From Cyanobium sp. CACIAM 14 (GTDB lineage: Bacteria; Cyanobacteriota; Cyanobacteriia; PCC-6307; Cyanobiaceae): a DNA stretch of 64,000 nucleotides. The position numbers and the translations under genes are program-made. Position 1 is the stretch's first letter. Every line of letters begins with the position of its first letter. The notes under the pieces were generated by a model. It was not told where the DNA came from. It saw only the letters and a list, made by a program, of their open reading frames with translations, and made no database searches. Of this stretch, positions 1 through 64,000 are shown one piece after another. Where the stretch lies: NCBI GenBank assembly GCA_000708525.1, contig JMRP01000004.1, positions 1-64,000 on the forward strand. Reading direction: 5' to 3'.

Positions 1-641
1 TAGCAGTTTGGACTGACAAAGTTTTTCCTGTCAGCATCCCTGCATTGTACTGCAGCCGGCAATCCAATGTCGGAAGGCTGCCTTACGGGCCTAAAGTTGT
101 TGCTTAGGCTGGTAGCCTACAGACGTCCACGGTCGTCCTTTGTTCTTTCGCTTCCATAGGGAGCTTCAGGCTGTAAGTGACGGTCTCTGTCGGCCATTCG
201 TAGGCTCCGGCTTGGTTAACGATGTGCTTGTCGCTGCGCCCCGGCTCCAATCCATTCCAGCTGGCGTTGATGTCGCTATTGGCTTCGGTCCATCGATTGA
301 GCTCCTTGAGGATGGCGGCGTAAGGGACCTGTCCTCTCGCTGAGATCGATGACCCTGAAGTTGTCAGTGTACATTCTTGGGAGCCGAAAGTTGGTCAATG
401 CCGGTCGAATGCTGCCGGTCAGTTCACCCCCACCCATCAGGCCCCCGGCAACGACCATGAGCCGGCTTTCCGAAAGCCCCCCATGATGCTTTTCTCGATG
501 TTGAGGCTTCAGTGCTTGAAAGCCGAGATGCAGGGTGAGTTCTTGACACCGTCGCGACATGTCAATGACATAACTGGCAGTGTCTAGTTGGTCTCTCGAA
601 GACACAGGCAGCTGATCTGGACGCACCTCCAAGGTGTCAAC
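1..641. other. Lower-GC stretch without an intact gene
   Basis: This stretch before the PhoH gene is visibly poorer in G+C than the rest of the window and contains no intact, recognisable gene. Short open frames on both strands (for example 140-343 plus and 276-632 minus) match no family I know. A coherent-looking peptide on the minus strand is listed separately as a possible gene remnant. No tRNA fold or terminator was recognised. Confidence 0.5.
104..632 (-). pseudogene. Possible decayed gene remnant, unrecognised product
   Basis: On the minus strand the frame open from about 394 down to a TAA at 104-106 encodes a normal-looking soluble peptide. Its parts include YAAILKELNRW and AYEWPTETVTYSLKLP, but there is no proper start codon. 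Just upstream another minus frame (632 to 276) is open and changes composition near 320, where the two could be joined by one frameshift. This is what a broken foreign or duplicated gene would look like. I do not recognise the product, and the lower G+C is the only other support. It may simply be noncoding. Confidence 0.25.
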
Positions 642-2021
642 TCACAGCAGGTTCGCCGCCAGCTCAGCGAGTTCCGAGCGTTCTCCTCGCGTCAGGGTGA
701 TGTGGCCGGAGAGCAGCTGACCCTTGAAGCGTTCCACCAGCCAGGTGAGGCCGTTGCTCTCCGCGTCCACGTAGGGATTGTCGATCTGGTAGGGATCTCC
801 GGTGAGCACGATCTTGGTGCCCACGCCGACACGGGTGACGATTGTCTTCACCTCATGGGGAGTGAGGTTCTGGGCCTCGTCGACCACCATGAACTGGCGG
901 GGAATCGAGCGGCCACGGATGTAGCTGATCGCCTCCACTTCCAGCAGACCCATCCCCTTGAGGTCGCTCCAGTTGCTGCGGGGTGGGCGATGACCGCCCC
1001 GCACAGGCGGGTTTTCCTCGCCCCCGAGCAGGAAGTCCAGGTTGTCGATGATGGGTTGCATCCAGGGCGCCATCTTCTCTTCGATGTCGCCCGGCAGGAA
1101 GCCCATCTCCTTGCCCAGGGAGATCACCGGACGGGTCACCAGCAGGCGGTCGTAGAGATGCTCATCGGCCACCTGATGCAGCCCCGCCGCCAAGGCGAGC
1201 AGGGTCTTGCCGGTGCCCGCCTTGCCCACCAGGGTCACCAGCGACACCGCCGGGTCGAGCAGCAGATCCAGGGCGAAGCTCTGCTCGCGGTTACGGGGCT
1301 GGATCCGCCCCATCCTCGCCTTCGGTGACTTCTGCAGCGGCTGCAGGGTGCCGGTGCGGCCGTTGAAGCGGGTCAGCAGGGTATGGGCGGGCTGGGCCAG
1401 ATCCACCAGGGTCACGCCCTCGTTCGCCTGCAGGGGCGCCACGGCCGTCGGCTGTTCGGGGATGGCGTCCACCGGCAGGCCGTCGCCGCTCTTGACCTGA
1501 TCCATCTGCTCGGCGCTCACCCAGCGTTCGCAGAAGCCCGGGTAGAGGTCGCTGATGTCCACCTTGTCGGTGGTGTAGTCCTGGGCGATCAGGCCCACGG
1601 CATCGGCCTTGATGCGCAGGTTGGTGTCCTTGGTGACCAGCACCACGGGGGGCTCGCTGCCCATCACCTCCTGCAGTCGCTGCTCCAGCGCCACCGCCAG
1701 GATGTTGTTGTCGCCGTTGCCCGCCTTCAGCTCAGGTGGTAGCTGACGCAGGGTCTCGCTGCGGCAGAACACCACCTTCAGGCTCCCGCCGCTCTCGGGG
1801 TCGATCGGCACGCCTTCGGCCAGGTTCCCCTTCTCCCGCAGTTCATCGAGCAGGCGTGAGACCTGGCGGGCGTTGCGGCCCTTCTCGGACGGGTCGCGCT
1901 TGAAGCGGTCGATCTCCTCCACCACCTCGATGGGGATCACCACCTGGTTGTCCTGAAACCGGGTCAGCGCCTGGGGGTCATGCAGCAACACATTGGTGTC
2001 CAGGACGTAGGTCTTGCGCAT
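642..2021 (-). CDS. PhoH family protein: PIN domain fused to PhoH ATPase
   Basis: The 459-residue protein starts with MRKTYVLDTNVLLHDP, the first acidic motif of a PIN-type nuclease (Asp8). Further PIN acids lie near Glu36 and in TKDTNLR near residue 132. The C-terminal half is a PhoH P-loop ATPase, with Walker A GKAGTGKT near residues 266-273 and Walker B VVDEAQN near 380. PIN-PhoH fusions are regarded as RNA-processing factors with ATP-driven unwinding linked to RNA cleavage; the exact cyanobacterial substrate is unknown. It is divergent from the next gene, with 86 bases between the two starts. Confidence 0.93.
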   Translation of the reverse strand: MRKTYVLDTNVLLHDPQALTRFQDNQVVIPIEVVEEIDRFKRDPSEKGRNARQVSRLLDELREKGNLAEGVPIDPESGGSLKVVFCRSETLRQLPPELKAGNGDNNILAVALEQRLQEVMGSEPPVVLVTKDTNLRIKADAVGLIAQDYTTDKVDISDLYPGFCERWVSAEQMDQVKSGDGLPVDAIPEQPTAVAPLQANEGVTLVDLAQPAHTLLTRFNGRTGTLQPLQKSPKARMGRIQPRNREQSFALDLLLDPAVSLVTLVGKAGTGKTLLALAAGLHQVADEHLYDRLLVTRPVISLGKEMGFLPGDIEEKMAPWMQPIIDNLDFLLGGEENPPVRGGHRPPRSNWSDLKGMGLLEVEAISYIRGRSIPRQFMVVDEAQNLTPHEVKTIVTRVGVGTKIVLTGDPYQIDNPYVDAESNGLTWLVERFKGQLLSGHITLTRGERSELAELAANLL

Positions 2022-2107
2022 GCCAGTGGCCTTGCCGGTTCCGTTGGGCCGAAGTTAGGTCCGCGGCTGCATCTACGCTCCGGCCGGACATTCCCCCTGC
2101 CGACGGC

Positions 2108-3286
2108 TTGCCTTTCCTCCTCTCCCTGCTGCTGGTCCTGCTGCTCCTGTTCGGGCTGGGGCTGCTCGTGCTGGAACTGCGCCATCGACTGCGGCCGGCC
2201 TCCCCCCTGGAGCTGCTGCCGGGAGCCTTTCAGGTGCGGCGCCGTGCCCGGGGGCTGGAGATCACCGGGGGGATCCGCATCCGCAACTCCCATCCCCGCA
2301 TGGAGGTGATGGTGCCGGAGATCACGGTGGTGCCCACCCTGCTGGGACGCAGCGACGTCAGCCAGGTGGGCCACCAGCTGCGCCTCATTCCCCAGCACCC
2401 CGACGAGGAGGCCCGCCCCGACGGCTACTGGGCCGCCTACATCGTCAAGGGCCGCAAGACCACCGCAGCCCAGATCCGGCTCGAGTTGAGCGGGCCGGCG
2501 GGGATGGATCTCGAGTCCGTGCTGGACACCCTCTGGATGGATATCCACTGGGTGAACTACGGGCCGTTCGGGCGCCTGCAGCGGCGCCAGGGAATCCTGC
2601 TGCCGCTGCAGCGGCCCGAGCCCGGCGACGCCGGGGCACCCGGCTGGCGCGAGGGGGAGGGCTGCCGGGTGCTGCCGCTGCGCACCCATCTGCTGGGGGT
2701 GCTCGACGATCCCCTGGAGGTGCTCAGGCACTACACACAGGGAGTGCTGCAGCCGGGCGACGTGCTCACCATCGGCGAGACCCCCTTGGCGGTGATGCAG
2801 GGCCGCTACCACCATCCTTCGACCGTGGAGCCCTCCTGTCTCGCCAGGCTGCTCTGTCGCGCCTTCCATCCCACCAGCAGCCTGGCCACTGCCTGCGGCC
2901 TGCAGACCCTGATCGACGTGTCCGGGCCGGCGCGGGTGCTCTGTGCCTGGCTGGCCGGCACCGGCATGAAACTGCTCGGCAGCAAGGGCTGGTTCTACCG
3001 CCTGGCCGGCGAACAGGCCCGGCTGATCGACGACATCACCGGCACCACGCCCCCCTACGACCAGACCATCGTCCTCGGCCCTGACCGCCCGGAGGCCTGG
3101 TGCGAGCGGATGGCATCCGAGCTCGGCGTGGCCGTGGCCGTGGTGGACGTCAACGATCTGGGCAGGGTCAAGGTGCTGGCGGCCAGCGCCGGCACCGACG
3201 AGGCCCTGCTGATGCGGGCCCTCAGACCCAACCCGGCCGGCAATGCCGACGAGCGAACGCCGCTGGTCCTGGTGAGGCCCGCGTAG
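2108..3286 (+). CDS. CofE-like (F420-0:gamma-glutamyl ligase family) membrane-anchored protein
   Basis: The 392-residue protein starts at TTG, the only usable start in the open frame, with a strongly hydrophobic helix at residues 2-23. The C-terminal part has the GDVLTIGET-type segment seen in coenzyme F420-0 glutamyl ligases. Cyanobacteria of this type carry such proteins, although I know of no F420 use in them, so the biochemical role is uncertain. The family call comes from recalled cyanobacterial annotations plus the motif. There is no operon partner: the next gene begins 71 bases downstream. Confidence 0.65.
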   Translation: MPFLLSLLLVLLLLFGLGLLVLELRHRLRPASPLELLPGAFQVRRRARGLEITGGIRIRNSHPRMEVMVPEITVVPTLLGRSDVSQVGHQLRLIPQHPDEEARPDGYWAAYIVKGRKTTAAQIRLELSGPAGMDLESVLDTLWMDIHWVNYGPFGRLQRRQGILLPLQRPEPGDAGAPGWREGEGCRVLPLRTHLLGVLDDPLEVLRHYTQGVLQPGDVLTIGETPLAVMQGRYHHPSTVEPSCLARLLCRAFHPTSSLATACGLQTLIDVSGPARVLCAWLAGTGMKLLGSKGWFYRLAGEQARLIDDITGTTPPYDQTIVLGPDRPEAWCERMASELGVAVAVVDVNDLGRVKVLAASAGTDEALLMRALRPNPAGNADERTPLVLVRPA

Positions 3287-3357
3287 AATCATTCAGGTAA
3301 CCGCACTGCTGCGGCCGTCCTCAATCCTCTCTCCCTTCGCTCCCGCCCCTTTCTGCC

Positions 3358-4482
3358 GTGCCAGTGCCTGCCGTGCCAGCGCCTGCCAAGGGCAGAAGCT
3401 TCCAGAGCTGGACGGTGGAGCCTCTGCAGGGCTGGCATCTCCCCCTCCTCGACGATCCCGCCTTCCTGCCGCTGCAGTCCCTGCTCCAGCGCTCCCTGCT
3501 GCTGGCCCTGCCCGACAGGCTGCTGACCTCGCTGACCAGCCACCGTTCACTGGCGGGCCAGATCCTGGTGGCCCTGGAGCGTCAGGGGCTCACCCGTCAG
3601 CAGGTGCTTGGCCTCATCGTCAGCCGGCGTCTCAACCGCCGTGGCACCTGCTGGCAGGTGCAGCACCTGCGGCTGGCGCTGGCCATCGGTGAGGACGCCT
3701 CCTCCTTCAGCCGGGCCGCCCTGGCGGCGGACCTTCTGCGTCAGGCCATCGGCCGGGTGAAAGGCGCCGCCAGCTGGATCGCCACCGCCTCCAGTCTCGA
3801 CACCCCCCGGCTGGCCACCCTCCGGGAGCAGGGGTTCCAGCCCCAGCGCACCGACCGGCTGTGGCGCTGGCAGCCGCCGGCGGACCGCCCGGCCCCAGTC
3901 CCACCGGCCGACCTGCAGCTGCGACCGCTCAATCGCCGCACGGCCCCCCTGCTCTGGCACCTGGAGCAGGCCACCTGTCCGGCCCAGCTGCGCCAGCTGC
4001 TGGACCGGCGCATCGAGGATCTGCTCGAGCAAAGCGATGGCCGGGGCTGGATGCTGGTGGACGGGGTCCGCAACGAGGCCGTGGCAGGCGTGCGCCGGCT
4101 GCATGACCATCCCGGCGGCGGCGAGGCGGTCGAGTTGAGCCTCCACCCTGCCTGGGGGCATCTGCTGGGGAGCCCCGCCGAGTCGCTTCTCCACCGCATC
4201 GCCCGGGGAGGCAGCGGCCTCTGGCTGCGCTGCGAGGTGAGTGACGAGGCCCGCCAGGACTGGCTGCAGTCCCTGGGCGCCGAGGCCCAGGGAGAGGCGG
4301 TGCTGATGGCCCGCAGCGTCTGGCGGCGCCAGGAAGGGCAACCGGCGCTGCGGGCGGCTCGGCGCATCGAGGCGGTGCTGGAGCAATTGCAGCCGCGACG
4401 CCGCCCCCTGCCCACCCCCAGCGGTCCCCTCGGCGCCCTGCCTGCCCCCCGCTCTCCCGCTCTGCCTCTGGCGCCACGCTGA
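3358..4482 (+). CDS. GNAT-like acetyltransferase-related protein, conserved in cyanobacteria
   Basis: The 374-residue protein starts at GTG. The N-terminal half reads like a GNAT fold: a hydrophobic strand ending in WQVQHLRLALA, then a helix with LLRQAIGR, then a C-terminal segment LATLREQGFQPQRTDRLW of the type that closes an acetyltransferase domain. The second half (about 180-330) resembles a further degenerate GNAT-like half, and the tail is Pro-rich. No acetyl acceptor can be predicted. It abuts ruvX directly (stop at 4482, ATG at 4483), which suggests co-transcription. Confidence 0.6.
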   Translation: MPVPAVPAPAKGRSFQSWTVEPLQGWHLPLLDDPAFLPLQSLLQRSLLLALPDRLLTSLTSHRSLAGQILVALERQGLTRQQVLGLIVSRRLNRRGTCWQVQHLRLALAIGEDASSFSRAALAADLLRQAIGRVKGAASWIATASSLDTPRLATLREQGFQPQRTDRLWRWQPPADRPAPVPPADLQLRPLNRRTAPLLWHLEQATCPAQLRQLLDRRIEDLLEQSDGRGWMLVDGVRNEAVAGVRRLHDHPGGGEAVELSLHPAWGHLLGSPAESLLHRIARGGSGLWLRCEVSDEARQDWLQSLGAEAQGEAVLMARSVWRRQEGQPALRAARRIEAVLEQLQPRRRPLPTPSGPLGALPAPRSPALPLAPR

Positions 4483-5001
4483 ATGGTGTCCCCCCGGCCC
4501 CGCTCGGTGCTCGCCCTCGATGTGGGGAGGCGTCGCATCGGCCTGGCCGGCTGCGATCCCCTGGGTTTCACGGTCTCGCCGCTGCCGGCCCTGTCGCGGG
4601 GCACGTTCGGATCCGACCTGGAACGGATCCAGGCCCTGGCACGCCAGCGCCGAGTGCAGGCCCTGGTGGTGGGTCTCCCCCTCGATGCTGCCCAGCGTCC
4701 CACCGCCCAGGCGGTCCATTGCCGCCGGTACGGCCTCCGGCTGGCCAGGGCCCTCGGAGACGGCGGCCTGGGCCTGCCCCTGGCCTGGGTGGACGAGCAC
4801 GCCAGCAGCTGGGAGGCGGGCGAGCGCTTTGCTCTGCATGGTGATCGCAGCGGCCGGTTGGACAGCGCGGTGGCGGCGCTGCTGCTGGAGCAGTGGCTGC
4901 GGGAGGGTCCCGAACCCGTTCCGCCCGGGGCCTCCGCGACCGATCCGGTCGACCCGGCGACCATCGCCGTGGGCGCTGCGGCCCCTGCTGATCCATTCTG
5001 A
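4483..5001 (+). CDS. ruvX: Putative Holliday junction resolvase / pre-16S rRNA nuclease YqgF
   Basis: The 172-residue RNase H-like protein has the expected motifs: ALDVGRRRIGLAG near the N-terminus with the first catalytic Asp, VVGLPLD in the middle, WVDEHASS, and LDSAVAALLLEQWL with the last acidic residue. Family members are described as a Holliday-junction resolvase homologue and as the nuclease that matures the 16S rRNA 5' end. The C-terminal 25 residues form a Pro/Ala tail. It is the second gene in the run to proB. Confidence 0.9.
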   Translation: MVSPRPRSVLALDVGRRRIGLAGCDPLGFTVSPLPALSRGTFGSDLERIQALARQRRVQALVVGLPLDAAQRPTAQAVHCRRYGLRLARALGDGGLGLPLAWVDEHASSWEAGERFALHGDRSGRLDSAVAALLLEQWLREGPEPVPPGASATDPVDPATIAVGAAAPADPF

Positions 5002-5020
5002 GAAGATCCGCGCTGTCCCG

Positions 5021-5566
5021 ATGCCCTCCGACTCCCCCGCCATGACGGGCTCCGGTGACGTGCCCACCGTGATGGTGAAGGACCGCAGCGGCAGGCAGTT
5101 GCTCTGTTTCCTGGAGCAGCTCATTCCTCTCGATGGGCACGACTACGCCCTGCTGACTCCGGTCGACACCCCGGTGTGTCTGTTCCGCCTGAAGGAGGAC
5201 GGGGATCCCGAACTGATCGAGACCCTCGCGGCCACCGAGCCGGTGCTGTCGGTGGCCGATGTGGTGCTGCAGGAGCACGACCTCACCCTGGTGCGCTCGG
5301 CCGTCACCCTCACCGTGAGCGGAGAGCTGGAAGAGCCCGATCCGGATGAACTCGAAGACGAGGAGGGCGACGACGACAGCGAGACCTACGAACTCCTTGT
5401 GAGTTTCATGGCCGGTGACGAGGAGTACGGTCTGTACATCCCCCTGGATCCATTCTTCGTGGTGGCGCGGATGGAGGGGGCCGACGCGGTGATGGTGGAA
5501 GGTGAGGAGTTCGAGCGGGTCCAGCCCCGCATCGAGGCCGAACTCGACGAGCGGGAGAGCGACTGA
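5021..5566 (+). CDS. DUF3727 domain protein
   Basis: The 181-residue acidic protein follows ruvX by 19 bases and starts at an ATG (MPSDSPAM). The N-terminal half has the DUF1292-like block (MVKDRSGRQLLCFLEQLIPL), then a very acidic linker (PDPDELEDEEGDDD) and a second related half (YELLVSFMAGDEEYGLYIPLDP). This two-part arrangement is typical of the cyanobacterial and plastid DUF3727 family, whose function is unknown. Its stop overlaps the next start by one base (TGATG), so the genes are probably translationally coupled. Confidence 0.85.
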   Translation: MPSDSPAMTGSGDVPTVMVKDRSGRQLLCFLEQLIPLDGHDYALLTPVDTPVCLFRLKEDGDPELIETLAATEPVLSVADVVLQEHDLTLVRSAVTLTVSGELEEPDPDELEDEEGDDDSETYELLVSFMAGDEEYGLYIPLDPFFVVARMEGADAVMVEGEEFERVQPRIEAELDERESD

Positions 5567-6075
5567 TGCTGCGGGATCTGCTCACTCCCGACTGGCTACC
5601 GGGGACGACCCTGGCCCACCTGCCGCTGCAGGATCTGCTCGACCGTGACATCCGCGCCCTGGTCCTCGACGTCGACCGGACCCTGCTGCCCCGCCGGCAG
5701 GCTACCTTGCCTCCCCAGGCCGAGCTGTGGATGCGCCACGCCCGCGAGCGCCTGCCCCTGCACCTGCTGAGCAACAACCCTTCCCGCCGCCGCATCGGCT
5801 CGGTCGCCGCTGCGCTGGGTCTGCCCTACACCACGTCCGCTGGCAAACCGCGGCGATCGGCCCTGCGGCGGGTGCTGCAGGAACTGGATCTGCCCCCTTC
5901 CCGGGTGGCCCTGGTGGGCGACAGGCTGTTCACCGACGTGCTGGTGGGCAACCGTATGGGCCTGTTCACCGTGCTGGTGAAGCCGATCGACCCCGACGGC
6001 GAGCCCTGCCGTCAGGACCGGCTGCAGAACCTGGAGCTGCGCATGGCCCGCTGGGTGGGGTCGGTGCCCGGCTGA
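5566..6075 (+). CDS. YqeG family HAD IIIA-type phosphatase
   Basis: The 169-residue protein carries HAD motif I as LVLDVDRTLLP (nucleophile and acid/base aspartates about residues 38-40), motif II Ser/Asn in LHLLSNNPS, and motif IV as VALVGDRLFTDVLVGNRMG. The order and length match the YqeG subfamily of the haloacid dehalogenase superfamily. The substrate is unknown. It overlaps the upstream DUF3727 gene by one base and the downstream proB by one base (TGATG at both ends), indicating one operon. Confidence 0.92.
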   Translation: MLRDLLTPDWLPGTTLAHLPLQDLLDRDIRALVLDVDRTLLPRRQATLPPQAELWMRHARERLPLHLLSNNPSRRRIGSVAAALGLPYTTSAGKPRRSALRRVLQELDLPPSRVALVGDRLFTDVLVGNRMGLFTVLVKPIDPDGEPCRQDRLQNLELRMARWVGSVPG

Positions 6076-7214
6076 TGGCGGCCACCGGAACAGGCACCCG
6101 TCCCGGCCTGCGGCGAGTGATCAAGGTGGGCACCAGCCTGCTGCGTGGCTCTGCGGAGCGCCCCACCGCCGCGGTGATCGCCGATCTGGCGGCCAGCTTC
6201 GGCCGGCAGCAGCGCCGGGGCGACCAGCTGGCCCTGGTGACCAGCGGTGCCGTCGGTCTGGGCTGCGAGGCCCTGCACCTCACAAGGCGTCCCACGGAGG
6301 TGGTGGCGCTGCAGGCTGCTGCCGCCGTGGGCCAGGGGCGCCTGATGGCCCTGTATCAGGATGCCTTCGCCGTGCGGGGGCTGCAGGTGGCCCAGGTGCT
6401 GCTCACCCGCGGCGATCTGGCCTCCCGCCGCCGCTACCAGAATGCCTGCCGCACCCTGGAGCAGCTGCTGGCCTGGGGGGTGCTGCCGGTGGTGAACGAG
6501 AACGACACCCTGGCCACCGACGAACTGCGCTTCGGCGACAACGACACCCTCTCGGCCCTGGTGGCGGTGGCCATCGGCGCCGATGAACTGGTCCTGCTCA
6601 CCGACGTGGACCGGCTGTATTCGGGCAATCCCCGCACCGATGCCCAGGCCCAGCCGATCGAGGAGGTGCGGGATCTGGCCGAGCTGGAGCGCCTCAGCCA
6701 TGTGGCCGGCGGCGGCGGTCGCTGGGGCACCGGCGGCATGACCACCAAGCTGGCGGCGGCCCGCATCGCCACCTCCAGCGGCATCCGGGTGCGTCTGGCC
6801 GATGGCCGGGATCCGGCGGTGCTGGACTTGCTGTTTGCCGGGGAGAGGGTGGGCACGGTGTTCCAGCCCAGTGCCACCCCCCTGCCCGACCGCAAGCGCT
6901 GGCTCGCCCACGCCCTGCTGGTGAAGGGCAGCGTACGGGTGGATGCGGGGGCCGAGCGGGCCCTGCTGCAGCAGGGCGCCTCGCTGCTGGCGGTGGGGAT
7001 CCGGGAGGTGGAGGGTGAGTTCGGACGGCGGGAGGCGGTTCGGGTGATCGCCAGCGACGGCAGGGAGCTGGGCCGCGGTCTGAGCACCCTGAGCAGCGGG
7101 GAGTTGCGGCGGATCATGGGGCTCAGCAGCGAGGCTGTCCGCCGCGAGCTGGGGGACGTGGGGGATGCGGTGGTCCACCGGGATGAGCTCGTGCTCACCT
7201 GCCCGCCGGCCTGA
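6075..7214 (+). CDS. proB: Glutamate 5-kinase
   Basis: The 379-residue enzyme performs the first step of proline synthesis, phosphorylating glutamate. Motifs: IKVGTSLL near the N-terminus, TSGAVGLG, the substrate loop NENDTLATDELRFGDNDTLSA, and GTGGMTTKLAAARIA of the amino-acid-kinase fold. A C-terminal PUA domain (about 280-360) is present, as in full-length ProB. The ATG at 6075 overlaps the yqeG stop (TGATG). ProB is normally feedback-inhibited by proline. No proA is nearby. Confidence 0.97.
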   Translation: MAATGTGTRPGLRRVIKVGTSLLRGSAERPTAAVIADLAASFGRQQRRGDQLALVTSGAVGLGCEALHLTRRPTEVVALQAAAAVGQGRLMALYQDAFAVRGLQVAQVLLTRGDLASRRRYQNACRTLEQLLAWGVLPVVNENDTLATDELRFGDNDTLSALVAVAIGADELVLLTDVDRLYSGNPRTDAQAQPIEEVRDLAELERLSHVAGGGGRWGTGGMTTKLAAARIATSSGIRVRLADGRDPAVLDLLFAGERVGTVFQPSATPLPDRKRWLAHALLVKGSVRVDAGAERALLQQGASLLAVGIREVEGEFGRREAVRVIASDGRELGRGLSTLSSGELRRIMGLSSEAVRRELGDVGDAVVHRDELVLTCPPA

Positions 7215-7276
7215 GGTTCTTGTGCCTCCGCCGGCTGCCAGGCAGGACCAGTCCCTCCGCCGCGCGCCCATCGGCG

Positions 7277-8008
7277 CTAAGGGCTAGCCGGAATGGCCCC
7301 CCACCAGCGCTCCACCACCCCGGGGGTGCCATACCAGCGGGGTCCGAAGGCGCCCCCATGGGCCACCCCCTCCAGCACCACCGATGCGGAACCCGCCAGC
7401 AGGGCCGAGGCCACCGGCACCAGGCCGTCGCCCCGGTCGTCGGCGTGGCCGGTGCTGTTGCGGTAGGCCGTCGGTGCCAGGCGCCTGGCCATGGGGCTGG
7501 CGCTCTCCAGCTCCAGATCCCCGGCCACCGACACGTAGGCCACCCGCTCGGCGAACGGAACGCCCGGCAGCCGCCGTTGCACCATCCGGCGCAGCACCGT
7601 GGCCTTCAGGGCCGTGTGGGGGCTGCCCAGCATCACCAGCGTGTCGGCCAGGGCCTTGCCGTCATAGCGGTGCCCCTGGAACGGAGCGTCATCCAGGTAC
7701 AGCCGCAGCATGATCCCGCCGGAACTGTGGCCGATCAGCGTCACCCTGCCGGTGGGGGACCTCCGGGCCAGCTCCGCCGCGGTCGCGGCCACCCGGTCCA
7801 GGATCCGGGCCCAGGCGAAGGGGAACACCGTCAGCAGCCATTCCAGCCTGCCCACCTCCACCAGCCGGACGGGTTCGCCGCTCAGCTCCTCCAGCAGAGA
7901 CACCATCGGCGCGTAGGCCTCCGCGCCGATCAGGAAGCCGCCGAGAATCACGATGGGTTGGCGCGGCAGGGGCATCGGCCCTAAAGGCGCTGGGAACGCT
8001 CCCACCAT
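7277..8008 (-). CDS. Alpha/beta hydrolase, lipase-like
   Basis: The 243-residue protein has an early oxyanion strand ([11 protein letters not shown]), the nucleophile elbow GHSSGG (Ser near residue 99), a late Asp in DGLVPVAS and a His in [10 protein letters not shown], giving a complete Ser-Asp-His triad. It looks like a cyanobacterial lipase/esterase without a signal peptide. The start used is the upstream ATG; a second Met (MPLPRQP) lies 11 residues in. It is convergent with proB and divergent from lpxD, 42 bases away. Confidence 0.82.
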
Positions 8009-8050
8009 GGCCGGTGGGGCCTACGATCCGGGCCGTCCGCCCCCTGGGGA

Positions 8051-9079
8051 ATGCGCTTCAGCAGCCTGCTCAGCCGGATCTCCGCGGTGGAGGAGGACAG
8101 CCCCCGTCATCTCGCCGCCGATCCGGAGATCAACGGTGGCGAGGCCCTCGATCGCGCCGGCACCGGCCAGCTCGCCTTCCTCGAGGCCGGCAATACCCTG
8201 GCGGCCTCGCTCTCCGCCTCCGGCGCCGCCGCCCTGCTGCTGCCCCTCGATCCGGACCTGCAGGCGCTGGCGACCGAGCGGGGCCTCGCCTGGGTGGCCC
8301 TGAAGAACCCCCGCCTCGGTTTCGCCGAGGCCCTCGCCATCCTTCACCCCCCCACCCCGAAACCCCCGGGGATCCACCCCAGCGCCGTGGTCGATCCAGG
8401 TGCCAGCGTGGCGGCGGAGGCGCATGTCGGCGCCCATGCCGTGATCGGTGCCGGCTGTGTGGTGCCGCGGGGCTGCACGCTCCATCCCGGCGTGGTGCTC
8501 TACGACAACGTGCACCTGGGTGAAGGCTGTGAGATCCATGCCAACGCCGTGCTCCACCCCGGCAGCCGGCTCGGGGCTGGCTGCGTGGTGCAGTCGAACG
8601 CCGTGATCGGTGCCGAGGGCTTCGGCTTCGTGCCCACCGCCGGCGGCTGGGTGAAGATGCCGCAGACCGGTCGGGTGGTGCTGGAGGAGGGGGTGGAGGT
8701 GGGCTGCGGCTCCACCATCGACCGCCCCAGCGTGGGCGAGACCCGCATCGGCGCCGGCACCAAGATCGACAACCTGGTGCACGTGGGCCATGGCGTGGTC
8801 ACCGGCCGGGGCTGTGCCCTGGCAGCCCAGGTGGGTATCGCCGGTGGCGCCGTGCTCGGTGACGGCGTGATCCTGGCGGGGCAGGTGGGGGTGGCCAACC
8901 GGGCGGTGATCGGCGACCGGGCGATCGCCTCCTCCAAGTCCGGCATCCACGGCGAGATCGCCGCCGGGGAGGTGGTGAGTGGCTACCCCGCCATCCCCAA
9001 CCGGCTCTGGCTGCGCTGTTCCGCCGCCTTCAACAGGCTGCCGGAGATGGCCCGCACCCTCCGGCAGCTGCAGAAGTAG
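8051..9079 (+). CDS. lpxD: UDP-3-O-(3-hydroxymyristoyl)glucosamine N-acyltransferase
   Basis: The 342-residue protein has the LpxD layout: an N-terminal uridine-binding-type domain (residues 1-110), then a long run of hexapeptide repeats (about 115-300) forming a left-handed beta helix, for example AVIGAG / VGCGS / [17 protein letters not shown]. The catalytic His lies in NLVHVGHG. It adds the second acyl chain in lipid A synthesis at the inner membrane, consistent with an outer membrane carrying lipopolysaccharide. It is followed 28 bases later by leuB. Confidence 0.95.
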
Positions 9080-9107
9080 CCTCGCCCACTGCCCGGCCCG
9101 AACGCCG

Positions 9108-10190
9108 ATGACCAGCTACAGGATCGCCCTGCTCGCGGGAGACGGCATCGGTCCGGAGATCACAGCCGTGGCTCGCACCCTGCTGGAGGCGGTGAGCGCA
9201 CGCCATGGCTTCAGCCTCGTGTTCGACGAGCAGCCCGTCGGCGGGGCCGCCATCGACGCCACCGGTGTTCCCCTGCCCGAGAGCACCCTGGCGGCCTGCC
9301 GGGCCGCCGATGCGGTGCTGCTGGCCGCCATCGGCGCGCCCCGCTTCGATGCCCTGCCCCGGGAGCAGCGGCCCGAGAGCGGACTGCTGGCGCTGAGGAG
9401 CGGCCTGGGTCTGTTCGCCAACCTGCGGCCGGTGAAGATCATCCCGGCGCTGGCGGCCGCAAGCAGCCTCAGGCCCGAGGTGATCGAGGGGGTGGATCTG
9501 CTGGTGGTGCGCGAGCTCATCGGCGGCATCTACTTCGGCACCCCCAAGGGGCGCGTCGAGATCGACGGGCATGTGCGCGCCTTCAACACCATGGTGTACA
9601 GCGATCACGAGGTGGACCGGATCGCCCGGGTGGGCTTCCGGCTGGCCTCCAGCCGCCGCGGTCGCCTCTGCTCGGTGGACAAGGCCAATGTGCTCGATGT
9701 CAGCCAGCTCTGGCGCGACCGGGTGGAGGCGATCCACGCCGAGTTCCCGGCGGTGGAGCTCAGCCACATGTACGTCGACAATGCCGCCATGCAGCTGGTG
9801 CGCGACCCGCGCCAGTTCGACGTGCTGCTGACCAGCAACCTGTTCGGCGACATCCTCTCCGACGAGGCCGCCATGCTCACCGGCTCGATCGGCATGCTCC
9901 CCTCGGCGTCTCTCGGCTCCGATGGACCCGGCCTGTTCGAGCCGGTGCACGGTTCGGCCCCGGACATCGCCGGCCAGGACCTGGCCAACCCGATCGCGAT
10001 GGTGCTCTCCGCCGCCATGCTGCTGCGGGTGGGCCTGCACCAGGACGCCGCCGCCGCCCACCTGGAGGCCGCCGTCGACCGGGTGCTGGCGGCCGGCTAC
10101 CGCACCGGCGACCTGCTGATGGGCGAGGGCTGCACCAGGGTGGGCTGCAAGGCCATGGGCGAACGTCTGCTGGAAGCCCTGCCGGCCTGA
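9108..10190 (+). CDS. leuB: 3-isopropylmalate dehydrogenase
   Basis: The 360-residue protein begins [18 protein letters not shown], the normal LeuB N-terminus, which fixes the ATG. It contains [14 protein letters not shown], the substrate arginine/tyrosine region [10 protein letters not shown], the dehydrogenase signature [16 protein letters not shown] with the metal-binding aspartates, and [12 protein letters not shown] for NAD binding. It catalyses the oxidative decarboxylation in leucine synthesis. It lies between lpxD and phosphoribulokinase. Confidence 0.97.
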
Positions 10191-10283
10191 GGCCGCGTCC
10201 CAGGCAGCCGGTCGGGCCGGCCGGGTCAGCCCCGGACCGGCGACCTGCCAAACTCACACACTCCCAATACCCCCCCTGCGTCG

Positions 10284-11186
10284 ATGTCGAAGCGTCACCC
10301 GGTCGTGGCTGTCACCGGTTCCTCCGGAGCGGGGACCAGCACCGTCAAGCGGGCCTTCGAACACATCTTCTCCCGTGAAGGCATCCTTCCGGCGGTGGTG
10401 GAAGGCGACAGCTACCACCGCTACGAGCGCGGCCCGATGAAGGAGGCCATGGCCAATGCCCTGGCCCGAGGCGAGAACTTCTCCCACTTCGGCCCCGAGG
10501 CCAACCTCTTCGACAAGCTCGAGGAGCTGTTCCGTACCTACGGAGAGACCGGCGGTGGTCAGAAGCGCTACTACCTCCATTCCCCCGAGGAGGCCGCCGA
10601 GCACAACGCCCGCCTGGGCACGGCTCTGGAGCCGGGGCAGTTCACCCCCTGGGAGCCCATCCAGTCCGGCACCGACCTCCTCTTCTATGAAGGCCTTCAC
10701 GGGGGCGTGGTGGGCGACGGCTACGACGTGGCCCGCTACGCCGACCTGCTGGTGGGGGTGGTGCCGATCGCCAACCTGGAGTGGATCCAGAAGATCGCCC
10801 GAGACAACGCCGAGCGTGGCTACTCGGCCGAAGCGATCGTGGACACGATCCTCCGCCGCATGCCCGACTACATCAACCACATCTGCCCCCAGTTCAGCCG
10901 CACCGACATCAACTTCCAGCGGGTGCCCACCGTGGACACCTCCAACCCCTTCTCGCTCCGCAACATCCCCACCCCGGATGAGAGCTTCGTCATCATCCAC
11001 TTCCGCAAAGGTGCTCGTGAGAAGTGGGGAATCGATTTCCGCTACCTGCTCGACATGATCCACGATTCCTTCATGTCCAGCCCCACCAGCATCGTGGTGA
11101 ACGGCGGCAAGATGGGCTTCGCGATGGAACTGATCCTGACGCCGATCATCCACAGGCTGATCGAGGAGAAGAAGACCCTCGGCTGA
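10284..11186 (+). CDS. prk: Phosphoribulokinase, class I (proteobacterial type)
   Basis: The 300-residue kinase makes ribulose 1,5-bisphosphate for Rubisco. The P-loop is GSSGAGTSTVK near residues 12-22. LLFYEGLHGGVV and the long conserved block around DINFQRVPTVDTSNPF match CbbP of purple bacteria closely. It lacks the P-loop cysteine of class II plant/cyanobacterial enzymes and is shorter, so it should not be controlled by the CP12/thioredoxin disulfide switch. I infer ancient transfer together with form IA carbon fixation. A second, class II enzyme elsewhere cannot be excluded. Confidence 0.93.
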   Translation: MSKRHPVVAVTGSSGAGTSTVKRAFEHIFSREGILPAVVEGDSYHRYERGPMKEAMANALARGENFSHFGPEANLFDKLEELFRTYGETGGGQKRYYLHSPEEAAEHNARLGTALEPGQFTPWEPIQSGTDLLFYEGLHGGVVGDGYDVARYADLLVGVVPIANLEWIQKIARDNAERGYSAEAIVDTILRRMPDYINHICPQFSRTDINFQRVPTVDTSNPFSLRNIPTPDESFVIIHFRKGAREKWGIDFRYLLDMIHDSFMSSPTSIVVNGGKMGFAMELILTPIIHRLIEEKKTLG

Positions 11187-11250
11187 CCTCCGGGCGGCAG
11201 ATCGATCGTTCGTTCTTCCTTTCGGCCCTAGGATCCGTGGAACGGAAACG

Positions 11251-11655
11251 GTGAATCCCATCACCGCCCAGCCCCCCACGGTCCCTGGTCGCTTCCAGAG
11301 CCCCAGCCTCAATCCGGCCGGTTCCGGAGATCCCTCCTTTCGGATCCGCCCGGTCGACACCCCGGGGTCATCCTCCTCCGGCGCACTGCAGGCCGGCAGC
11401 CTGCGTCTCGATCGGATCAACAGCGCCGAACTGCTGCGCCGCTCGCGCCGGATCTACTTCCGCTTCCTGGAATCGTGTCCGACAGCTCCGGAACCGATGG
11501 GTGTCGTGCTGCTGGGTGAAGGCCCCGCCGGCCGGGTGGTGTTCGAGTTGCCCGTGCTGCTCCCGGCCGAGCAGTTCGTGCCGATCGATCTGCTGCGTCC
11601 CCGGCCGGCCCGGAGCCGCGGCGGTCGGGGAATTCCGGCTCGGCCGCCGTCATGA
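11251..11655 (+). CDS. Hypothetical protein upstream of prepilin peptidase
   Basis: The 134-residue basic protein has a GTG start. It has a disordered N-terminus rich in Pro, Ser and Gly (residues 1-50), a short ordered core (INSAELLRRSRRIYFRFLESC, then VVLLGEGPAGRVVFELPVLLP) and an Arg-rich tail. I recognise no domain. The gene overlaps the prepilin peptidase start by four bases (ATGA), which argues that it is expressed with it, but a pilus role is only inference. Confidence 0.6.
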   Translation: MNPITAQPPTVPGRFQSPSLNPAGSGDPSFRIRPVDTPGSSSSGALQAGSLRLDRINSAELLRRSRRIYFRFLESCPTAPEPMGVVLLGEGPAGRVVFELPVLLPAEQFVPIDLLRPRPARSRGGRGIPARPPS

Positions 11656-12503
11656 GCACCGACACGATCCTGGCCCTGACCGTTCCGATGTCGCTGCTGG
11701 CTCCGCTGGTGGCCGCGGCCGGTGCCTGCATCGGCAGCTTTCTCAATGTCGTGGTCTGGCGCCTGCCGCGCGAGGAGTCGCTGATCTTCCCCGGCAGCCA
11801 CTGCCCCCGCTGCGGTGCCTCCCTGGCGTGGTTCGAGAACCTGCCGGTGATCGGCTGGCTGCTGCTGCGGGGCCGCTGCCGCCACTGCCATGCCCCCATC
11901 GCCGCGCGCTACCCCCTGGTGGAGCTGCTCTGCGCCGGGCTCTGGGTGGCCATGCTCTTCGCCCGGCCGGCCGGCATGGGCACCGATCCGAGTCCCTGGC
12001 TGCTGCTGGCCGCGGGCTGGCTGCTGGCCAGCTGGCTCCTGCCCCTGGCTCTGATCGACCTGGACAGTCTCTGGCTGCCGGAGCCGCTCTGCCGCTGGGG
12101 ATTGCTGCTGGGGCTGGCGATCACCGCCACTCTGGGCTTCCCCCAGGGGGGCGTCGTGGGGCGTGAGCTTCTGTTGTCCCATCTGCTCGCCGTGGCCGCC
12201 GGCCTGCTGGGCTTCGAGGCTCTCAGTGCCCTGGCGGAAAAGGCGATGGGTCGTCCTGCCCTTGGGCTCGGCGACGCCAAGCTGGCGGCCCTGATGGGGG
12301 CCTGGCTGGGGCCTGTGGGTCTCGGGCTGGCCGTCAGTCTGGCCGTGCTCGGCGGAGCCGTGCTGGGTGGCCTCGGCCGTCTCACCGGACGGCTGGGCCG
12401 TCAGCAGCCCTTTCCCTTCGGCCCGTTCCTCGCCGCCGGCGCCCTGGCGGTCTGGATCGGTGGCCACGGCCCCTGGCTGAGGCTCTGGGGCCTGGGTCTT
12501 TAA
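11652..12503 (+). CDS. pilD: Prepilin peptidase / N-methyltransferase (A24 family)
   Basis: The 283-residue polytopic inner-membrane protein begins with a membrane segment and the GSFLNVVVWRLP motif. A zinc-binding cytoplasmic loop with two CxxC pairs follows (HCPRCGASL and CRHCHAPI). The two catalytic aspartates of the aspartic peptidase are in LIDLDSLWLP and GLGDAKLAALMG. It cleaves and N-methylates type IV prepilins for pili or competence. No pilin gene is in the window. Confidence 0.95.
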   Translation: MSTDTILALTVPMSLLAPLVAAAGACIGSFLNVVVWRLPREESLIFPGSHCPRCGASLAWFENLPVIGWLLLRGRCRHCHAPIAARYPLVELLCAGLWVAMLFARPAGMGTDPSPWLLLAAGWLLASWLLPLALIDLDSLWLPEPLCRWGLLLGLAITATLGFPQGGVVGRELLLSHLLAVAAGLLGFEALSALAEKAMGRPALGLGDAKLAALMGAWLGPVGLGLAVSLAVLGGAVLGGLGRLTGRLGRQQPFPFGPFLAAGALAVWIGGHGPWLRLWGLGL

Positions 12504-12542
12504 TGGCTGCGGGTCTCCGTTCACCGCTGTCTCCCACGCCCC

Positions 12543-13433
12543 ATGTCCCTCTTCGACTGGTTTGCCGCCCGCCGCAAGAACGCTCCGGCAGTGCGTGCCA
12601 GCCAGGGGCCGGAGGCGGACGAGGGTGACGGCCTCTGGAGCAAGTGCGCCGAATGCGGCCTGGTGGTGTACCGCAAGGATCTGCTGGCCAACGCCAGCGT
12701 CTGCAAGGGCTGCGGCCACCATCACCGCATCGACAGCAGCGAGCGCATCCGCCTGATCGCCGACGAGGGCAGCTTCGAGGCGATCGATGTCGACCTCGCC
12801 CCCACCGATCCCCTCGCCTTCAAGGACCGCCGCAGCTACTCCGACCGGCTGCGGGACAGCCAGAGGGCCACGGGCCTCCGGGATGCGGTGGTCACCGGTC
12901 TCTGCCGCCTGGAGGGCATGCCCCTGGCCCTGGGGGTGATGGACTTCCGCTTCATGGGGGGCTCCATGGGGTCGGTGGTGGGCGAGAAGCTCACCCGGCT
13001 GGTGGAACTGGCCACCGCCCGCCGCTATCCGCTGCTGATCGTCTGCGCCTCCGGTGGCGCGCGCATGCAGGAAGGCATGCTCAGCCTGATGCAGATGGCC
13101 AAGGTGTCCGGTGCCCTGCAGCGCCACCGCAGCGCCGAGCTGCTCTACCTGCCCCTGCTCACCCACCCCACCACCGGCGGTGTCACCGCCAGCTTCGCCA
13201 TGCTGGGCGATCTGATCCTGGCCGAACCGAAGGCCCTGATCGGCTTCGCCGGCCGCCGCGTGATCGAGCAGACCCTGGGCGAGAAGCTTCCCGAGGGCTT
13301 CCAGACCGCCGAGTACCTGCAGGATCACGGCTTCGTGGACACGATCGTGCCCCGGCCCCAGCTGCGCGCCACCCTGACCACGCTGCTGCGGCTTCACGGA
13401 AGCCTGCGCCCGGCGGCCTCCATGGCACCGTGA
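12543..13433 (+). CDS. accD: Acetyl-CoA carboxylase carboxyltransferase subunit beta
   Basis: The 296-residue protein has an N-terminal four-cysteine zinc ribbon ([10 protein letters not shown] and VCKGCGHH, residues about 37-60) and the crotonase-like carboxyltransferase core with SGGARMQEG and [15 protein letters not shown]. With AccA it transfers carboxyl from carboxybiotin to acetyl-CoA in the first step of fatty acid synthesis. Its TGA overlaps the GTG start of the next gene (GTGA). Confidence 0.97.
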
Positions 13434-13906
13434 GCGCCGTGACCACACGGAACACCGTGAACGCCGGGAAGACCCCGGGCTCGGGAATCCGGGCGCTGGC
13501 GGGCCTGCTGGCATCCCTGCTGGTGCTCGGACTCTGGCTCAGCGGCGCCACCGCCGCCTGGGCGGGGCCGGTCGAGTGGCGCGAAGTGGAGGCGAGCCCC
13601 GATGGACGCCAGTGGTGGGACGCGGGCAGCCTCCGCTTCGACCGCGAGGGTCGCCTCTCGGTGCTCAGCCGTTTCCAGCCCGCCGCCTCCGCCGATGCTC
13701 CTGGAGACCAACGTCCCCCCCTCGGCCAGCTCTACGTGATGCAGCTCGACTGCGACGAGGCTCTCTACCGCGACACGGCCGTCAACGGCCTGCCCCGCTG
13801 GGGGGCTCCCTGGCAGGCGGCCGCCGGCGACGACCTCACCAGCCGCGTGCTGCAGGCGGCCTGTGAGGCCGCCCTTTCCCGGAGGACCGCCGATGCCACG
13901 GGCTGA
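13430..13906 (+). CDS. Secreted protein, surface-adhesin E-like
   Basis: The 158-residue protein starts at GTG overlapping the accD stop; a second GTG lies three codons in. It has a signal peptide with a hydrophobic core ([15 protein letters not shown]) and an AWA-G cleavage site near residue 43. The mature part, starting [17 protein letters not shown], has the pattern of the surface-adhesin E / CNP1-like fold. A disulfide may link Cys in [11 protein letters not shown] to the later QAACEAAL. The periplasmic or surface role is unknown. It overlaps the next gene by 14 bases. Confidence 0.6.
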
Positions 13907-14987
13907 AGCCCCCCTGCGGGTCGCCCTCGCCGGTCTCGGTTTCGGTGAGAAGGTGATCCTGCCGGCCCTGCGGGACTCGACGGCCACCGAACCGGTGGCC
14001 CTCTGGCATCCCCGCCGGGAGCGGCTGGAGCAGGCCGCTGCGCGGGCCGCCCTTCCCGGCTACAGCGATTTCGACGCCCTGCTGGCCGACCCCGCCGTGG
14101 AGGCGGTGGTGATCGCGACTCCCCCGGAGCCCCGCTTCGCCCTGGCCAGGGCGGCTCTGGAGGCCGGCAAGCACCTGCTGCTGGAGAAACCGGTGGCACT
14201 GAACGCCGGACAGGTGGAGGAACTGCAGCGCCTTGCCATCGAACGGGCTCTGGTGGTGGCCGTGGATTTCGAGTACCGCGCCGTGCCCCACGTCCAGCAG
14301 TTGGCGGCGTTGCTGGAGCAGGGGGTGCTGGGGGATCCATGGCTCGTGAAGTTCGACTGGCTGATGAGCAGCCGCGCCGACCCCCGCCGTCCCTGGAGCT
14401 GGTACTCCCAGGCGGCTGCCGGCGGCGGCGTGCTCGGTGCCCTGGGCACCCACGCCTTCGACACCCTCCACTGGCTGATCGGACCGACCCGTGCTCTGAC
14501 GGCCCGGCTGAGCACCGCCATCGTCGAGCGGCCCATTCCAGGCTCCACCGCCCTGGGGCCCGTGGATGCGGAGGACACGGCCCTGATCCAGCTGGATCTG
14601 CAGGACCGCCGGGGGCGCCCGGTTCCCGCCCAGCTGACCCTCTCCTCGGTGACCCGTGGGGGCAGGGGCTTCTGGATCGAGCTCTACGGCAGCGACGCCA
14701 CGCTGGTGCTGGGCTCAAGCAACCAGGCGGACTACGTGCACGGCATGCAGCTGTGGATGGCCCGGCCGGGCGAGACCCTGCGGCCCCTGCCGGCCGATCC
14801 GGCCCTGGCCTACGGCCGCACCTGGGAGGACGGCCGCATCGCTCCTGTGCGGCGTCTGCTGGGCTGGTGGTCGGAGGCCGTGCGGGAGCGACGTCCGATG
14901 GTGCCCGGTCTGGCTGAGGCCGTCAGCAGCCAGCGCTGCTGCGACTGGGCCCGCTCCGGAGCGGGATCCCTGGAGGGCATCCCCTAG
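13893..14987 (+). CDS. Gfo/Idh/MocA family oxidoreductase
   Basis: The 364-residue protein has an N-terminal Rossmann dinucleotide site (VALAGLGFGEKVILPAL), the EKP motif in LLLEKPVALN near residue 104, and a C-terminal alpha/beta substrate domain containing GGGVLGALGTHAFDTLHWLIG, which includes the usual catalytic Asp/His. Members oxidise sugars or related alcohols with NAD(P). The substrate is not predictable here. The ATG chosen is the one immediately before [14 protein letters not shown]. Confidence 0.9.
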   Translation: MPRAEAPLRVALAGLGFGEKVILPALRDSTATEPVALWHPRRERLEQAAARAALPGYSDFDALLADPAVEAVVIATPPEPRFALARAALEAGKHLLLEKPVALNAGQVEELQRLAIERALVVAVDFEYRAVPHVQQLAALLEQGVLGDPWLVKFDWLMSSRADPRRPWSWYSQAAAGGGVLGALGTHAFDTLHWLIGPTRALTARLSTAIVERPIPGSTALGPVDAEDTALIQLDLQDRRGRPVPAQLTLSSVTRGGRGFWIELYGSDATLVLGSSNQADYVHGMQLWMARPGETLRPLPADPALAYGRTWEDGRIAPVRRLLGWWSEAVRERRPMVPGLAEAVSSQRCCDWARSGAGSLEGIP

Positions 14988-15092
14988 ACTCCCGCCAAGA
15001 CACGGCGGTACGACCCCGCCAGCCGTCCTCCGGTCACGGTTCTCCGCAACCGTTCGCCGCAACCGCATCCACCCAAAACCGCGAGATTTCCC

Positions 15093-16166
15093 ATGGCGCT
15101 CGTACCGCTCCGGCTGCTGCTCGATCATGCCGCTGAAAACGGCTACGGCATCCCTGCCTTCAACGTCAACAATCTGGAGCAGGTGCAGTCCATCATGGAG
15201 GCCGCCCAGGAGACCGACAGCCCGGTGATCCTGCAGGCCTCCCGCGGCGCCCGTCAGTATGCCGGCGAGAACTTCCTGCGCCATCTGATCATCGCCGCGG
15301 TCGAGACCTATCCGGACATCCCCATCGTGATGCACCAGGATCACGGCAACAGCCCCGCCACCTGCTTCGGTGCCATCACCAACGGCTTCACCTCCGTGAT
15401 GATGGACGGTTCTCTGGAGGCCGATGCCAAGACCCCGGCCAGCTACGAGTACAACGTGCGCGTCACCAAGGAAGTGGTCGATGTGGCCCACGCCGTGGGG
15501 GTGAGCGTGGAGGGAGAGCTGGGCTGCCTGGGTTCCCTGGAGACCGGCAAGGGGGAAGCAGAGGACGGTCACGGCTTCGAGGGTGCTCTCGACCATTCCC
15601 AGCTCCTCACCGACCCGGCCGAGGCGGCCGACTTCGTGGCCAAGACCAACGTCGATGCCCTGGCCATCGCCATCGGCACCAGCCACGGCGCCTACAAGTT
15701 CACCCGCAAGCCCACCGGTGAGGTGCTGGCGATCTCCCGCATCGCCGAGATCCACAAGGCCATTCCCAACACCCACCTGGTCATGCACGGTTCCAGCTCC
15801 GTGCCCCAGGAATGGCTGGACATGATCAACCAGTACGGCGGTGCCATCCCCGAGACCTACGGCGTTCCCGTCGAGGAGATCCAGGAAGGCATCCGCAACG
15901 GCGTGCGCAAGGTGAACATCGACACCGACAACCGTCTGGCCTTCACCGCCGCCGTTCGCGAGGCGGCCGCCAAGGATCCCGCCAACTTCGATCCCCGCCA
16001 CTTCAACAAGCCCGCCCGGGCCTACATGAAGAAGGTGTGCCTGGAGCGTTACCAGCAGTTCTGGTGCGCCGGCAACGCCAGCAAGATCAAGCAGCGTGAC
16101 ATCAACTACTACGCCGTCAAGTACGCCAAGGGCGAACTGGACGCCAAGACCGCCGTGGCGGCCTGA
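15093..16166 (+). CDS. fbaA: Class II fructose-bisphosphate aldolase
   Basis: The 357-residue zinc enzyme serves the Calvin cycle and gluconeogenesis. [13 protein letters not shown] is the typical N-terminus; zinc-binding histidines are in VMHQDHG and in VMHGSSSVP; the catalytic Asp is in HQDHGNS. The length and the [22 protein letters not shown] loop match the cyanobacterial CbbA-type enzyme. It stands alone with about 100 bases of upstream noncoding DNA and a strong terminator downstream. Confidence 0.97.
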
Positions 16167-16196
16167 TCGGAGCTCCCCTCCACCCAGCCTCCATTT

Positions 16197-16224
16197 CCAA
16201 GGGTCCCTGAGGGGGCCCTTTTTC
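16197..16224 (+). terminator. Rho-independent terminator after fbaA
   Basis: The stem AAGGGTCCC (16199-16207) pairs with GGGGCCCTT (16212-16220), with one G-T wobble and a four-base loop TGAG, followed by further T's to 16223. It lies 30 bases after the aldolase stop and before the convergent UPF0182 gene. This is the clearest terminator in the window. Confidence 0.85.
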
Positions 16225-16281
16225 GTTGGCCCTCTTTGTTCGCCCTGTTCCTGTTGGACGCGGTCGGTCTCGTTCCGGCCG

Positions 16282-19191
16282 TCAGGGCAGGGGCAACGGG
16301 GTGGCCACCGGGAGCGGCAGGGGTGGTATGGCCGGGGTGGCCTTGAGCGGCCCGCCCTTGCTCCCCTTGTCGGCGGGGATGTCCTCCACCACACGCTGCA
16401 GTGCCCGACGCAGATCCCTTTCCATCACGAAACGCTTGCCATCGGTCACCACCACGCGCACCAGGGTGGGAAGGTCGTTGGCTTTCGACTGCAGATAGAT
16501 CGGCTCGACGTAGAGCAGGCCTTCCCCTACGGGAAGCACCAGCAGATTTCCCCGGAACAGGCGCGATCCCAGCCGGTTCCAGAGACCGAACTGGAAGCTG
16601 ATCACGGGGTCCTGGTCGATCAGGGCGGTGATCTGCTGGGGACCGAGGAGCAGGCGCTGCTGGGGGAAGCGCACCAGCAGCAGTTCCCCGTAGTGGGGCG
16701 GGTCGTTGCGGGCGGCGAGCCAGCCCACCAGATTGGACCGTCGCAGAGGGGTGAAGGGCAGCAGCAGCACGAACTCGGAGCGCTGCTGGCCGGGAAGCTG
16801 CAGGGTGACGTGGTACGGGACCACCGGAACGCGGGAGGCGCCGTAGGTCTCCAGGGGCACTGCCCAGACGTCGTCGCCGTTGTAGAAGGTGCGCACGTCG
16901 GTGACGTGGTAGCGGAGCAACCGCTCCGACTGGATGTCGAATTGCCCCTTGGGCACCCGGATGTGGCTCTGCAGCACCCTGGGCATCGAGGCCAGGGGCT
17001 GGAACAGTTCGGGAAAGGCGCGGATCCAGGTGCGCAGCACCGGATCGCCGGCATCGTTCACGTAGAGCCAGAGGCGGCCGTCGTGGGCGTCCACCACCAC
17101 CTTGACAGGATTGCGGAAGTAGCGCAGGCCGCTGGGATTGGGGTCGCTGTAGGGATACGACCGGCTGGTGGTGTAGCCATCCAGCAGCCAGTACTGGTAC
17201 TGATCATTCCGGTAGCCACGGCCGCCGCTCACGCGGGCGGTGACGAGATACGGCTGGCTCTCGAAGCGGAGGAACGGAGCCAGGGCGGAGAGCCGCTGAT
17301 TCACCTGACGGCGCAACAGCAGCAGCGAGGCGTCGGTGAAGGAGCCGGTGAACAGGATGCGGGGCTCGCTCAGATAGAGGGCGGCCGCCAGCCGATGCCA
17401 GGGCCGGGCCAGGGGGATGCCGCGGGTGCCGTTGTAGTGGGTGTACACGTTCAGTTCCCCTTCCGGATAGGAGAACTCCTGCACCTTGGTGGGGGCGATG
17501 GCATAGGGAGCCGGCCCTGAGGCGAAGTAGAGGCTCGGACTGCCCACCGGCAGCGTCCGGCGGGCCTCCGCATCGCTGATGCCCAGCTGGGGGATGCCCT
17601 GGATCCGGCCGCTGCGCCCCAGGTCCTTCACGAAGTACAGCGGCAGACCGTCGGTGCCGAAGGCATTCACCGGCGAGATGGTGAAGCCGTGGCCGTTGGT
17701 GAACACCAGATGGCGGTTGAGCCAGGTGCGGGATCCGGGGGGCAGGGCGCCGCTGTCCAGTTCCCGGGCCGCGATCAGGACCTGCTGGGAGCCGTCCCGC
17801 GTTCCCGTTCCCTGGAGGGGATAGCGGTCCACCGACGCCGATGGGAAGGTGTAGTAGAGCCTCAGCTGCTGCAGCTGGCGGTTGGCGGCCAGCAGGGGTT
17901 GGCTGTCCCAGAGGCGGATGTTGTCCAGGGTGCCGGGGGCCTTGGCCAGATCCTCGGCCGTGACGCGCTGGCGGGGACTCAGCGTGAGGGTGCGGACCCG
18001 CTCCAGACCGAAAGCCCGGCGGGTGGCCTTGATGCTTCTGGCCAGGTAGGGGCTCTCCAGGGCCAGCTCCCTGGGCTGGACCCAGAACCGCTGCACCAGC
18101 GGCGCCAGCAGCCACTCGCCGACGGGGATCAGCAGTGCCGTGCCGGCCAGGGGCAGCAGAGCCCCACGACGCAGCCAGTGACGCGGCAGCGGCAGAACCA
18201 GACCGAGGGCGGTGAGTAGCAGCAGGAAGGCCAGCAGCAGGCGCAGGGGCAACCGAACATGCAGGTCCACGAAGCCGGCGCCGGCGGCGACTCCGCTGCC
18301 CTGAACCATCAGATCGAAGGGTGCGAGGGCGTTGCTGAACGCCATCACCAGGGCCAGCAGCGCCAGCTGCGGCTGGAGTACCCGCTGCTGGGCCCTGTTG
18401 AGCCCATCGAAACGGAGGTCGGAGAGGCTGCGGGGCTTGCCCATGGTGAGCAGCAGGCAGGCCGTCAGTCCCACCAACCCCTGGGCGAAGAGCACACTCA
18501 GGAGCAGCCGCAGGGCCGGCAGCCGCAGCACCGTGAAGGAGAGATCGATGCCGGTGAGCGGATCCCCTTCGCCGAAGGGAGTGGCGAGCAGCGCCGGCAG
18601 CCAGAGACTCCAGCTCCGTGCGATCGCCGTGGCCGATCCGGCCAGCGCGGCGGCCAGGGTGACCCGCAGGGTGGTGAGGGGCCACAGCAGCAGGGGGAGT
18701 ACCAGGCCCGTCGCCAGGGCCGCCAGCAACGCCTGCGGGAGGTCCGGCAGCACGGTGAAGCCGGTGATCACGTCCCCGCCGAAGGGGTTCGCGATCAGTC
18801 CCCGGGCCTGGACCATCAGGTAGCTGAGACCTCCTGCCAGGAGCAGCACCAGACTGATCAGCACTGCCACCAGAGGGGCGTTGCTCAGCCGCAGCACCGG
18901 TTCCCTGGGCCAGGTTCCCGGGGCCTGGGGCTGCTCCTCCCGCAGACGCCAGCAGCGCTGCAGCTGGCCCAGCTGCAGCGCCGAGCCCAGGCCGAACACG
19001 AGCACGAACGCGGCGATCTGAAGCATCCAGCGCCGCAGCAGGGTCCACTGGAAATCGAACTGGGCGAACCAGAGCCATTCGATCGACAGCCGGGCCGCCG
19101 CCCAGAGCGTCAGCAGCAGCCCGGCGCCGATGGCGAGGCCGATGGCCAGGCGTGGCCCCCGACGGGTCGGCAGAGCGGAGGGGGTGGGCAC
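16282..19191 (-). CDS. UPF0182 family large membrane protein
   Basis: The 969-residue protein starts at GTG. The N-terminal third has about seven hydrophobic segments, beginning with LAIGLAIGAGLLLTLWAA and including an LxxEWLWFAQFDF motif after the first helix. The C-terminal two thirds are soluble, presumably periplasmic, with conserved blocks such as NDQYQYWLLDGYTTSRSYPY. This is the COG1615/UPF0182 architecture. The function is unknown. The coding strand is opposite to both flanking genes. Confidence 0.92.
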   Translation of the reverse strand: MPTPSALPTRRGPRLAIGLAIGAGLLLTLWAAARLSIEWLWFAQFDFQWTLLRRWMLQIAAFVLVFGLGSALQLGQLQRCWRLREEQPQAPGTWPREPVLRLSNAPLVAVLISLVLLLAGGLSYLMVQARGLIANPFGGDVITGFTVLPDLPQALLAALATGLVLPLLLWPLTTLRVTLAAALAGSATAIARSWSLWLPALLATPFGEGDPLTGIDLSFTVLRLPALRLLLSVLFAQGLVGLTACLLLTMGKPRSLSDLRFDGLNRAQQRVLQPQLALLALVMAFSNALAPFDLMVQGSGVAAGAGFVDLHVRLPLRLLLAFLLLLTALGLVLPLPRHWLRRGALLPLAGTALLIPVGEWLLAPLVQRFWVQPRELALESPYLARSIKATRRAFGLERVRTLTLSPRQRVTAEDLAKAPGTLDNIRLWDSQPLLAANRQLQQLRLYYTFPSASVDRYPLQGTGTRDGSQQVLIAARELDSGALPPGSRTWLNRHLVFTNGHGFTISPVNAFGTDGLPLYFVKDLGRSGRIQGIPQLGISDAEARRTLPVGSPSLYFASGPAPYAIAPTKVQEFSYPEGELNVYTHYNGTRGIPLARPWHRLAAALYLSEPRILFTGSFTDASLLLLRRQVNQRLSALAPFLRFESQPYLVTARVSGGRGYRNDQYQYWLLDGYTTSRSYPYSDPNPSGLRYFRNPVKVVVDAHDGRLWLYVNDAGDPVLRTWIRAFPELFQPLASMPRVLQSHIRVPKGQFDIQSERLLRYHVTDVRTFYNGDDVWAVPLETYGASRVPVVPYHVTLQLPGQQRSEFVLLLPFTPLRRSNLVGWLAARNDPPHYGELLLVRFPQQRLLLGPQQITALIDQDPVISFQFGLWNRLGSRLFRGNLLVLPVGEGLLYVEPIYLQSKANDLPTLVRVVVTDGKRFVMERDLRRALQRVVEDIPADKGSKGGPLKATPAIPPLPLPVATPLPLP

Positions 19192-19351
19192 GCCTTGAGC
19201 GTAGGCAGAACCCCGCCGGCGACAAGGGGGCTGCCCTGGGGCCGCAGCAGGGCCGACAGCAGGCGACTCGAATAGCCGAGCTGGGAGGTCGGGATTGAGG
19301 ACGGGCGTCGGCCATCGCTGTTAGCGTTTCTGACCAGCGACCGGGATCTCC

Positions 19352-20632
19352 TTGACTGCCACCCTTTCCCGCTCCACCTTCACTGGCCTGCGCTGCAAGG
19401 AATGTGGTCATCCCTACGAGGCCGGAGCCCGTCACGTCTGTGAAGACGTCTGCTTCGGTCCGCTTGAGGTCGTCTATGACTACGACACCATCCGCAGCCG
19501 GGTCAGCCGCGCCACGATCGAAGCCGGCCCTGCCTCGATCTGGCGCTACCGCGAATTTCTTCCCATCGAAGGGGAACCGATCGACGTTGGCACCGGGTTC
19601 ACGCCCCTGCTCAGGGCCGATCGCCTGGCCCGCCGTCTCGGCCTCTCCTCGCTCTACATCAAGAACGACGGGGTCAACATGCCCACCCTCTCCTTCAAGG
19701 ACCGGGTGGTGTCGGTGGCTCTCACCCGGGCCCGTGAGCTGGGCTTCTCCACGGTCAGCTGCGCCTCCACCGGCAACCTGGCCAACTCCACTGCCGCCAT
19801 CGCCGCCCACGCCGGCCTGGAGTGCTGCGTGTTCATCCCCAGCGATCTGGAGCTGGGCAAGGTGCTCGGCACCCTCATCTACAACCCCACCCTGATGGCG
19901 GTGAAGGGCAATTACGACCAGGTGAACCGCCTCTGCTCCGAGGTGGCGAACACCTACGGCTGGGGTTTCGTCAACATCAACCTGCGGCCCTACTACTCCG
20001 AAGGCTCCAAGACCCTTGGCTATGAGGTGATCGAGCAGCTGGGCTGGCAACTCCCCGATCACATCGTCGCCCCCTTGGCCTCCGGTTCCCTGTTCACCAA
20101 GATCCGCAAGGGCTTCGACGAATTCATCAAGGTGGGACTGGTCGACGAGAAGCCGGTGCGCTTCAGCGGTGCTCAGGCCGAGGGTTGCTCCCCCATCGCC
20201 CAGGCCTTCGCCGCCGGTCGCGACTTCATCACCCCGGTCAAGCCCCACACGATCGCCAAGTCGATCGCCATCGGCAATCCCGCCGACGGCCCCTATGCCA
20301 TCGACATCGCCAACCGTACCGGCGGCAGCATCGCCTCCGTCACCGATGAGGAAATCGTCGACGGCATCAAGCTGCTGGCCGAACTGGAGGGGGTGTTCAC
20401 CGAAACCGCCGGAGGCACCACCATCGCGGTGCTGAAGAAGCTGGTGGAACAGGGCAGGATCGATCCCTCCGAAACCACCGTCGCCTACATCACCGGCAAC
20501 GGCCTCAAGACCACCGAGGCCGTGGCCTCCTGCATCGGTGAGCCCCTGGTGATCGAGGCCCAGCTCGACAGCTTCAACAGCGCCTGGGAGCGGGCCCAGG
20601 CGGCCCACCGGAGCCCTGCCGCGTCACGCTGA
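19352..20632 (+). CDS. thrC: Threonine synthase
   Basis: The 426-residue PLP enzyme starts at TTG, fixed by the conserved Cys-containing N-terminus ([21 protein letters not shown]). The PLP lysine is in [11 protein letters not shown] near residue 113, with the phosphate-binding and Asn region following ([16 protein letters not shown]). It converts O-phosphohomoserine to threonine. The N-terminal zinc-ribbon-like CxxC pair belongs to the long cyanobacterial form. It is followed by a MoaD/ThiS-like gene 37 bases later. Confidence 0.95.
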
Positions 20633-20669
20633 ACGCTCTTTTCCTCCCTGCTCTCTCCCGTCCGTTGCC

Positions 20670-20945
20670 ATGGCGATCCAGGTCCTGATTCCCACTCCCC
20701 TGCAGAAATTCACCAACGACGAGGCCAGCGTCAGCCTCGAGGCCACCAGCATCGACGGCCTGCTGCAGGCTCTCGAAGTCCGCTTCCCCGGCATCCAGTC
20801 CCGCCTCTGCGATGAGAACGGCAAGCTGCGCCGCTTCCTCAACCTCTACGTGAACAGCGAGGACATCCGTTTTCTCGACAACCAGGCCACCGCGCTCAGC
20901 GACGGCGACGAGGTGAGCATCGTGCCCGCTGTGGCGGGAGGCTGA
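20670..20945 (+). CDS. MoaD/ThiS-family ubiquitin-like sulfur carrier
   Basis: The 91-residue beta-grasp protein ends in VAGG, the C-terminal diglycine that is adenylated and thiocarboxylated in MoaD, ThiS and CysO. The [19 protein letters not shown] start and [14 protein letters not shown] end are typical of the MoaD/ThiS superfamily. Placement right after thrC suggests a CysO-like role in sulfur amino acid metabolism rather than molybdopterin or thiamine synthesis, but that is inference from position only. Confidence 0.88.
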
Positions 20946-21993
20946 GTCCCGGACTCCGGCGCAGTCCGTTGCCACGCACACGCTGCCGCCATCCCGAATT
21001 CCATAGTCTTTCGTACCCATACGCCACCCCACCATGGAACCGATCCAGGCCCCTCGCCCCCCGGTTCCCGCCGGCGTCGACACCCCACCGTCTCCTGGCG
21101 GGGGTGGCCCTCCCCACGACTGGCGGGCGGCCACTCAGCTCTTCGACTATCGGCAGGCTGCCAATCCGATCCGTCCCGGCCTCACCGAGCCGATCCCGGA
21201 AGGCCGCTGGGGACCCGACCTGCACGCCACCGGGCCGACGGCGATCCTGCCCCTCGACCTCAGTGCCCGCCTGGGCTGTCCGTCGCCGGCGACCAGCCCA
21301 GCCCTCTCCGCCAACTTCGTGCGGATCCTCGCAGGCGAATCCATTGGCGTGGCCACCAACGCCACCAGCTCACTGTTCTACGTGTTTCGGGGAGCAGGCC
21401 GCTGCCTCTGCCCCGCGAGCCGTCAGCGTGACCCTCTTCAACTGAAGTGGAGCCAGGGGGATCTGTTCGTGCTGCCGGCCGGCCTCGCCCCGCGGCTCGA
21501 AGCTTCCGCGGAAAGCGTTCTCTACTGGGTCCATGACGGGCCCCTGCTCACCTTCCTTGGGGTGCAGGCCGAAACCGCCCGTTTCGCACCCAGCCATTAC
21601 CCCGCCGCCTGGTTGGACGAGGAGCTGGCGGCGCTGGCGGCCGATCCCAGCAGCGCACGCAGCAACCGCCTCAGCCTGTTGCTGGCCAACCGGGAGCTGC
21701 CGGCGAGTCGCACCGTGACCCACACCCTCTGGGCCATGTACGGCCTGGTTCCGGCCGGTGCCGTTCAGCCGCCCCACCGCCACCAGTCGGTGGCCCTCGA
21801 CCTGGTGATCGACTGCCAGCCGGGGTGCGCCACCCTTTCCGGTCCCGATCTGAACCCCGATGGCACCATCCGCAATCCCGTGCGGATGGAGTGGGAGCCT
21901 GGCGCGGCCTTCGTGACGCCGCCGGGCCACTGGCATTCCCACGTCAACGAGAGCGGTCACCCTGCCCGCCTCCTGCCGATTCAGGATGCCGGT

Positions 21994-23946
<1,953 letters not shown>

Positions 23947-24027
23947 CCCATGCAGGAATCGACTGTAGCGATTTGACGAAAGTCGAGTCGGCGGCGGAAG
24001 ATCTTCCTTTGGCAGTGAGATGGCTGG

Positions 24028-24210
24028 ATGGCCGTACCGAAGAAGAAGACCTCCAAAGGCAAGCGCAACCAGCGTCATGCTCACTGGAAGGCGAAGGCCG
24101 GTGACGCGGCCCGCAGGGCCATGTCGCTCGGCAAGGCTGTGCTGAGTGGCCGGGCGCAGGGCTTCGTCTATCCGATCTCCGAGGACGCCGAGAGCGGCGA
24201 GGAGAGCTGA
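24028..24210 (+). CDS. rpmF: 50S ribosomal protein L32
   Basis: The 60-residue protein begins [20 protein letters not shown], the standard bL32 N-terminus. The Cys positions of zinc-binding L32 variants are absent, so this is the zinc-independent form. It is divergent from the FtsH-like gene with 81 bases between starts and faces the convergent ycf20 gene downstream. Confidence 0.95.
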
Positions 24211-24337
24211 GACTGCAGGCAGGGCTCGGACGCCGAGGGCTCGCGACACCAGGGAGCCGGCGCTGCCTCTCCCCGGTGAGGGCCCTGCGGAGGGAAGCCC
24301 CCCATGGTTTCCCGTGCTGTCTGATGCCCCCGGCGGC

Positions 24338-24688
24338 TCAGCTTCCCAGCTTGAATGCTTCCAGCACCACCGCATAGGTGGCCCCGATCCGCAGGTTGTC
24401 GAGCACCACCCATCCCAGAGAGGGGTCGCTTCCCACCATTCGGGTGCGCAGCCGCACCATCACCTCCACCAGCAGGGCGAACGCCAGCACCACCCCCGGC
24501 CGGCCGCCCGGAGCACTGGAGAGCAGCAGACTGGTGAGGTTCTGGCCGCCGAGGTAGCCCAGCAGCAGGGCCAGGGCCGCCACGCTTCCGGAGCGCCAGC
24601 TCCGTCGAACCTGAGCGACAAGGGCGCTGCCCAGCCTGTTGAGCAGCCCCTGGAGCCGGGTCTGCTGCTGCATGGGTGGGCGGGTCAT
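24338..24688 (-). CDS. ycf20: Ycf20-like protein (DUF565)
   Basis: The 116-residue membrane protein has two hydrophobic segments (AALALLLGYLGGQNLTSLLL and VVLAFALLVEVMVRL) and ends NLRIGATYAVVLEAFKLGS, the C-terminal signature I associate with Ycf20/DUF565. Plastid-encoded and nuclear homologues have been linked to non-photochemical quenching. It overlaps the phosphatase gene by four bases (ATGA), so the two are probably co-transcribed. Confidence 0.88.
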   Translation of the reverse strand: MTRPPMQQQTRLQGLLNRLGSALVAQVRRSWRSGSVAALALLLGYLGGQNLTSLLLSSAPGGRPGVVLAFALLVEVMVRLRTRMVGSDPSLGWVVLDNLRIGATYAVVLEAFKLGS

Positions 24689-25446
24689 GGGGGCTCAAGC
24701 AGCTGCTGCAGCCAGGAGAGCGTCACCTGGCCGCCGGGACAAGGTGGGCCTCGGCGCACGACGATCCCGCCGGCCGTCTCCTCCAGATTCTCGATGAGCG
24801 CCCGGGCGGCGGCGAAGGCGTCGGTTGGTGTGCGGCGGGAGGCTTCGCTCAGGCAGACCAGACAGGGAAGGCCGGCGCCGCTGGCCGCAGCCAGACCCGC
24901 AGGCGAATCCTCCACCACCAGCACGGTCCGGCGGTCGGCTCCCAGGCGATCCAGCGCCAGGCGGTAGGCCTCGGGATCGGGTTTCTTGCGGCTCACGTCC
25001 TCCCCGCAGATCCAGAAGGCGAAGGCCTCGGGCACCGGCGGTGGGACGGTCTTCAGCAGCGCCTCCACGGCGCCCCTGCCGCTGGTGGTGACCAGGGCCT
25101 GACGCAGACCGGCCGCCGCCGCCGCGGCCACCAGCCGGCCCACCCCCGGACGCAGGACCAGGCCGCCCTGCCTCACCAGCTCCGCGTAGAGGGCCTGCTT
25201 GCGCTCCTGCAGGGCTTCCACACGCTCCCGTTCGGGCTCCCGGCCTTCCACCTGTCGGAGGAAGCTGGCGATCCGTTCCCGACCCCCGCTCACGGCCAGC
25301 AGTTGGCCGTAGGTGTCGCGATCCCATCGCCAGGGCAGGCCGGCCGCCTCGAAGCTGCGGTTGAAGGCCACACGATGGCCTTCGAATTCCGTTTCGGCCA
25401 GGGTGCCGTCCACATCCCAGAGCAGGGCCGACAGGGCCTGGACCAT
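24685..25446 (-). CDS. HAD-IA hydrolase, CbbY-like phosphatase
   Basis: The 253-residue protein starts at ATG (MVQALSALLW; a GTG four codons earlier is possible). HAD motif I is LWDVDGTLAE with the nucleophile Asp, motif II is the Thr/Ser in ALVTTSGRG, the Lys is in SRKKPDPEAY and motif IV is VVEDSPAGLAAA. It is of the CbbY/xylulose-1,5-bisphosphatase type, clearing Rubisco inhibitor sugars. The specific substrate is inferred from family resemblance. It is transcribed before ycf20. Confidence 0.87.
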   Translation of the reverse strand: MVQALSALLWDVDGTLAETEFEGHRVAFNRSFEAAGLPWRWDRDTYGQLLAVSGGRERIASFLRQVEGREPERERVEALQERKQALYAELVRQGGLVLRPGVGRLVAAAAAAGLRQALVTTSGRGAVEALLKTVPPPVPEAFAFWICGEDVSRKKPDPEAYRLALDRLGADRRTVLVVEDSPAGLAAASGAGLPCLVCLSEASRRTPTDAFAAARALIENLEETAGGIVVRRGPPCPGGQVTLSWLQQLLEPP

Positions 25447-25480
25447 CGCTCTTCGCACGCAGCCCGGCGCAGACTAGAGG

Positions 25481-27445
25481 GTGCGCGCCGGAACCCCGGC
25501 CCCCACAATGCGGAGGCCCCGCCTGCCGCCCGTGCTCTCCGCCGCCGATGAGAGACGCTGGTTGCTGCCCTCGCCGCTGGACCATCGCCATGCCACGGCT
25601 GTGGCGGAGGCCGGGGCCGATCTGCCCGAGGAACTGCTGGCGATCCTCTGCCGACGCGGTCTGCAGACGCCCGACGCGGTACGCGCTCTGCTCGATCCCG
25701 AGCCGGCCCCGGATGCGATGGGCCATTTCCCCGACCTGGCGGCGGCGGTGGAGCGGCTCGCGCAGGCCTGCCAGGGGGCGGAGGCGGTGGCCATCTGCGG
25801 GGATTACGACGCCGACGGCATGACCAGCACCGCCCTCCTGGTGGGTGTGCTGCAGCGGCTCGGGGCCAGACCCCGGGCCGCCATCCCGAGCCGCCTGGAG
25901 GAGGGCTACGGACTCAACGTCGCCATGGTGGAGGGACTGGCCGCCGAGGGGGTGCGGCTGCTGATCACCGTGGACAACGGCGTGGCGGCCAGCGAGGCCC
26001 TCGAGCGCGCCCACGCCCTGGCCGTGGAGGTGATCCTCACCGACCACCACACCCTCCCCCCCCAGCTGCCGCCGCACCTGGCCCTGCTGCATCCGGCGGT
26101 CACCCCCGGCGACTCTCCCTACCGGGGGCTGGCCGGCGTGGGTCTGGCCCATGTGCTGGCGACGGCTCTCTGCCGGCGGCTGCGACATCGCCATGGGCTG
26201 GAGATTGCCCTCAATCTGTTCTGCATCGGCACCATCGCCGACATGGCTCCACTGGCCGGCGTGAACCGCCGCTGGCTGCTCGATGGACTCCCCCTGCTCG
26301 GCCGGACCCCGCTTCCCGGCCTTCAGGCCCTGCAGCAGCTGGCGGGAGTGGAGAAGCACTGGGTGGATGCCGAGGCGGTCGGGTTCCAGCTGGCTCCGAG
26401 GATCAACGCGGTGGGCCGGCTGGGAGATCCCCAGCTGGTGGTGGATCTGCTCACCACCGAGGATCCGGAGCGGGCCCACGAGCTGGCCCGCGCCTGCGAG
26501 GCCCTCAACCGGCAGCGGCGGGACCTCTGCAGCTCCATCGAGGCGGAGGCCCTGGCCCTGCTGGAGGCGGACGGTCCGCAGCGGCCCGCCTTCCTGTTGC
26601 TGGCCCAGGGCCACTGGCATCCCGGCGTGATCGGCATCGTTGCCGCTCGGCTGGTGGAGCGCTTCGGCCGCCCCGTCGCCCTGCTGGCCGGCGAGGGAGG
26701 CGGCCGGCTGCGGGCCTCGGTGCGTGCACCGAAGGGATTTGCCGTCGACGAGGCCCTGATGGCCTGCGCCGAACTGCTGGAGCGGCACGGGGGCCATCCG
26801 GCAGCGGGTGGCTTCACCGTGCGCGCTGAGAACGTCGGCGCCCTGCACGATCGCCTCGAGGGCCTCGCCCGGCACTGGCTGGAGGCGGTGGGTGACGGGC
26901 GCGCGGTGGAACCGGAAGCCCTGCTGCGGCTGGAGCGTATCGACCGGGACTTCTGGCGTCAGTTGCAACGCCTGGCGCCCTTCGGCAGCGGCCATCCCAC
27001 CCCGCTCTTCTGGAGCAGTCGCTGCCAGCTGCTGGAGCAGAAGTGGCTGCGGGGCGGCCATCTGCAGCTCCAGCTCGGCCAGGGGGAGGCGCGGCTTCGG
27101 GCGATCGCCTGGCGCTGGCAGGGGCCCGGCCAGTGGGACGGGCCGGTGGACGTGGCCTACCGGCTCAGGCGCGACGAATGGCAGGGGGTGGAGCGGTTCC
27201 AGCTGGACGTGGAAGCCATCCGCTGCAGCGGCACCGAGGAGGTGGTTCTGCAGCGGCGAGATCGCACCTACTGGTGCCGTCGCCAGGGGGACACCCTGGT
27301 GATCCGCAACGCCGCGGGCGAGGAGCTGCGATCCCCTGTCCGCGCCGTCGCCGCGGAACGCGGCGTCCTGGAGGATGGGCACCATCCCTATGTTCAGGGT
27401 CTGCTGCGGGACGCGGCCATGGCCCTGGGGATGGTGAGCGGATGA
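25481..27445 (+). CDS. recJ: Single-stranded-DNA-specific exonuclease RecJ
   Basis: The 654-residue protein starts at GTG, with an ATG nine codons later as the alternative. The DHH phosphoesterase motifs are present: CGDYDADGMTS, VDNGVAA, LTDHHTLP, and the DHHA1 motif GGHPAAGGF near residue 440. The C-terminal part is the OB-like DNA-binding domain. RecJ degrades 5' single-stranded DNA in recombination and mismatch repair. Its TGA overlaps the ClC start (ATGA). Confidence 0.95.
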   Translation: MRAGTPAPTMRRPRLPPVLSAADERRWLLPSPLDHRHATAVAEAGADLPEELLAILCRRGLQTPDAVRALLDPEPAPDAMGHFPDLAAAVERLAQACQGAEAVAICGDYDADGMTSTALLVGVLQRLGARPRAAIPSRLEEGYGLNVAMVEGLAAEGVRLLITVDNGVAASEALERAHALAVEVILTDHHTLPPQLPPHLALLHPAVTPGDSPYRGLAGVGLAHVLATALCRRLRHRHGLEIALNLFCIGTIADMAPLAGVNRRWLLDGLPLLGRTPLPGLQALQQLAGVEKHWVDAEAVGFQLAPRINAVGRLGDPQLVVDLLTTEDPERAHELARACEALNRQRRDLCSSIEAEALALLEADGPQRPAFLLLAQGHWHPGVIGIVAARLVERFGRPVALLAGEGGGRLRASVRAPKGFAVDEALMACAELLERHGGHPAAGGFTVRAENVGALHDRLEGLARHWLEAVGDGRAVEPEALLRLERIDRDFWRQLQRLAPFGSGHPTPLFWSSRCQLLEQKWLRGGHLQLQLGQGEARLRAIAWRWQGPGQWDGPVDVAYRLRRDEWQGVERFQLDVEAIRCSGTEEVVLQRRDRTYWCRRQGDTLVIRNAAGEELRSPVRAVAAERGVLEDGHHPYVQGLLRDAAMALGMVSG

Positions 27446-28872
27446 GGCATCCCAGGGGGGCACTGAGCTCTCTGGTTCAGCTGGTGGCCCTGGGGGGGCT
27501 GGTGGGGGCGGCCTGCTGGCCTCTCAACCGCATCGACGACATTCAGGATCGACTGCTCTCCGTCCTGCCGGCCTTCCGCAGCGGCCCCTGGAGTGCCGCG
27601 GCTCTGCTGCTGGTCCTCGCACCGATGGCCGTGCTGCCACTGCTGCTCTGGCTGCAACAGGGAACGCTCCGCCGCGGTGCCGGATCGGGCATCCCCCAGG
27701 TGATGCTGTGCCTGGACGACCCCCACCGGGCCTCCCGCCTGCTCACTGCCCGTCCCACCCTGGAGCGGGTGGGGCTCTGGAGTCTGGCCAGCCTGGCCCT
27801 TCTCCCCCTGGGCCGGGAAGGGCCGGTGGTGGCGGTCGGCGCCGCGGTCGGTCAGGCCGTGCTGCGGCGCTGGCCCAGCCTGCTGCGCCGCGCCAGCCGC
27901 CGCCATCTGCTGGCCGGAGCCGCGGGAGCCGGCCTGGCCGGTGGCTTCAACACCCCCTTGATGGGGATGCTGTTCATGGTGGAGGAACTCACCGGCAGCT
28001 TTCACATGCGGCTCGTCTGGCCGGCGCTGCTGATGGCCAGTGGAGCCTCCCTGGTGAGCCGGCTGGGGGGACAACCGATGTTCGCTCTGGGGCTCAACGC
28101 CAGTCCGGTGGGGGAGGCCGAGCAGCTGCTCTGGGCGATCCCCATCGGCCTGGGAGGCGGGCTGCTCGGGGGTGGCTTCGCCAGGCTGCTGGTGCTGTCC
28201 ACGGGCCGGATGGCGCCTCTGGCACGCCGCCATCCCCTGGCCATCGGACTCGTCCTGGGGGTTGGGCTCACGGCGCTGGCCCTGATCACCGGCGGAGCCA
28301 GTGGCGGGGATGGCGAGACTCTGATGCGCCGGATCCTCGATCAGGAGGGCGATACGCCGATCGACTGGACCTGGCTGGTGCTGCTGGGTTCGAGGCTGGT
28401 GGCACCGCTGCTGCCCCTTTCCGCCGGGGTCCCCGGGGGGTTGATCGACCCGGCCTTCACACTCGGGGGTGTCTTTGGTGCGGGGGTGCTGAGTTCGGTC
28501 TCCGGAGATCCCCACCTGGGGCTGGCCCTGGGCATGGCAGCCGGTCTGGCGGGCGCCACCCAGCTGCCGGTGATGACCATCGCCTTCTCCGTGCGCATGG
28601 CCGGCGATCAGCAGCTCCTGGCCGGTCTGGTGGCTACCGCGGTGATCGCCGCCTACACGGGCCGTCTGGTGCAACGACGGCCCGTTTACCACGCCCTGGC
28701 CGACCTCATGGCGCAGGCCGGCTCAGAGGGCGCCCCGGCGGTAGAAGAGGATGAAGATCACGGCCGGGCCGGCCAGGGTGATCAGGGCCAGGGCGCCGAA
28801 ATTGGAGATGAGATGGAAGTCGATACCCATGATGCGGCAGCTGGCGAACGGGAGGATCGGCTGGGAGTGTAA
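27442..28872 (+). CDS. ClC family chloride channel / transporter
   Basis: The 476-residue polytopic membrane protein carries the ClC signatures GAGSGIPQ (near residue 75), GREGPVV (near 125, including the gating glutamate) and GGLIDPAF (near 330, a variant of GxFxP). It should move chloride, possibly in exchange for protons, across the plasma or thylakoid membrane. It starts on the recJ stop codon. The last ~50 residues form a very acidic, Gly/Asp/Glu-rich tail that is antisense to psb30. Confidence 0.9.
28723..28830 (-). CDS. psb30: Photosystem II reaction center protein Psb30 (Ycf12)
   Basis: A 35-residue single-span protein starts [16 protein letters not shown] and ends [10 protein letters not shown]. 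This is the Psb30/Ycf12 sequence of picocyanobacteria: one membrane helix followed by the basic RRG end. It sits at the periphery of photosystem II near cytochrome b559. The gene lies entirely on the opposite strand of the ClC tail. It is divergent from the YkgJ gene. Confidence 0.93.
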
Positions 28873-28975
28873 GCCGGTCCTCGCGCCAGGCGGATCCCCG
28901 GCCCGGCACCCGTGATCGGTTGTGATGACGGGGCCTCGCCATGGCCGGGGAGGGCCGCGACGGCTGGGGATGTGA

Positions 28976-29371
28976 GTGAATGGAGGACGCCATCCTGCGA
29001 GCTCCGCCCTCTTGCCCCGTCCAGAGCACTGGCAGTGCATCAGCGGCTGCGGCTCGTGCTGTCGGCTCGATCCCTCCCTGCGCGGCGATGCGATCGACGC
29101 CCTCGATGCCGACCAGCGGCAGCGCTATCTCGCCATGGTGGGAACTGACGGCTGGTGCATCCATTTCGACACCGGCTCCCGCCGCTGCCGCATCTACGAC
29201 GAACGCCCCGACTTCTGCCGGGTGGAGCAGCTGGTCGCTCTGTTCGGACGCCCCGGCGACGACCTCGAGGCCCTGGCCATCGCCTCCTGCAAGCAGCAGA
29301 TCAGGGCCGAGCAGGGGGGGCGCGACAAGGTGATGCACCGATTTCTGCGCACGATCCGCCCCCAGCCATGA
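28976..29371 (+). CDS. YkgJ family cysteine-cluster protein
   Basis: The 131-residue protein starts at GTG. The cluster is CISGCGSCC at residues 22-30, followed by single cysteines in [20 protein letters not shown] and ASCKQQ. This is the YkgJ (formerly UPF0153) arrangement thought to bind zinc or iron, of unknown function. Its stop overlaps the next gene by four bases (ATGA), linking it to the putative manganese exporter pair. Confidence 0.9.
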
Positions 29372-29706
29372 GCAGCTCCCCAGAAGCCCCGGAGCCGTCG
29401 GCCTGGCTGACGGTCTTCCTCACCACCGCCACCACGGTCTTTCTCGCCGAGCTGGGCGACAAGACCCAGCTGGCGGCCCTCCTGCTCTCGGCCCAGTCCG
29501 GTCAGCCGCTCACGGTGTTCCTCGGGGCCTCCCTCGCCCTGATCTGCTCCAGCCTGGTGGGTGTGCTGCTGGGCCGGTGGCTCTCCACCATGATGCCGCC
29601 CCACCAACTGGAGCGGGCGGCTGGTCTGCTGATGGTGGCCCTGGGGCTGTGGCTGGGACGTCAGGCGGTGCTTCACATCGCCCCCCAGCATCTGCTGCCC
29701 TCCTGA
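29368..29706 (+). CDS. UPF0016 half-transporter (TMEM165/GDT1 family), first of a pair
   Basis: The 112-residue protein has three hydrophobic segments and one FLAELGDKTQLAA motif, the ExGDK motif that appears twice in full-length UPF0016 proteins. A half-size protein implies that it pairs with the next gene to form the full exchanger. Cyanobacterial homologues (Mnx and half-size versions) export manganese from the cytoplasm to the thylakoid lumen or periplasm. Confidence 0.92.
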   Translation: MSSSPEAPEPSAWLTVFLTTATTVFLAELGDKTQLAALLLSAQSGQPLTVFLGASLALICSSLVGVLLGRWLSTMMPPHQLERAAGLLMVALGLWLGRQAVLHIAPQHLLPS

Positions 29707-29783
29707 AACCCCTCCATCCCCGCGCGGCAGCGCCGGAGTGCCCCCCCCTCTCGCCCTGCGATCCCTCCCGCCCCGCAAGCGCC

Positions 29784-30137
29784 ATGCAGCTCGCCCTTCT
29801 CGCCTCCACCTTCGCCACCGTCTTCCTGGCGGAACTCGGTGACAAGACCCAGCTGGCCATCGTCAGCATCAGCGGCACCTCCAGCCGGCCCGGGGCCGTC
29901 TTCGCCGGCAGCGCCTGCGCCCTGGTCCTGGCCAGCCTGGTGGGGGCCGGGGCCGGGGGATCGCTCTCCTCCGTGATTCCCACCGATGCTCTCCAGCTGG
30001 CGGCGGCCGCCGGCTTCCTCATTCTCGGCACCCGTCTGATCGTGCTCTCCCGGCAGGGGGAGAACAGCCCCGCCACGGTGGCCCAGGCCGTCAGCCCCGA
30101 TGCCGCCGGGGAGGCCGCCGACACCCCCGCTCCCTAG
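29784..30137 (+). CDS. UPF0016 half-transporter (TMEM165/GDT1 family), second of a pair
   Basis: The 117-residue protein again carries FLAELGDKTQLAI, three hydrophobic segments and an Ala/Pro-rich tail. The two neighbouring genes differ in sequence outside the motif, so they would make a heteromeric transporter with opposite topology. 77 noncoding bases separate them. Mn2+ (or Ca2+) exchange is inferred from family knowledge. Confidence 0.92.
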   Translation: MQLALLASTFATVFLAELGDKTQLAIVSISGTSSRPGAVFAGSACALVLASLVGAGAGGSLSSVIPTDALQLAAAAGFLILGTRLIVLSRQGENSPATVAQAVSPDAAGEAADTPAP

Positions 30138-30246
30138 AGTCCCCGGACCGGCCATCAGCCTGGGGGCCGCCGTCTCCCCGGGCCGGTTCGGACCACACCG
30201 CCACCGCGCTGCCACGCCGGCGCCACCCTCTGCGCATTCCCATCTG

Positions 30247-32547
30247 ATGAAGTTCACGGTCGCCGATCTGCTCGATCACCTCTCGCCGACCGACCCGGTG
30301 GCCGTCGCCAAACTCGAGAAGTCCCTCGGGCTCACCACCAAGACCTGCAAGCAGCAGCTGCGGATCGGACTGGAGGCCCTGCGCCGGCTGGGTCTGGTGG
30401 AGGAGGACGGCGAGGGTCTCCGCGCGCTGGAGTCGCCCGAACTGATCCCCGCCCGCCTCCGCTGCTCCAGCAAGGGCTTCTGCTTCGCTCTCCGGGAGGA
30501 CGGCGGCGAGGACATCTACATCCGCGACCACCAGCTCAACCACGCCTGGAACGGCGACAGGGTCCTGGTGCGGATCACCCGGGAAGGGGGCCGTCGTCGC
30601 TCGCCGGAAGGGGGGGTGCAGTGCATCCTCGAACGCCAGACCCCCAGCCTGCTGGCCCAGGTGGAGCGGCAGGAGGGCCAGCTCGTCGCGGTACCCCTCG
30701 ATGACCGGCTGCTGACCACCGTGGTCCTGCCGGAATCGGATGCCACCTATCTGGAGCAGGCGGACGACTCGGTGGTGGAGGTGAAGATCGACCGCTTCCC
30801 CGTCGCCCAGTTCGGCCCGACCGGGCATGTGGCCCGCAGCCTGCCCGTGCACGGCGGGGAGGAGGCCGACACCGACCTGCTGCTGGCGAAGCACCGTCTG
30901 CACGAACGTCCCGCCTGTCCCCGGGCCACTCTCAAGCAGCCTCTCGCCAAGGGGCGCGCCGATCTCACCGCCCTGCCGACCCTTCTGCTGGAGGTCTGGG
31001 AGAGCGGGGATGCGCCCGTTCTCCCCGCCGTCTCCCTCGAGCTCCGGGAGGGAGGCTGGCGGCTGTGGGTGCATGCTCCGGCCGTGGCGGAGCGCATCGG
31101 CATGGGCACCAGCCTGGACACCTGGCTGCGGGAGCAGGGGGAAGCCATCTGTCTTGGGCGCCGGTGGCTGTCTCTGCTCCCGCCGGCCCTTACCAAGGCC
31201 TGCGGCTTCCGGCCCGGTGAGACCCGGGAAGCCCTTTCCGTCTGCCTGGATCTGGATGCGGCGGGACAGCTGGAGCACTTCCGGTTCAGCCTCAGCCTGG
31301 TCAGTCCCGATGCCCGCGTGGGCCGTGACGCCATGGCCGCCCTGGCCGAGCGCAAGCCCAAGGCCCGCACCGTTCCCGCCGCCCTGAAGCCCCTCAAGGA
31401 TCACCTGCCCCTGCTGGAGCAGCTGGTCAATCTGAGTGGCCTGCTGCGTCAGCGGCGACTGGCGTCGGGGTCCATCGATCTCGATCTGCCGGTCCCCCCG
31501 ATGGACGCTCTCGGCGACCTGCGGATCCCCGCGCCGGATGCCGCCCATCAAGGCTGGCTGGTGGAACTGCCCGCCGACGCTCCGGTGGCGATCCTGCGGG
31601 AATGCGTTCTGGTGGCCGAGCGGGCCCTGGGCCGCCACCTGCTGGCCCTGGAGCTGCCCGGTCTCTTCGCCCTCAATCCGGCCCCCGAAGCCACCGACAT
31701 CAACGATGTCGCCAAGGGAGCTCTGGCGCTCGAGATTCCGATGGAACTCAGCGCCGACGGCAACGCTAGCGCCGCCGAACTGGCAGCCGTCTTCGCCGCC
31801 ACCGATCGGGGGCGCCCCCTCCAGCAGCAGCTGCGGGAAGCACTGAAGCCTGTCCAGCTCTCCGCGAGCGCCGGCCCCAATGCGGTGGCCGGGGAGGAGA
31901 TCGCCTTCGCTCCCTGGTGCTGTCCCGCTCTCCACTATGCGGACCTCTGGAACCAGCAGCTGCTGGTGAGCCTGCTCGTCGATGGCAAGGACAGGCCGAG
32001 CGTGCGTCACAAGATCAGTGCCGATCTGGCCAGCGATGCCTGCCACGGCAGCACCGACTGGCCCCTGCTCACCCCCAGCCAGCTGGGCCCTTACCAGCAG
32101 GCACTGGGACATGGTCTGGCCCAGCGTCTCAACGGCCGCAGTCGCTTCCTCCAGGAATTCCAGGCCGATGCCCTGGCAATGGCCCAGGCCCGTCACACCG
32201 AGTCCCTGGTGGGCCGGATCCTCCCCGGAGTGATCAGCGGGGTGCAGAGCTACGGCTTCTTCGTGGAGGTGCCCCCTTCCCAAGTGGAGGGTCTGGTGCA
32301 CGTCAGCTCCCTGAAGGACGACTGGTACGAGTACCGCTCGCGGCAGAACCGGCTGGTGGGGCGCAAGTTCCGCCGCACCTACATGGTGGGAGACGCTGTG
32401 GAGGTGGAGATCCAGAAGGTGGATGCGCTGCGTCATCAGATCGATCTGGCGGTGATCCAGCCGGAGACCTTCGAACGGGCCGGTGAGGAGATTCCCGGCA
32501 GCGACGATGGCGAGGAGGCCCCGGCCCTGACGGCGGCCGAGCCCTGA
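30247..32547 (+). CDS. RNB-family (RNase II/R, Zam-like) protein lacking catalytic aspartates
   Basis: The 766-residue protein has an N-terminal winged-helix-like region (1-60), a cold-shock-like OB domain (76-115, GFCFALREDGGEDIYI), a long RNB-type core and a C-terminal S1 domain (655-740). The RNB signature region, normally ending in DARDFDDAV, here reads GDAPVLPAV at residues 254-262, so the metal-binding Asp cluster is gone, although the following GGWRLWVHA is intact. It probably binds RNA without RNB-type cleavage. It is followed 8 bases later by ubiX. Confidence 0.85.
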   Translation: MKFTVADLLDHLSPTDPVAVAKLEKSLGLTTKTCKQQLRIGLEALRRLGLVEEDGEGLRALESPELIPARLRCSSKGFCFALREDGGEDIYIRDHQLNHAWNGDRVLVRITREGGRRRSPEGGVQCILERQTPSLLAQVERQEGQLVAVPLDDRLLTTVVLPESDATYLEQADDSVVEVKIDRFPVAQFGPTGHVARSLPVHGGEEADTDLLLAKHRLHERPACPRATLKQPLAKGRADLTALPTLLLEVWESGDAPVLPAVSLELREGGWRLWVHAPAVAERIGMGTSLDTWLREQGEAICLGRRWLSLLPPALTKACGFRPGETREALSVCLDLDAAGQLEHFRFSLSLVSPDARVGRDAMAALAERKPKARTVPAALKPLKDHLPLLEQLVNLSGLLRQRRLASGSIDLDLPVPPMDALGDLRIPAPDAAHQGWLVELPADAPVAILRECVLVAERALGRHLLALELPGLFALNPAPEATDINDVAKGALALEIPMELSADGNASAAELAAVFAATDRGRPLQQQLREALKPVQLSASAGPNAVAGEEIAFAPWCCPALHYADLWNQQLLVSLLVDGKDRPSVRHKISADLASDACHGSTDWPLLTPSQLGPYQQALGHGLAQRLNGRSRFLQEFQADALAMAQARHTESLVGRILPGVISGVQSYGFFVEVPPSQVEGLVHVSSLKDDWYEYRSRQNRLVGRKFRRTYMVGDAVEVEIQKVDALRHQIDLAVIQPETFERAGEEIPGSDDGEEAPALTAAEP

Positions 32548-32555
32548 GCGACGGG

Positions 32556-33206
32556 ATGCCGCCAGCGTCGCTTCCCGTGGTCCTGGCGGTGTCCGGTGCC
32601 TCCGCCCAGCCCCTGGCCGAGAGGGCCCTGCAGCTGCTGCTGGAGGCGGATCTGCCCGTGGAGATGGTCACCAGCCGCGGGGCCATCGGGGTGTGGCAGG
32701 CGGAGATGGGTCTGCGGGTGCCCTCCGAACCGGAAGCCCAGGCCAGCTTCTGGCGCCGGCGCACCGGCTGCGCCGCCGGCCGTCTGAACTGTCACCGCTG
32801 GAACGATCAGGCCGCCGCGATCGCCAGCGGCAGCTATCCCACCCGTGGGATGGTCATCCTGCCGGCCAGCATGGGCACCGTGGGTCGGATCGCCTCCGGT
32901 GTGGCCCTGGACCTGATCGAACGGGCCGCCGATGTCCATCTCAAGGAGGGCAGGCCCCTGGTGATCGCGCCGCGGGAGCTGCCCTGGAACCTGGTGCATC
33001 TGCGCAATCTCACCCGCCTGGCCGAGGCGGGGGCGCGCATCGCTCCGCCGGTGCCTGCCTGGTACCACCAGCCCACCACGATCGCCGAGATGGTGGACTT
33101 CCTGGTGATCCGTGTCTTCGACAGCCTCGGGCTCCAACTGGGCTCCCTGAACCGTTGGCAGGGGCCGACGGCGTGCTCCCCAGCCGCCGGACCCGCCACA
33201 CCCTGA
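32556..33206 (+). CDS. ubiX: Flavin prenyltransferase UbiX
   Basis: The 216-residue flavoprotein has the expected AVSGASAQPLAERALQLL FMN-binding start, PASMGTVGRIASGVA, and the late VIAPRELPWNLVHLRNL segment. It makes prenylated FMN, the cofactor of UbiD-type decarboxylases used in plastoquinone-like synthesis. The normal starting Gly-Ala-Ser pattern is retained. The C-terminus carries an additional short Pro/Ala tail. Confidence 0.95.
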   Translation: MPPASLPVVLAVSGASAQPLAERALQLLLEADLPVEMVTSRGAIGVWQAEMGLRVPSEPEAQASFWRRRTGCAAGRLNCHRWNDQAAAIASGSYPTRGMVILPASMGTVGRIASGVALDLIERAADVHLKEGRPLVIAPRELPWNLVHLRNLTRLAEAGARIAPPVPAWYHQPTTIAEMVDFLVIRVFDSLGLQLGSLNRWQGPTACSPAAGPATP

Positions 33207-33216
33207 CCCACCCACC

Positions 33217-33777
33217 GTGCTGCAACGCCTGCTGCTGCTGCCCCTGCTGTCGCCGCTGCTGCTGACGCTGCTGGTGGCCGCCCTCAATCCCCGTCCGTCG
33301 GTCGTGCTGCGGTTGCTCACCTGGCAGACCCCGTCCCTTCCCATCGGTCTCTGGATGGCCATGGCCGCGGGCGGTGGGGCAGCTCTCTCGGGGGGTGCCA
33401 CGGCCCTGGCTCTGGGCCAGGGAATGCGGCAACCGCTGCGCCGCACAGTCCGCCGCCGTGAGGTGTGGGACATCGGCGGCTCCGCGGAGGAATGGTCTTC
33501 GCCCCGGGGTGGCGGTCCCGAGCCGGAATCCCGTGAAGCCCCTTCCAGCCATCGCGCAGGCCCGGGGGCCGCGGCCGCTCCCGCCGCCGCCGGCCCCACC
33601 CGGGCCGCCGGCGATCCGGCCCCCACCGTGTCGGTTCCCTACCGGGTGCTGCACCGTCCCGATGCCGCCGCTGGCGCGCCCTTCCGACCCGCTGCGCCGT
33701 CCCGGCCGTCCCCGGCGGCCCCGGCCATGGCGAACGACGCGGGCGACTGGGGCGAGGCCGAGAGCGAGGAGTGGTGA
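33217..33777 (+). CDS. Small membrane protein with long disordered tail
   Basis: The 186-residue protein starts at GTG 10 bases after ubiX. Two hydrophobic segments (about 3-22 and 42-66) form a hairpin. The rest (75-186) is Pro/Ala/Gly/Arg-rich and ends in acidic residues. The layout resembles small LapA-like or assembly-related membrane proteins, but no domain is recognised. Co-transcription with ubiX is likely from spacing. Confidence 0.65.
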   Translation: MLQRLLLLPLLSPLLLTLLVAALNPRPSVVLRLLTWQTPSLPIGLWMAMAAGGGAALSGGATALALGQGMRQPLRRTVRRREVWDIGGSAEEWSSPRGGGPEPESREAPSSHRAGPGAAAAPAAAGPTRAAGDPAPTVSVPYRVLHRPDAAAGAPFRPAAPSRPSPAAPAMANDAGDWGEAESEEW

Positions 33778-33855
33778 GGGTCGTTTCCGCGGACACCTGC
33801 CTCCTGCCGGCGCTGACTAAAGTTGCCCCACCCACGCGCTCCAGGGCCCGCACCG

Positions 33856-34317
33856 GTGACAGAGACCCCCAGCAACGCTCCCGTCCAGGCCGCCGGCGGC
33901 CCTGGGGCGACTCCCGACCCGGCCGCCAAATCTGCCGCCCCCAAGCCGAAGTCCCCCGCGCCGGAGGAGAAGCCCTTCGCCGCCTTCGTGCCCGAACTGC
34001 TGCTTCCTGCTCTCGCCCGGGAGATCGAGGCCTACGGAGGTCCCGCTCCAGAGCTGGTCTTCGAGGAGGGCCCCATGCCCGTCGTCGGCTCCCACTGCTG
34101 GATGGTGCTGGGCACCCTTCCCGGCGAGCGGCGGTTCTGGCTCTGCTTCACCCAGCCGGACATCGGATCGGCCAAGACCATCGCCCTCACCGAGGGGAAG
34201 GGAACACCCAGCCTGCTGGAGCCCTTCCTGAGCGATGAGAAGAAGATGACCCTGCCCCTGCTGGTCTCCCGCGTGGTGCAGCGCCTCAACGGTCAGAAGT
34301 GGCTGGGGCCCAACTGA
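33856..34317 (+). CDS. DUF2996 family protein
   Basis: The 153-residue protein starts at GTG (a TTG 11 codons earlier is an alternative). An Ala/Pro/Lys-rich linker (1-40) precedes the conserved domain, with FWLCFTQPDIGSAKTIAL and a C-terminal TLPLLVSRVVQRLNGQKWLG. This is the cyanobacterial/plastid DUF2996 family, of unknown role. It precedes acsF by 111 bases on the same strand. Confidence 0.83.
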   Translation: MTETPSNAPVQAAGGPGATPDPAAKSAAPKPKSPAPEEKPFAAFVPELLLPALAREIEAYGGPAPELVFEEGPMPVVGSHCWMVLGTLPGERRFWLCFTQPDIGSAKTIALTEGKGTPSLLEPFLSDEKKMTLPLLVSRVVQRLNGQKWLGPN

Positions 34318-34428
34318 AGCCGACCTCTTCGGGTCCCTGGTCCCGATCCCTTCGCTCGCTTCACATCCGGGTCGTCGGGCGGGTCCGGTGCCTACGATGC
34401 CCTCCGAGCTCCTTGAACCTGCCGCGCG

Positions 34429-35520
34429 ATGGTGCCTCCCGCCACCCAGACCCCCCCTGCCCCACGGGTGGGCACCCCGGATGCCCCGGCCATCAAGGAT
34501 CCGGTCAAGGACACGATCCTCACTCCGCGCTTCTACACCACGGACTTCGACGCCATGGCGGCGATGGATCTCCGGCCCAACGAGGCGGAACTGGAAGCCA
34601 TCTGCGAGGAGTTCCGCAAGGACTACAACCGCCATCACTTCGTGCGTGATGACCAGTTCGAAGGGGCGGCCGACAAGCTGGATCCCGAAACCCGCAGGGT
34701 GTTCGTGGAGTTCCTCGAGCAGAGCTGCACCTCCGAGTTCTCGGGTTTCCTCCTGTACAAGGAACTGAGCCGTCGCATCAAGGAGCGCAATCCCCTGCTG
34801 GCGGAATGCTTCGCCCACATGGCCCGTGACGAGGCCCGCCACGCCGGCTTCCTCAACAAGGCCATGGCCGATTTCGGTCTGCAGCTGGATCTGGGCTTTC
34901 TGACGGCCAACAAGGCCTACACTTACTTCAAGCCCAAGTTCATCTTCTACGCCACTTATCTTTCCGAAAAGATCGGTTACTGGCGCTACATCACCATCTT
35001 CCGCCATCTTGAGAAGAACCCCGACAGCAGGATCTTCCCTATCTTCAACTTCTTCGAGAACTGGTGCCAGGACGAGAATCGCCACGGTGATTTCTTCGAT
35101 GCCCTGATGAAGGCCCAGCCCGACACGGTGCGGGGCTTCACGGCCCGACTCTGGTGCCGCTTCTTCCTGCTGGCTGTGTTCGCCACCATGTACGTCCGCG
35201 ATGTGGCCCGCAAGGAGTTCTATGAGGCGCTCGGCCTCGACGCCCGCGAGTACGACCGGCAGGTGATCGCCCGAACCAACGAAACCTCCGCCCGGGTGTT
35301 TCCGGTGGTCCTCAACGTCGATCATCCCGAGTTCTATGCCCGGCTGGAGAAGCTCGTCGAGAACAACGCCGCCCTGGATCTGGTGGAGCGCTCCGGTGCT
35401 CCGGCGCCGCTGCGTACCCTGCGCAAGTTGCCCCACTGGCTGGGCAATGGGATTCAGATGGCCCGTCTGTTCCTGATCGCTCCGATCCGCAGCGAGCAGT
35501 TCCAGCCCGCCGTGCGCTGA
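34429..35520 (+). CDS. acsF: Magnesium-protoporphyrin IX monomethyl ester (oxidative) cyclase
   Basis: The 363-residue di-iron enzyme forms the fifth ring of chlorophyll aerobically. The two iron-binding sites are visible: [15 protein letters not shown] (about 134-148) and [15 protein letters not shown] (about 213-227). An earlier Glu is in [13 protein letters not shown]. The N-terminal [13 protein letters not shown] is a short disordered leader. This is diagnostic of oxygenic phototrophs. Confidence 0.97.
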
Positions 35521-35560
35521 GCGGACCCGCCAGAATCCTTCCAGTTCCTCCCTCCGGCGC

Positions 35561-37039
35561 TTGGTCGTCTCCCCTCCCGCCGTCAGCGGCACCGCGGTTT
35601 TCCCCCAGGGATCCTCCCGGCGGACCGATTCCCCCGCCGGTCTCCAGGATCCGGCCTGGCGTTCCGTTCTTGAGCACCTGCTGGCTGCCGGTCGCTCGGC
35701 GGGAGCCGATCTGGTGGAAGTCTTCCTCGAACGTTCCGACCATCTGGGCCTGCTCGCGGAGCAGGACGCGATCACCAGCGTCAGTCCCTCCTTCGGGGCC
35801 GGTGCCGGTCTGCGCGTCTTTCTTGGCGAGCGTGACGGGTTTGTCTCCACCAACGATCTGAGTCCCTCCGGCCTGCGCTCCGCCCTTGAGCAGGCCCTCG
35901 GCATGCTCGGACTGTTGCTGCCCGTGCGGACCGCCGCTTCCTTCGAAGGTCTGCCCGAGCTTCGGGATTTCGCCACCTCCAAGAACGGCTGGCTTCAGGA
36001 GTGCCCCACCCTGGCGGAAGCTACCTCCCGTCTCCTGGAAGGCACCGACAGGCTGCTGAGCCACGGCCGTCACCTTCAGGTGCGCCGGGGCAGCTACGCC
36101 CGCGACTGGCAGGAGGTGCTGGTGGCGGCCTCGGACGGCACCTTCGCCCGCGACATCCGCCTGCACCAGTCGGTGGGCCTCAACGTGCTGGCGGCCGACG
36201 GTGACCACCGGGCGAGCCTGGGCCGTCGCTACGGCACCTCCGACCGACCTGACGATCTGCGTCACTGGGACCCGGAGGTCGCCGCCGTCGATCTCTGCGG
36301 CAGCGCCGCCACCATGCTCCACGCGGATTACGTGGAGGCGGGCCAGTTCCCCGTGGTGCTCGCCAACCGCTTCGGTGGGGTGATCTTCCATGAGGCCTGT
36401 GGTCACCTCCTGGAGACCACCCAGCTGGAGCGGGGCACCACCCCCTTCGCTGACATGGTCGGCCAGCCCATCGCCCACGAGGCCCTCACCGCCATCGACG
36501 AGGGGCTCTCCGATGGAGCCTTCGGGTCCCTTTCCATGGACGACGAGGGCATGGAACCCCAGCGCACGGTGTTGATCGAGAACGGCGTTCTCCGGCGCTT
36601 CCTGAGCGACCGGGCGGGAGAGCGCCGCACCGGTCATCCCCGCACCGGCAGCGGCCGGCGCCAGAGCCACTCCTTCGCCGCCGCCAGTCGCATGCGCAAC
36701 ACCTACATCGCCGCCGGTCCCCACACCCCGGAGGAGCTGATCGCCTCCGTCGACAGGGGCCTCTACTGCAAATCGATGGGCGGCGGCAGCGTCGGACCGA
36801 CGGGGCAGTTCAACTTCGCCGTCGAGGAGGGTTACCTGATCGAGAACGGCGCCCTCACCCGGCCGGTGAAAGGAGCCACCCTGATCGGCGATGCCAAGGA
36901 GGTGATGCCCAGGATCTCGATGTGCGCCAATGACCTGGAGCTGGCCGCCGGCTTCTGCGGTTCGGTCAGCGGCAGCATCTTCGTCACTGTGGGTCAGCCC
37001 CACATCAAGGTGGACATGATCACGGTCGGAGGCCGCTGA
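35561..37039 (+). CDS. tldD: Metallopeptidase TldD
   Basis: The 492-residue protein starts at TTG. The zinc motif is in [11 protein letters not shown] near residue 277, the characteristic TldD HExxxH. TldD and TldE form a heterodimer that degrades unfolded or modified peptides and matures some peptide antibiotics. Here the two genes are adjacent and nearly touch (two bases between stop and start). Confidence 0.95.
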
Positions 37040-37041
37040 GA

Positions 37042-38451
37042 ATGGACACCAGCACCACCCTTCCCTGCGACGGCGCCACCGGTCTCGATGCCGAGGTCCT
37101 GCGGCAGCGGCTGGAGACACTGGCTTCCAGCGAGGGTATTCGCCGCTGGGATCTGGGGGCCTCCTGCAGCACCGACACCTCCGTTCAGGTGGACCGGGGC
37201 GAACCGAAGCAGATGAAGGGGGCCCAGCGCAGCGCCGTCACCCTTCGGGTCTGGAATGAGGACGGTCTGGTGGGCATCACCAGCACGTCCGATCTCTCCG
37301 ACGCCGGCCTGGCCAGGGCCCTGACGGGAGCCCGGGACGCCAGCGCCTTCGGCAATGTGGACGAGATCCCCGAGTTCTCCCCGCTGGCGACGGCCCCGCT
37401 GCCGGTTCTGGACCAGCCCCTGCGCCCAACGCTGAACATCCTCACCCTGCTCGAGACCCTGAAGGAGGCCGAGCGGGATCTGCTCGGCCGCCATGCCGCC
37501 ATCGGCACGGTTCCCTACAACGGGCTGGCCCAGCGCAGCAGCGAGCGTCTCTACATCAACAGCGACGGCGCCTGCCGCCAGCAGCGGCTCACCACCGCCT
37601 CGATCTATCTCTATGCGCGGGCCGAGGAGGCGGGCCGCAAGCCCCGCAGCAGCGGTGCCGTGCGCCTTGCCTACGGCGCCGCCGATCTCGACGTCAGCGG
37701 CTGTGTGGACGAGGCCGCCGAGCGCACCATCGCTCACCTCGACTATGCCCCCATCCGCACCGGCCGCTACACCTGCGTGTTCAGTCCCGAGGCCTTCCTC
37801 GATCTGATCGGCGCCTTCAGCAGCCTGTTCAACGCCCGTGCCGTGCTCGACGGGGTCAGCCTCAGCCGGCGGGAGTCCCTGGGGGAACCGCTGGCCGTCC
37901 CCTTCCTGTCCATCCACGACAACGGTCTCCACCCGGCCAACATCGGTGCCGCCGCCTTCGACGGGGAAGGGACTCCCACACGGCGGCTGACCCTGCTGGA
38001 GGGAGGGGTGCTTCGCAACTTCCTTCACTCGGAAGCCACGGCCAGGGCCTTCGGCGTCGCTCCCACCGGGCATGCAGGGATGGGCGCCAAGGTCTCGGTG
38101 GGTCCCGACTGGTTCGAGATCGGGCCTACCCCGGGCAGCGGGGGCGGTGCCAGCGGGCTGGACCGTTTCGCCCCCGGTTCCGCTGGCGAGGGCCAGGGGC
38201 TTGTGGTGATCGATTCCCTTTCGGCACTGCACGCTGGCGTCAAGGCGAGCCAGGGGGCCTTCTCACTGCCGTTCGACGGCTGGCTGGTGCAGGACGGCAC
38301 GGTCCGCTCCATCGAGGCGGCCACGGTGGCCGGTGACATCCGCAGCCTGCTCAAGGCCATCATCGGTTTCGAGGGACCGGCGAAGGTCACTCCCGACGGG
38401 GTCTGCCCCCATGTCTGGGTGGAGGGGCTCTCGATCACCGGAGACGCTTGA
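37042..38451 (+). CDS. pmbA: TldE/PmbA family protein (TldD partner)
   Basis: The 469-residue protein is the non-catalytic paralogue: it has the PmbA/TldE fold and lacks HEACGH. Its N-terminal domain (VDRGEPKQMKGAQRSAVTLRV) is typical. The tandem tldD-tldE arrangement predicts a functional heterodimer in the cytoplasm. The stop overlaps the fmt start by three bases, suggesting translational coupling. Confidence 0.94.
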   Translation: MDTSTTLPCDGATGLDAEVLRQRLETLASSEGIRRWDLGASCSTDTSVQVDRGEPKQMKGAQRSAVTLRVWNEDGLVGITSTSDLSDAGLARALTGARDASAFGNVDEIPEFSPLATAPLPVLDQPLRPTLNILTLLETLKEAERDLLGRHAAIGTVPYNGLAQRSSERLYINSDGACRQQRLTTASIYLYARAEEAGRKPRSSGAVRLAYGAADLDVSGCVDEAAERTIAHLDYAPIRTGRYTCVFSPEAFLDLIGAFSSLFNARAVLDGVSLSRRESLGEPLAVPFLSIHDNGLHPANIGAAAFDGEGTPTRRLTLLEGGVLRNFLHSEATARAFGVAPTGHAGMGAKVSVGPDWFEIGPTPGSGGGASGLDRFAPGSAGEGQGLVVIDSLSALHAGVKASQGAFSLPFDGWLVQDGTVRSIEAATVAGDIRSLLKAIIGFEGPAKVTPDGVCPHVWVEGLSITGDA

Positions 38452-39491
38452 GGATCCTCTTCTGGGGAACCCCCGCCTACGCGGTGGCCAGCCTCGACGC
38501 GCTGCTGGAGGCCGGCCACGAGATCGTCGGTGTGGTCAGCCAGCCGGATCGTCGCCGCGGCCGGGGCAAGGAACAGATGCCCTCCCCTGTGAAGCTCAGG
38601 GCCCTGGAGGTGGGCCTGCCGGTGTTCACTCCGGAGCGGATCCGCCGGGATCAGGCCTGCCAGCAGGCGTTGGCTGCCCTGGGGGCTGACCTCTCGGCTG
38701 TGGTGGCCTTTGGCCAGATCCTGCCTCCGGCGGTGCTGGGCCAGCCTCCTCTGGGCTGCTGGAACGGCCACGGCTCGCTGCTTCCCCGTTGGCGGGGTGC
38801 GGCCCCGATCCAGTGGGCATTGCTGGAGGGGGACACGGAAACCGGTGTGGGTGTCATGGCGATGGAGGAGGGGCTCGACACCGGGCCGGTGCTGCTCGAG
38901 CGCAGCATCCCCATCCCCCTGCTGCACAACGCCCGCCAGCTGTCCGAACGGCTGGCCCATCTCACCGGCGAACTGCTGGTGGAGGCCATGCCCCTGATCG
39001 CCGCGGTGGGCCCCGGCGAGGAGGCGGAGCGCCTCACCAGGCTTGGCGTGAGGCCCCAGGACGAGGCCGGTGCCACCTATGCCCGCCTGCTCACCAAGGA
39101 GGACAGTCTGGTGCGCTGGGAGGACTCGGCCCTGGCCATCCATCGCCGGGTGATGGGCCTCTACCCGAACGCCTCCTGCCCCTGGCGGGGGGAGCGGCTG
39201 AAGCTGCTGGCTACAGAACCGTTGGTGCCCCGCCTGGCCGACCAGCTGAGTCCGGCGGGTGCGGCCCTGGCCGCCCGTTGGGGGGGGCGAGGGGAGGGAG
39301 AGCGGATGCAGGCCGCTCCCGGCACGGTTCTGGAACTGGTGGATGGGGAGGGACTGGTGGTGGCCAGCAGCGGCTGTCCGGTGCTGCTGCGTCAGGCCCA
39401 GCTGCCGGGGCGCCGTCCGAGCGAGGGGCAGGCCCTGATCCAGCAGCTGGGCTTGGCGCGGGGCGACCGGATCGGTGCAATTACTACCTGA
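38448..39491 (+). CDS. fmt: Methionyl-tRNA formyltransferase
   Basis: The 347-residue protein starts at TTG overlapping the pmbA stop. N-terminal formyltransferase domain: ILFWGTPAYAVASL, SQPDRRRGRGK, the catalytic Asn/His/Asp region CWNGHGSLLPRWRGAAPIQWA, and EEGLDTGPVLL. The C-terminal domain (210-340) binds tRNA. It formylates initiator Met-tRNA. The N in WNGHGS replaces the more usual V/I-N-x-H spacing but keeps Asn and His. Confidence 0.95.
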   Translation: MRILFWGTPAYAVASLDALLEAGHEIVGVVSQPDRRRGRGKEQMPSPVKLRALEVGLPVFTPERIRRDQACQQALAALGADLSAVVAFGQILPPAVLGQPPLGCWNGHGSLLPRWRGAAPIQWALLEGDTETGVGVMAMEEGLDTGPVLLERSIPIPLLHNARQLSERLAHLTGELLVEAMPLIAAVGPGEEAERLTRLGVRPQDEAGATYARLLTKEDSLVRWEDSALAIHRRVMGLYPNASCPWRGERLKLLATEPLVPRLADQLSPAGAALAARWGGRGEGERMQAAPGTVLELVDGEGLVVASSGCPVLLRQAQLPGRRPSEGQALIQQLGLARGDRIGAITT

Positions 39492-39523
39492 AAGACGTCC
39501 AAGGCAAGCTTGCTTTACGTCTT
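39492..39523 (+). terminator. Hairpin after fmt, candidate terminator
   Basis: AAGACGT at 39492-39498 pairs with ACGTCTT at 39517-39523, and the inner AAGGCAA / TTGCTTT extends the stem around a short loop, after a CC bulge. It begins right at the fmt stop codon. The following GTGTTGTTGTG is only moderately T-rich, so termination is plausible but not certain. Confidence 0.5.
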
Positions 39524-39600
39524 GTGTTGTTGTGCCTGTCTCAGGTCTGGACCATTCCTCCGGGGATTAGACCAAACCCAGTGGTCACGGGGACGGTGCC

Positions 39601-39798
39601 ATGGGAAGCGATCTCTCCTTCGTCAACAGCACGGAGTCCGGATGTCAGATCTTCCGGGACACGTCGGGCTGCTATGTGGTGAGCCATGCCCTCAATCCCG
39701 GCCAGCGGGCGATCACGGCAACTCTGGCCGGCGCCTACGCCGCCTGTCAGGGCTGGGAGCGCCGCATCCAGCCCTGTCCAGCAGATTCCGGCGGCTGA
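39601..39798 (+). CDS. Small hypothetical protein
   Basis: A 65-residue protein with an ATG start and several cysteines (SGCQIFRDTSGCYVVS, AACQGWERRIQPC). I recognise no family. The four cysteines could bind metal or form disulfides, but no signal peptide is present. It is about 110 bases after fmt and convergent with the next small gene. The reading frame is plausible but unproven. Confidence 0.4.
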   Translation: MGSDLSFVNSTESGCQIFRDTSGCYVVSHALNPGQRAITATLAGAYAACQGWERRIQPCPADSGG

Positions 39799-39819
39799 GA
39801 TCCGCCCCTGCGGACAGCG

Positions 39820-40029
39820 TCAGCCGGCAGCGCCGCTGCCGGAGGCGAGACCTTCGGGCTGGCGGCGGTGGAGTTCGTGCAGGCCCTCGAGTTGGTTGTG
39901 GACCGCCACCAGCTGGTCACGGATGTGACCGCTGTTCTCGATGCGCTCCAGGGCCAGGAGCATGCCCTCGACCTGGGCCTTGCAGTCGATCAGCACGCGG
40001 CACTCGGTGGATCCGGGTTCGTAGGGCAT
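39820..40029 (-). CDS. Small helical hypothetical protein
   Basis: A 69-residue, probably all-helical, soluble protein: STECRVLIDCKAQVEGMLLALERIENSGHIRDQLVAVHNQLEGLHELHRRQ. The heptad-like pattern of hydrophobics suggests a short coiled coil. A Gly/Ala/Ser tail follows. It is preceded by the ATG at 40029. No family is recognised, and the function is unknown. Confidence 0.5.
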   Translation of the reverse strand: MPYEPGSTECRVLIDCKAQVEGMLLALERIENSGHIRDQLVAVHNQLEGLHELHRRQPEGLASGSGAAG

Positions 40030-40138
40030 GTCGGGAGGAGGCTGATCCTCAGTTCACCGTAGGGCGGCTGAAGAGGCTGTCACAACCACTGCCGTTGCCG
40101 GCCATGTCTGCCGATGCCGGCACAGGTGCGGCTCCTGC

Positions 40139-41638
40139 TCAGCGGCCTCCTCCTCGGCGTCGGTTCCCGTCCTGTCTCTGGAGCTGTCTCTGGCCCTGGC
40201 CGTGGCCTTGACCCTGACGGGGAGTCTGGCGGCGCCGTCCCCGACCGCCGCTGAGATCGAGGGGCGGGGCGGAGAGCACGGTGGGCTCGAACCCCGGTAC
40301 CTCCTGGCGGGGCAGAGCCGAGCCGATCAGCCGTTCGATCGCCCGCAGCAGTTCATGCTCCTCTGCCGCCACCAGCGAGATGGCGTGGCCGTTCTGTCCG
40401 GCCCGTCCGGTGCGGCCGATGCGATGGACGTAGTCCTCGGCCACGTTGGGAAGATCCAGATTGACCACGTGGGGCAGCTGGTGGATGTCGATGCCGCGGG
40501 CAGCGATGTCGGTGGCCACCAGCACCCGCACATCGCCCCCCTTGAATTCCGCCAGGGCCCGGGTGCGGGCTCCCTGGCTCTTGTTGCCGTGGATGGCGGC
40601 GGCGGACAGCCCCTCCTTGTGGAGCCGTTCGGCCAGCCGGTTGGCGCCGTGCTTGGTGCGGGAGAACACCAGCACTTGTCGCCAGTCGTTGCTGCGGATC
40701 AGGTGGCTGAGCAGATCCCCCTTGCGATCCATGTCGCAGGGGTGGATCACCTGATCCACCAGGGGAGCGGCCCGGTTTTCCGGCGTGGCCTGCAGCTGGA
40801 TGGGCTGGTGCAGCAGGCCGGTGGCCAGGCTGCGGATCTCGGCGGAGAACGTGGCGGAGAAGAGCAGGTTCTGGCGCTTCGGCGGCAGCAGGGAGAGGAT
40901 CCGGCGGATGTCGCGGATGAAGCCCATGTCAAGCATGCGGTCGGCCTCGTCGAGCACAAGGATCTCGACTCGATCGAGCCGCAGGGCGTTCTGCTGATGC
41001 AGGTCCATCAGCCGCCCGGGGGTGGCCACGAGCACGTCGGCACCGCGGCGCAGGCGCTGCATCTGCGGATTGACGCTGACGCCGCCGAAGACGACGTCGG
41101 AGCGCAGATCCAGGTAACGGCCATAGGCCGTCACGCTCTCGGCCACCTGGGCTGCCAGCTCCCGGGTGGGCGTGAGCACAAGGGAGCGCACCACGCCGGC
41201 CCGGGCGTGGGGGCCGTGACGCAGGCGCTCCAGCAGCGGCAGGGTGAATCCCGCGGTCTTGCCGGTGCCGGTCTGGGCGGCCGCCATCACATCGTGGCCC
41301 TCCAGCACGGCCGGGATGCACTGCCGCTGGATCGGCGAGGGCGTGCTGTAGCCCTTGGCGGCCACGGCCTTGAGGATCGGCTCCGACAGCCCCAGAACGG
41401 CGAAATCGGCGGCCAGCCCCGCCACCGGAGGGTTCAGACCCGTCCTGATGCGGCTGGGCGTCAGGGGCAGGGAGGCCGCCCCGTTCGGTCCTTCCGCGTT
41501 GGTGGGGGCGTTGCTGCGAGCCCTGGTGCTGGCGCTGCTGCTGGCGTTGCTGGGGGAGGAGCCGTTGCCCGGGCGGCGGCGTGGGCTTGGGGCGGCCTGG
41601 GGCCTGGGGGAGGGGGGGGTGATCGGGCGCAAGGACAT
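40139..41638 (-). CDS. DEAD-box ATP-dependent RNA helicase, RhlE-like
   Basis: The 499-residue protein has a disordered Ser/Pro/Asn-rich N-terminus (1-75) and helicase core motifs: Q motif [10 protein letters not shown], Walker [22 protein letters not shown], and [10 protein letters not shown]. The C-terminus is a Gln/Arg/Gly-rich tail ([17 protein letters not shown]). It unwinds RNA in ribosome assembly or cold adaptation. The start is the ATG before SLRPITPP. Confidence 0.94.
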
Positions 41639-41679
41639 GACTGGCCACAGCCTAGGCCTGGCCGGTGGTCGTCCCGGCC

Positions 41680-42057
41680 TCAGCGGGGGCTGCGATGACT
41701 GCAGCGATCGCAGGGTCCCTCGGGCAGCACGGCGCAGCGCAGCAGGGGGCTGAGGGCGTTGAATCGGCACATGGGATCGCCGATCACCCAGCGGCCTTCC
41801 CACCAGCGCGCATCGTCGGGTTGCCGCTGGGCCCTCACCTGGAGGGCCACCGTCACCAGCTCGTAGCGCCCCTGGCGCAGCTGATAGCGATGGCGACGCT
41901 GCAGAACCAGGTAACTGCGCTCCCCCAGGCTCAGCCAGCGGCCCGGATGGGGGACGTCGCAGGGCTCATCGACCTGGAGCATCGTGATCAGCCGGTCCGA
42001 GTCGACCTGGCGCAGCTCGATGCGCATCGCTCGCAGATCCTCAGGCCTCGCCACCAT
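41680..42057 (-). CDS. DUF6464 family protein
   Basis: The 125-residue protein has a C-terminal block [27 protein letters not shown], the pattern of the cyanobacterial DUF6464 family, with four to five cysteines that may bind metal. A start at the later ATG ([13 protein letters not shown], codon 11) is equally plausible. Its 5' end overlaps the 3' end of the TerC gene by 17 bases on the same strand, so it follows TerC in one transcript. Confidence 0.75.
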
Positions 42058-42856
42058 CGCCCTGTTCGGGCAGGACGGGGGCTTCGCCGCGGATGGAGAA
42101 GCCCCAGGCGAACAGGCTGGCCACCAGCAGCAACAGCAACCACTCGGGCAGTTCCAGGGCCGGCAGCACGAGACGCAGCAGCAGGCGGAGCCCCACCAGC
42201 CCCACGGCCAGATAGCCGGCAGTTTCGAGATGGGGGAAGATCTCCAGCCAGCGCAGGAACAGTTCGGCGGTCAGCCGGAGGGCGATGATCCCGATCACGC
42301 CCCCCGCCATCACCAGGGGCAACCGGTCGGTGACGGCCACCGCCGCGGCCACGCTGTCCATGGAGAAGGCCAGGTCGGTGAGAGCCAGGGTGGCCACGAT
42401 CGAGGCCAGGGAGGCGCCGTGGTGGGGATGGCCGTGGGAAGGGTGGCCAGGAAGGGGATGGACCGTGGGGATCGCTCCCTGGGCTGAAACCGCCGCGACG
42501 CTTGCCTCCGGGATTTCGTCCTCGGCCTCTTCGTCCTGACCGAGCAGATGGCGGCCGCAGAGCCAGAGCAGGTAGGCCGAGGCCAGCAGCTGCAGGGGCC
42601 AGAACTCGAGGACCCAGCGGGCCAGGGCGATCAGGCCCATCCGGAAGACCAGGGCCAGCAGCAGGCCGAGGTTGAGGGCCTGGCGCTGGCGGGCCTGATC
42701 GTGCAAGCGCCGTGAGATGGCCGCCAGGGCGATGGCGTTGTCGGCCGAGAGAACCGCCTCGAGGCCCACCAGCAGAGGCACCAGGAGCACGATCTCGCTC
42801 CACTGGTCCGCCTGCTGGATCAGGGGGCTCAGGCTCTCGACCGATACCGCTTCCAT
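42041..42856 (-). CDS. TerC family membrane protein
   Basis: The 271-residue polytopic protein has six or seven hydrophobic segments. The signature acids are in GLEAVLSADNAIALA near residue 30 and in TDLAFSMDSVAAAVAV near residue 165, as in TerC. A His-rich loop (PLPGHPSHGHPHHG) lies between the two halves. TerC proteins are linked to metal export and, in plants, to thylakoid biogenesis. The His loop may bind metal. Confidence 0.9.
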   Translation of the reverse strand: MEAVSVESLSPLIQQADQWSEIVLLVPLLVGLEAVLSADNAIALAAISRRLHDQARQRQALNLGLLLALVFRMGLIALARWVLEFWPLQLLASAYLLWLCGRHLLGQDEEAEDEIPEASVAAVSAQGAIPTVHPLPGHPSHGHPHHGASLASIVATLALTDLAFSMDSVAAAVAVTDRLPLVMAGGVIGIIALRLTAELFLRWLEIFPHLETAGYLAVGLVGLRLLLRLVLPALELPEWLLLLLVASLFAWGFSIRGEAPVLPEQGDGGEA

Positions 42857-42931
42857 CGCTGGGCTCGCTCGGCTGATGAACCAGGGAGGAAGGCACTCTA
42901 GGGAGACCCTCCGCCCCGCCTGCGCCTCCCC

Positions 42932-43753
42932 ATGCAATTCCGGGTCCGATTGCTGCACTGCGACGGCGGTCTGCGGGTGGTGCTGGTCACAGCGCACGAA
43001 GGGGAGCGCTACCTGGGCAGCGCCTTGGGGGAAGCGGCCAGCGCCGAAGAGGCGGAGGACCGCGCCAGGGCCCGTCTGATGGCCGGGCTCGGGACGCTCG
43101 GGCCCCCCTCCTCGTCCGAGCCGGTGACCCAGACCCACCTGCCGGAGCCGGTGACCAGGGCCCGCCCACCGGCTCCGGTTGCTCCGCCGCCCCCGCTGGC
43201 TCCGGTCCCGCGCCCGGCCGGGACGGCGCCAGCAGCAAGGCCCGAGCCGATGCCCGAGCCGATGCCCGGGCCCAAGCAGGATCCGATCCCGGAGCCATCC
43301 AACGAGCCGATGCCAGAGCCCCAGGAGGATCCCCAGGACTGGAGCACCGAGCTGACCAGGCTCGATCTCGCGCTCCGCCGGCTCGGCTGGGACCGGGAAC
43401 GGGAGGCCAGCTACCTGCAGCGATGTTTCGGCCATCCCAGCCGGGATCGGATCACCGTGTACGCCGACCTCATGGGGTACCTCCGGATGATCGAGTCCTT
43501 CGAGCCCGGTTGCGACCCCGCCACGGCAGCGGTTCCCCTGCGCCGAGGGGATCTGCTCCAGCAGAATGCGGTACTTCTGCAGCAACTGGGCTGGGACAGC
43601 AGCCGAGGCCGCCGTTTCCTGGAGCAGCACCTCGGGGTCAGCAGCCGTCAGCAACTCAGCGATTCCGACCTGCTGCGGTTCAACATGCTTCTGGAAGAGC
43701 AGACCCTCCAGGGAGACACCTCGATGCTGGATTTCAAGCAGCAGGTGGGGTGA
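42932..43753 (+). CDS. Conserved protein with duplicated C-terminal helical repeat
   Basis: The 273-residue protein has an N-terminal domain (1-50, MQFRVRLLHCDGGLRVVLVTA), a long Pro-rich linker with repeated PEPMPEPMPGP (60-135) and a C-terminus made of two related ~45-residue repeats. Each has LG-WD near its start (ALRRLGWDRE; LLQQLGWDSS) and ends in hydrophobics plus E. The repeats look like an internal duplication. No family is recognised. It is divergent from TerC and convergent with the hpsJ-like locus. Confidence 0.7.
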   Translation: MQFRVRLLHCDGGLRVVLVTAHEGERYLGSALGEAASAEEAEDRARARLMAGLGTLGPPSSSEPVTQTHLPEPVTRARPPAPVAPPPPLAPVPRPAGTAPAARPEPMPEPMPGPKQDPIPEPSNEPMPEPQEDPQDWSTELTRLDLALRRLGWDREREASYLQRCFGHPSRDRITVYADLMGYLRMIESFEPGCDPATAAVPLRRGDLLQQNAVLLQQLGWDSSRGRRFLEQHLGVSSRQQLSDSDLLRFNMLLEEQTLQGDTSMLDFKQQVG

Positions 43754-43769
43754 GGCCGATCGCCTGGAT

Positions 43770-44755
43770 TCAGGAGGGTTCCTGACGCTCCGGGTCTTCC
43801 CCCTCCACGCTGAGCTGGTGGAAGTAGGCCATGTCGGCAGGGAGAGCACGGGTGTGGCTCAGTGGAGCCGACGCCGCTTCGGCCCTGATGACAACCCTCT
43901 CCCGCAGCCCTTTTGTCCTGGCCTCCATCGCCTCCTCGCGTCGCTGCTGGAACTGACGCCGCCTTTCTTCCAGGTCTTCCAGGCGTTCGCGGCGCCACTC
44001 CGCCCGCTTTGCCGCGGCCAGGTCCCATCGCATCTGGGCTTCACGCAACAGTGGCAGATCGGATCCCCGGCGCTGGCTGCCGGCGGCGAAGGCCACGCCG
44101 TACACCAACGCCAGCAGCAGCACACGGATGGAGCGCTGCGCGATCGCCCAGAGATTCGGGTTCCAGGGTGATTGAATGACGTTTCTGGAGTTCCTCACGG
44201 ACACTTCGAGGCGTGCGGTGAGCACCTTCTTCAGCTCGCCCAGCGACCCCCCTCCGGTGTCCGTGAGCCTGAGACCAGGGCCCTGGAGTCTGGCGATTCT
44301 CTCCTGCAGGTCCTCGATGGAGGTGGCGCGGTCGATGGCCTGTCGGAACTCATACGCACGCTCGAGGGCCACCTTCAGGGCACTGCTCTGACTGCGGACC
44401 ACCAACTCGACGCCCTGATAGGCCGAGACGGCCTGCAGTGGAAGCAGCAGCAGGAAGCCCACGGCCGCTCCAACCGCCCAGCGCGCGAAGGCATCACGGC
44501 GGTTCTGGAGGCGGGCATCGTTCGGCTCCAGAGAGGCGACCAGATGGACCACTCCCAGTCCCAGCAGGGGGAGGGGGCGCTGTCGAGCAGGGCGCTGATC
44601 AGGGTGACCAGCCAGGCCGGCTGCAGCACGGCCATCGGCAGAATCGCGTTCAGCACCGTTACCCCATAGGTGACGAAAAGCGCCAGGGCGATCAGGGAGA
44701 GGAAGTCGGCCGTATTGACACGTCTCAGGCCGTGGTGCGGGTCCAGCATGTTCAT
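43770..44755 (-). pseudogene. HpsJ-family membrane protein interrupted by a frameshift
   Basis: Two overlapping minus-strand frames join into one protein. The first (from ATG at 44755) gives MNMLDPHHGLRRVNTADF, a hydrophobic segment and VLQPAWLVTLISALLDSA. The second continues PLPLLGLGVVHLVASLEPND and RRDAFARWAVG, a further membrane segment, a periplasmic helical part and a coiled C-terminus. The switch occurs at two runs of five C (44567-44571 and 44573-44577, reading minus). This arrangement is what I recall for HpsJ family proteins. It could be a mutation, a sequencing error or a -1 ribosomal shift. Confidence 0.7.
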
Positions 44756-45363
44756 CGCTCAGGGCCTGTCCCTGGTGAATGCAGAGACCAATTCCTTTCC
44801 ATTCTGGAGTGTCGGAACGTCAACTCTTTGTGCGTTGTGGCAGTTCAAGGATCATGCCCCTGGCTGCCAGGCCGGCCCCTCCCTCGCGGACGCGAACGAT
44901 TGCGACGGAGAACATCCCATCACCGCAGCGTGCCGCTGCTCGATTCCTTTTCGAAGGCCGGCTGGAATGCTTGGCCAGACTGGATGAATGCCAGCCGAGC
45001 TTCACTCTTTTTCGGGTACTTTTTCATGGTTGCTTTTGGTTGAGCGTTGAGCGCTTTGCCGCACTCCAGCCTCCATAGCCTCTTGCCCCCTGCCAGCTCG
45101 TCAGGCGCCGATTCGTGAGCGTTCCATGGTTTCCGTGACCGGCTGCGTCAGTGACGGCAGGACTCGCTGCAGGGCAGGTCTGGGTGCCTAGGAGCCGGGG
45201 ACATGCTGCTGCGATGTCGGTATGGGAGATGGCCGCCTCGGCACCCCGGAACACTCGCTGATCTGTGCCGAAGCTGTAAGGAATCTCTAAGGCCTCTCCA
45301 TCGGTCCGTCTCTGGGTGGTACAGGCTTCGCTCTTTAGCCTTTTGTGAACACTGTTGCCATTG
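44756..45363. other. Gene-free stretch of about 600 bases
   Basis: No convincing gene is present between the hpsJ-like start and the secreted protein. The sequence is less G+C-rich than the surroundings, especially around 44990-45060, where T-rich stretches occur. Short open frames on both strands have no recognisable product. It should contain the promoters of the two divergent flanking genes. I found no tRNA or small RNA motif. Confidence 0.6.
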
Positions 45364-47551
<2,188 letters not shown>

Positions 47552-47573
47552 CGCCCCGGCTGACCGCCGACCT

Positions 47574-48455
47574 TCAGCCTGGCGTGTGCAGCCGGCAATG
47601 GGCTCGCACCAGGGTGGCCCCCATCGGCAGCCGCTCCTGGTTGGCGTAGGCCTCCCGCTCCAGCGATTTCTCCGTACCGGAAGCGCCCGCGTAGAGCGGA
47701 TCCTCGAGGTGGGGGAGCAGCTCCGGTGACACCTGCTGGCTCAGGCCGAGCAGCCTGGGCACCGCCCGCAGCCCTCCGGCCGCGCAGCTCTGGGCCACGT
47801 GGATGGCCTCGTGGTTGAGCACCCTGGCGAAGTCCACCGTGCCCTTCTTCACCACCGCCGGCTTGATGCGCAGGGTGCGTGCCGCATGGTCCCATTCCCC
47901 GGCTGCCCCGGTCTTCCTGGGCTCCACCAACTGCACCTGCACGCCGGCCTGCTCCAGCGTGCCGAGCAGGTGGCTGATGGCCCGGCGCTCCTTGCCATGA
48001 TCGGGAGGGTTGCGGATCAGGGCCTGCAGCTGGGGCACCGTGAGCTCGGGCTCCCCGGCCCGACGCTGGTACAGAAAACGGATCCCGCCCCCCGGCAGGG
48101 GCTCGGCGGTGGGAATCCACTGGCGGTCGGCCTCCTGGAGGCTATCGAGCAGTCCCCCCTCGAGCAGGGCCATCGGCCGCAGGCGGGGATCGGGGGAAGG
48201 TTCGAAGTGATCCAGGATCCTGCTGGTGACCTCGGGTGGCTGCAACGGCACGGATCCCAGCCGATCCAGCAGATTGGGAAAGGCGGCCAGGCCCAGCACC
48301 ACGGCCGTGACCCCGGCGGCGAGGCCCCAGGGGGCCTGATGGCGCGGTGCAGGATCCAGAAGCCCCCCGCAGCGTCCGCAGCGGGGAAGCCCCGTGAAGG
48401 GTTGCTGCTGCCGCAGGGGCAGACCGCGGCAGGTGGGGCAGCGGAAGCGGGCCAT
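47574..48455 (-). CDS. Zinc-ribbon / membrane-anchored metallopeptidase-like protein
   Basis: The 293-residue protein has an N-terminal four-cysteine ribbon (RCPTC and RCGRC, residues 5-29), one membrane helix (42-60) and a C-terminal domain with HEAIH at residues 215-219 (VLNHEAIHVAQSC). A possible third-ligand Glu lies in LEREAYANQ near 266-268. The layout is unlike any family I can name. It has a peptidase-like metal site, but activity is unproven. It is convergent with GAPDH. Confidence 0.72.
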   Translation of the reverse strand: MARFRCPTCRGLPLRQQQPFTGLPRCGRCGGLLDPAPRHQAPWGLAAGVTAVVLGLAAFPNLLDRLGSVPLQPPEVTSRILDHFEPSPDPRLRPMALLEGGLLDSLQEADRQWIPTAEPLPGGGIRFLYQRRAGEPELTVPQLQALIRNPPDHGKERRAISHLLGTLEQAGVQVQLVEPRKTGAAGEWDHAARTLRIKPAVVKKGTVDFARVLNHEAIHVAQSCAAGGLRAVPRLLGLSQQVSPELLPHLEDPLYAGASGTEKSLEREAYANQERLPMGATLVRAHCRLHTPG

Positions 48456-48598
48456 CGGTGGCGGTACCTGGCACCAGCATGACCGCTGCGTCGGTCCGCG
48501 GGGTGGCTCGGGGCAGGCGGTCAGTCGCGGATCGCCTGCGGATCCGCAGCCGGTTCCGGCGGTTGCGAGGATCGCCAGCCGTTCGTCCACGAACCGCG

Positions 48599-51500
48599 AT
48601 GCCCTTCCACGCCCTCGTGCGCCAGCTGCAGGCCGCGCCCCTCACCGCCGAGGTGAGGGCGCGCTGCGAGCGGCCCGAGCGCCTGCGCCTGAGCGGTGCC
48701 GGCCGGGCGGCGAGGGCCCTGGTGGCGAGCGCCCTGGCCGGCTCCAGAGAGGCCCCTCTGCTGGTCATCGTGCCCACCCTCGAGGAGGCGGGGCGCTGGG
48801 CTTCGCTGCTGGAGCTGATGGGCTGGCCGCTCTGCCAGCTCTACCCCACCAGCGAGGGCTCCCCCTACGAGCCCTTCGACCCCACCACCGAGATCACCTG
48901 GGGACAGCTCCAGGTGCTGGCGGAGCTGGTGGAAGGGGGAGGCGATGGCGGCCTGGCTGCCGGTGGCCGTTTCGCCGTGGTGGCCACCGAGCGCGCCCTC
49001 CAGCCCCACCTGCCTCCGCCGGCGGTGCTGGCGCAGCGCTGTCTCACCCTGCGCAAGGGCGACCGGCTCGATCTGGAGCAACTGGCCCTCACCCTGGCCG
49101 GGCTCGGATACGAACGGGTCCCGACGATCGAGCAGGAGGGGACCTGGAGCCGCCGGGGTGACATCCTCGATCTGTTTCCGGTGAGTGCCGAGCTGCCGGT
49201 CCGTCTCGAACTGTTCGGCGAGGAGCTGGAGAAGCTGCGGGAGTTCGATCCCGTCAGCCAGCGCTCCCTCGATGTGGTGGACAAGGTGCGGCTCACGCCC
49301 ACCAGCCATGCCCCTCTGATCGCCGAGGCGCTGCGGCAGCGGATGCCGGAGGGCCTGGAGCGGCTGCTGGAGCCTGCCTCCCTCGACCTGCTGCTGGAGG
49401 GAGGCACGCCCGAGGGCATGCGCCGGCTGATGGGGCTGGCCTGGGGAACGCCGGCGTCCCTGCTCGACTATCTCCCTGCCGGGACGATGGTGGCGATCGA
49501 CGAGCGACGCCAGTGTCTGGCCCATGGTCAGCAGTGGTACGACCACGCCGTTGAGCACCACCGCGAGGTGGTGGAGGCCGGTGCTGGCGGAAGCACCAGT
49601 CCCCTGCCCCTGCCGGGCGTGCTGCATCGGCCGGTGGCGGCAGCCCTGACGGAAGCGGAGGCCTTCACGGGCTTCGATCTGGCGGAACTGCACGAGAGCG
49701 ACAACCATCCCAACGTCCTGGATCTGGCCAGCCGGTCGGTGCCGGCCCATCCCAACCAGTTCGGCCGCCTGGCCGAGCAGATCAAGGGATACCAGCGCGA
49801 CAAGGCCAGGGTCTGGATCGTCTCCGCCCAGCCCTCGCGGGCGGTGGCCCTGCTGGAGGAGCACGACTGCCCGGCCCGCTTCGTTCCCAATGCCCGCGAT
49901 TTTCCTGCCATCGAGCGGCTGGTGGAGCAGTCCACCCCGGTGGCGCTCAAGCTGCGCGGCACGGCCGAGCTGGAGGGGCTGCAACTCCCCGCCTGGAAGC
50001 TGGTGCTGCTCACCGACCGGGAGATCTTCGGCCAGCACACCCTTGCGGCCAGCGGCTACGTGCGCCGCCGCCGCCGGGCGGCCAGCCGCACGGTGGATCC
50101 CAACAGGATGGTCCCAGGCGACTTCGTGGTGCATCGCAACCATGGCATCGGCCGCTTCCTGAAGCTGGAGAAGCTGGCCATCGGCGGTGAGGTCCGCGAC
50201 TACCTGGTGGTGCAGTACGCCGACGGGCTGCTGCGGGTGGCGGCGGACCAGCTGGGCAGCCTCGGTCGCTACAGGGCCAGCGGCGACAAACCGCCGGAAC
50301 TCAACCGCATGGGCGGATCGGCCTGGATCAAGGCCAAGGAGCGGGCCCGCAAGGCGGTGGCCCGGGTGGCGATGGATCTGGTCAGGCTCTACGCCGAGCG
50401 TCACAAGGCGCCTGGCTTCGCCTTTCCCCCCGACGGTCCCTGGCAGAACGAACTGGAGGACTCCTTCCCCTACGACCCCACCCCCGACCAGCTCAAGGCG
50501 ATCGCGGAGGTGAAACGCGACATGGAGAAGCCCCAGCCGATGGACCGTCTGGTCTGCGGGGATGTGGGCTTCGGCAAGACCGAGGTGGCGATCCGGGCCA
50601 TCTTCAAGGCGGTCACCGCCGGCAGGCAGGTGGCGATGCTGGCTCCCACCACCGTGCTGGCCCAGCAGCACTGGCGCACCCTGAGCGAGCGCTTCGCCCC
50701 CTATCCCCTCAAGGTGGCCCTGCTCAACCGCTTCCGCACCACCGGCGAGCGCCGGACCATCCAGGACGGACTGGCCGATGGCAGCGTGGACGTGGTGGTG
50801 GGCACCCACCAGTTGCTGGGCAGGGGCACCAGCTTCCGCCAGCTGGGCCTGCTGGTGGTGGACGAGGAACAGCGCTTCGGTGTCCAGCAGAAGGAGAAGA
50901 TCAAGGGGCTGCGCAGGGACGTGGACGTGTTGACCCTCTCGGCCACCCCCATCCCCCGCACGCTCTACATGAGCCTCTCGGGGGTTCGGGAGATGAGCCT
51001 GATCACCACCCCGCCGCCGCTGCGGCGGCCGATCAAGACCCACCTCGCCAGGCTCGACGAGGAAGCGGTGCGCAGCGCCATTCGCCAGGAGCTCGATCGG
51101 GGCGGCCAGGTGTTCTACGTGGTGCCCCGTGTGGAAGGCATCGAGGAGGTGGCGGGCCAGCTGCGGGCGATGCTGCCTGGGCTCAGGCTGCTGGTGGCCC
51201 ATGGCCAGATGCCGGAGGGGGAACTGGAGAGCGCCATGGTGGCCTTCAACGCCGGTGAGGCCGACGTGATGCTCTGCACCACCATCATCGAATCGGGCCT
51301 GGACATCCCCCGGGTGAACACGATCCTGGTGGAGGATGCCCACCGTTTCGGTCTCGCCCAGCTGTACCAGCTGCGGGGCCGGGTGGGCCGCAGCGGCATC
51401 CAGGCCCACGCCTGGCTCTTCTATCCCGGCGATGCCACCCTCAGCGACGCGGCCCGCCAGCGGCTGCGGGCGATCCAGGAGTTCGCCCAGCTCGGCTCCG

Positions 51501-52192
51501 GCTACCAGCTGGCCATGCGCGACATGGAGATCCGCGGTGTCGGCAACCTGCTGGGGGTGGAGCAGAGCGGCCAGATGGAGGCCATCGGGTTCGATCTCTA
51601 TATGGAGATGCTGCAGGAGTGCCTGGCCGAGATCCAGGGGCAGGACATTCCGGCGGTGGACGAGACCCAGATCGATCTGCCCGTGACGGCCTTCATCCCC
51701 GCCGACTGGATCACCGAGACCGAGGAGAAGATGGCCGCCTACCGGGCCGCCGCGGACTGTGGGGACAAGGCGGCTCTGATGGAGCTGGCCACCGGCTGGA
51801 CCGAGCGCTACGGCCCCATTCCGGCCCCGGTGCAGAGCCTGTTGCAGCTGATGGAACTCAAGCTGCTGGCGCGTCGCTGCGGCTTCTCCCGCATCCGGCC
51901 GGAGAAGCCGAACATCGCGATGGAGACACCCATGGAGGAACCGGCGTTCCGGCGTCTGCGCCAGGGGCTGCCCCAGCACCTGCATGGCCGTCTGGTGTAC
52001 CAGGGCGGTGCCGGCAGCACCGCGAAGGTGCTGGCGAGGGGGCTGGGCGCCCTGCCGATGGACAGGCAGATGGAGCAGCTGATGGAGTGGCTCTCCGCCA
52101 TGGCCGCCCAGTTGCCCGAGGCCGATGGGCGCACGGCCGCGGAACGGCAGGCCGAGCGACTGGCCCGTGACGCAGCCGTGCTCAGCGTCTGA
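48599..52192 (+). CDS. mfd: Transcription-repair coupling factor
   Basis: The 1197-residue protein has the Mfd architecture: UvrB-like N-terminal modules (1-450), an RNA polymerase interaction domain near 490-570 (DPNRMVPGDFVVHRNHGIGRF), superfamily 2 translocase motifs (GDVGFGKTEVA for Walker A, VVDEEQRFG, TLSATPIPRTLYMS, and RGRVGRSG), and a C-terminal TRCF domain. It displaces stalled RNA polymerase and recruits UvrA. The chosen ATG follows the family N-terminus MPFHALVRQL. Confidence 0.96.
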   Translation: MPFHALVRQLQAAPLTAEVRARCERPERLRLSGAGRAARALVASALAGSREAPLLVIVPTLEEAGRWASLLELMGWPLCQLYPTSEGSPYEPFDPTTEITWGQLQVLAELVEGGGDGGLAAGGRFAVVATERALQPHLPPPAVLAQRCLTLRKGDRLDLEQLALTLAGLGYERVPTIEQEGTWSRRGDILDLFPVSAELPVRLELFGEELEKLREFDPVSQRSLDVVDKVRLTPTSHAPLIAEALRQRMPEGLERLLEPASLDLLLEGGTPEGMRRLMGLAWGTPASLLDYLPAGTMVAIDERRQCLAHGQQWYDHAVEHHREVVEAGAGGSTSPLPLPGVLHRPVAAALTEAEAFTGFDLAELHESDNHPNVLDLASRSVPAHPNQFGRLAEQIKGYQRDKARVWIVSAQPSRAVALLEEHDCPARFVPNARDFPAIERLVEQSTPVALKLRGTAELEGLQLPAWKLVLLTDREIFGQHTLAASGYVRRRRRAASRTVDPNRMVPGDFVVHRNHGIGRFLKLEKLAIGGEVRDYLVVQYADGLLRVAADQLGSLGRYRASGDKPPELNRMGGSAWIKAKERARKAVARVAMDLVRLYAERHKAPGFAFPPDGPWQNELEDSFPYDPTPDQLKAIAEVKRDMEKPQPMDRLVCGDVGFGKTEVAIRAIFKAVTAGRQVAMLAPTTVLAQQHWRTLSERFAPYPLKVALLNRFRTTGERRTIQDGLADGSVDVVVGTHQLLGRGTSFRQLGLLVVDEEQRFGVQQKEKIKGLRRDVDVLTLSATPIPRTLYMSLSGVREMSLITTPPPLRRPIKTHLARLDEEAVRSAIRQELDRGGQVFYVVPRVEGIEEVAGQLRAMLPGLRLLVAHGQMPEGELESAMVAFNAGEADVMLCTTIIESGLDIPRVNTILVEDAHRFGLAQLYQLRGRVGRSGIQAHAWLFYPGDATLSDAARQRLRAIQEFAQLGSGYQLAMRDMEIRGVGNLLGVEQSGQMEAIGFDLYMEMLQECLAEIQGQDIPAVDETQIDLPVTAFIPADWITETEEKMAAYRAAADCGDKAALMELATGWTERYGPIPAPVQSLLQLMELKLLARRCGFSRIRPEKPNIAMETPMEEPAFRRLRQGLPQHLHGRLVYQGGAGSTAKVLARGLGALPMDRQMEQLMEWLSAMAAQLPEADGRTAAERQAERLARDAAVLSV

Positions 52193-52268
52193 TCATGTCT
52201 GCGCTGGCGTTCCGGGACTGGCCCCAGGCCTGCCAGGAGGTGGCTTGCTAGGACATTGATGCTCCCGG

Positions 52269-52283
52269 GGGACCCATGGTCCC
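52269..52283 (+). promoter_or_regulatory. Short perfect hairpin in the leader of the HPPD-like gene
   Basis: GGGACC (52269-52274) pairs with GGTCCC (52278-52283) around a three-base loop CAT, ending nine bases before the ATG. A stem this close to the start could mask translation, but there is no T run, so it is not a terminator. The role is unknown. Confidence 0.3.
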
Positions 52284-52292
52284 GTTGCGCCG

Positions 52293-53534
52293 ATGGTCGA
52301 TCTCGCCACCTACCGGCCCAAGGGCGACAAGCGCAACAGCGCCTTCTTCGAGGAATTCCTGCCCCGCGTCTATGAGCGGCGGGCCAGGGCAGGCCTGGAG
52401 CAGGTGGTGGGGCCCATGGCGGCGGTGGTGATCCAGGTGGATCACGGCAATGGCCTGCCCTACTTGGCAGAACTCACCCTCACCACCCCCTACCGCTATC
52501 AGGAGTGCTGGCTGAATGCCACCCACCGGATCTATCTCCTCAGGGGAGGCGAGGACTTTCCCCGGCTGATCGTGCTGGAGCCCCTGTCCGACGACTTCGA
52601 GGATGAGGTCACACGCTGGAACGCGATGTATCCCCTCTCCATCGACAAGCCCAATGCCCGCTACATCGGTGAGATCTTCCGGGTGACATCCTGCCGGGAT
52701 CTGCGCTCGATTCTCGAGCCACAGAACATCCGCTTCGCTTATCCGGGCGAAACCGTCAATCCCTTCTACGCTTCAGCGCAGCTCAGTTTCACCTTCCTCT
52801 CCGACTACACCTACAACCGGGTCGGATACGTGGAACAGCCCCTGGACAGCCTGGAGACCCTTGATCCAGGCGATCGTGTGATACTGGACGAGCAGGCTCT
52901 CCTGCCTCTCACCAAAGCGGCCCGGCGCTATCGGGAGCACGGGCTGGAGGGCAAGATTCTGGGCATCGATCATCTCGCCACAAGGGTGCTGGCGGGTGAG
53001 CGGGAGGATGCGATTCTCGAGTATCTGACGATGGTCCCCTATTACTACTGGGGTTCCTACGACATCGTCGAGATGAACTCCTCCACGAACGTGACCCGCC
53101 ACCCCACACTGTCTGACGACAAGCTCTCGCCCGCCAGGGTGTTCACAGCCAACAACACTCCTTCCTATCTGAATTCCCTCGTGAACCTTCCCATGCCCAC
53201 GGAGGAGTTCGTACGCAATTTCGGTCGGCGCATGCATCACATCGCCTACGAGGTGGCTGATGGTGAGACCGATGGCCAGAAGAACGTGGACTTCGTGGTG
53301 CACACCCTTCAGCAGCTCGGCATCCCGTTCCTAGCCGACATTGTGGGCGAATGCAACGATGAGCCGAACCTGCGCCAGATCTTCTCCAGAAGCTCTGCCT
53401 ACTCCCTGCTGATCACCGAGTATGTGGAGCGCTGCATGGGCTACGACGGCTTCTTCACGCGCGAAAATGTGGCTGCGCTCACGGAGGCCGCCGGCCATGA
53501 GGAGCGCTACGAGCATGGCCACGTCTTCGACTGA
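52293..53534 (+). CDS. 4-hydroxyphenylpyruvate dioxygenase-like (VOC) protein
   Basis: The 413-residue protein. The C-terminal half (222-405) follows the order of the HPPD catalytic domain: GIDHLAT with His227, HHIAYEV with His316, LRQIFSRS, and LLITEYVER with Glu376, then GFFTRENVAALTEAAG, matching HPPD's GFGxGNFKALFEAIE. All three iron ligands are therefore present. The N-terminal half is divergent (MVDLATYRPKGDKRNSAFFE and onward). It may be homogentisate-forming or use another 2-oxo acid substrate. Confidence 0.68.
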   Translation: MVDLATYRPKGDKRNSAFFEEFLPRVYERRARAGLEQVVGPMAAVVIQVDHGNGLPYLAELTLTTPYRYQECWLNATHRIYLLRGGEDFPRLIVLEPLSDDFEDEVTRWNAMYPLSIDKPNARYIGEIFRVTSCRDLRSILEPQNIRFAYPGETVNPFYASAQLSFTFLSDYTYNRVGYVEQPLDSLETLDPGDRVILDEQALLPLTKAARRYREHGLEGKILGIDHLATRVLAGEREDAILEYLTMVPYYYWGSYDIVEMNSSTNVTRHPTLSDDKLSPARVFTANNTPSYLNSLVNLPMPTEEFVRNFGRRMHHIAYEVADGETDGQKNVDFVVHTLQQLGIPFLADIVGECNDEPNLRQIFSRSSAYSLLITEYVERCMGYDGFFTRENVAALTEAAGHEERYEHGHVFD

Positions 53535-53634
53535 GCGCGATCGTGTCGTTGAGCGTCCCAAGCGTGGGAGCCGTCCTGCCCCGAACCATGAGAGCATTGG
53601 TTAACGTGGTGAGACCTTTCGTAACAGAACCCCC

Positions 53635-53799
53635 ATGGGTGAGCTGATCCAGGCCACGGGCGCCCCACAGACTTCCCTGCTGCTCCCTGCCCTGCTCAGC
53701 GTTCTGGGTGTCGGTCTCTTCGCGCTGCTCCAGGCGGAGGCGGGCAACAACGATGACGACGACTCCCCCGGTGGCGGCCTGATGCAGCCTGTGGCCTGA
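53635..53799 (+). CDS. Small single-span membrane protein
   Basis: A 54-residue open frame starting at ATG: MGELIQATGAPQTS, then a hydrophobic helix LLLPALLSVLGVGLFALLQA, then an acidic tail with NNDDDDSPGGGLM. One membrane helix with an acidic C-terminus is typical of small thylakoid or plasma membrane subunits, but it matches no photosystem subunit I can recall. It is too short for most gene finders. Confidence 0.5.
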   Translation: MGELIQATGAPQTSLLLPALLSVLGVGLFALLQAEAGNNDDDDSPGGGLMQPVA

Positions 53800-53839
53800 G
53801 GCAAGCGGGGCCTGACCTGCCCGGACCCCTCAGCCTGGC

Positions 53840-54124
53840 TCAGCCCCGGCTGGGCCCATTCTCTGGCGGCAGGCTCGCCGCGCTGGCCTGTTTCGCCTTC
53901 CACGCCGCCGGCACCAGCACCAGGAAGAGAAGCCACCAGGCTCCGATCGCCAGTGCAACGCCCGCCGTCAGCCAGCGGAGGTGCAGCAGCTGCCAACTGG
54001 CCCCCACCACGATCAGCCCCGAGAGCAAGATGCTCCAGGGCTGACACCACCAGGGCTTCAGGTGCCAGAGCGAACGGATCGCGTCGGGCGGCTGGTGTTC
54101 TCCTGTTCCCTCAGGGCTTGGCAA
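53840..54124 (-). CDS. DUF6737 family membrane protein
   Basis: The 94-residue protein has an N-terminal WHLKPWWCQPWSIL motif and two hydrophobic segments (ILLSGLIVVGASWQLL and LTAGVALAIGAWWLLFLVLV). The LKPWWCQPWSI motif is what I recall for cyanobacterial DUF6737. The function is unknown. Its start overlaps the Ctp protease 3' end by 14 bases on the same strand, so it is likely the distal gene in the same transcript. Confidence 0.72.
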   Translation of the reverse strand: MPSPEGTGEHQPPDAIRSLWHLKPWWCQPWSILLSGLIVVGASWQLLHLRWLTAGVALAIGAWWLLFLVLVPAAWKAKQASAASLPPENGPSRG

Positions 54125-55442
54125 GGGCGGAGGGAAGATTGGCGCTTCCGGGCTGGAAGGCCCTCTGAAGGATCGCCCCGGCCTGAATCTGCTTGCGCAG
54201 GGTGGATTCGGCCACCCTGTACTGGCTGTCCCGGTTGGTGCCGATGTCCTCCAGCTTGAGCCGCTGGGCCTCCTGCTCGGTCATCTTCGCCGGGACGTCC
54301 GGGTCGATGCCGTGCTTGTGGATGTCCCGGTTGCGCGGCGTCAGGTACTTGGCGATGGTCACGGTCATCCCCGAGCCATCGGAGAGCCCGCGCACGGACT
54401 GCACCAGTCCCTTGCCGAAGGTCTTCTGCCCGACCAGCACGGCGCGGTTGTTGTCCTGCAGGGCGCCGGAGAGAATTTCGCTGGCACTCGCCGAACCCTC
54501 GTTGACCAGCACCACCAGGGGCTTGGTGGTGAGCGCCTGGCCGGTGGCCCGCTTCACGTCCTGGATGCCGTCGCGGGTCTTGGTGGAGACGATGATCCCC
54601 TCATTGATCCACTGGCGGGCGATCTCGACGCTCGCCACCAGCAGACCGCCGGGGTTGCTGCGCAGATCCAGCACGTAGCCGCTGACCCCCTTGGCCTCCA
54701 GGTCCCTCACCGCGGCACGCATGTCCTTGGCGGCGGTGGCACTGAACTGCTTGAGGCGGATGTACCCGATCCTGGTGCCGTCAGAGGTGGTGTTCACCTG
54801 GTGGCTGACGGCGTGGATCTCGATCAGTTCCCTGGTGAGAGGGGTGTGGATGTTCTGCCCCTTGCGGCGCAGCACCAGGTTGACCGTGGTGCCGGCCTTG
54901 CCCCTGATCAGCTTCACCGCATCCTCGGTGCTCATGCCCTTGGTGCTCTTGCCGTCGATCGAGACGATCACGTCCTTGGGTTGCACGCCGGCACGGGACG
55001 CCGGCGAACCTTCGATCGGTGCGATGACGACCAGTTCCTTGGTCTCCTTGTCAACGCTCAGTTGGATGCCCACCCCGGAGAGCTCCCCGGAGGTGTCGAT
55101 CTGCATCTCCTTGAATTCCCGCGGATCCAGGAAGCGGGTGTAGGGATCATCAAGGGTGCCGAGCATGCCGCGGATGCCCTCGTAGGCATCCTTGGGGGTG
55201 GCGTAGCTCTTGGCCAGCACGCTGCGGCGCAGCTCACGCCAGTGATCCGGCGTGTACTTGCCGGTGGTGTCCAGGTAATCGCGGAAGACGATCTGCCAGG
55301 CCTGGTCCATCACCTCCTTGGGGCTGTCGCTGATCGACACGCTCCCTGTGGGGGACAGCACCATTTCCCGGGCCATCACCGCCGTGGCGGCACAGGCACC
55401 GAGCCCAACAAGCACAACCACGGTGGCGCGGCCTCTTCCCAT
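54111..55442 (-). CDS. Carboxyl-terminal processing protease (S41)
   Basis: The 443-residue protease has an N-terminal signal (ATVVVLVGLGACAATAVMA), a PDZ domain (about 120-210, VVIAPIEGSPASRAGVQPKDVI) and the peptidase with catalytic Ser in EGSASASEIL and Lys in GQKTFGKGLVQ. Members trim precursors in the periplasm or thylakoid lumen, including D1 in CtpA. Which Ctp this is (A, B or C) is uncertain; it looks closest to CtpB/C. It starts at the ATG MGRGRATV. Confidence 0.93.
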   Translation of the reverse strand: MGRGRATVVVLVGLGACAATAVMAREMVLSPTGSVSISDSPKEVMDQAWQIVFRDYLDTTGKYTPDHWRELRRSVLAKSYATPKDAYEGIRGMLGTLDDPYTRFLDPREFKEMQIDTSGELSGVGIQLSVDKETKELVVIAPIEGSPASRAGVQPKDVIVSIDGKSTKGMSTEDAVKLIRGKAGTTVNLVLRRKGQNIHTPLTRELIEIHAVSHQVNTTSDGTRIGYIRLKQFSATAAKDMRAAVRDLEAKGVSGYVLDLRSNPGGLLVASVEIARQWINEGIIVSTKTRDGIQDVKRATGQALTTKPLVVLVNEGSASASEILSGALQDNNRAVLVGQKTFGKGLVQSVRGLSDGSGMTVTIAKYLTPRNRDIHKHGIDPDVPAKMTEQEAQRLKLEDIGTNRDSQYRVAESTLRKQIQAGAILQRAFQPGSANLPSALAKP

Positions 55443-55507
55443 GCAGGGGAACCTCGAGGAGTCAGGAACGTCGTTCCAACGTAGCGCCGATGGGAGGGGG
55501 TTTTCCC

Positions 55508-56764
55508 TCAGGGGTCGACCCACCGACCATCTTCCCGGATCAGGGCGATCAGGGCCTCCACCCCCTCGGACTCCGGCACACGCCTGATTTCATCACGCCC
55601 CCTGTACAGGGAGATGGTGCCGGGGGTCTTGCCCACGTAGCCGTAGTCGGCGTCGGCCATCTCGCCAGGGCCGTTGACGATGCAGCCCATGACGGCGATG
55701 TCCAGGCCGGTGAGGTGGGCGGTGGCGGAGCGCACCTTGTGGAGCACCTCTTCGAGGTTGAAGAGGGTGCGGCCGCAGCTCGGGCAGGCCACGTACTCCA
55801 CCATCGTCTTGCGCAGGCCGAGGGCCTGCAGGATCGAGTAACAGACAGGGATCTCCTTCTCAGGCGCCTCGGTGAGCGAGACGCGGATCGTGTCCCCCAG
55901 CCCCTCGGCCAGCAGGGTGGCGATGCCCGCGGTGCTCTTGATCCGGCCGTAGTCGCCGTCCCCCGCTTCGGTCACCCCCAGGTGGAGGGGGTAGCGGAAA
56001 CCCTCGGCGTCCATGCGGTCGGCGATCATCCGGTAGGCGGCGAGCATCACCGGCGCCCGCGAGGCCTTCATCGACACCACGATGTCGTGGTAATCGAGGT
56101 CGTCGCAGAGGCGGATGAACTCCAGGGCCGACTCGGTCATGCCAAGCGGTGTGTCGCCGTAGGTGAAGAGCATGCGCTCGGCCAGCGAGCCGTGGTTCAC
56201 GCCGAGCCGCAGGGGCTTGCCCTGGGCCTTGAGGGCCTTCACCAGGGGTTCGAGGTTCTCGCGGATGCGGGAGCCGATGGCAGCGAACTCCTCAGGCGTG
56301 TATTCGGTGCGCCGGGGATCGGGCTTCTCGAACACGAACAGCCCCGGGTTGATGCGGATCTTGTCGACATGGTCGAGCACCTCCAGGGCGATGCGCACGC
56401 CGTTGTGGTGCACGTCGGCCACCAGGGGCACGGGGCGATAGGTAGCCCCCAGGCGACGACGGATCTCTCCCACCGCCTTGGCATGGGCCAGGCTGGGCAC
56501 CGTGAGGCGCACGATCTCGCAGCCGGCCTCGTGCAGGCGTCGGATGCCGGCGGTGGCGCCTTCGACATCGAGGGTGTCCTCGTTGATCATCGACTGCACC
56601 ACCACCGGGTGCTCGCTGCCCACCATCACGTCTCCGACGCGCACGCTCCGGGTGGGCCGCCGGCGGATCACCGTGTCGTAGCGGGGGTTGGCTGCCCAGT
56701 CCGGAGCGGGGGTCTGGCCGGCGCCGGAGACCGGGGGGGCACTGGGGGCCTGGGCGGCGCTCAT
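55508..56764 (-). CDS. ispG: 4-hydroxy-3-methylbut-2-enyl diphosphate synthase (IspG/GcpE)
   Basis: The 418-residue iron-sulfur enzyme of the MEP isoprenoid pathway. [26 protein letters not shown] is the start of the TIM-barrel, and the 4Fe-4S cysteines are in VACPSCGRT and in [11 protein letters not shown]. The Met before SAAQAPSAP is taken as the start; an upstream Met is 12 codons earlier. It supplies precursors for carotenoids, chlorophyll tail and quinones. Confidence 0.95.
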
Positions 56765-56834
56765 CGCTGCGGAGACGCTGACGTGGCCAAACCATGGCAC
56801 ACCCGACGTCCAGGTCGACGACCCCGCGGCCGCT

Positions 56835-57497
56835 TCAGCCGGGGGGGGCTGCCGCTCCCGAGGTCATGGCCTCCAGCCTGCGCCGCACCTCCTGCAGGTC
56901 CTGCCAGGTGAGCCAGCGGGGACTCCCCTTCTGGCGGGAGGGATTGCGGAGCAGATAGGAGGGGTGGAACACCGGCATCACCCAGCGGCCCTGCCAGGGG
57001 TGCCACTGCCCCCGCAACCGGGTGATCCCCCCTCGGATGCCGAGCACCCCCTCGAGGGCCGTGGCCCCTGCGAGAATGACCACGGGCGGATCCACCGCTT
57101 CGATCTGGATGGCCAGCCAGGGTTCGCAGGCTCGCATCTCCTCGGGAGTGGGCTTGCGGTTGTCGGGGGGCCGGCACTTCACCACATTGCAGATGTAGAC
57201 GTCCTGATTGCTGTCAAGGGACACGCTCGCCAGCATCTGGTCGAGCAGCTGGCCGGCCCTGCCCACGAAAGGCAGTCCGGTGGCGTCCTCCTGGGCGCCG
57301 GGTCCTTCGCCGATCACCATCAGCCGGGCGTGCGGATTCCCCCGGCTGATCACCACCTGCTGCCGGCCGGCGGCCAGTCCGCAGCGGCGGCAGGCGTCGC
57401 AACGCTCCCGCAGATTCGCCAGATCCGCGGCGGGCTCCGGAACGGCGAACAGGGAGCCCTGCTGGGAATCGACGACCATCGGCCCATCCTCGACCAT
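56835..57497 (-). CDS. Family 4/5 uracil-DNA glycosylase
   Basis: The 220-residue protein has the 4Fe-4S cysteines CDACRRC near the N-terminus and two more in [12 protein letters not shown] and ACEPW. UDG motif [21 protein letters not shown] and late motif HPSYLLRNP are present. It removes uracil from DNA before base excision repair. It is convergent with the aminotransferase gene upstream on the map and shares the strand with ispG. Confidence 0.92.
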
Positions 57498-57657
57498 TCC
57501 CCCGGCAGCCTTGCCGGCGCCCCCCCCCGCAGCGGAGGGCGCCGCAGTGATGCATCAACCGGTGCCGATGGCGCCCCGCTGCAACGCAGCGGCAGGGGCA
57601 TGGGGCAAGATGACCCGATTGCCCCAAGGCGCCCCTCCGCTGGTGCCCGCTCCGCCC

Positions 57658-58836
57658 ATGCCGGCCCTGATGACGCTCTCCGCCCGGGCGCAGGCGCTGC
57701 AGCCATCCCTCACCCTCGCCATCAGCGCCAAGGCCCGGGAGCTGCGCAGCCAGGGCAGGGACATCTGCAGTCTCAGCGCCGGCGAACCCGACTTCGACAC
57801 TCCTGCCTTCATCCGCGAGGCAGCCACACAGGCTCTGGAGGCCGGGCATACCCGTTACGGTCCGGTGGCCGGTGAGCCGGACCTGCGCGAGGCCATCGCC
57901 ACCAAGCTGAGCGACGAGAACGGCGTTCCCACCCGGGGCGATCAGGTGCTGGTGACCAACGGCGGCAAACAGGCCCTGTACAACCTCTTCCAGGTCCTGC
58001 TGGATCCTGGCGATGAGGTGCTGCTGCCCGCTCCCTACTGGCTGAGCTATCCGGAGATGGCCCATCTGGCGGGCGCCAGCGTGCGTTGTCTGCCCACCGA
58101 CGCCAGCACCGGGTTCCGGTTCGGTCCGGAGCAGCTGGAGGCGGCCATCACCTCCGCCAGCCGCCTGCTCGTGCTCAACAGCCCTTCCAATCCCACCGGA
58201 ATGGTGCTCGGCCGCTCCGAACTCGAGGCCATCGCGGAGGTGCTGCGCCGCCATCCCGCCGTTTCGGTGGTGTGCGACGAGATCTACGAGATGCTGCTCT
58301 CGCCGGGGCATGCCCACCACAGCCTGGCGGCGGTGGCACCGGACCTGGCGGAGAGGATCTTCATCGTTAACGGCTTCGCCAAGGGGTGGGCCATGACCGG
58401 CTGGCGCGTCGGCTGGCTGGCCGGGGCCCGCCACGTCGTGGCCGCCGCCAGTGCCCTGCAGAGTCAGAGCACCAGCAACGTCTGCAGTTTCGCCCAGTTC
58501 GGGGCCCTGGCGGCCGTCAGCGGTTCCCGTGACTGTGTGCGGGAGATGGCGGCCGAGTTCAGCGTTCGCCGCTCCCGGCTCAGCGACGGACTGATGGCCA
58601 TCGAGGGTCTCGAGCTGCTGCCTCCCCAGGGCGCCTTTTACGCCTTCCCGGACGTGAGTGCCTGGGGACTGGACTCGATGACCCTCTGCCGTCGGCTCCT
58701 GGAGGAGGTGGGCCTCGCGGTGGTGCCCGGGGCCGCCTTCGGCGACGACCGTTGCATCCGCCTTTCCTGCGCAGCCTCCCCGGCCACGATCGACGACGGA
58801 CTCGACCGACTGCGGCGCTTCGGCGAGGGCCTCTGA
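57658..58836 (+). CDS. Aspartate aminotransferase-like PLP enzyme
   Basis: The 392-residue class I aminotransferase has a substrate start DICSLSAGEPDFDTP, GGKQALYNLF, NSPSNPTGMVL, DEIYEMLL, and the PLP lysine in VNGFAKGWAMTGWRVGW near residue 243. These are the family hallmarks of AspC-like enzymes. Substrates are likely aspartate, glutamate or aromatic amino acids. The ATG at 57658 is chosen; a downstream ATG at 57670 is an alternative. Confidence 0.92.
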   Translation: MPALMTLSARAQALQPSLTLAISAKARELRSQGRDICSLSAGEPDFDTPAFIREAATQALEAGHTRYGPVAGEPDLREAIATKLSDENGVPTRGDQVLVTNGGKQALYNLFQVLLDPGDEVLLPAPYWLSYPEMAHLAGASVRCLPTDASTGFRFGPEQLEAAITSASRLLVLNSPSNPTGMVLGRSELEAIAEVLRRHPAVSVVCDEIYEMLLSPGHAHHSLAAVAPDLAERIFIVNGFAKGWAMTGWRVGWLAGARHVVAAASALQSQSTSNVCSFAQFGALAAVSGSRDCVREMAAEFSVRRSRLSDGLMAIEGLELLPPQGAFYAFPDVSAWGLDSMTLCRRLLEEVGLAVVPGAAFGDDRCIRLSCAASPATIDDGLDRLRRFGEGL

Positions 58837-58881
58837 ATCCCCCTGCCGGTGCGGGAAGATCCCTCCAGCCCGGTCGTGCCG

Positions 58882-59553
58882 ATGCAGGTTCCCAAGAAGC
58901 TGGTGGTGCTCGGTGACAGCGGGGTCTACGGCTGGGGGGATCCGGATCAGGGGGGCTGGTGCGAGCGCCTGCGCCGCCACTGGATGGGCCTGCCCCAGGG
59001 ACCTGTCCTGTACGGCCTCGGCGTGCGGGGCGACGGCCTGGAGCGACTGGCGGCACGCATCGAGGCGGAGGTCACCTGCCGCGGCGAGCTGAGACGCCAG
59101 CGGCCCCAGGGGATCATGCTCTCCATCGGCCTCAACGACACGGCCCGGGTGGGACGTCCCGACGGCCGTCACCAGCTGGCGCCGGAAGCGTTCCTGTTCG
59201 GCCTGCAGCAGTTGCTGCCTCGCCTGCGGGCCATCGCACCGGTGCTGGTGCTGGGCTTGACACCGGTGGATGAGGCGGCGATGCCCTTCGCAGGGATGCT
59301 CTGGTACGACCTGGCCACCATCCGTCGCTTCGAGGCCCTGCTGGAGGAGGCCTGCATGGAGGCCGATCTCCCCTTTCTGCCTCTGCTCGATGATCTGCTG
59401 GCCGATCCTGCCTGGTTGCAGTGGATCTGCGCCGATGGCCTGCACCTCAACGGCGACGGCCATGGGCAGATCTACGCGCGGGTGCGCCAGTGGCCGGCCC
59501 TGCTGCAGTGGGCCCAACTGGAACTCCACACCGGCGTCTCCCTTGCCATCTGA
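58882..59553 (+). CDS. SGNH/GDSL-family hydrolase
   Basis: The 223-residue protein starts at ATG, with a GTG 11 codons upstream as alternative. Blocks: I GDSGVYGWGD with the catalytic Ser, III with GLND, and V in DGLHLNGDGH with Asp and His of the triad. Such hydrolases act as lipases, esterases or thioesterases. No signal peptide is present, so it is likely cytoplasmic. It precedes the short gene and the sigma factor on the same strand. Confidence 0.9.
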   Translation: MQVPKKLVVLGDSGVYGWGDPDQGGWCERLRRHWMGLPQGPVLYGLGVRGDGLERLAARIEAEVTCRGELRRQRPQGIMLSIGLNDTARVGRPDGRHQLAPEAFLFGLQQLLPRLRAIAPVLVLGLTPVDEAAMPFAGMLWYDLATIRRFEALLEEACMEADLPFLPLLDDLLADPAWLQWICADGLHLNGDGHGQIYARVRQWPALLQWAQLELHTGVSLAI

Positions 59554-59755
59554 GCGGATCGAGCGGATCACCCGATGGAGTGAACGGTTTTCCTTCGATG
59601 CGGTGATCCTGCATCGGCCTGCGGAGTGGAGCCTGGAAGGACGGACCCCACCGGAATCGCTGCCGTGGATCGACCCCCTCCCCTCCCCCTCCGCCTCCCC
59701 CGCCGCTGGTGACAGCCCGGCGGCCCTCCCTGCCGGAACGCTGCCGGGACTGTGA
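59543..59755 (+). CDS. Small hypothetical protein before the sigma factor
   Basis: A 70-residue frame starting at TTG overlaps the SGNH stop by 11 bases. It has an ordered N-terminal block SERIERITRWSERFSFDAVILHRPAEWSLEGR and a Ser/Pro/Ala tail. The ordered block looks protein-like and plausibly conserved, but I have no family for it. It ends 16 bases before the ATG of the sigma factor and could be co-transcribed. Confidence 0.45.
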   Translation: MPSERIERITRWSERFSFDAVILHRPAEWSLEGRTPPESLPWIDPLPSPSASPAAGDSPAALPAGTLPGL

Positions 59756-59771
59756 CGCCGGCCCTGGAGCG

Positions 59772-60599
59772 ATGATCGATCGGCCGGCCCGCAATCGGAG
59801 ACGGCTGCAGGCGTACGCGGAGGCTCCTGACCCGGAGAGCCGGCTGCACTGGCGCAACCTGCTGGTCGCCGACAATCTCTCGCTCGTCTATGCCATCGCC
59901 GGGCGCCAGAGCAGGGACGCCGCCCTGGGTTTCGAAGACCTGGCCCAGGTGGGCAGCCTGGGCCTGATCAAGGCTGTGGAGGCTTTCGACCCCAGTCGCA
60001 AGGTCAGGTTCAGCAGCTTCGCGGTGCCCTACATCCAGGGGGCGATGCGGCAGGAACGGCGGGACCGTCAGGCGCTGGTGCGCATTCCCCGGCCCCTCTG
60101 GGAGCTGCACCAGCAGATGCACGGGGTGCAGGAGGAGCGTCGTCGCCAGGGCCTCGGGCCCCTGCGGGGAGCTGCCCTGGCCGAACGCCTGGGTTGTGAT
60201 CTCCGGCGGCTCGACGAGGTTCTGGCCCTGGACGGCACCCGCAGCGTGCGCAGTCTCGATGCCCCTCTGGCGGGCGGTGACACCGGCGGGGAGGCCCCCG
60301 CCACCCTGCTGGATCTGCTGGCCGCTCCCGAGGACCAGGCTGACGAGCCAGTGGCGGACGCCGATGCCCAGGTCGCCGAGCGCCAATGGTTGCGGCAGCA
60401 GCTGGAAGCCCTGGATCCCCAGCTGAGGGAACTGCTGGTAGGCCGGATCCAGGTGGGCTGCACCTGGGTGGAGCTAGGCCGCAAGCTGGGCATGCCGCCA
60501 CGCCAGGCCCAGCGTCGCTGTGATGCCGCGCTCGATCGCCTGCGTCGCGCCGCCCTCGCCTGGCGTGAGGCCCGCGAGCGCGCCGGTGGGGTCGCCTGA
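59772..60599 (+). CDS. Alternative RNA polymerase sigma factor, group 3-like
   Basis: The 275-residue sigma-70 family protein has region 2 with NLSLVYAIAGRQSRDAALGFEDLAQVGSLGLIKAVEAFDP and RFSSFAVPYIQGAMRQERRD, a region 3 and a degenerate region 4 with an HTH (VELGRKLGMPPRQAQRRCDAALDRLR). Small size and missing group 1 N-terminus indicate group 3. The ATG chosen is the one before IDRPARNRRR. It may control motility, stress or pilus genes. Confidence 0.88.
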   Translation: MIDRPARNRRRLQAYAEAPDPESRLHWRNLLVADNLSLVYAIAGRQSRDAALGFEDLAQVGSLGLIKAVEAFDPSRKVRFSSFAVPYIQGAMRQERRDRQALVRIPRPLWELHQQMHGVQEERRRQGLGPLRGAALAERLGCDLRRLDEVLALDGTRSVRSLDAPLAGGDTGGEAPATLLDLLAAPEDQADEPVADADAQVAERQWLRQQLEALDPQLRELLVGRIQVGCTWVELGRKLGMPPRQAQRRCDAALDRLRRAALAWREARERAGGVA

Positions 60600-60621
60600 G
60601 CCTCCCCTGTCCCACGGCGGC

Positions 60622-61398
60622 TCAGATCATCGGGGTCCGAAGCCAGGGAACCACCCCCCCCTGCAGCAATCCCAGGGTCAGCAGGGCGGCCAGCAGGGTC
60701 TGCAGTCCGTTGACGAGCTCGTTGCTGAGCCATGGCCAGCGACGCTGCAGGGTGGCGCCCACCACGCTCTCCGCCAGCGTCGCCAGCAGCCCCACGCCGC
60801 TCACCAGGGCCGCCAGGGGCCAGCCGCGGATCAGGCCCAGGGCCAGCATCACCAGGCTCATCAGGGCGCTGCCCAGCAGGCTGGCGGCCGTGCCCTCCAG
60901 GCTGATGGCTCCCTCTGTGCCGGGCGGTACCGGCCGCAGACTGATGATCAGCACCGTGTGGCGGCCCCAGCGCTTGCCGATCTCGCTGCCGAAGGTGTCA
61001 CCCAGCTTGGCGGCGAAGCTGGCGGCGAAGGCCGCCAGCAGCAGCGGCACGGCCCCGGCGGCCGCCCGGGTGGCCAGCAGGGCCAGCAGGGTTCCCACCA
61101 GGGCGGAACCCCAGACGTTCTCCGGCCCGCGGCGTCCTCCACGGCTCTCGGCCAGTCCCCGGTCGTGCTTGTGGCGGAAGCCCAATTTCGTCACCAGGCT
61201 GCCCAGGGCCAGGTAGGCGACCACCGCCAGCCAGCCCCGCCAACCCAGGCTTCCCCACAGCAGGGTGCCGAGGATTCCCGCATGCACCCACCCCTGGGGT
61301 GTGAGCAGCGGCACCCTCTGGGCCAGAGCGATCAGCAGTCCGTTGATCCCCAGGGCGGCCAGCCAGTGGTGCAGGTCCTGAGGGGGCAGCGACACCAT
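60622..61398 (-). CDS. DUF92 / TIGR00297 membrane protein, phytyl-phosphate kinase (VTE6) homologue
   Basis: The 258-residue polytopic protein carries GRRGPENVWGSALVGTLLAL and LGDTFGSEIGKRWG, the motifs of the TIGR00297 family that includes plant VTE6. This enzyme phosphorylates phytyl-phosphate to phytyl-diphosphate, recycling chlorophyll phytol for tocopherol and phylloquinone. The role in this organism is by homology only. It is convergent with the sigma factor. Confidence 0.85.
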   Translation of the reverse strand: MVSLPPQDLHHWLAALGINGLLIALAQRVPLLTPQGWVHAGILGTLLWGSLGWRGWLAVVAYLALGSLVTKLGFRHKHDRGLAESRGGRRGPENVWGSALVGTLLALLATRAAAGAVPLLLAAFAASFAAKLGDTFGSEIGKRWGRHTVLIISLRPVPPGTEGAISLEGTAASLLGSALMSLVMLALGLIRGWPLAALVSGVGLLATLAESVVGATLQRRWPWLSNELVNGLQTLLAALLTLGLLQGGVVPWLRTPMI

Positions 61399-61489
61399 GG
61401 CGGCGAGCCGATGTGTTGCACAGGTCTAAGCGGAGCACTGCGCGGCGGCACCTCCGGCGGATAATCCCTCCATCCGGCGGTGCTCTGCG

Positions 61490-61855
61490 ATGGTCTTCAG
61501 ACGACCCAAGTTCTTCCTCGATCTGGGTGGCGGCGAAGTCAACCAGCCGCCGGCCGTGGTGGCTCCCCCCAAAACCGAGGCCAAGCCCGCCCCGGCGCCG
61601 GCTCCGCCCCCCACCGCCGGCGCAGGCGCTGCGCCGGTCCCGAAGGAAGTGGCCCCGTCCGGGAGCTCGCTGACCACGGCCGAGGCCATTGCCGCCGAGC
61701 TGGCCGCCGCCGAAGCCCTGAGGCCGACACCCTCCGATGCCACCTTCGCCCCGGAGTGTCTCACCCCGGGGGGTGCCACCCCCATGCGGCGTCGCACCGC
61801 CGGAGCGAATCTTGCCCTGTTCAAGGAGATGGCCGCCGGCATGATGCGCAGCTGA
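61490..61855 (+). CDS. Hypothetical protein with Ala/Pro-rich linker
   Basis: The 121-residue protein has short ordered ends: MVFRRPKFFLDLGGGEV at the start and TFAPECLTPGGATPMRRRTAGANLALFKEMA at the end, with an Ala/Pro linker between. The end block looks conserved in picocyanobacteria to my memory, but it has no named family. Its last 35 bases overlap the 3' end of the convergent rsmE gene. Confidence 0.6.
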   Translation: MVFRRPKFFLDLGGGEVNQPPAVVAPPKTEAKPAPAPAPPPTAGAGAAPVPKEVAPSGSSLTTAEAIAAELAAAEALRPTPSDATFAPECLTPGGATPMRRRTAGANLALFKEMAAGMMRS

Positions 61856-62624
61856 GCCGTCGCCAGTCGGCCAGCAGCGCAAGCCCAGCAACCGCGGCAG
61901 TGGAGGTGCGCAGGATCGCGTCCCCCAGGCTCACTGGTTGCCATCCGACCGATTCGGCCGCCTCTTCCTCGGCAGGGGTCCATCCCCCTTCCGGTCCGAT
62001 CGCCAGATGGATACCGCGGTCCAGGGGGGCCTCGTCGGGGCCATGGCGGAGGTCCCTCACCACGTCGCTGGCCGGCCGGAGGCCATCCCGGCGGGTGGTG
62101 GCCAGCAGGGCGATCCCCTCCACCGGCCGCGCCAGCCAGTCCTGTGCCGGCTGAGGGGCCATCAGCTCGGGGCGCCAGAGCCGCTCGCACTGCTCCGTGG
62201 CTTCCCGCACGATTCCCTGCCAGCGCTCGATGTCCCACCGCTGGGTGGGGACACAACGCGCCGCGTGCAGGGGCTGGAGCCGGTCGGCGCCCAGTTCGGT
62301 GGCCATCCGCCAGACCAGATCCGCCTCCCGCTTCGGAATGGCCATGGCCAGCTCCAGGGGGGGCCAGGGAGCCTCCTGGCGGACCTGAGGTGTGGCGTGA
62401 CCCTGCTCGAGTCTTAGTTGACGCCCCGGCTCCAGCACCGCTGTCCAGAGCCGTCCGCCGCCGTCGATCACCGCCAGTCGGTCCCCGGGCCGGAAGCGCA
62501 GCACCCTTTCCAGGTAGTGCGCTTCCCCCGCCTCCAGCGCCACCCGGCCATCGCTGCGGCCCGTCCGCTGGAGGCCTTCGATCCGCTCCGGGGGGATCAG
62601 CAGCCGCCGCAGTTCGCGGCTCAC
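61821..62624 (-). CDS. rsmE: 16S rRNA (uracil(1498)-N(3))-methyltransferase
   Basis: The 267-residue SPOUT methyltransferase starts at GTG. It has an N-terminal PUA-like domain (1-75) and a SPOUT knot with HLAIGPEGGWTPAEEEAA, VSLGDAILRTSTAAVAGLALL and the AdoMet site. It methylates U1498 of 16S rRNA. The start overlaps the upstream DUF3531 stop by four bases, so both are probably expressed together. Confidence 0.95.
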   Translation of the reverse strand: MSRELRRLLIPPERIEGLQRTGRSDGRVALEAGEAHYLERVLRFRPGDRLAVIDGGGRLWTAVLEPGRQLRLEQGHATPQVRQEAPWPPLELAMAIPKREADLVWRMATELGADRLQPLHAARCVPTQRWDIERWQGIVREATEQCERLWRPELMAPQPAQDWLARPVEGIALLATTRRDGLRPASDVVRDLRHGPDEAPLDRGIHLAIGPEGGWTPAEEEAAESVGWQPVSLGDAILRTSTAAVAGLALLADWRRLSCASCRRPSP

Positions 62625-63070
62625 GGAGCCGGGGAGAACGGGCTGTCGGGTTCCTCCTCGATCGGCCAGTCCTCGTTGAGGCCGCCGATCACCAGTTCGC
62701 CGATCTCGACCACGTCGTTGTCGAGCTGGCGGAGGGCATTGATCAGCACATCGAGAGCCAGGGCGTCGCTGGTGCCGAGGTCGACCCAGCAGCGTGCCCA
62801 GTCACCCTGATACTCCATCTGTCCCATGCTGTGCATCAGGGCGGGCAGGCAGCGTTCGGCGGCTTCGGTGTCGTAGCCGAGCCAGCTCAGGTCGACGCCG
62901 CCGTCTTGGGCCTGCAGGTTCTCGGCATTGAAGGCTCCCAGCTTGCCGAGGAAGAACCAGCTGTCGAAGGCCGTCTCCACATAGCTCCGCTCGGCGCTGC
63001 CGGGTGGGTCGTTGAAGCGCAGCCAGATCCAGCAGTTGAACGGATCCACCTCGCGAAATCGGATGTCCAT
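62621..63070 (-). CDS. DUF3531 family protein
   Basis: The 149-residue protein begins at ATG MDIRFREVDPFNCWIWLRF, the conserved family start, then FDSWFFLGKLGAFNAENLQAQD and YQGDWARCWVDLGTSDALALDVLINAL. The family is restricted to cyanobacteria and plastids; the function is unknown. The same frame is open to further ATGs at 63166 and 63178, giving up to 36 more residues and overlapping the divergent ATPase start. Confidence 0.88.
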   Translation of the reverse strand: MDIRFREVDPFNCWIWLRFNDPPGSAERSYVETAFDSWFFLGKLGAFNAENLQAQDGGVDLSWLGYDTEAAERCLPALMHSMGQMEYQGDWARCWVDLGTSDALALDVLINALRQLDNDVVEIGELVIGGLNEDWPIEEEPDSPFSPAP

Positions 63071-63164
63071 GGAGAGGGGAACCCAGCAGGCCTGCTCCTC
63101 CATCCAACACGCCCGGGCGTCGTCAGGCCCGTACGGCGTCAGGTCGTGGCTCCATGCTGGGTCC

Positions 63165-63818
63165 ATGCTCGACGTCATCGGTCTCCGCTACCACCCGGCC
63201 ACAGCCGCTGAACCGGTTCTCCGCGATGTCTCGCTGCAGCTGCCGGTCGGGGAGCCCGCCCTCGTGGCAGGGCGCAGCGGCAGCGGCAAGACCACCCTGC
63301 TGGAGGTGCTCTGTGGCCTGGCCGACGCCGATGCGGGCCGCATCCTCTGGAACGGGCAGCAGCTCGGCACTCGGCAGCGGCGCTGGCTGTGCGGCCTGGT
63401 GTTCCAGTTCCCGGAACGCCATTTCCTCGGCCTGACCGTGGGCCAGGAGCTGAAGCTCGGCCAGCGGCGGCTGAGCGCCGAGAAGGCCGAAGCGGTGCTG
63501 GAGCAGGTGGGTCTCGGGGCCGTCTCGCTCCAGCAGGCCCCGGAGCGGCTCAGCGGCGGGCAGCAGCGGCGGCTCGCCCTGGCGGTCCAGCTGGTGCGGG
63601 ATGCCCGGGTGCTGTTGCTGGATGAGCCGACCGCCGGTCTCGACTGGACCGTGCGGGAGGAGGTGCTTCAGCTGCTGGGGCAGCTGGCCAGGGAGCGGGC
63701 CCTGCTGGTGGTCACCCACGAACCGGAGCTGTTCCGGGGGGTGATCGAGAGGGGTTGGAGACTGGAGCAGGGAGTGCTGCGACCGATGCAGACCCTCAGC
63801 CGGGTCTCTTCGCCCTGA
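63165..63818 (+). CDS. ECF-type ABC transporter ATP-binding protein
   Basis: The 217-residue ABC ATPase has Walker A GRSGSGKTT near residue 35, Q-loop LVFQFPERHFLG (the FQFPE form typical of energy-coupling-factor ATPases), signature LSGGQQRRLALA and Walker B VLLLDEPTAGLD. Plastid homologues (ABCI10-like) and ECF systems import vitamins or metals. No permease is adjacent in the window, so the substrate is unknown. Confidence 0.85.
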   Translation: MLDVIGLRYHPATAAEPVLRDVSLQLPVGEPALVAGRSGSGKTTLLEVLCGLADADAGRILWNGQQLGTRQRRWLCGLVFQFPERHFLGLTVGQELKLGQRRLSAEKAEAVLEQVGLGAVSLQQAPERLSGGQQRRLALAVQLVRDARVLLLDEPTAGLDWTVREEVLQLLGQLARERALLVVTHEPELFRGVIERGWRLEQGVLRPMQTLSRVSSP

Positions 63819-63914
63819 GCCAGGGTCCCGGTCGCCGCAGGCCCCCTCCAGCGGCGGCCCCGTTCGGCCAGGGGCTGATCCTTACGATGCACCAAGGACG
63901 GTGGAGGGGCGGCG

Positions 63915-64000
63915 ATGGCGGATCGGATGTTGAGGGCCACAGGCGCCGGAGGTGGCATCCGCATGGTCGCGGTCACCACCACCGTGGCCTGCCGCTACGC
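63915..64000 (+). CDS. hslO: Hsp33 family redox chaperone, N-terminal fragment
   Basis: The gene runs off the right end of the window; only about 28 residues are visible: MADRMLRATGAGGGIRMVAVTTT. That start is characteristic of Hsp33 proteins, which hold unfolded proteins under oxidative stress through a C-terminal four-cysteine zinc site, not visible here. It lies 96 bases after the ATPase gene. Confidence 0.8.
   Translation, partial: MADRMLRATGAGGGIRMVAVTTTVACRY

Follow-up and report, generated by a model that had tools for sequence, protein, structure and literature searches.

What does a cyanobacterial protein do that has the domain order of an exoribonuclease, but in whose metal site the aspartates have been replaced by proline and leucine? 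The question is raised by a gene of Cyanobium sp. CACIAM 14, which an earlier note, made from the DNA letters alone, had read as an RNB-family pseudoenzyme that is perhaps Zam-like. The window is the whole stretch of DNA analysed, i.e., 64,000 nucleotides of contig JMRP01000004.1 (positions 1 to 64,000), and its genome of origin (G000) is 3.21 Mb in size and 96.6% complete. The gene and its domains are as follows.

30247..32547, plus strand: zam, predicted RNB-family pseudonuclease of 766 aa (open reading frame, Pfam, predicted structure, fold matches)
Within zam: winged-helix-like N-terminus, residues ~1–66; CSD1, 67–130; CSD2, ~131–235; RNB, 236–577; S1, 653–737
32203..32457, plus strand: S1 domain (residues 653–737), the second most conserved domain after CSD1

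The frame is open throughout, and its start at 30247 is supported by K2, F3, V5, and A6, which are common to the relatives, although the M1 of those relatives was chosen by script and the frame of zam stays open upstream to 30100. Pfam matches were obtained for OB_RNB, CSD2, RNB (1.3e-42), and S1, of which the first two overlap at residues 70–129, and there was no Pfam match for an HTH in the protein. The winged-helix-like N-terminus and the second OB domain were assigned from the predicted structure together with the full-length match to RNase R, and the boundaries of the winged-helix-like part and of CSD2 are our own, taken from that structure. The minus strand opposite the gene holds a 781-aa open frame (30091–32436), which is in all likelihood a by-product of G+C-rich codon usage. 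A scan of the locus for promoters and terminators found none, which says little for cyanobacteria.

The AlphaFold2 model, built from 70 sequences, has a mean pLDDT of 87.8 and a pTM of 0.83 and displays the fold and domain order of RNase R and RNase II. RNase R ranked first both in the phmmer search of solved structures (8cdu, 1.2e-39) and by Foldseek and VIA-align (8cdu, Z 36.3 over 613 residues), and by fold it stood above the eukaryotic Dis3L2 and the yeast Ssd1 (7am1, Z 30.3, 608 residues aligned); Ssd1 was absent from the 38 phmmer matches. The best NCBIfam score was likewise for the RNase R model, but at 215.8 it remained far under the cut-off of 597.85. With RNase R structures ranking first, the predicted fold appears to be intact while the chemistry is gone. 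The residues that bear on this chemistry lie in two short stretches.

30991..31029, plus strand: degenerate metal site, residues 249–261, with E249, P257, L259, and P260 in place of four Asp (alignments)
31930..31938, plus strand: codons of L562-H563-Y564, where RNase II has its R500-K/R-Y motif (alignments)

In E. coli RNase II, whose numbering and residue roles follow PMC3293843, the metals are bound by D201, D207, D209, and D210, and the same source describes R500 as the RNA-anchoring arginine and Y253 as the stacking tyrosine. The earlier note had located the loss of the metal site in the motif GDAPVLPAV (residues 254–262), between RADL (237–240) and GGWRLWV. This placement holds. In the phmmer alignment against the Deinococcus RNase II chain 2r7d, P257, L259, and P260 pair with aspartates, and a second alignment agrees. 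The motif does not contain the whole cluster, as the first of the four acids corresponds to E249, outside it. The catalytic loss also reaches beyond what had been claimed: R500 is replaced by L562 and Y253 by C302.

To place these residues in a wider context we compared 198 Zam loci, 119 from the family of the window protein (f1) and 79 others, a set from which ten same-genome repeats, the two window copies (L002 and L033), and the non-Zam loci L015 and L022 had been dropped; a few loci are truncated, and the two f1 sources may have species in common. Within f1, Pro occupies position 257 in 114 loci and position 260 in 106, Leu occupies 259 in 110 and 562 in 99, and Cys occupies 302 in 101, while none has Asp or Glu at 257, 259, or 260 or Arg at 562. 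Because the three replacements of the aspartates recur so widely, sequencing error can be rejected as the source of the lost acids.

A different reading is that the protein is still a nuclease, with the metal held by acids relocated within the same loop, namely E249, E252, and D255. E249 does align with the first aspartate, and position 255 is Asp or Glu in 85 of the 119 family loci. However, only 38 loci have an acid (Asp or Glu) at 249 and only 20 at 252, the Pro, Leu, and Pro at 257, 259, and 260 are themselves conserved, and both R500 and Y253 are gone; we rejected this candidate, which we hold to be highly improbable, on the poor conservation of 249 and 252, even though 255 is often acidic. 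Judged from the sequence, the window protein very probably lacks canonical exonuclease activity, and it is likely, with somewhat less assurance, that it is unable to hold the catalytic metals as active enzymes do and that its function involves no RNA cleavage. A literature search returned nothing on D207N + D209N mutants.

Is the protein then Zam? According to Thomas et al. (2022; PMC9145284), the Zam proteins of cyanobacteria form an RNB clade whose active site is degenerate and never canonical, whose conservation peaks in the OB-fold domains, and in which the cysteines C73 and C79 are invariant. In their account of Synechococcus PCC 7002, these cysteines are redox-active and needed in vivo, the mobility of Zam is redox-dependent, mutants of zam or its cysteines have less phycocyanin and a raised PSI:PSII ratio, zam is dispensable while rnb is not, and the purified protein shows neither nuclease activity nor RNA binding, but it aggregates (PMC9145284). 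The cysteine codons in the window are

30463..30483, plus strand: C73 to C79 in CSD1, the putative redox pair; both Cys present in 193 of the 198 Zam loci

and their residue numbers are identical to those of the published pair, which is missing from the corresponding aligned region of the two E. coli enzymes, RNase R and RNase II, and of the Rnb of the same genome. The pair is incomplete in five loci, L114 (RCC307), L188, and L164, L171, and L172, the last three being all the f18 loci of the set.

At the search threshold, the genome yields two RNB loci and no more. The other one (L001) keeps all four Asp as well as the Tyr (Y253) and the Arg (R500), and is the second, intact RNase II/R that the earlier note had proposed to look for. 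Four lines of evidence together bear out the Zam-like pseudoenzyme: the architecture, in which an RNB domain is combined with S1 and two cold-shock domains (the second OB domain being assigned from the model and from the match to RNase R); C73/C79; the occurrence of one copy alongside an intact RNase II; and the account given in PMC9145284. The gene is almost certainly a zam ortholog and a paralog of RNase R/II, an assignment made by the published description of the PCC 6803 and PCC 7002 proteins, whose sequences were absent from the 80 loci returned. Among these 80, the nearest named relatives were Microcystis elabens FACHB-917 and Cyanobium sp. N.Huapi 1H5 (87% identity). In a tree with an outgroup, the Zam-type loci stand apart from Rnb and RNase R, with a support for the split of only 77. 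A degenerate Zam was already known from the 2022 publication (PMC9145284), and the observation in the earlier note was real and correctly seen. As the loss is lineage-wide and published, annotating zam as a ribonuclease is misleading.

The Zam query matched in 375 of 388 Cyanobacteriia genomes, the weakest of these matches possibly being Rnb. A profile search of four of the 13 misses (G245, G281, G309, and G317) found Rnb-type matches only and no Zam, so that these four may break the published rule of a Zam in each genome searched. The name of one record, a contig titled "MAG: Bifidobacterium breve" (L075), is probably wrong, since the contig carries ubiX downstream of a gene for a Cyanobium-like Zam (71% identity).

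None of the 198 loci keeps all four acids (0/119 and 0/79), and the site has decayed to different degrees. Of the 79 Zams outside f1, seven retain three acids, 33 two, 24 one, and 15 none, where D207 was read as the residue three positions before D210, a reading less sure in f47, f18, and f26 in which the stretch is deleted. Three Asp occur in six Zams (L004, L005, L006, L146, L182, and L186). R500 is kept in 44 of the 79, and an acid at 209, R500, and Y253 are combined in 37. On a quick LG+G4 tree of 106 Zams, computed without the catalytic columns, the minimum number of changes is nine for R500 and four for the acid at 209; the root is weak with the outgroup, so these counts show repeated change rather than its direction. 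Erosion is thus graded, with some Zams keeping three acids and R500, whereas f1 lost three acids and R500 and conserved what replaced them. The grading agrees with the published absence of the canonical site in Zams and adds to it, and the intermediates, from three acids plus R500 through fewer to none, form a natural series for asking at what stage nuclease activity disappeared and which features remained.

An alternative reading is that zam is decaying and its function has gone. The RNB core is indeed the least constrained of the folded domains, and in one genome (G241, C1:735597–737632) zam is apparently split into two open frames of 281 and 475 aa, possibly a pseudogene or a sequencing error. 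Across nine close sequences including the window (36 pairs), however, pN/pS is 0.19 for the whole gene, 0.017 for CSD1, 0.061 for S1, 0.203 for RNB, and 0.735 for the C-terminal tail, values low enough in the domains to indicate that the protein is maintained, and the RNB core is under much weaker constraint than CSD1 and S1. Decay also fits poorly with the matches in most Cyanobacteriia genomes, with the conserved replacement residues, and with the published deletion phenotype in PCC 7002 (PMC9145284). We consider it scarcely credible, and on pN/pS and distribution we rejected zam as a pseudogene.

The five replaced catalytic columns have a mean majority fraction of 0.89 in f1 against an RNB average of 0.64, a value reached by 0.7% of random five-column sets (0.6% with 27 representatives). 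Conservation beyond the RNB average is suggestive, as the statistic ignores relatedness, and would fit, again suggestively, an RNB domain kept as a scaffold or given a new binding role.

From the conservation of CSD1 and S1 it is plausible that the window protein binds RNA. We propose a redox-switched partner mechanism, to which we would give about an even chance, in which CSD1 and S1 contact RNA and/or RNase E, the oxidation of C73/C79 switches this contact, and the RNB core now serves as scaffold; RNA turnover would then follow the photosynthetic redox state. The genome has one gene of the RNase E/G family, the proposed partner of Zam. In Anabaena PCC 7120, Alr1240 ("RNase II") is described as binding RNase E (PMC10989914) and is a Zam according to Thomas et al. 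(PMC9145284); the review nevertheless describes RNase II-like degradation of unstructured RNA by Alr1240 (PMC10989914). If both the review and the identification as Zam are right, some Zams cut RNA. The conflict could be explained if less eroded Zams retain some activity, if Alr1240 has a different identity, or if a contaminant was responsible. The window protein, in which no more than E249 remains and both R500 and Y253 are missing, should be inactive either way.

The main role of Zam might instead be to bind particular mRNAs on the outer surface of the cold-shock domains, in the manner of Ssd1, rather than to control RNase E. This would accord with the fold match to Ssd1, with the concentration of conservation in CSD1 and S1, and with the described relocation of RNA binding to a surface patch in Ssd1 (PMC8934651). 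RNase R nonetheless ranks above Ssd1 by fold, Ssd1 is missing from the sequence matches, and the literature as far as searched yielded no RNA target of Zam. We therefore regard this role as possible, though rather less likely than the redox-switched mechanism.

The next gene downstream is the following.

32556..33206, plus strand: ubiX (flavin prenyltransferase family), 8 bp downstream of zam

It passes the UbiX-family model TIGR00421 (150.5 against 108.9) and has a Pfam Flavoprotein match. Among 80 named f1 loci, ubiX lies directly downstream of zam on the same strand in 76; three of the four without it are at a contig edge, and one (L126) lacks ubiX. The unnamed f1 loci have ubiX after zam in 7 of 9 cases. 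Other neighbours, under the provisional labels recJ, YkgJ-like, UPF0016, acsF, and tldD, tend to be retained in f1 as well; of the 80 loci, recJ is found in 69, the second UPF0016 gene in 77, and acsF in 64. Since neighbours are mostly kept within f1, its synteny alone is uninformative, and only other families discriminate.

We therefore examined 71 loci outside f1 with up to ~4 kb of flank, two of which had too little, leaving 69. ubiX is downstream on the same strand in 47 and absent from 22; 40 of the 71 loci were picked from the better-scoring rows, so 47 of 69 is no unbiased estimate, and among the first 31 loci the count is 16. In 46 of the 47, ubiX lies within 450 bp of the last zam match. 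By comparison, recJ, the YkgJ-like gene, the second UPF0016 gene, the open reading frame at 33823, and acsF were found beside zam in none of the 71 loci and tldD in two, in a test that omits the first UPF0016 gene and the genes at ~27700–28870 and 33217–33777. Of seven window neighbours tested, only ubiX recurs beside zam in many distant cyanobacteria; the loci examined for the pair span L182–L212 and L216–L255. The possible tie to ubiX expression that the earlier note had suggested gains some indirect support from a zam-ubiX order that persists in more distant relatives and from a gap of just 8 bp. Two small genomes of one family (L179 and L180, genus g2) have no ubiX within ~4 kb of zam, and L179 has the longest Zam branch in the outgroup tree.

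UbiX has a role in cyanobacterial plastoquinone synthesis. In bacterial ubiquinone synthesis, UbiX is described as making the flavin-derived cofactor of UbiD (PMC5159609). A conserved zam-ubiX pair would connect the redox control of RNA with quinone-cofactor metabolism in a concrete way. It is tempting, but doubtful, to go further and read the pair as an ancient operon of cyanobacteria in which a dead, redox-sensing RNase is coupled to the prenylated-flavin supply for UbiD-dependent quinone synthesis, with the emptied pocket of the picocyanobacterial proteins and its conserved W251/P257/L259/P260 pattern as a new protein or ligand site. Our literature search found nothing joining zam and ubiX. 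What merits further work is the graded loss together with the conserved pair.

Among known systems, the closest is Zam (named for resistance to acetazolamide) of Synechocystis PCC 6803 and Synechococcus PCC 7002, which shares with the window protein the domain order, C73/C79, and the degenerate site, and which is likewise described as a single copy beside an intact Rnb with a cyanobacterial distribution (PMC9145284). The window family differs in that all 119 loci lack any acid at D207, D209, and D210 as well as R500, while many other cyanobacterial Zams keep some of these. Alr1240, known here by its description, would be a Zam with an RNase E partner like the one proposed, yet it is reported to degrade RNA (PMC10989914). 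RNase R of E. coli (5xgu) and of 8cdu have the same fold and domain order, but the E. coli enzyme retains the four Asp together with the Tyr and the Arg, which the window protein is without. Yeast Ssd1 (7am1) is an RNase II-family pseudonuclease described as having lost catalysis with its cold-shock domains conserved, as in Zam, and catalysis is reported to have been lost repeatedly in related fungal lineages (PMC8934651, PMC8097288). The redox cysteine pair is a feature of Zam that the abstracts of these two papers do not mention for Ssd1. Ssd1 is described as a descendant of the eukaryotic Dis3L2 (PMC8097288), which makes independent origins likely, and by analogy Ssd1 may offer a parallel for Zam, with catalysis lost and RNA binding relocated.
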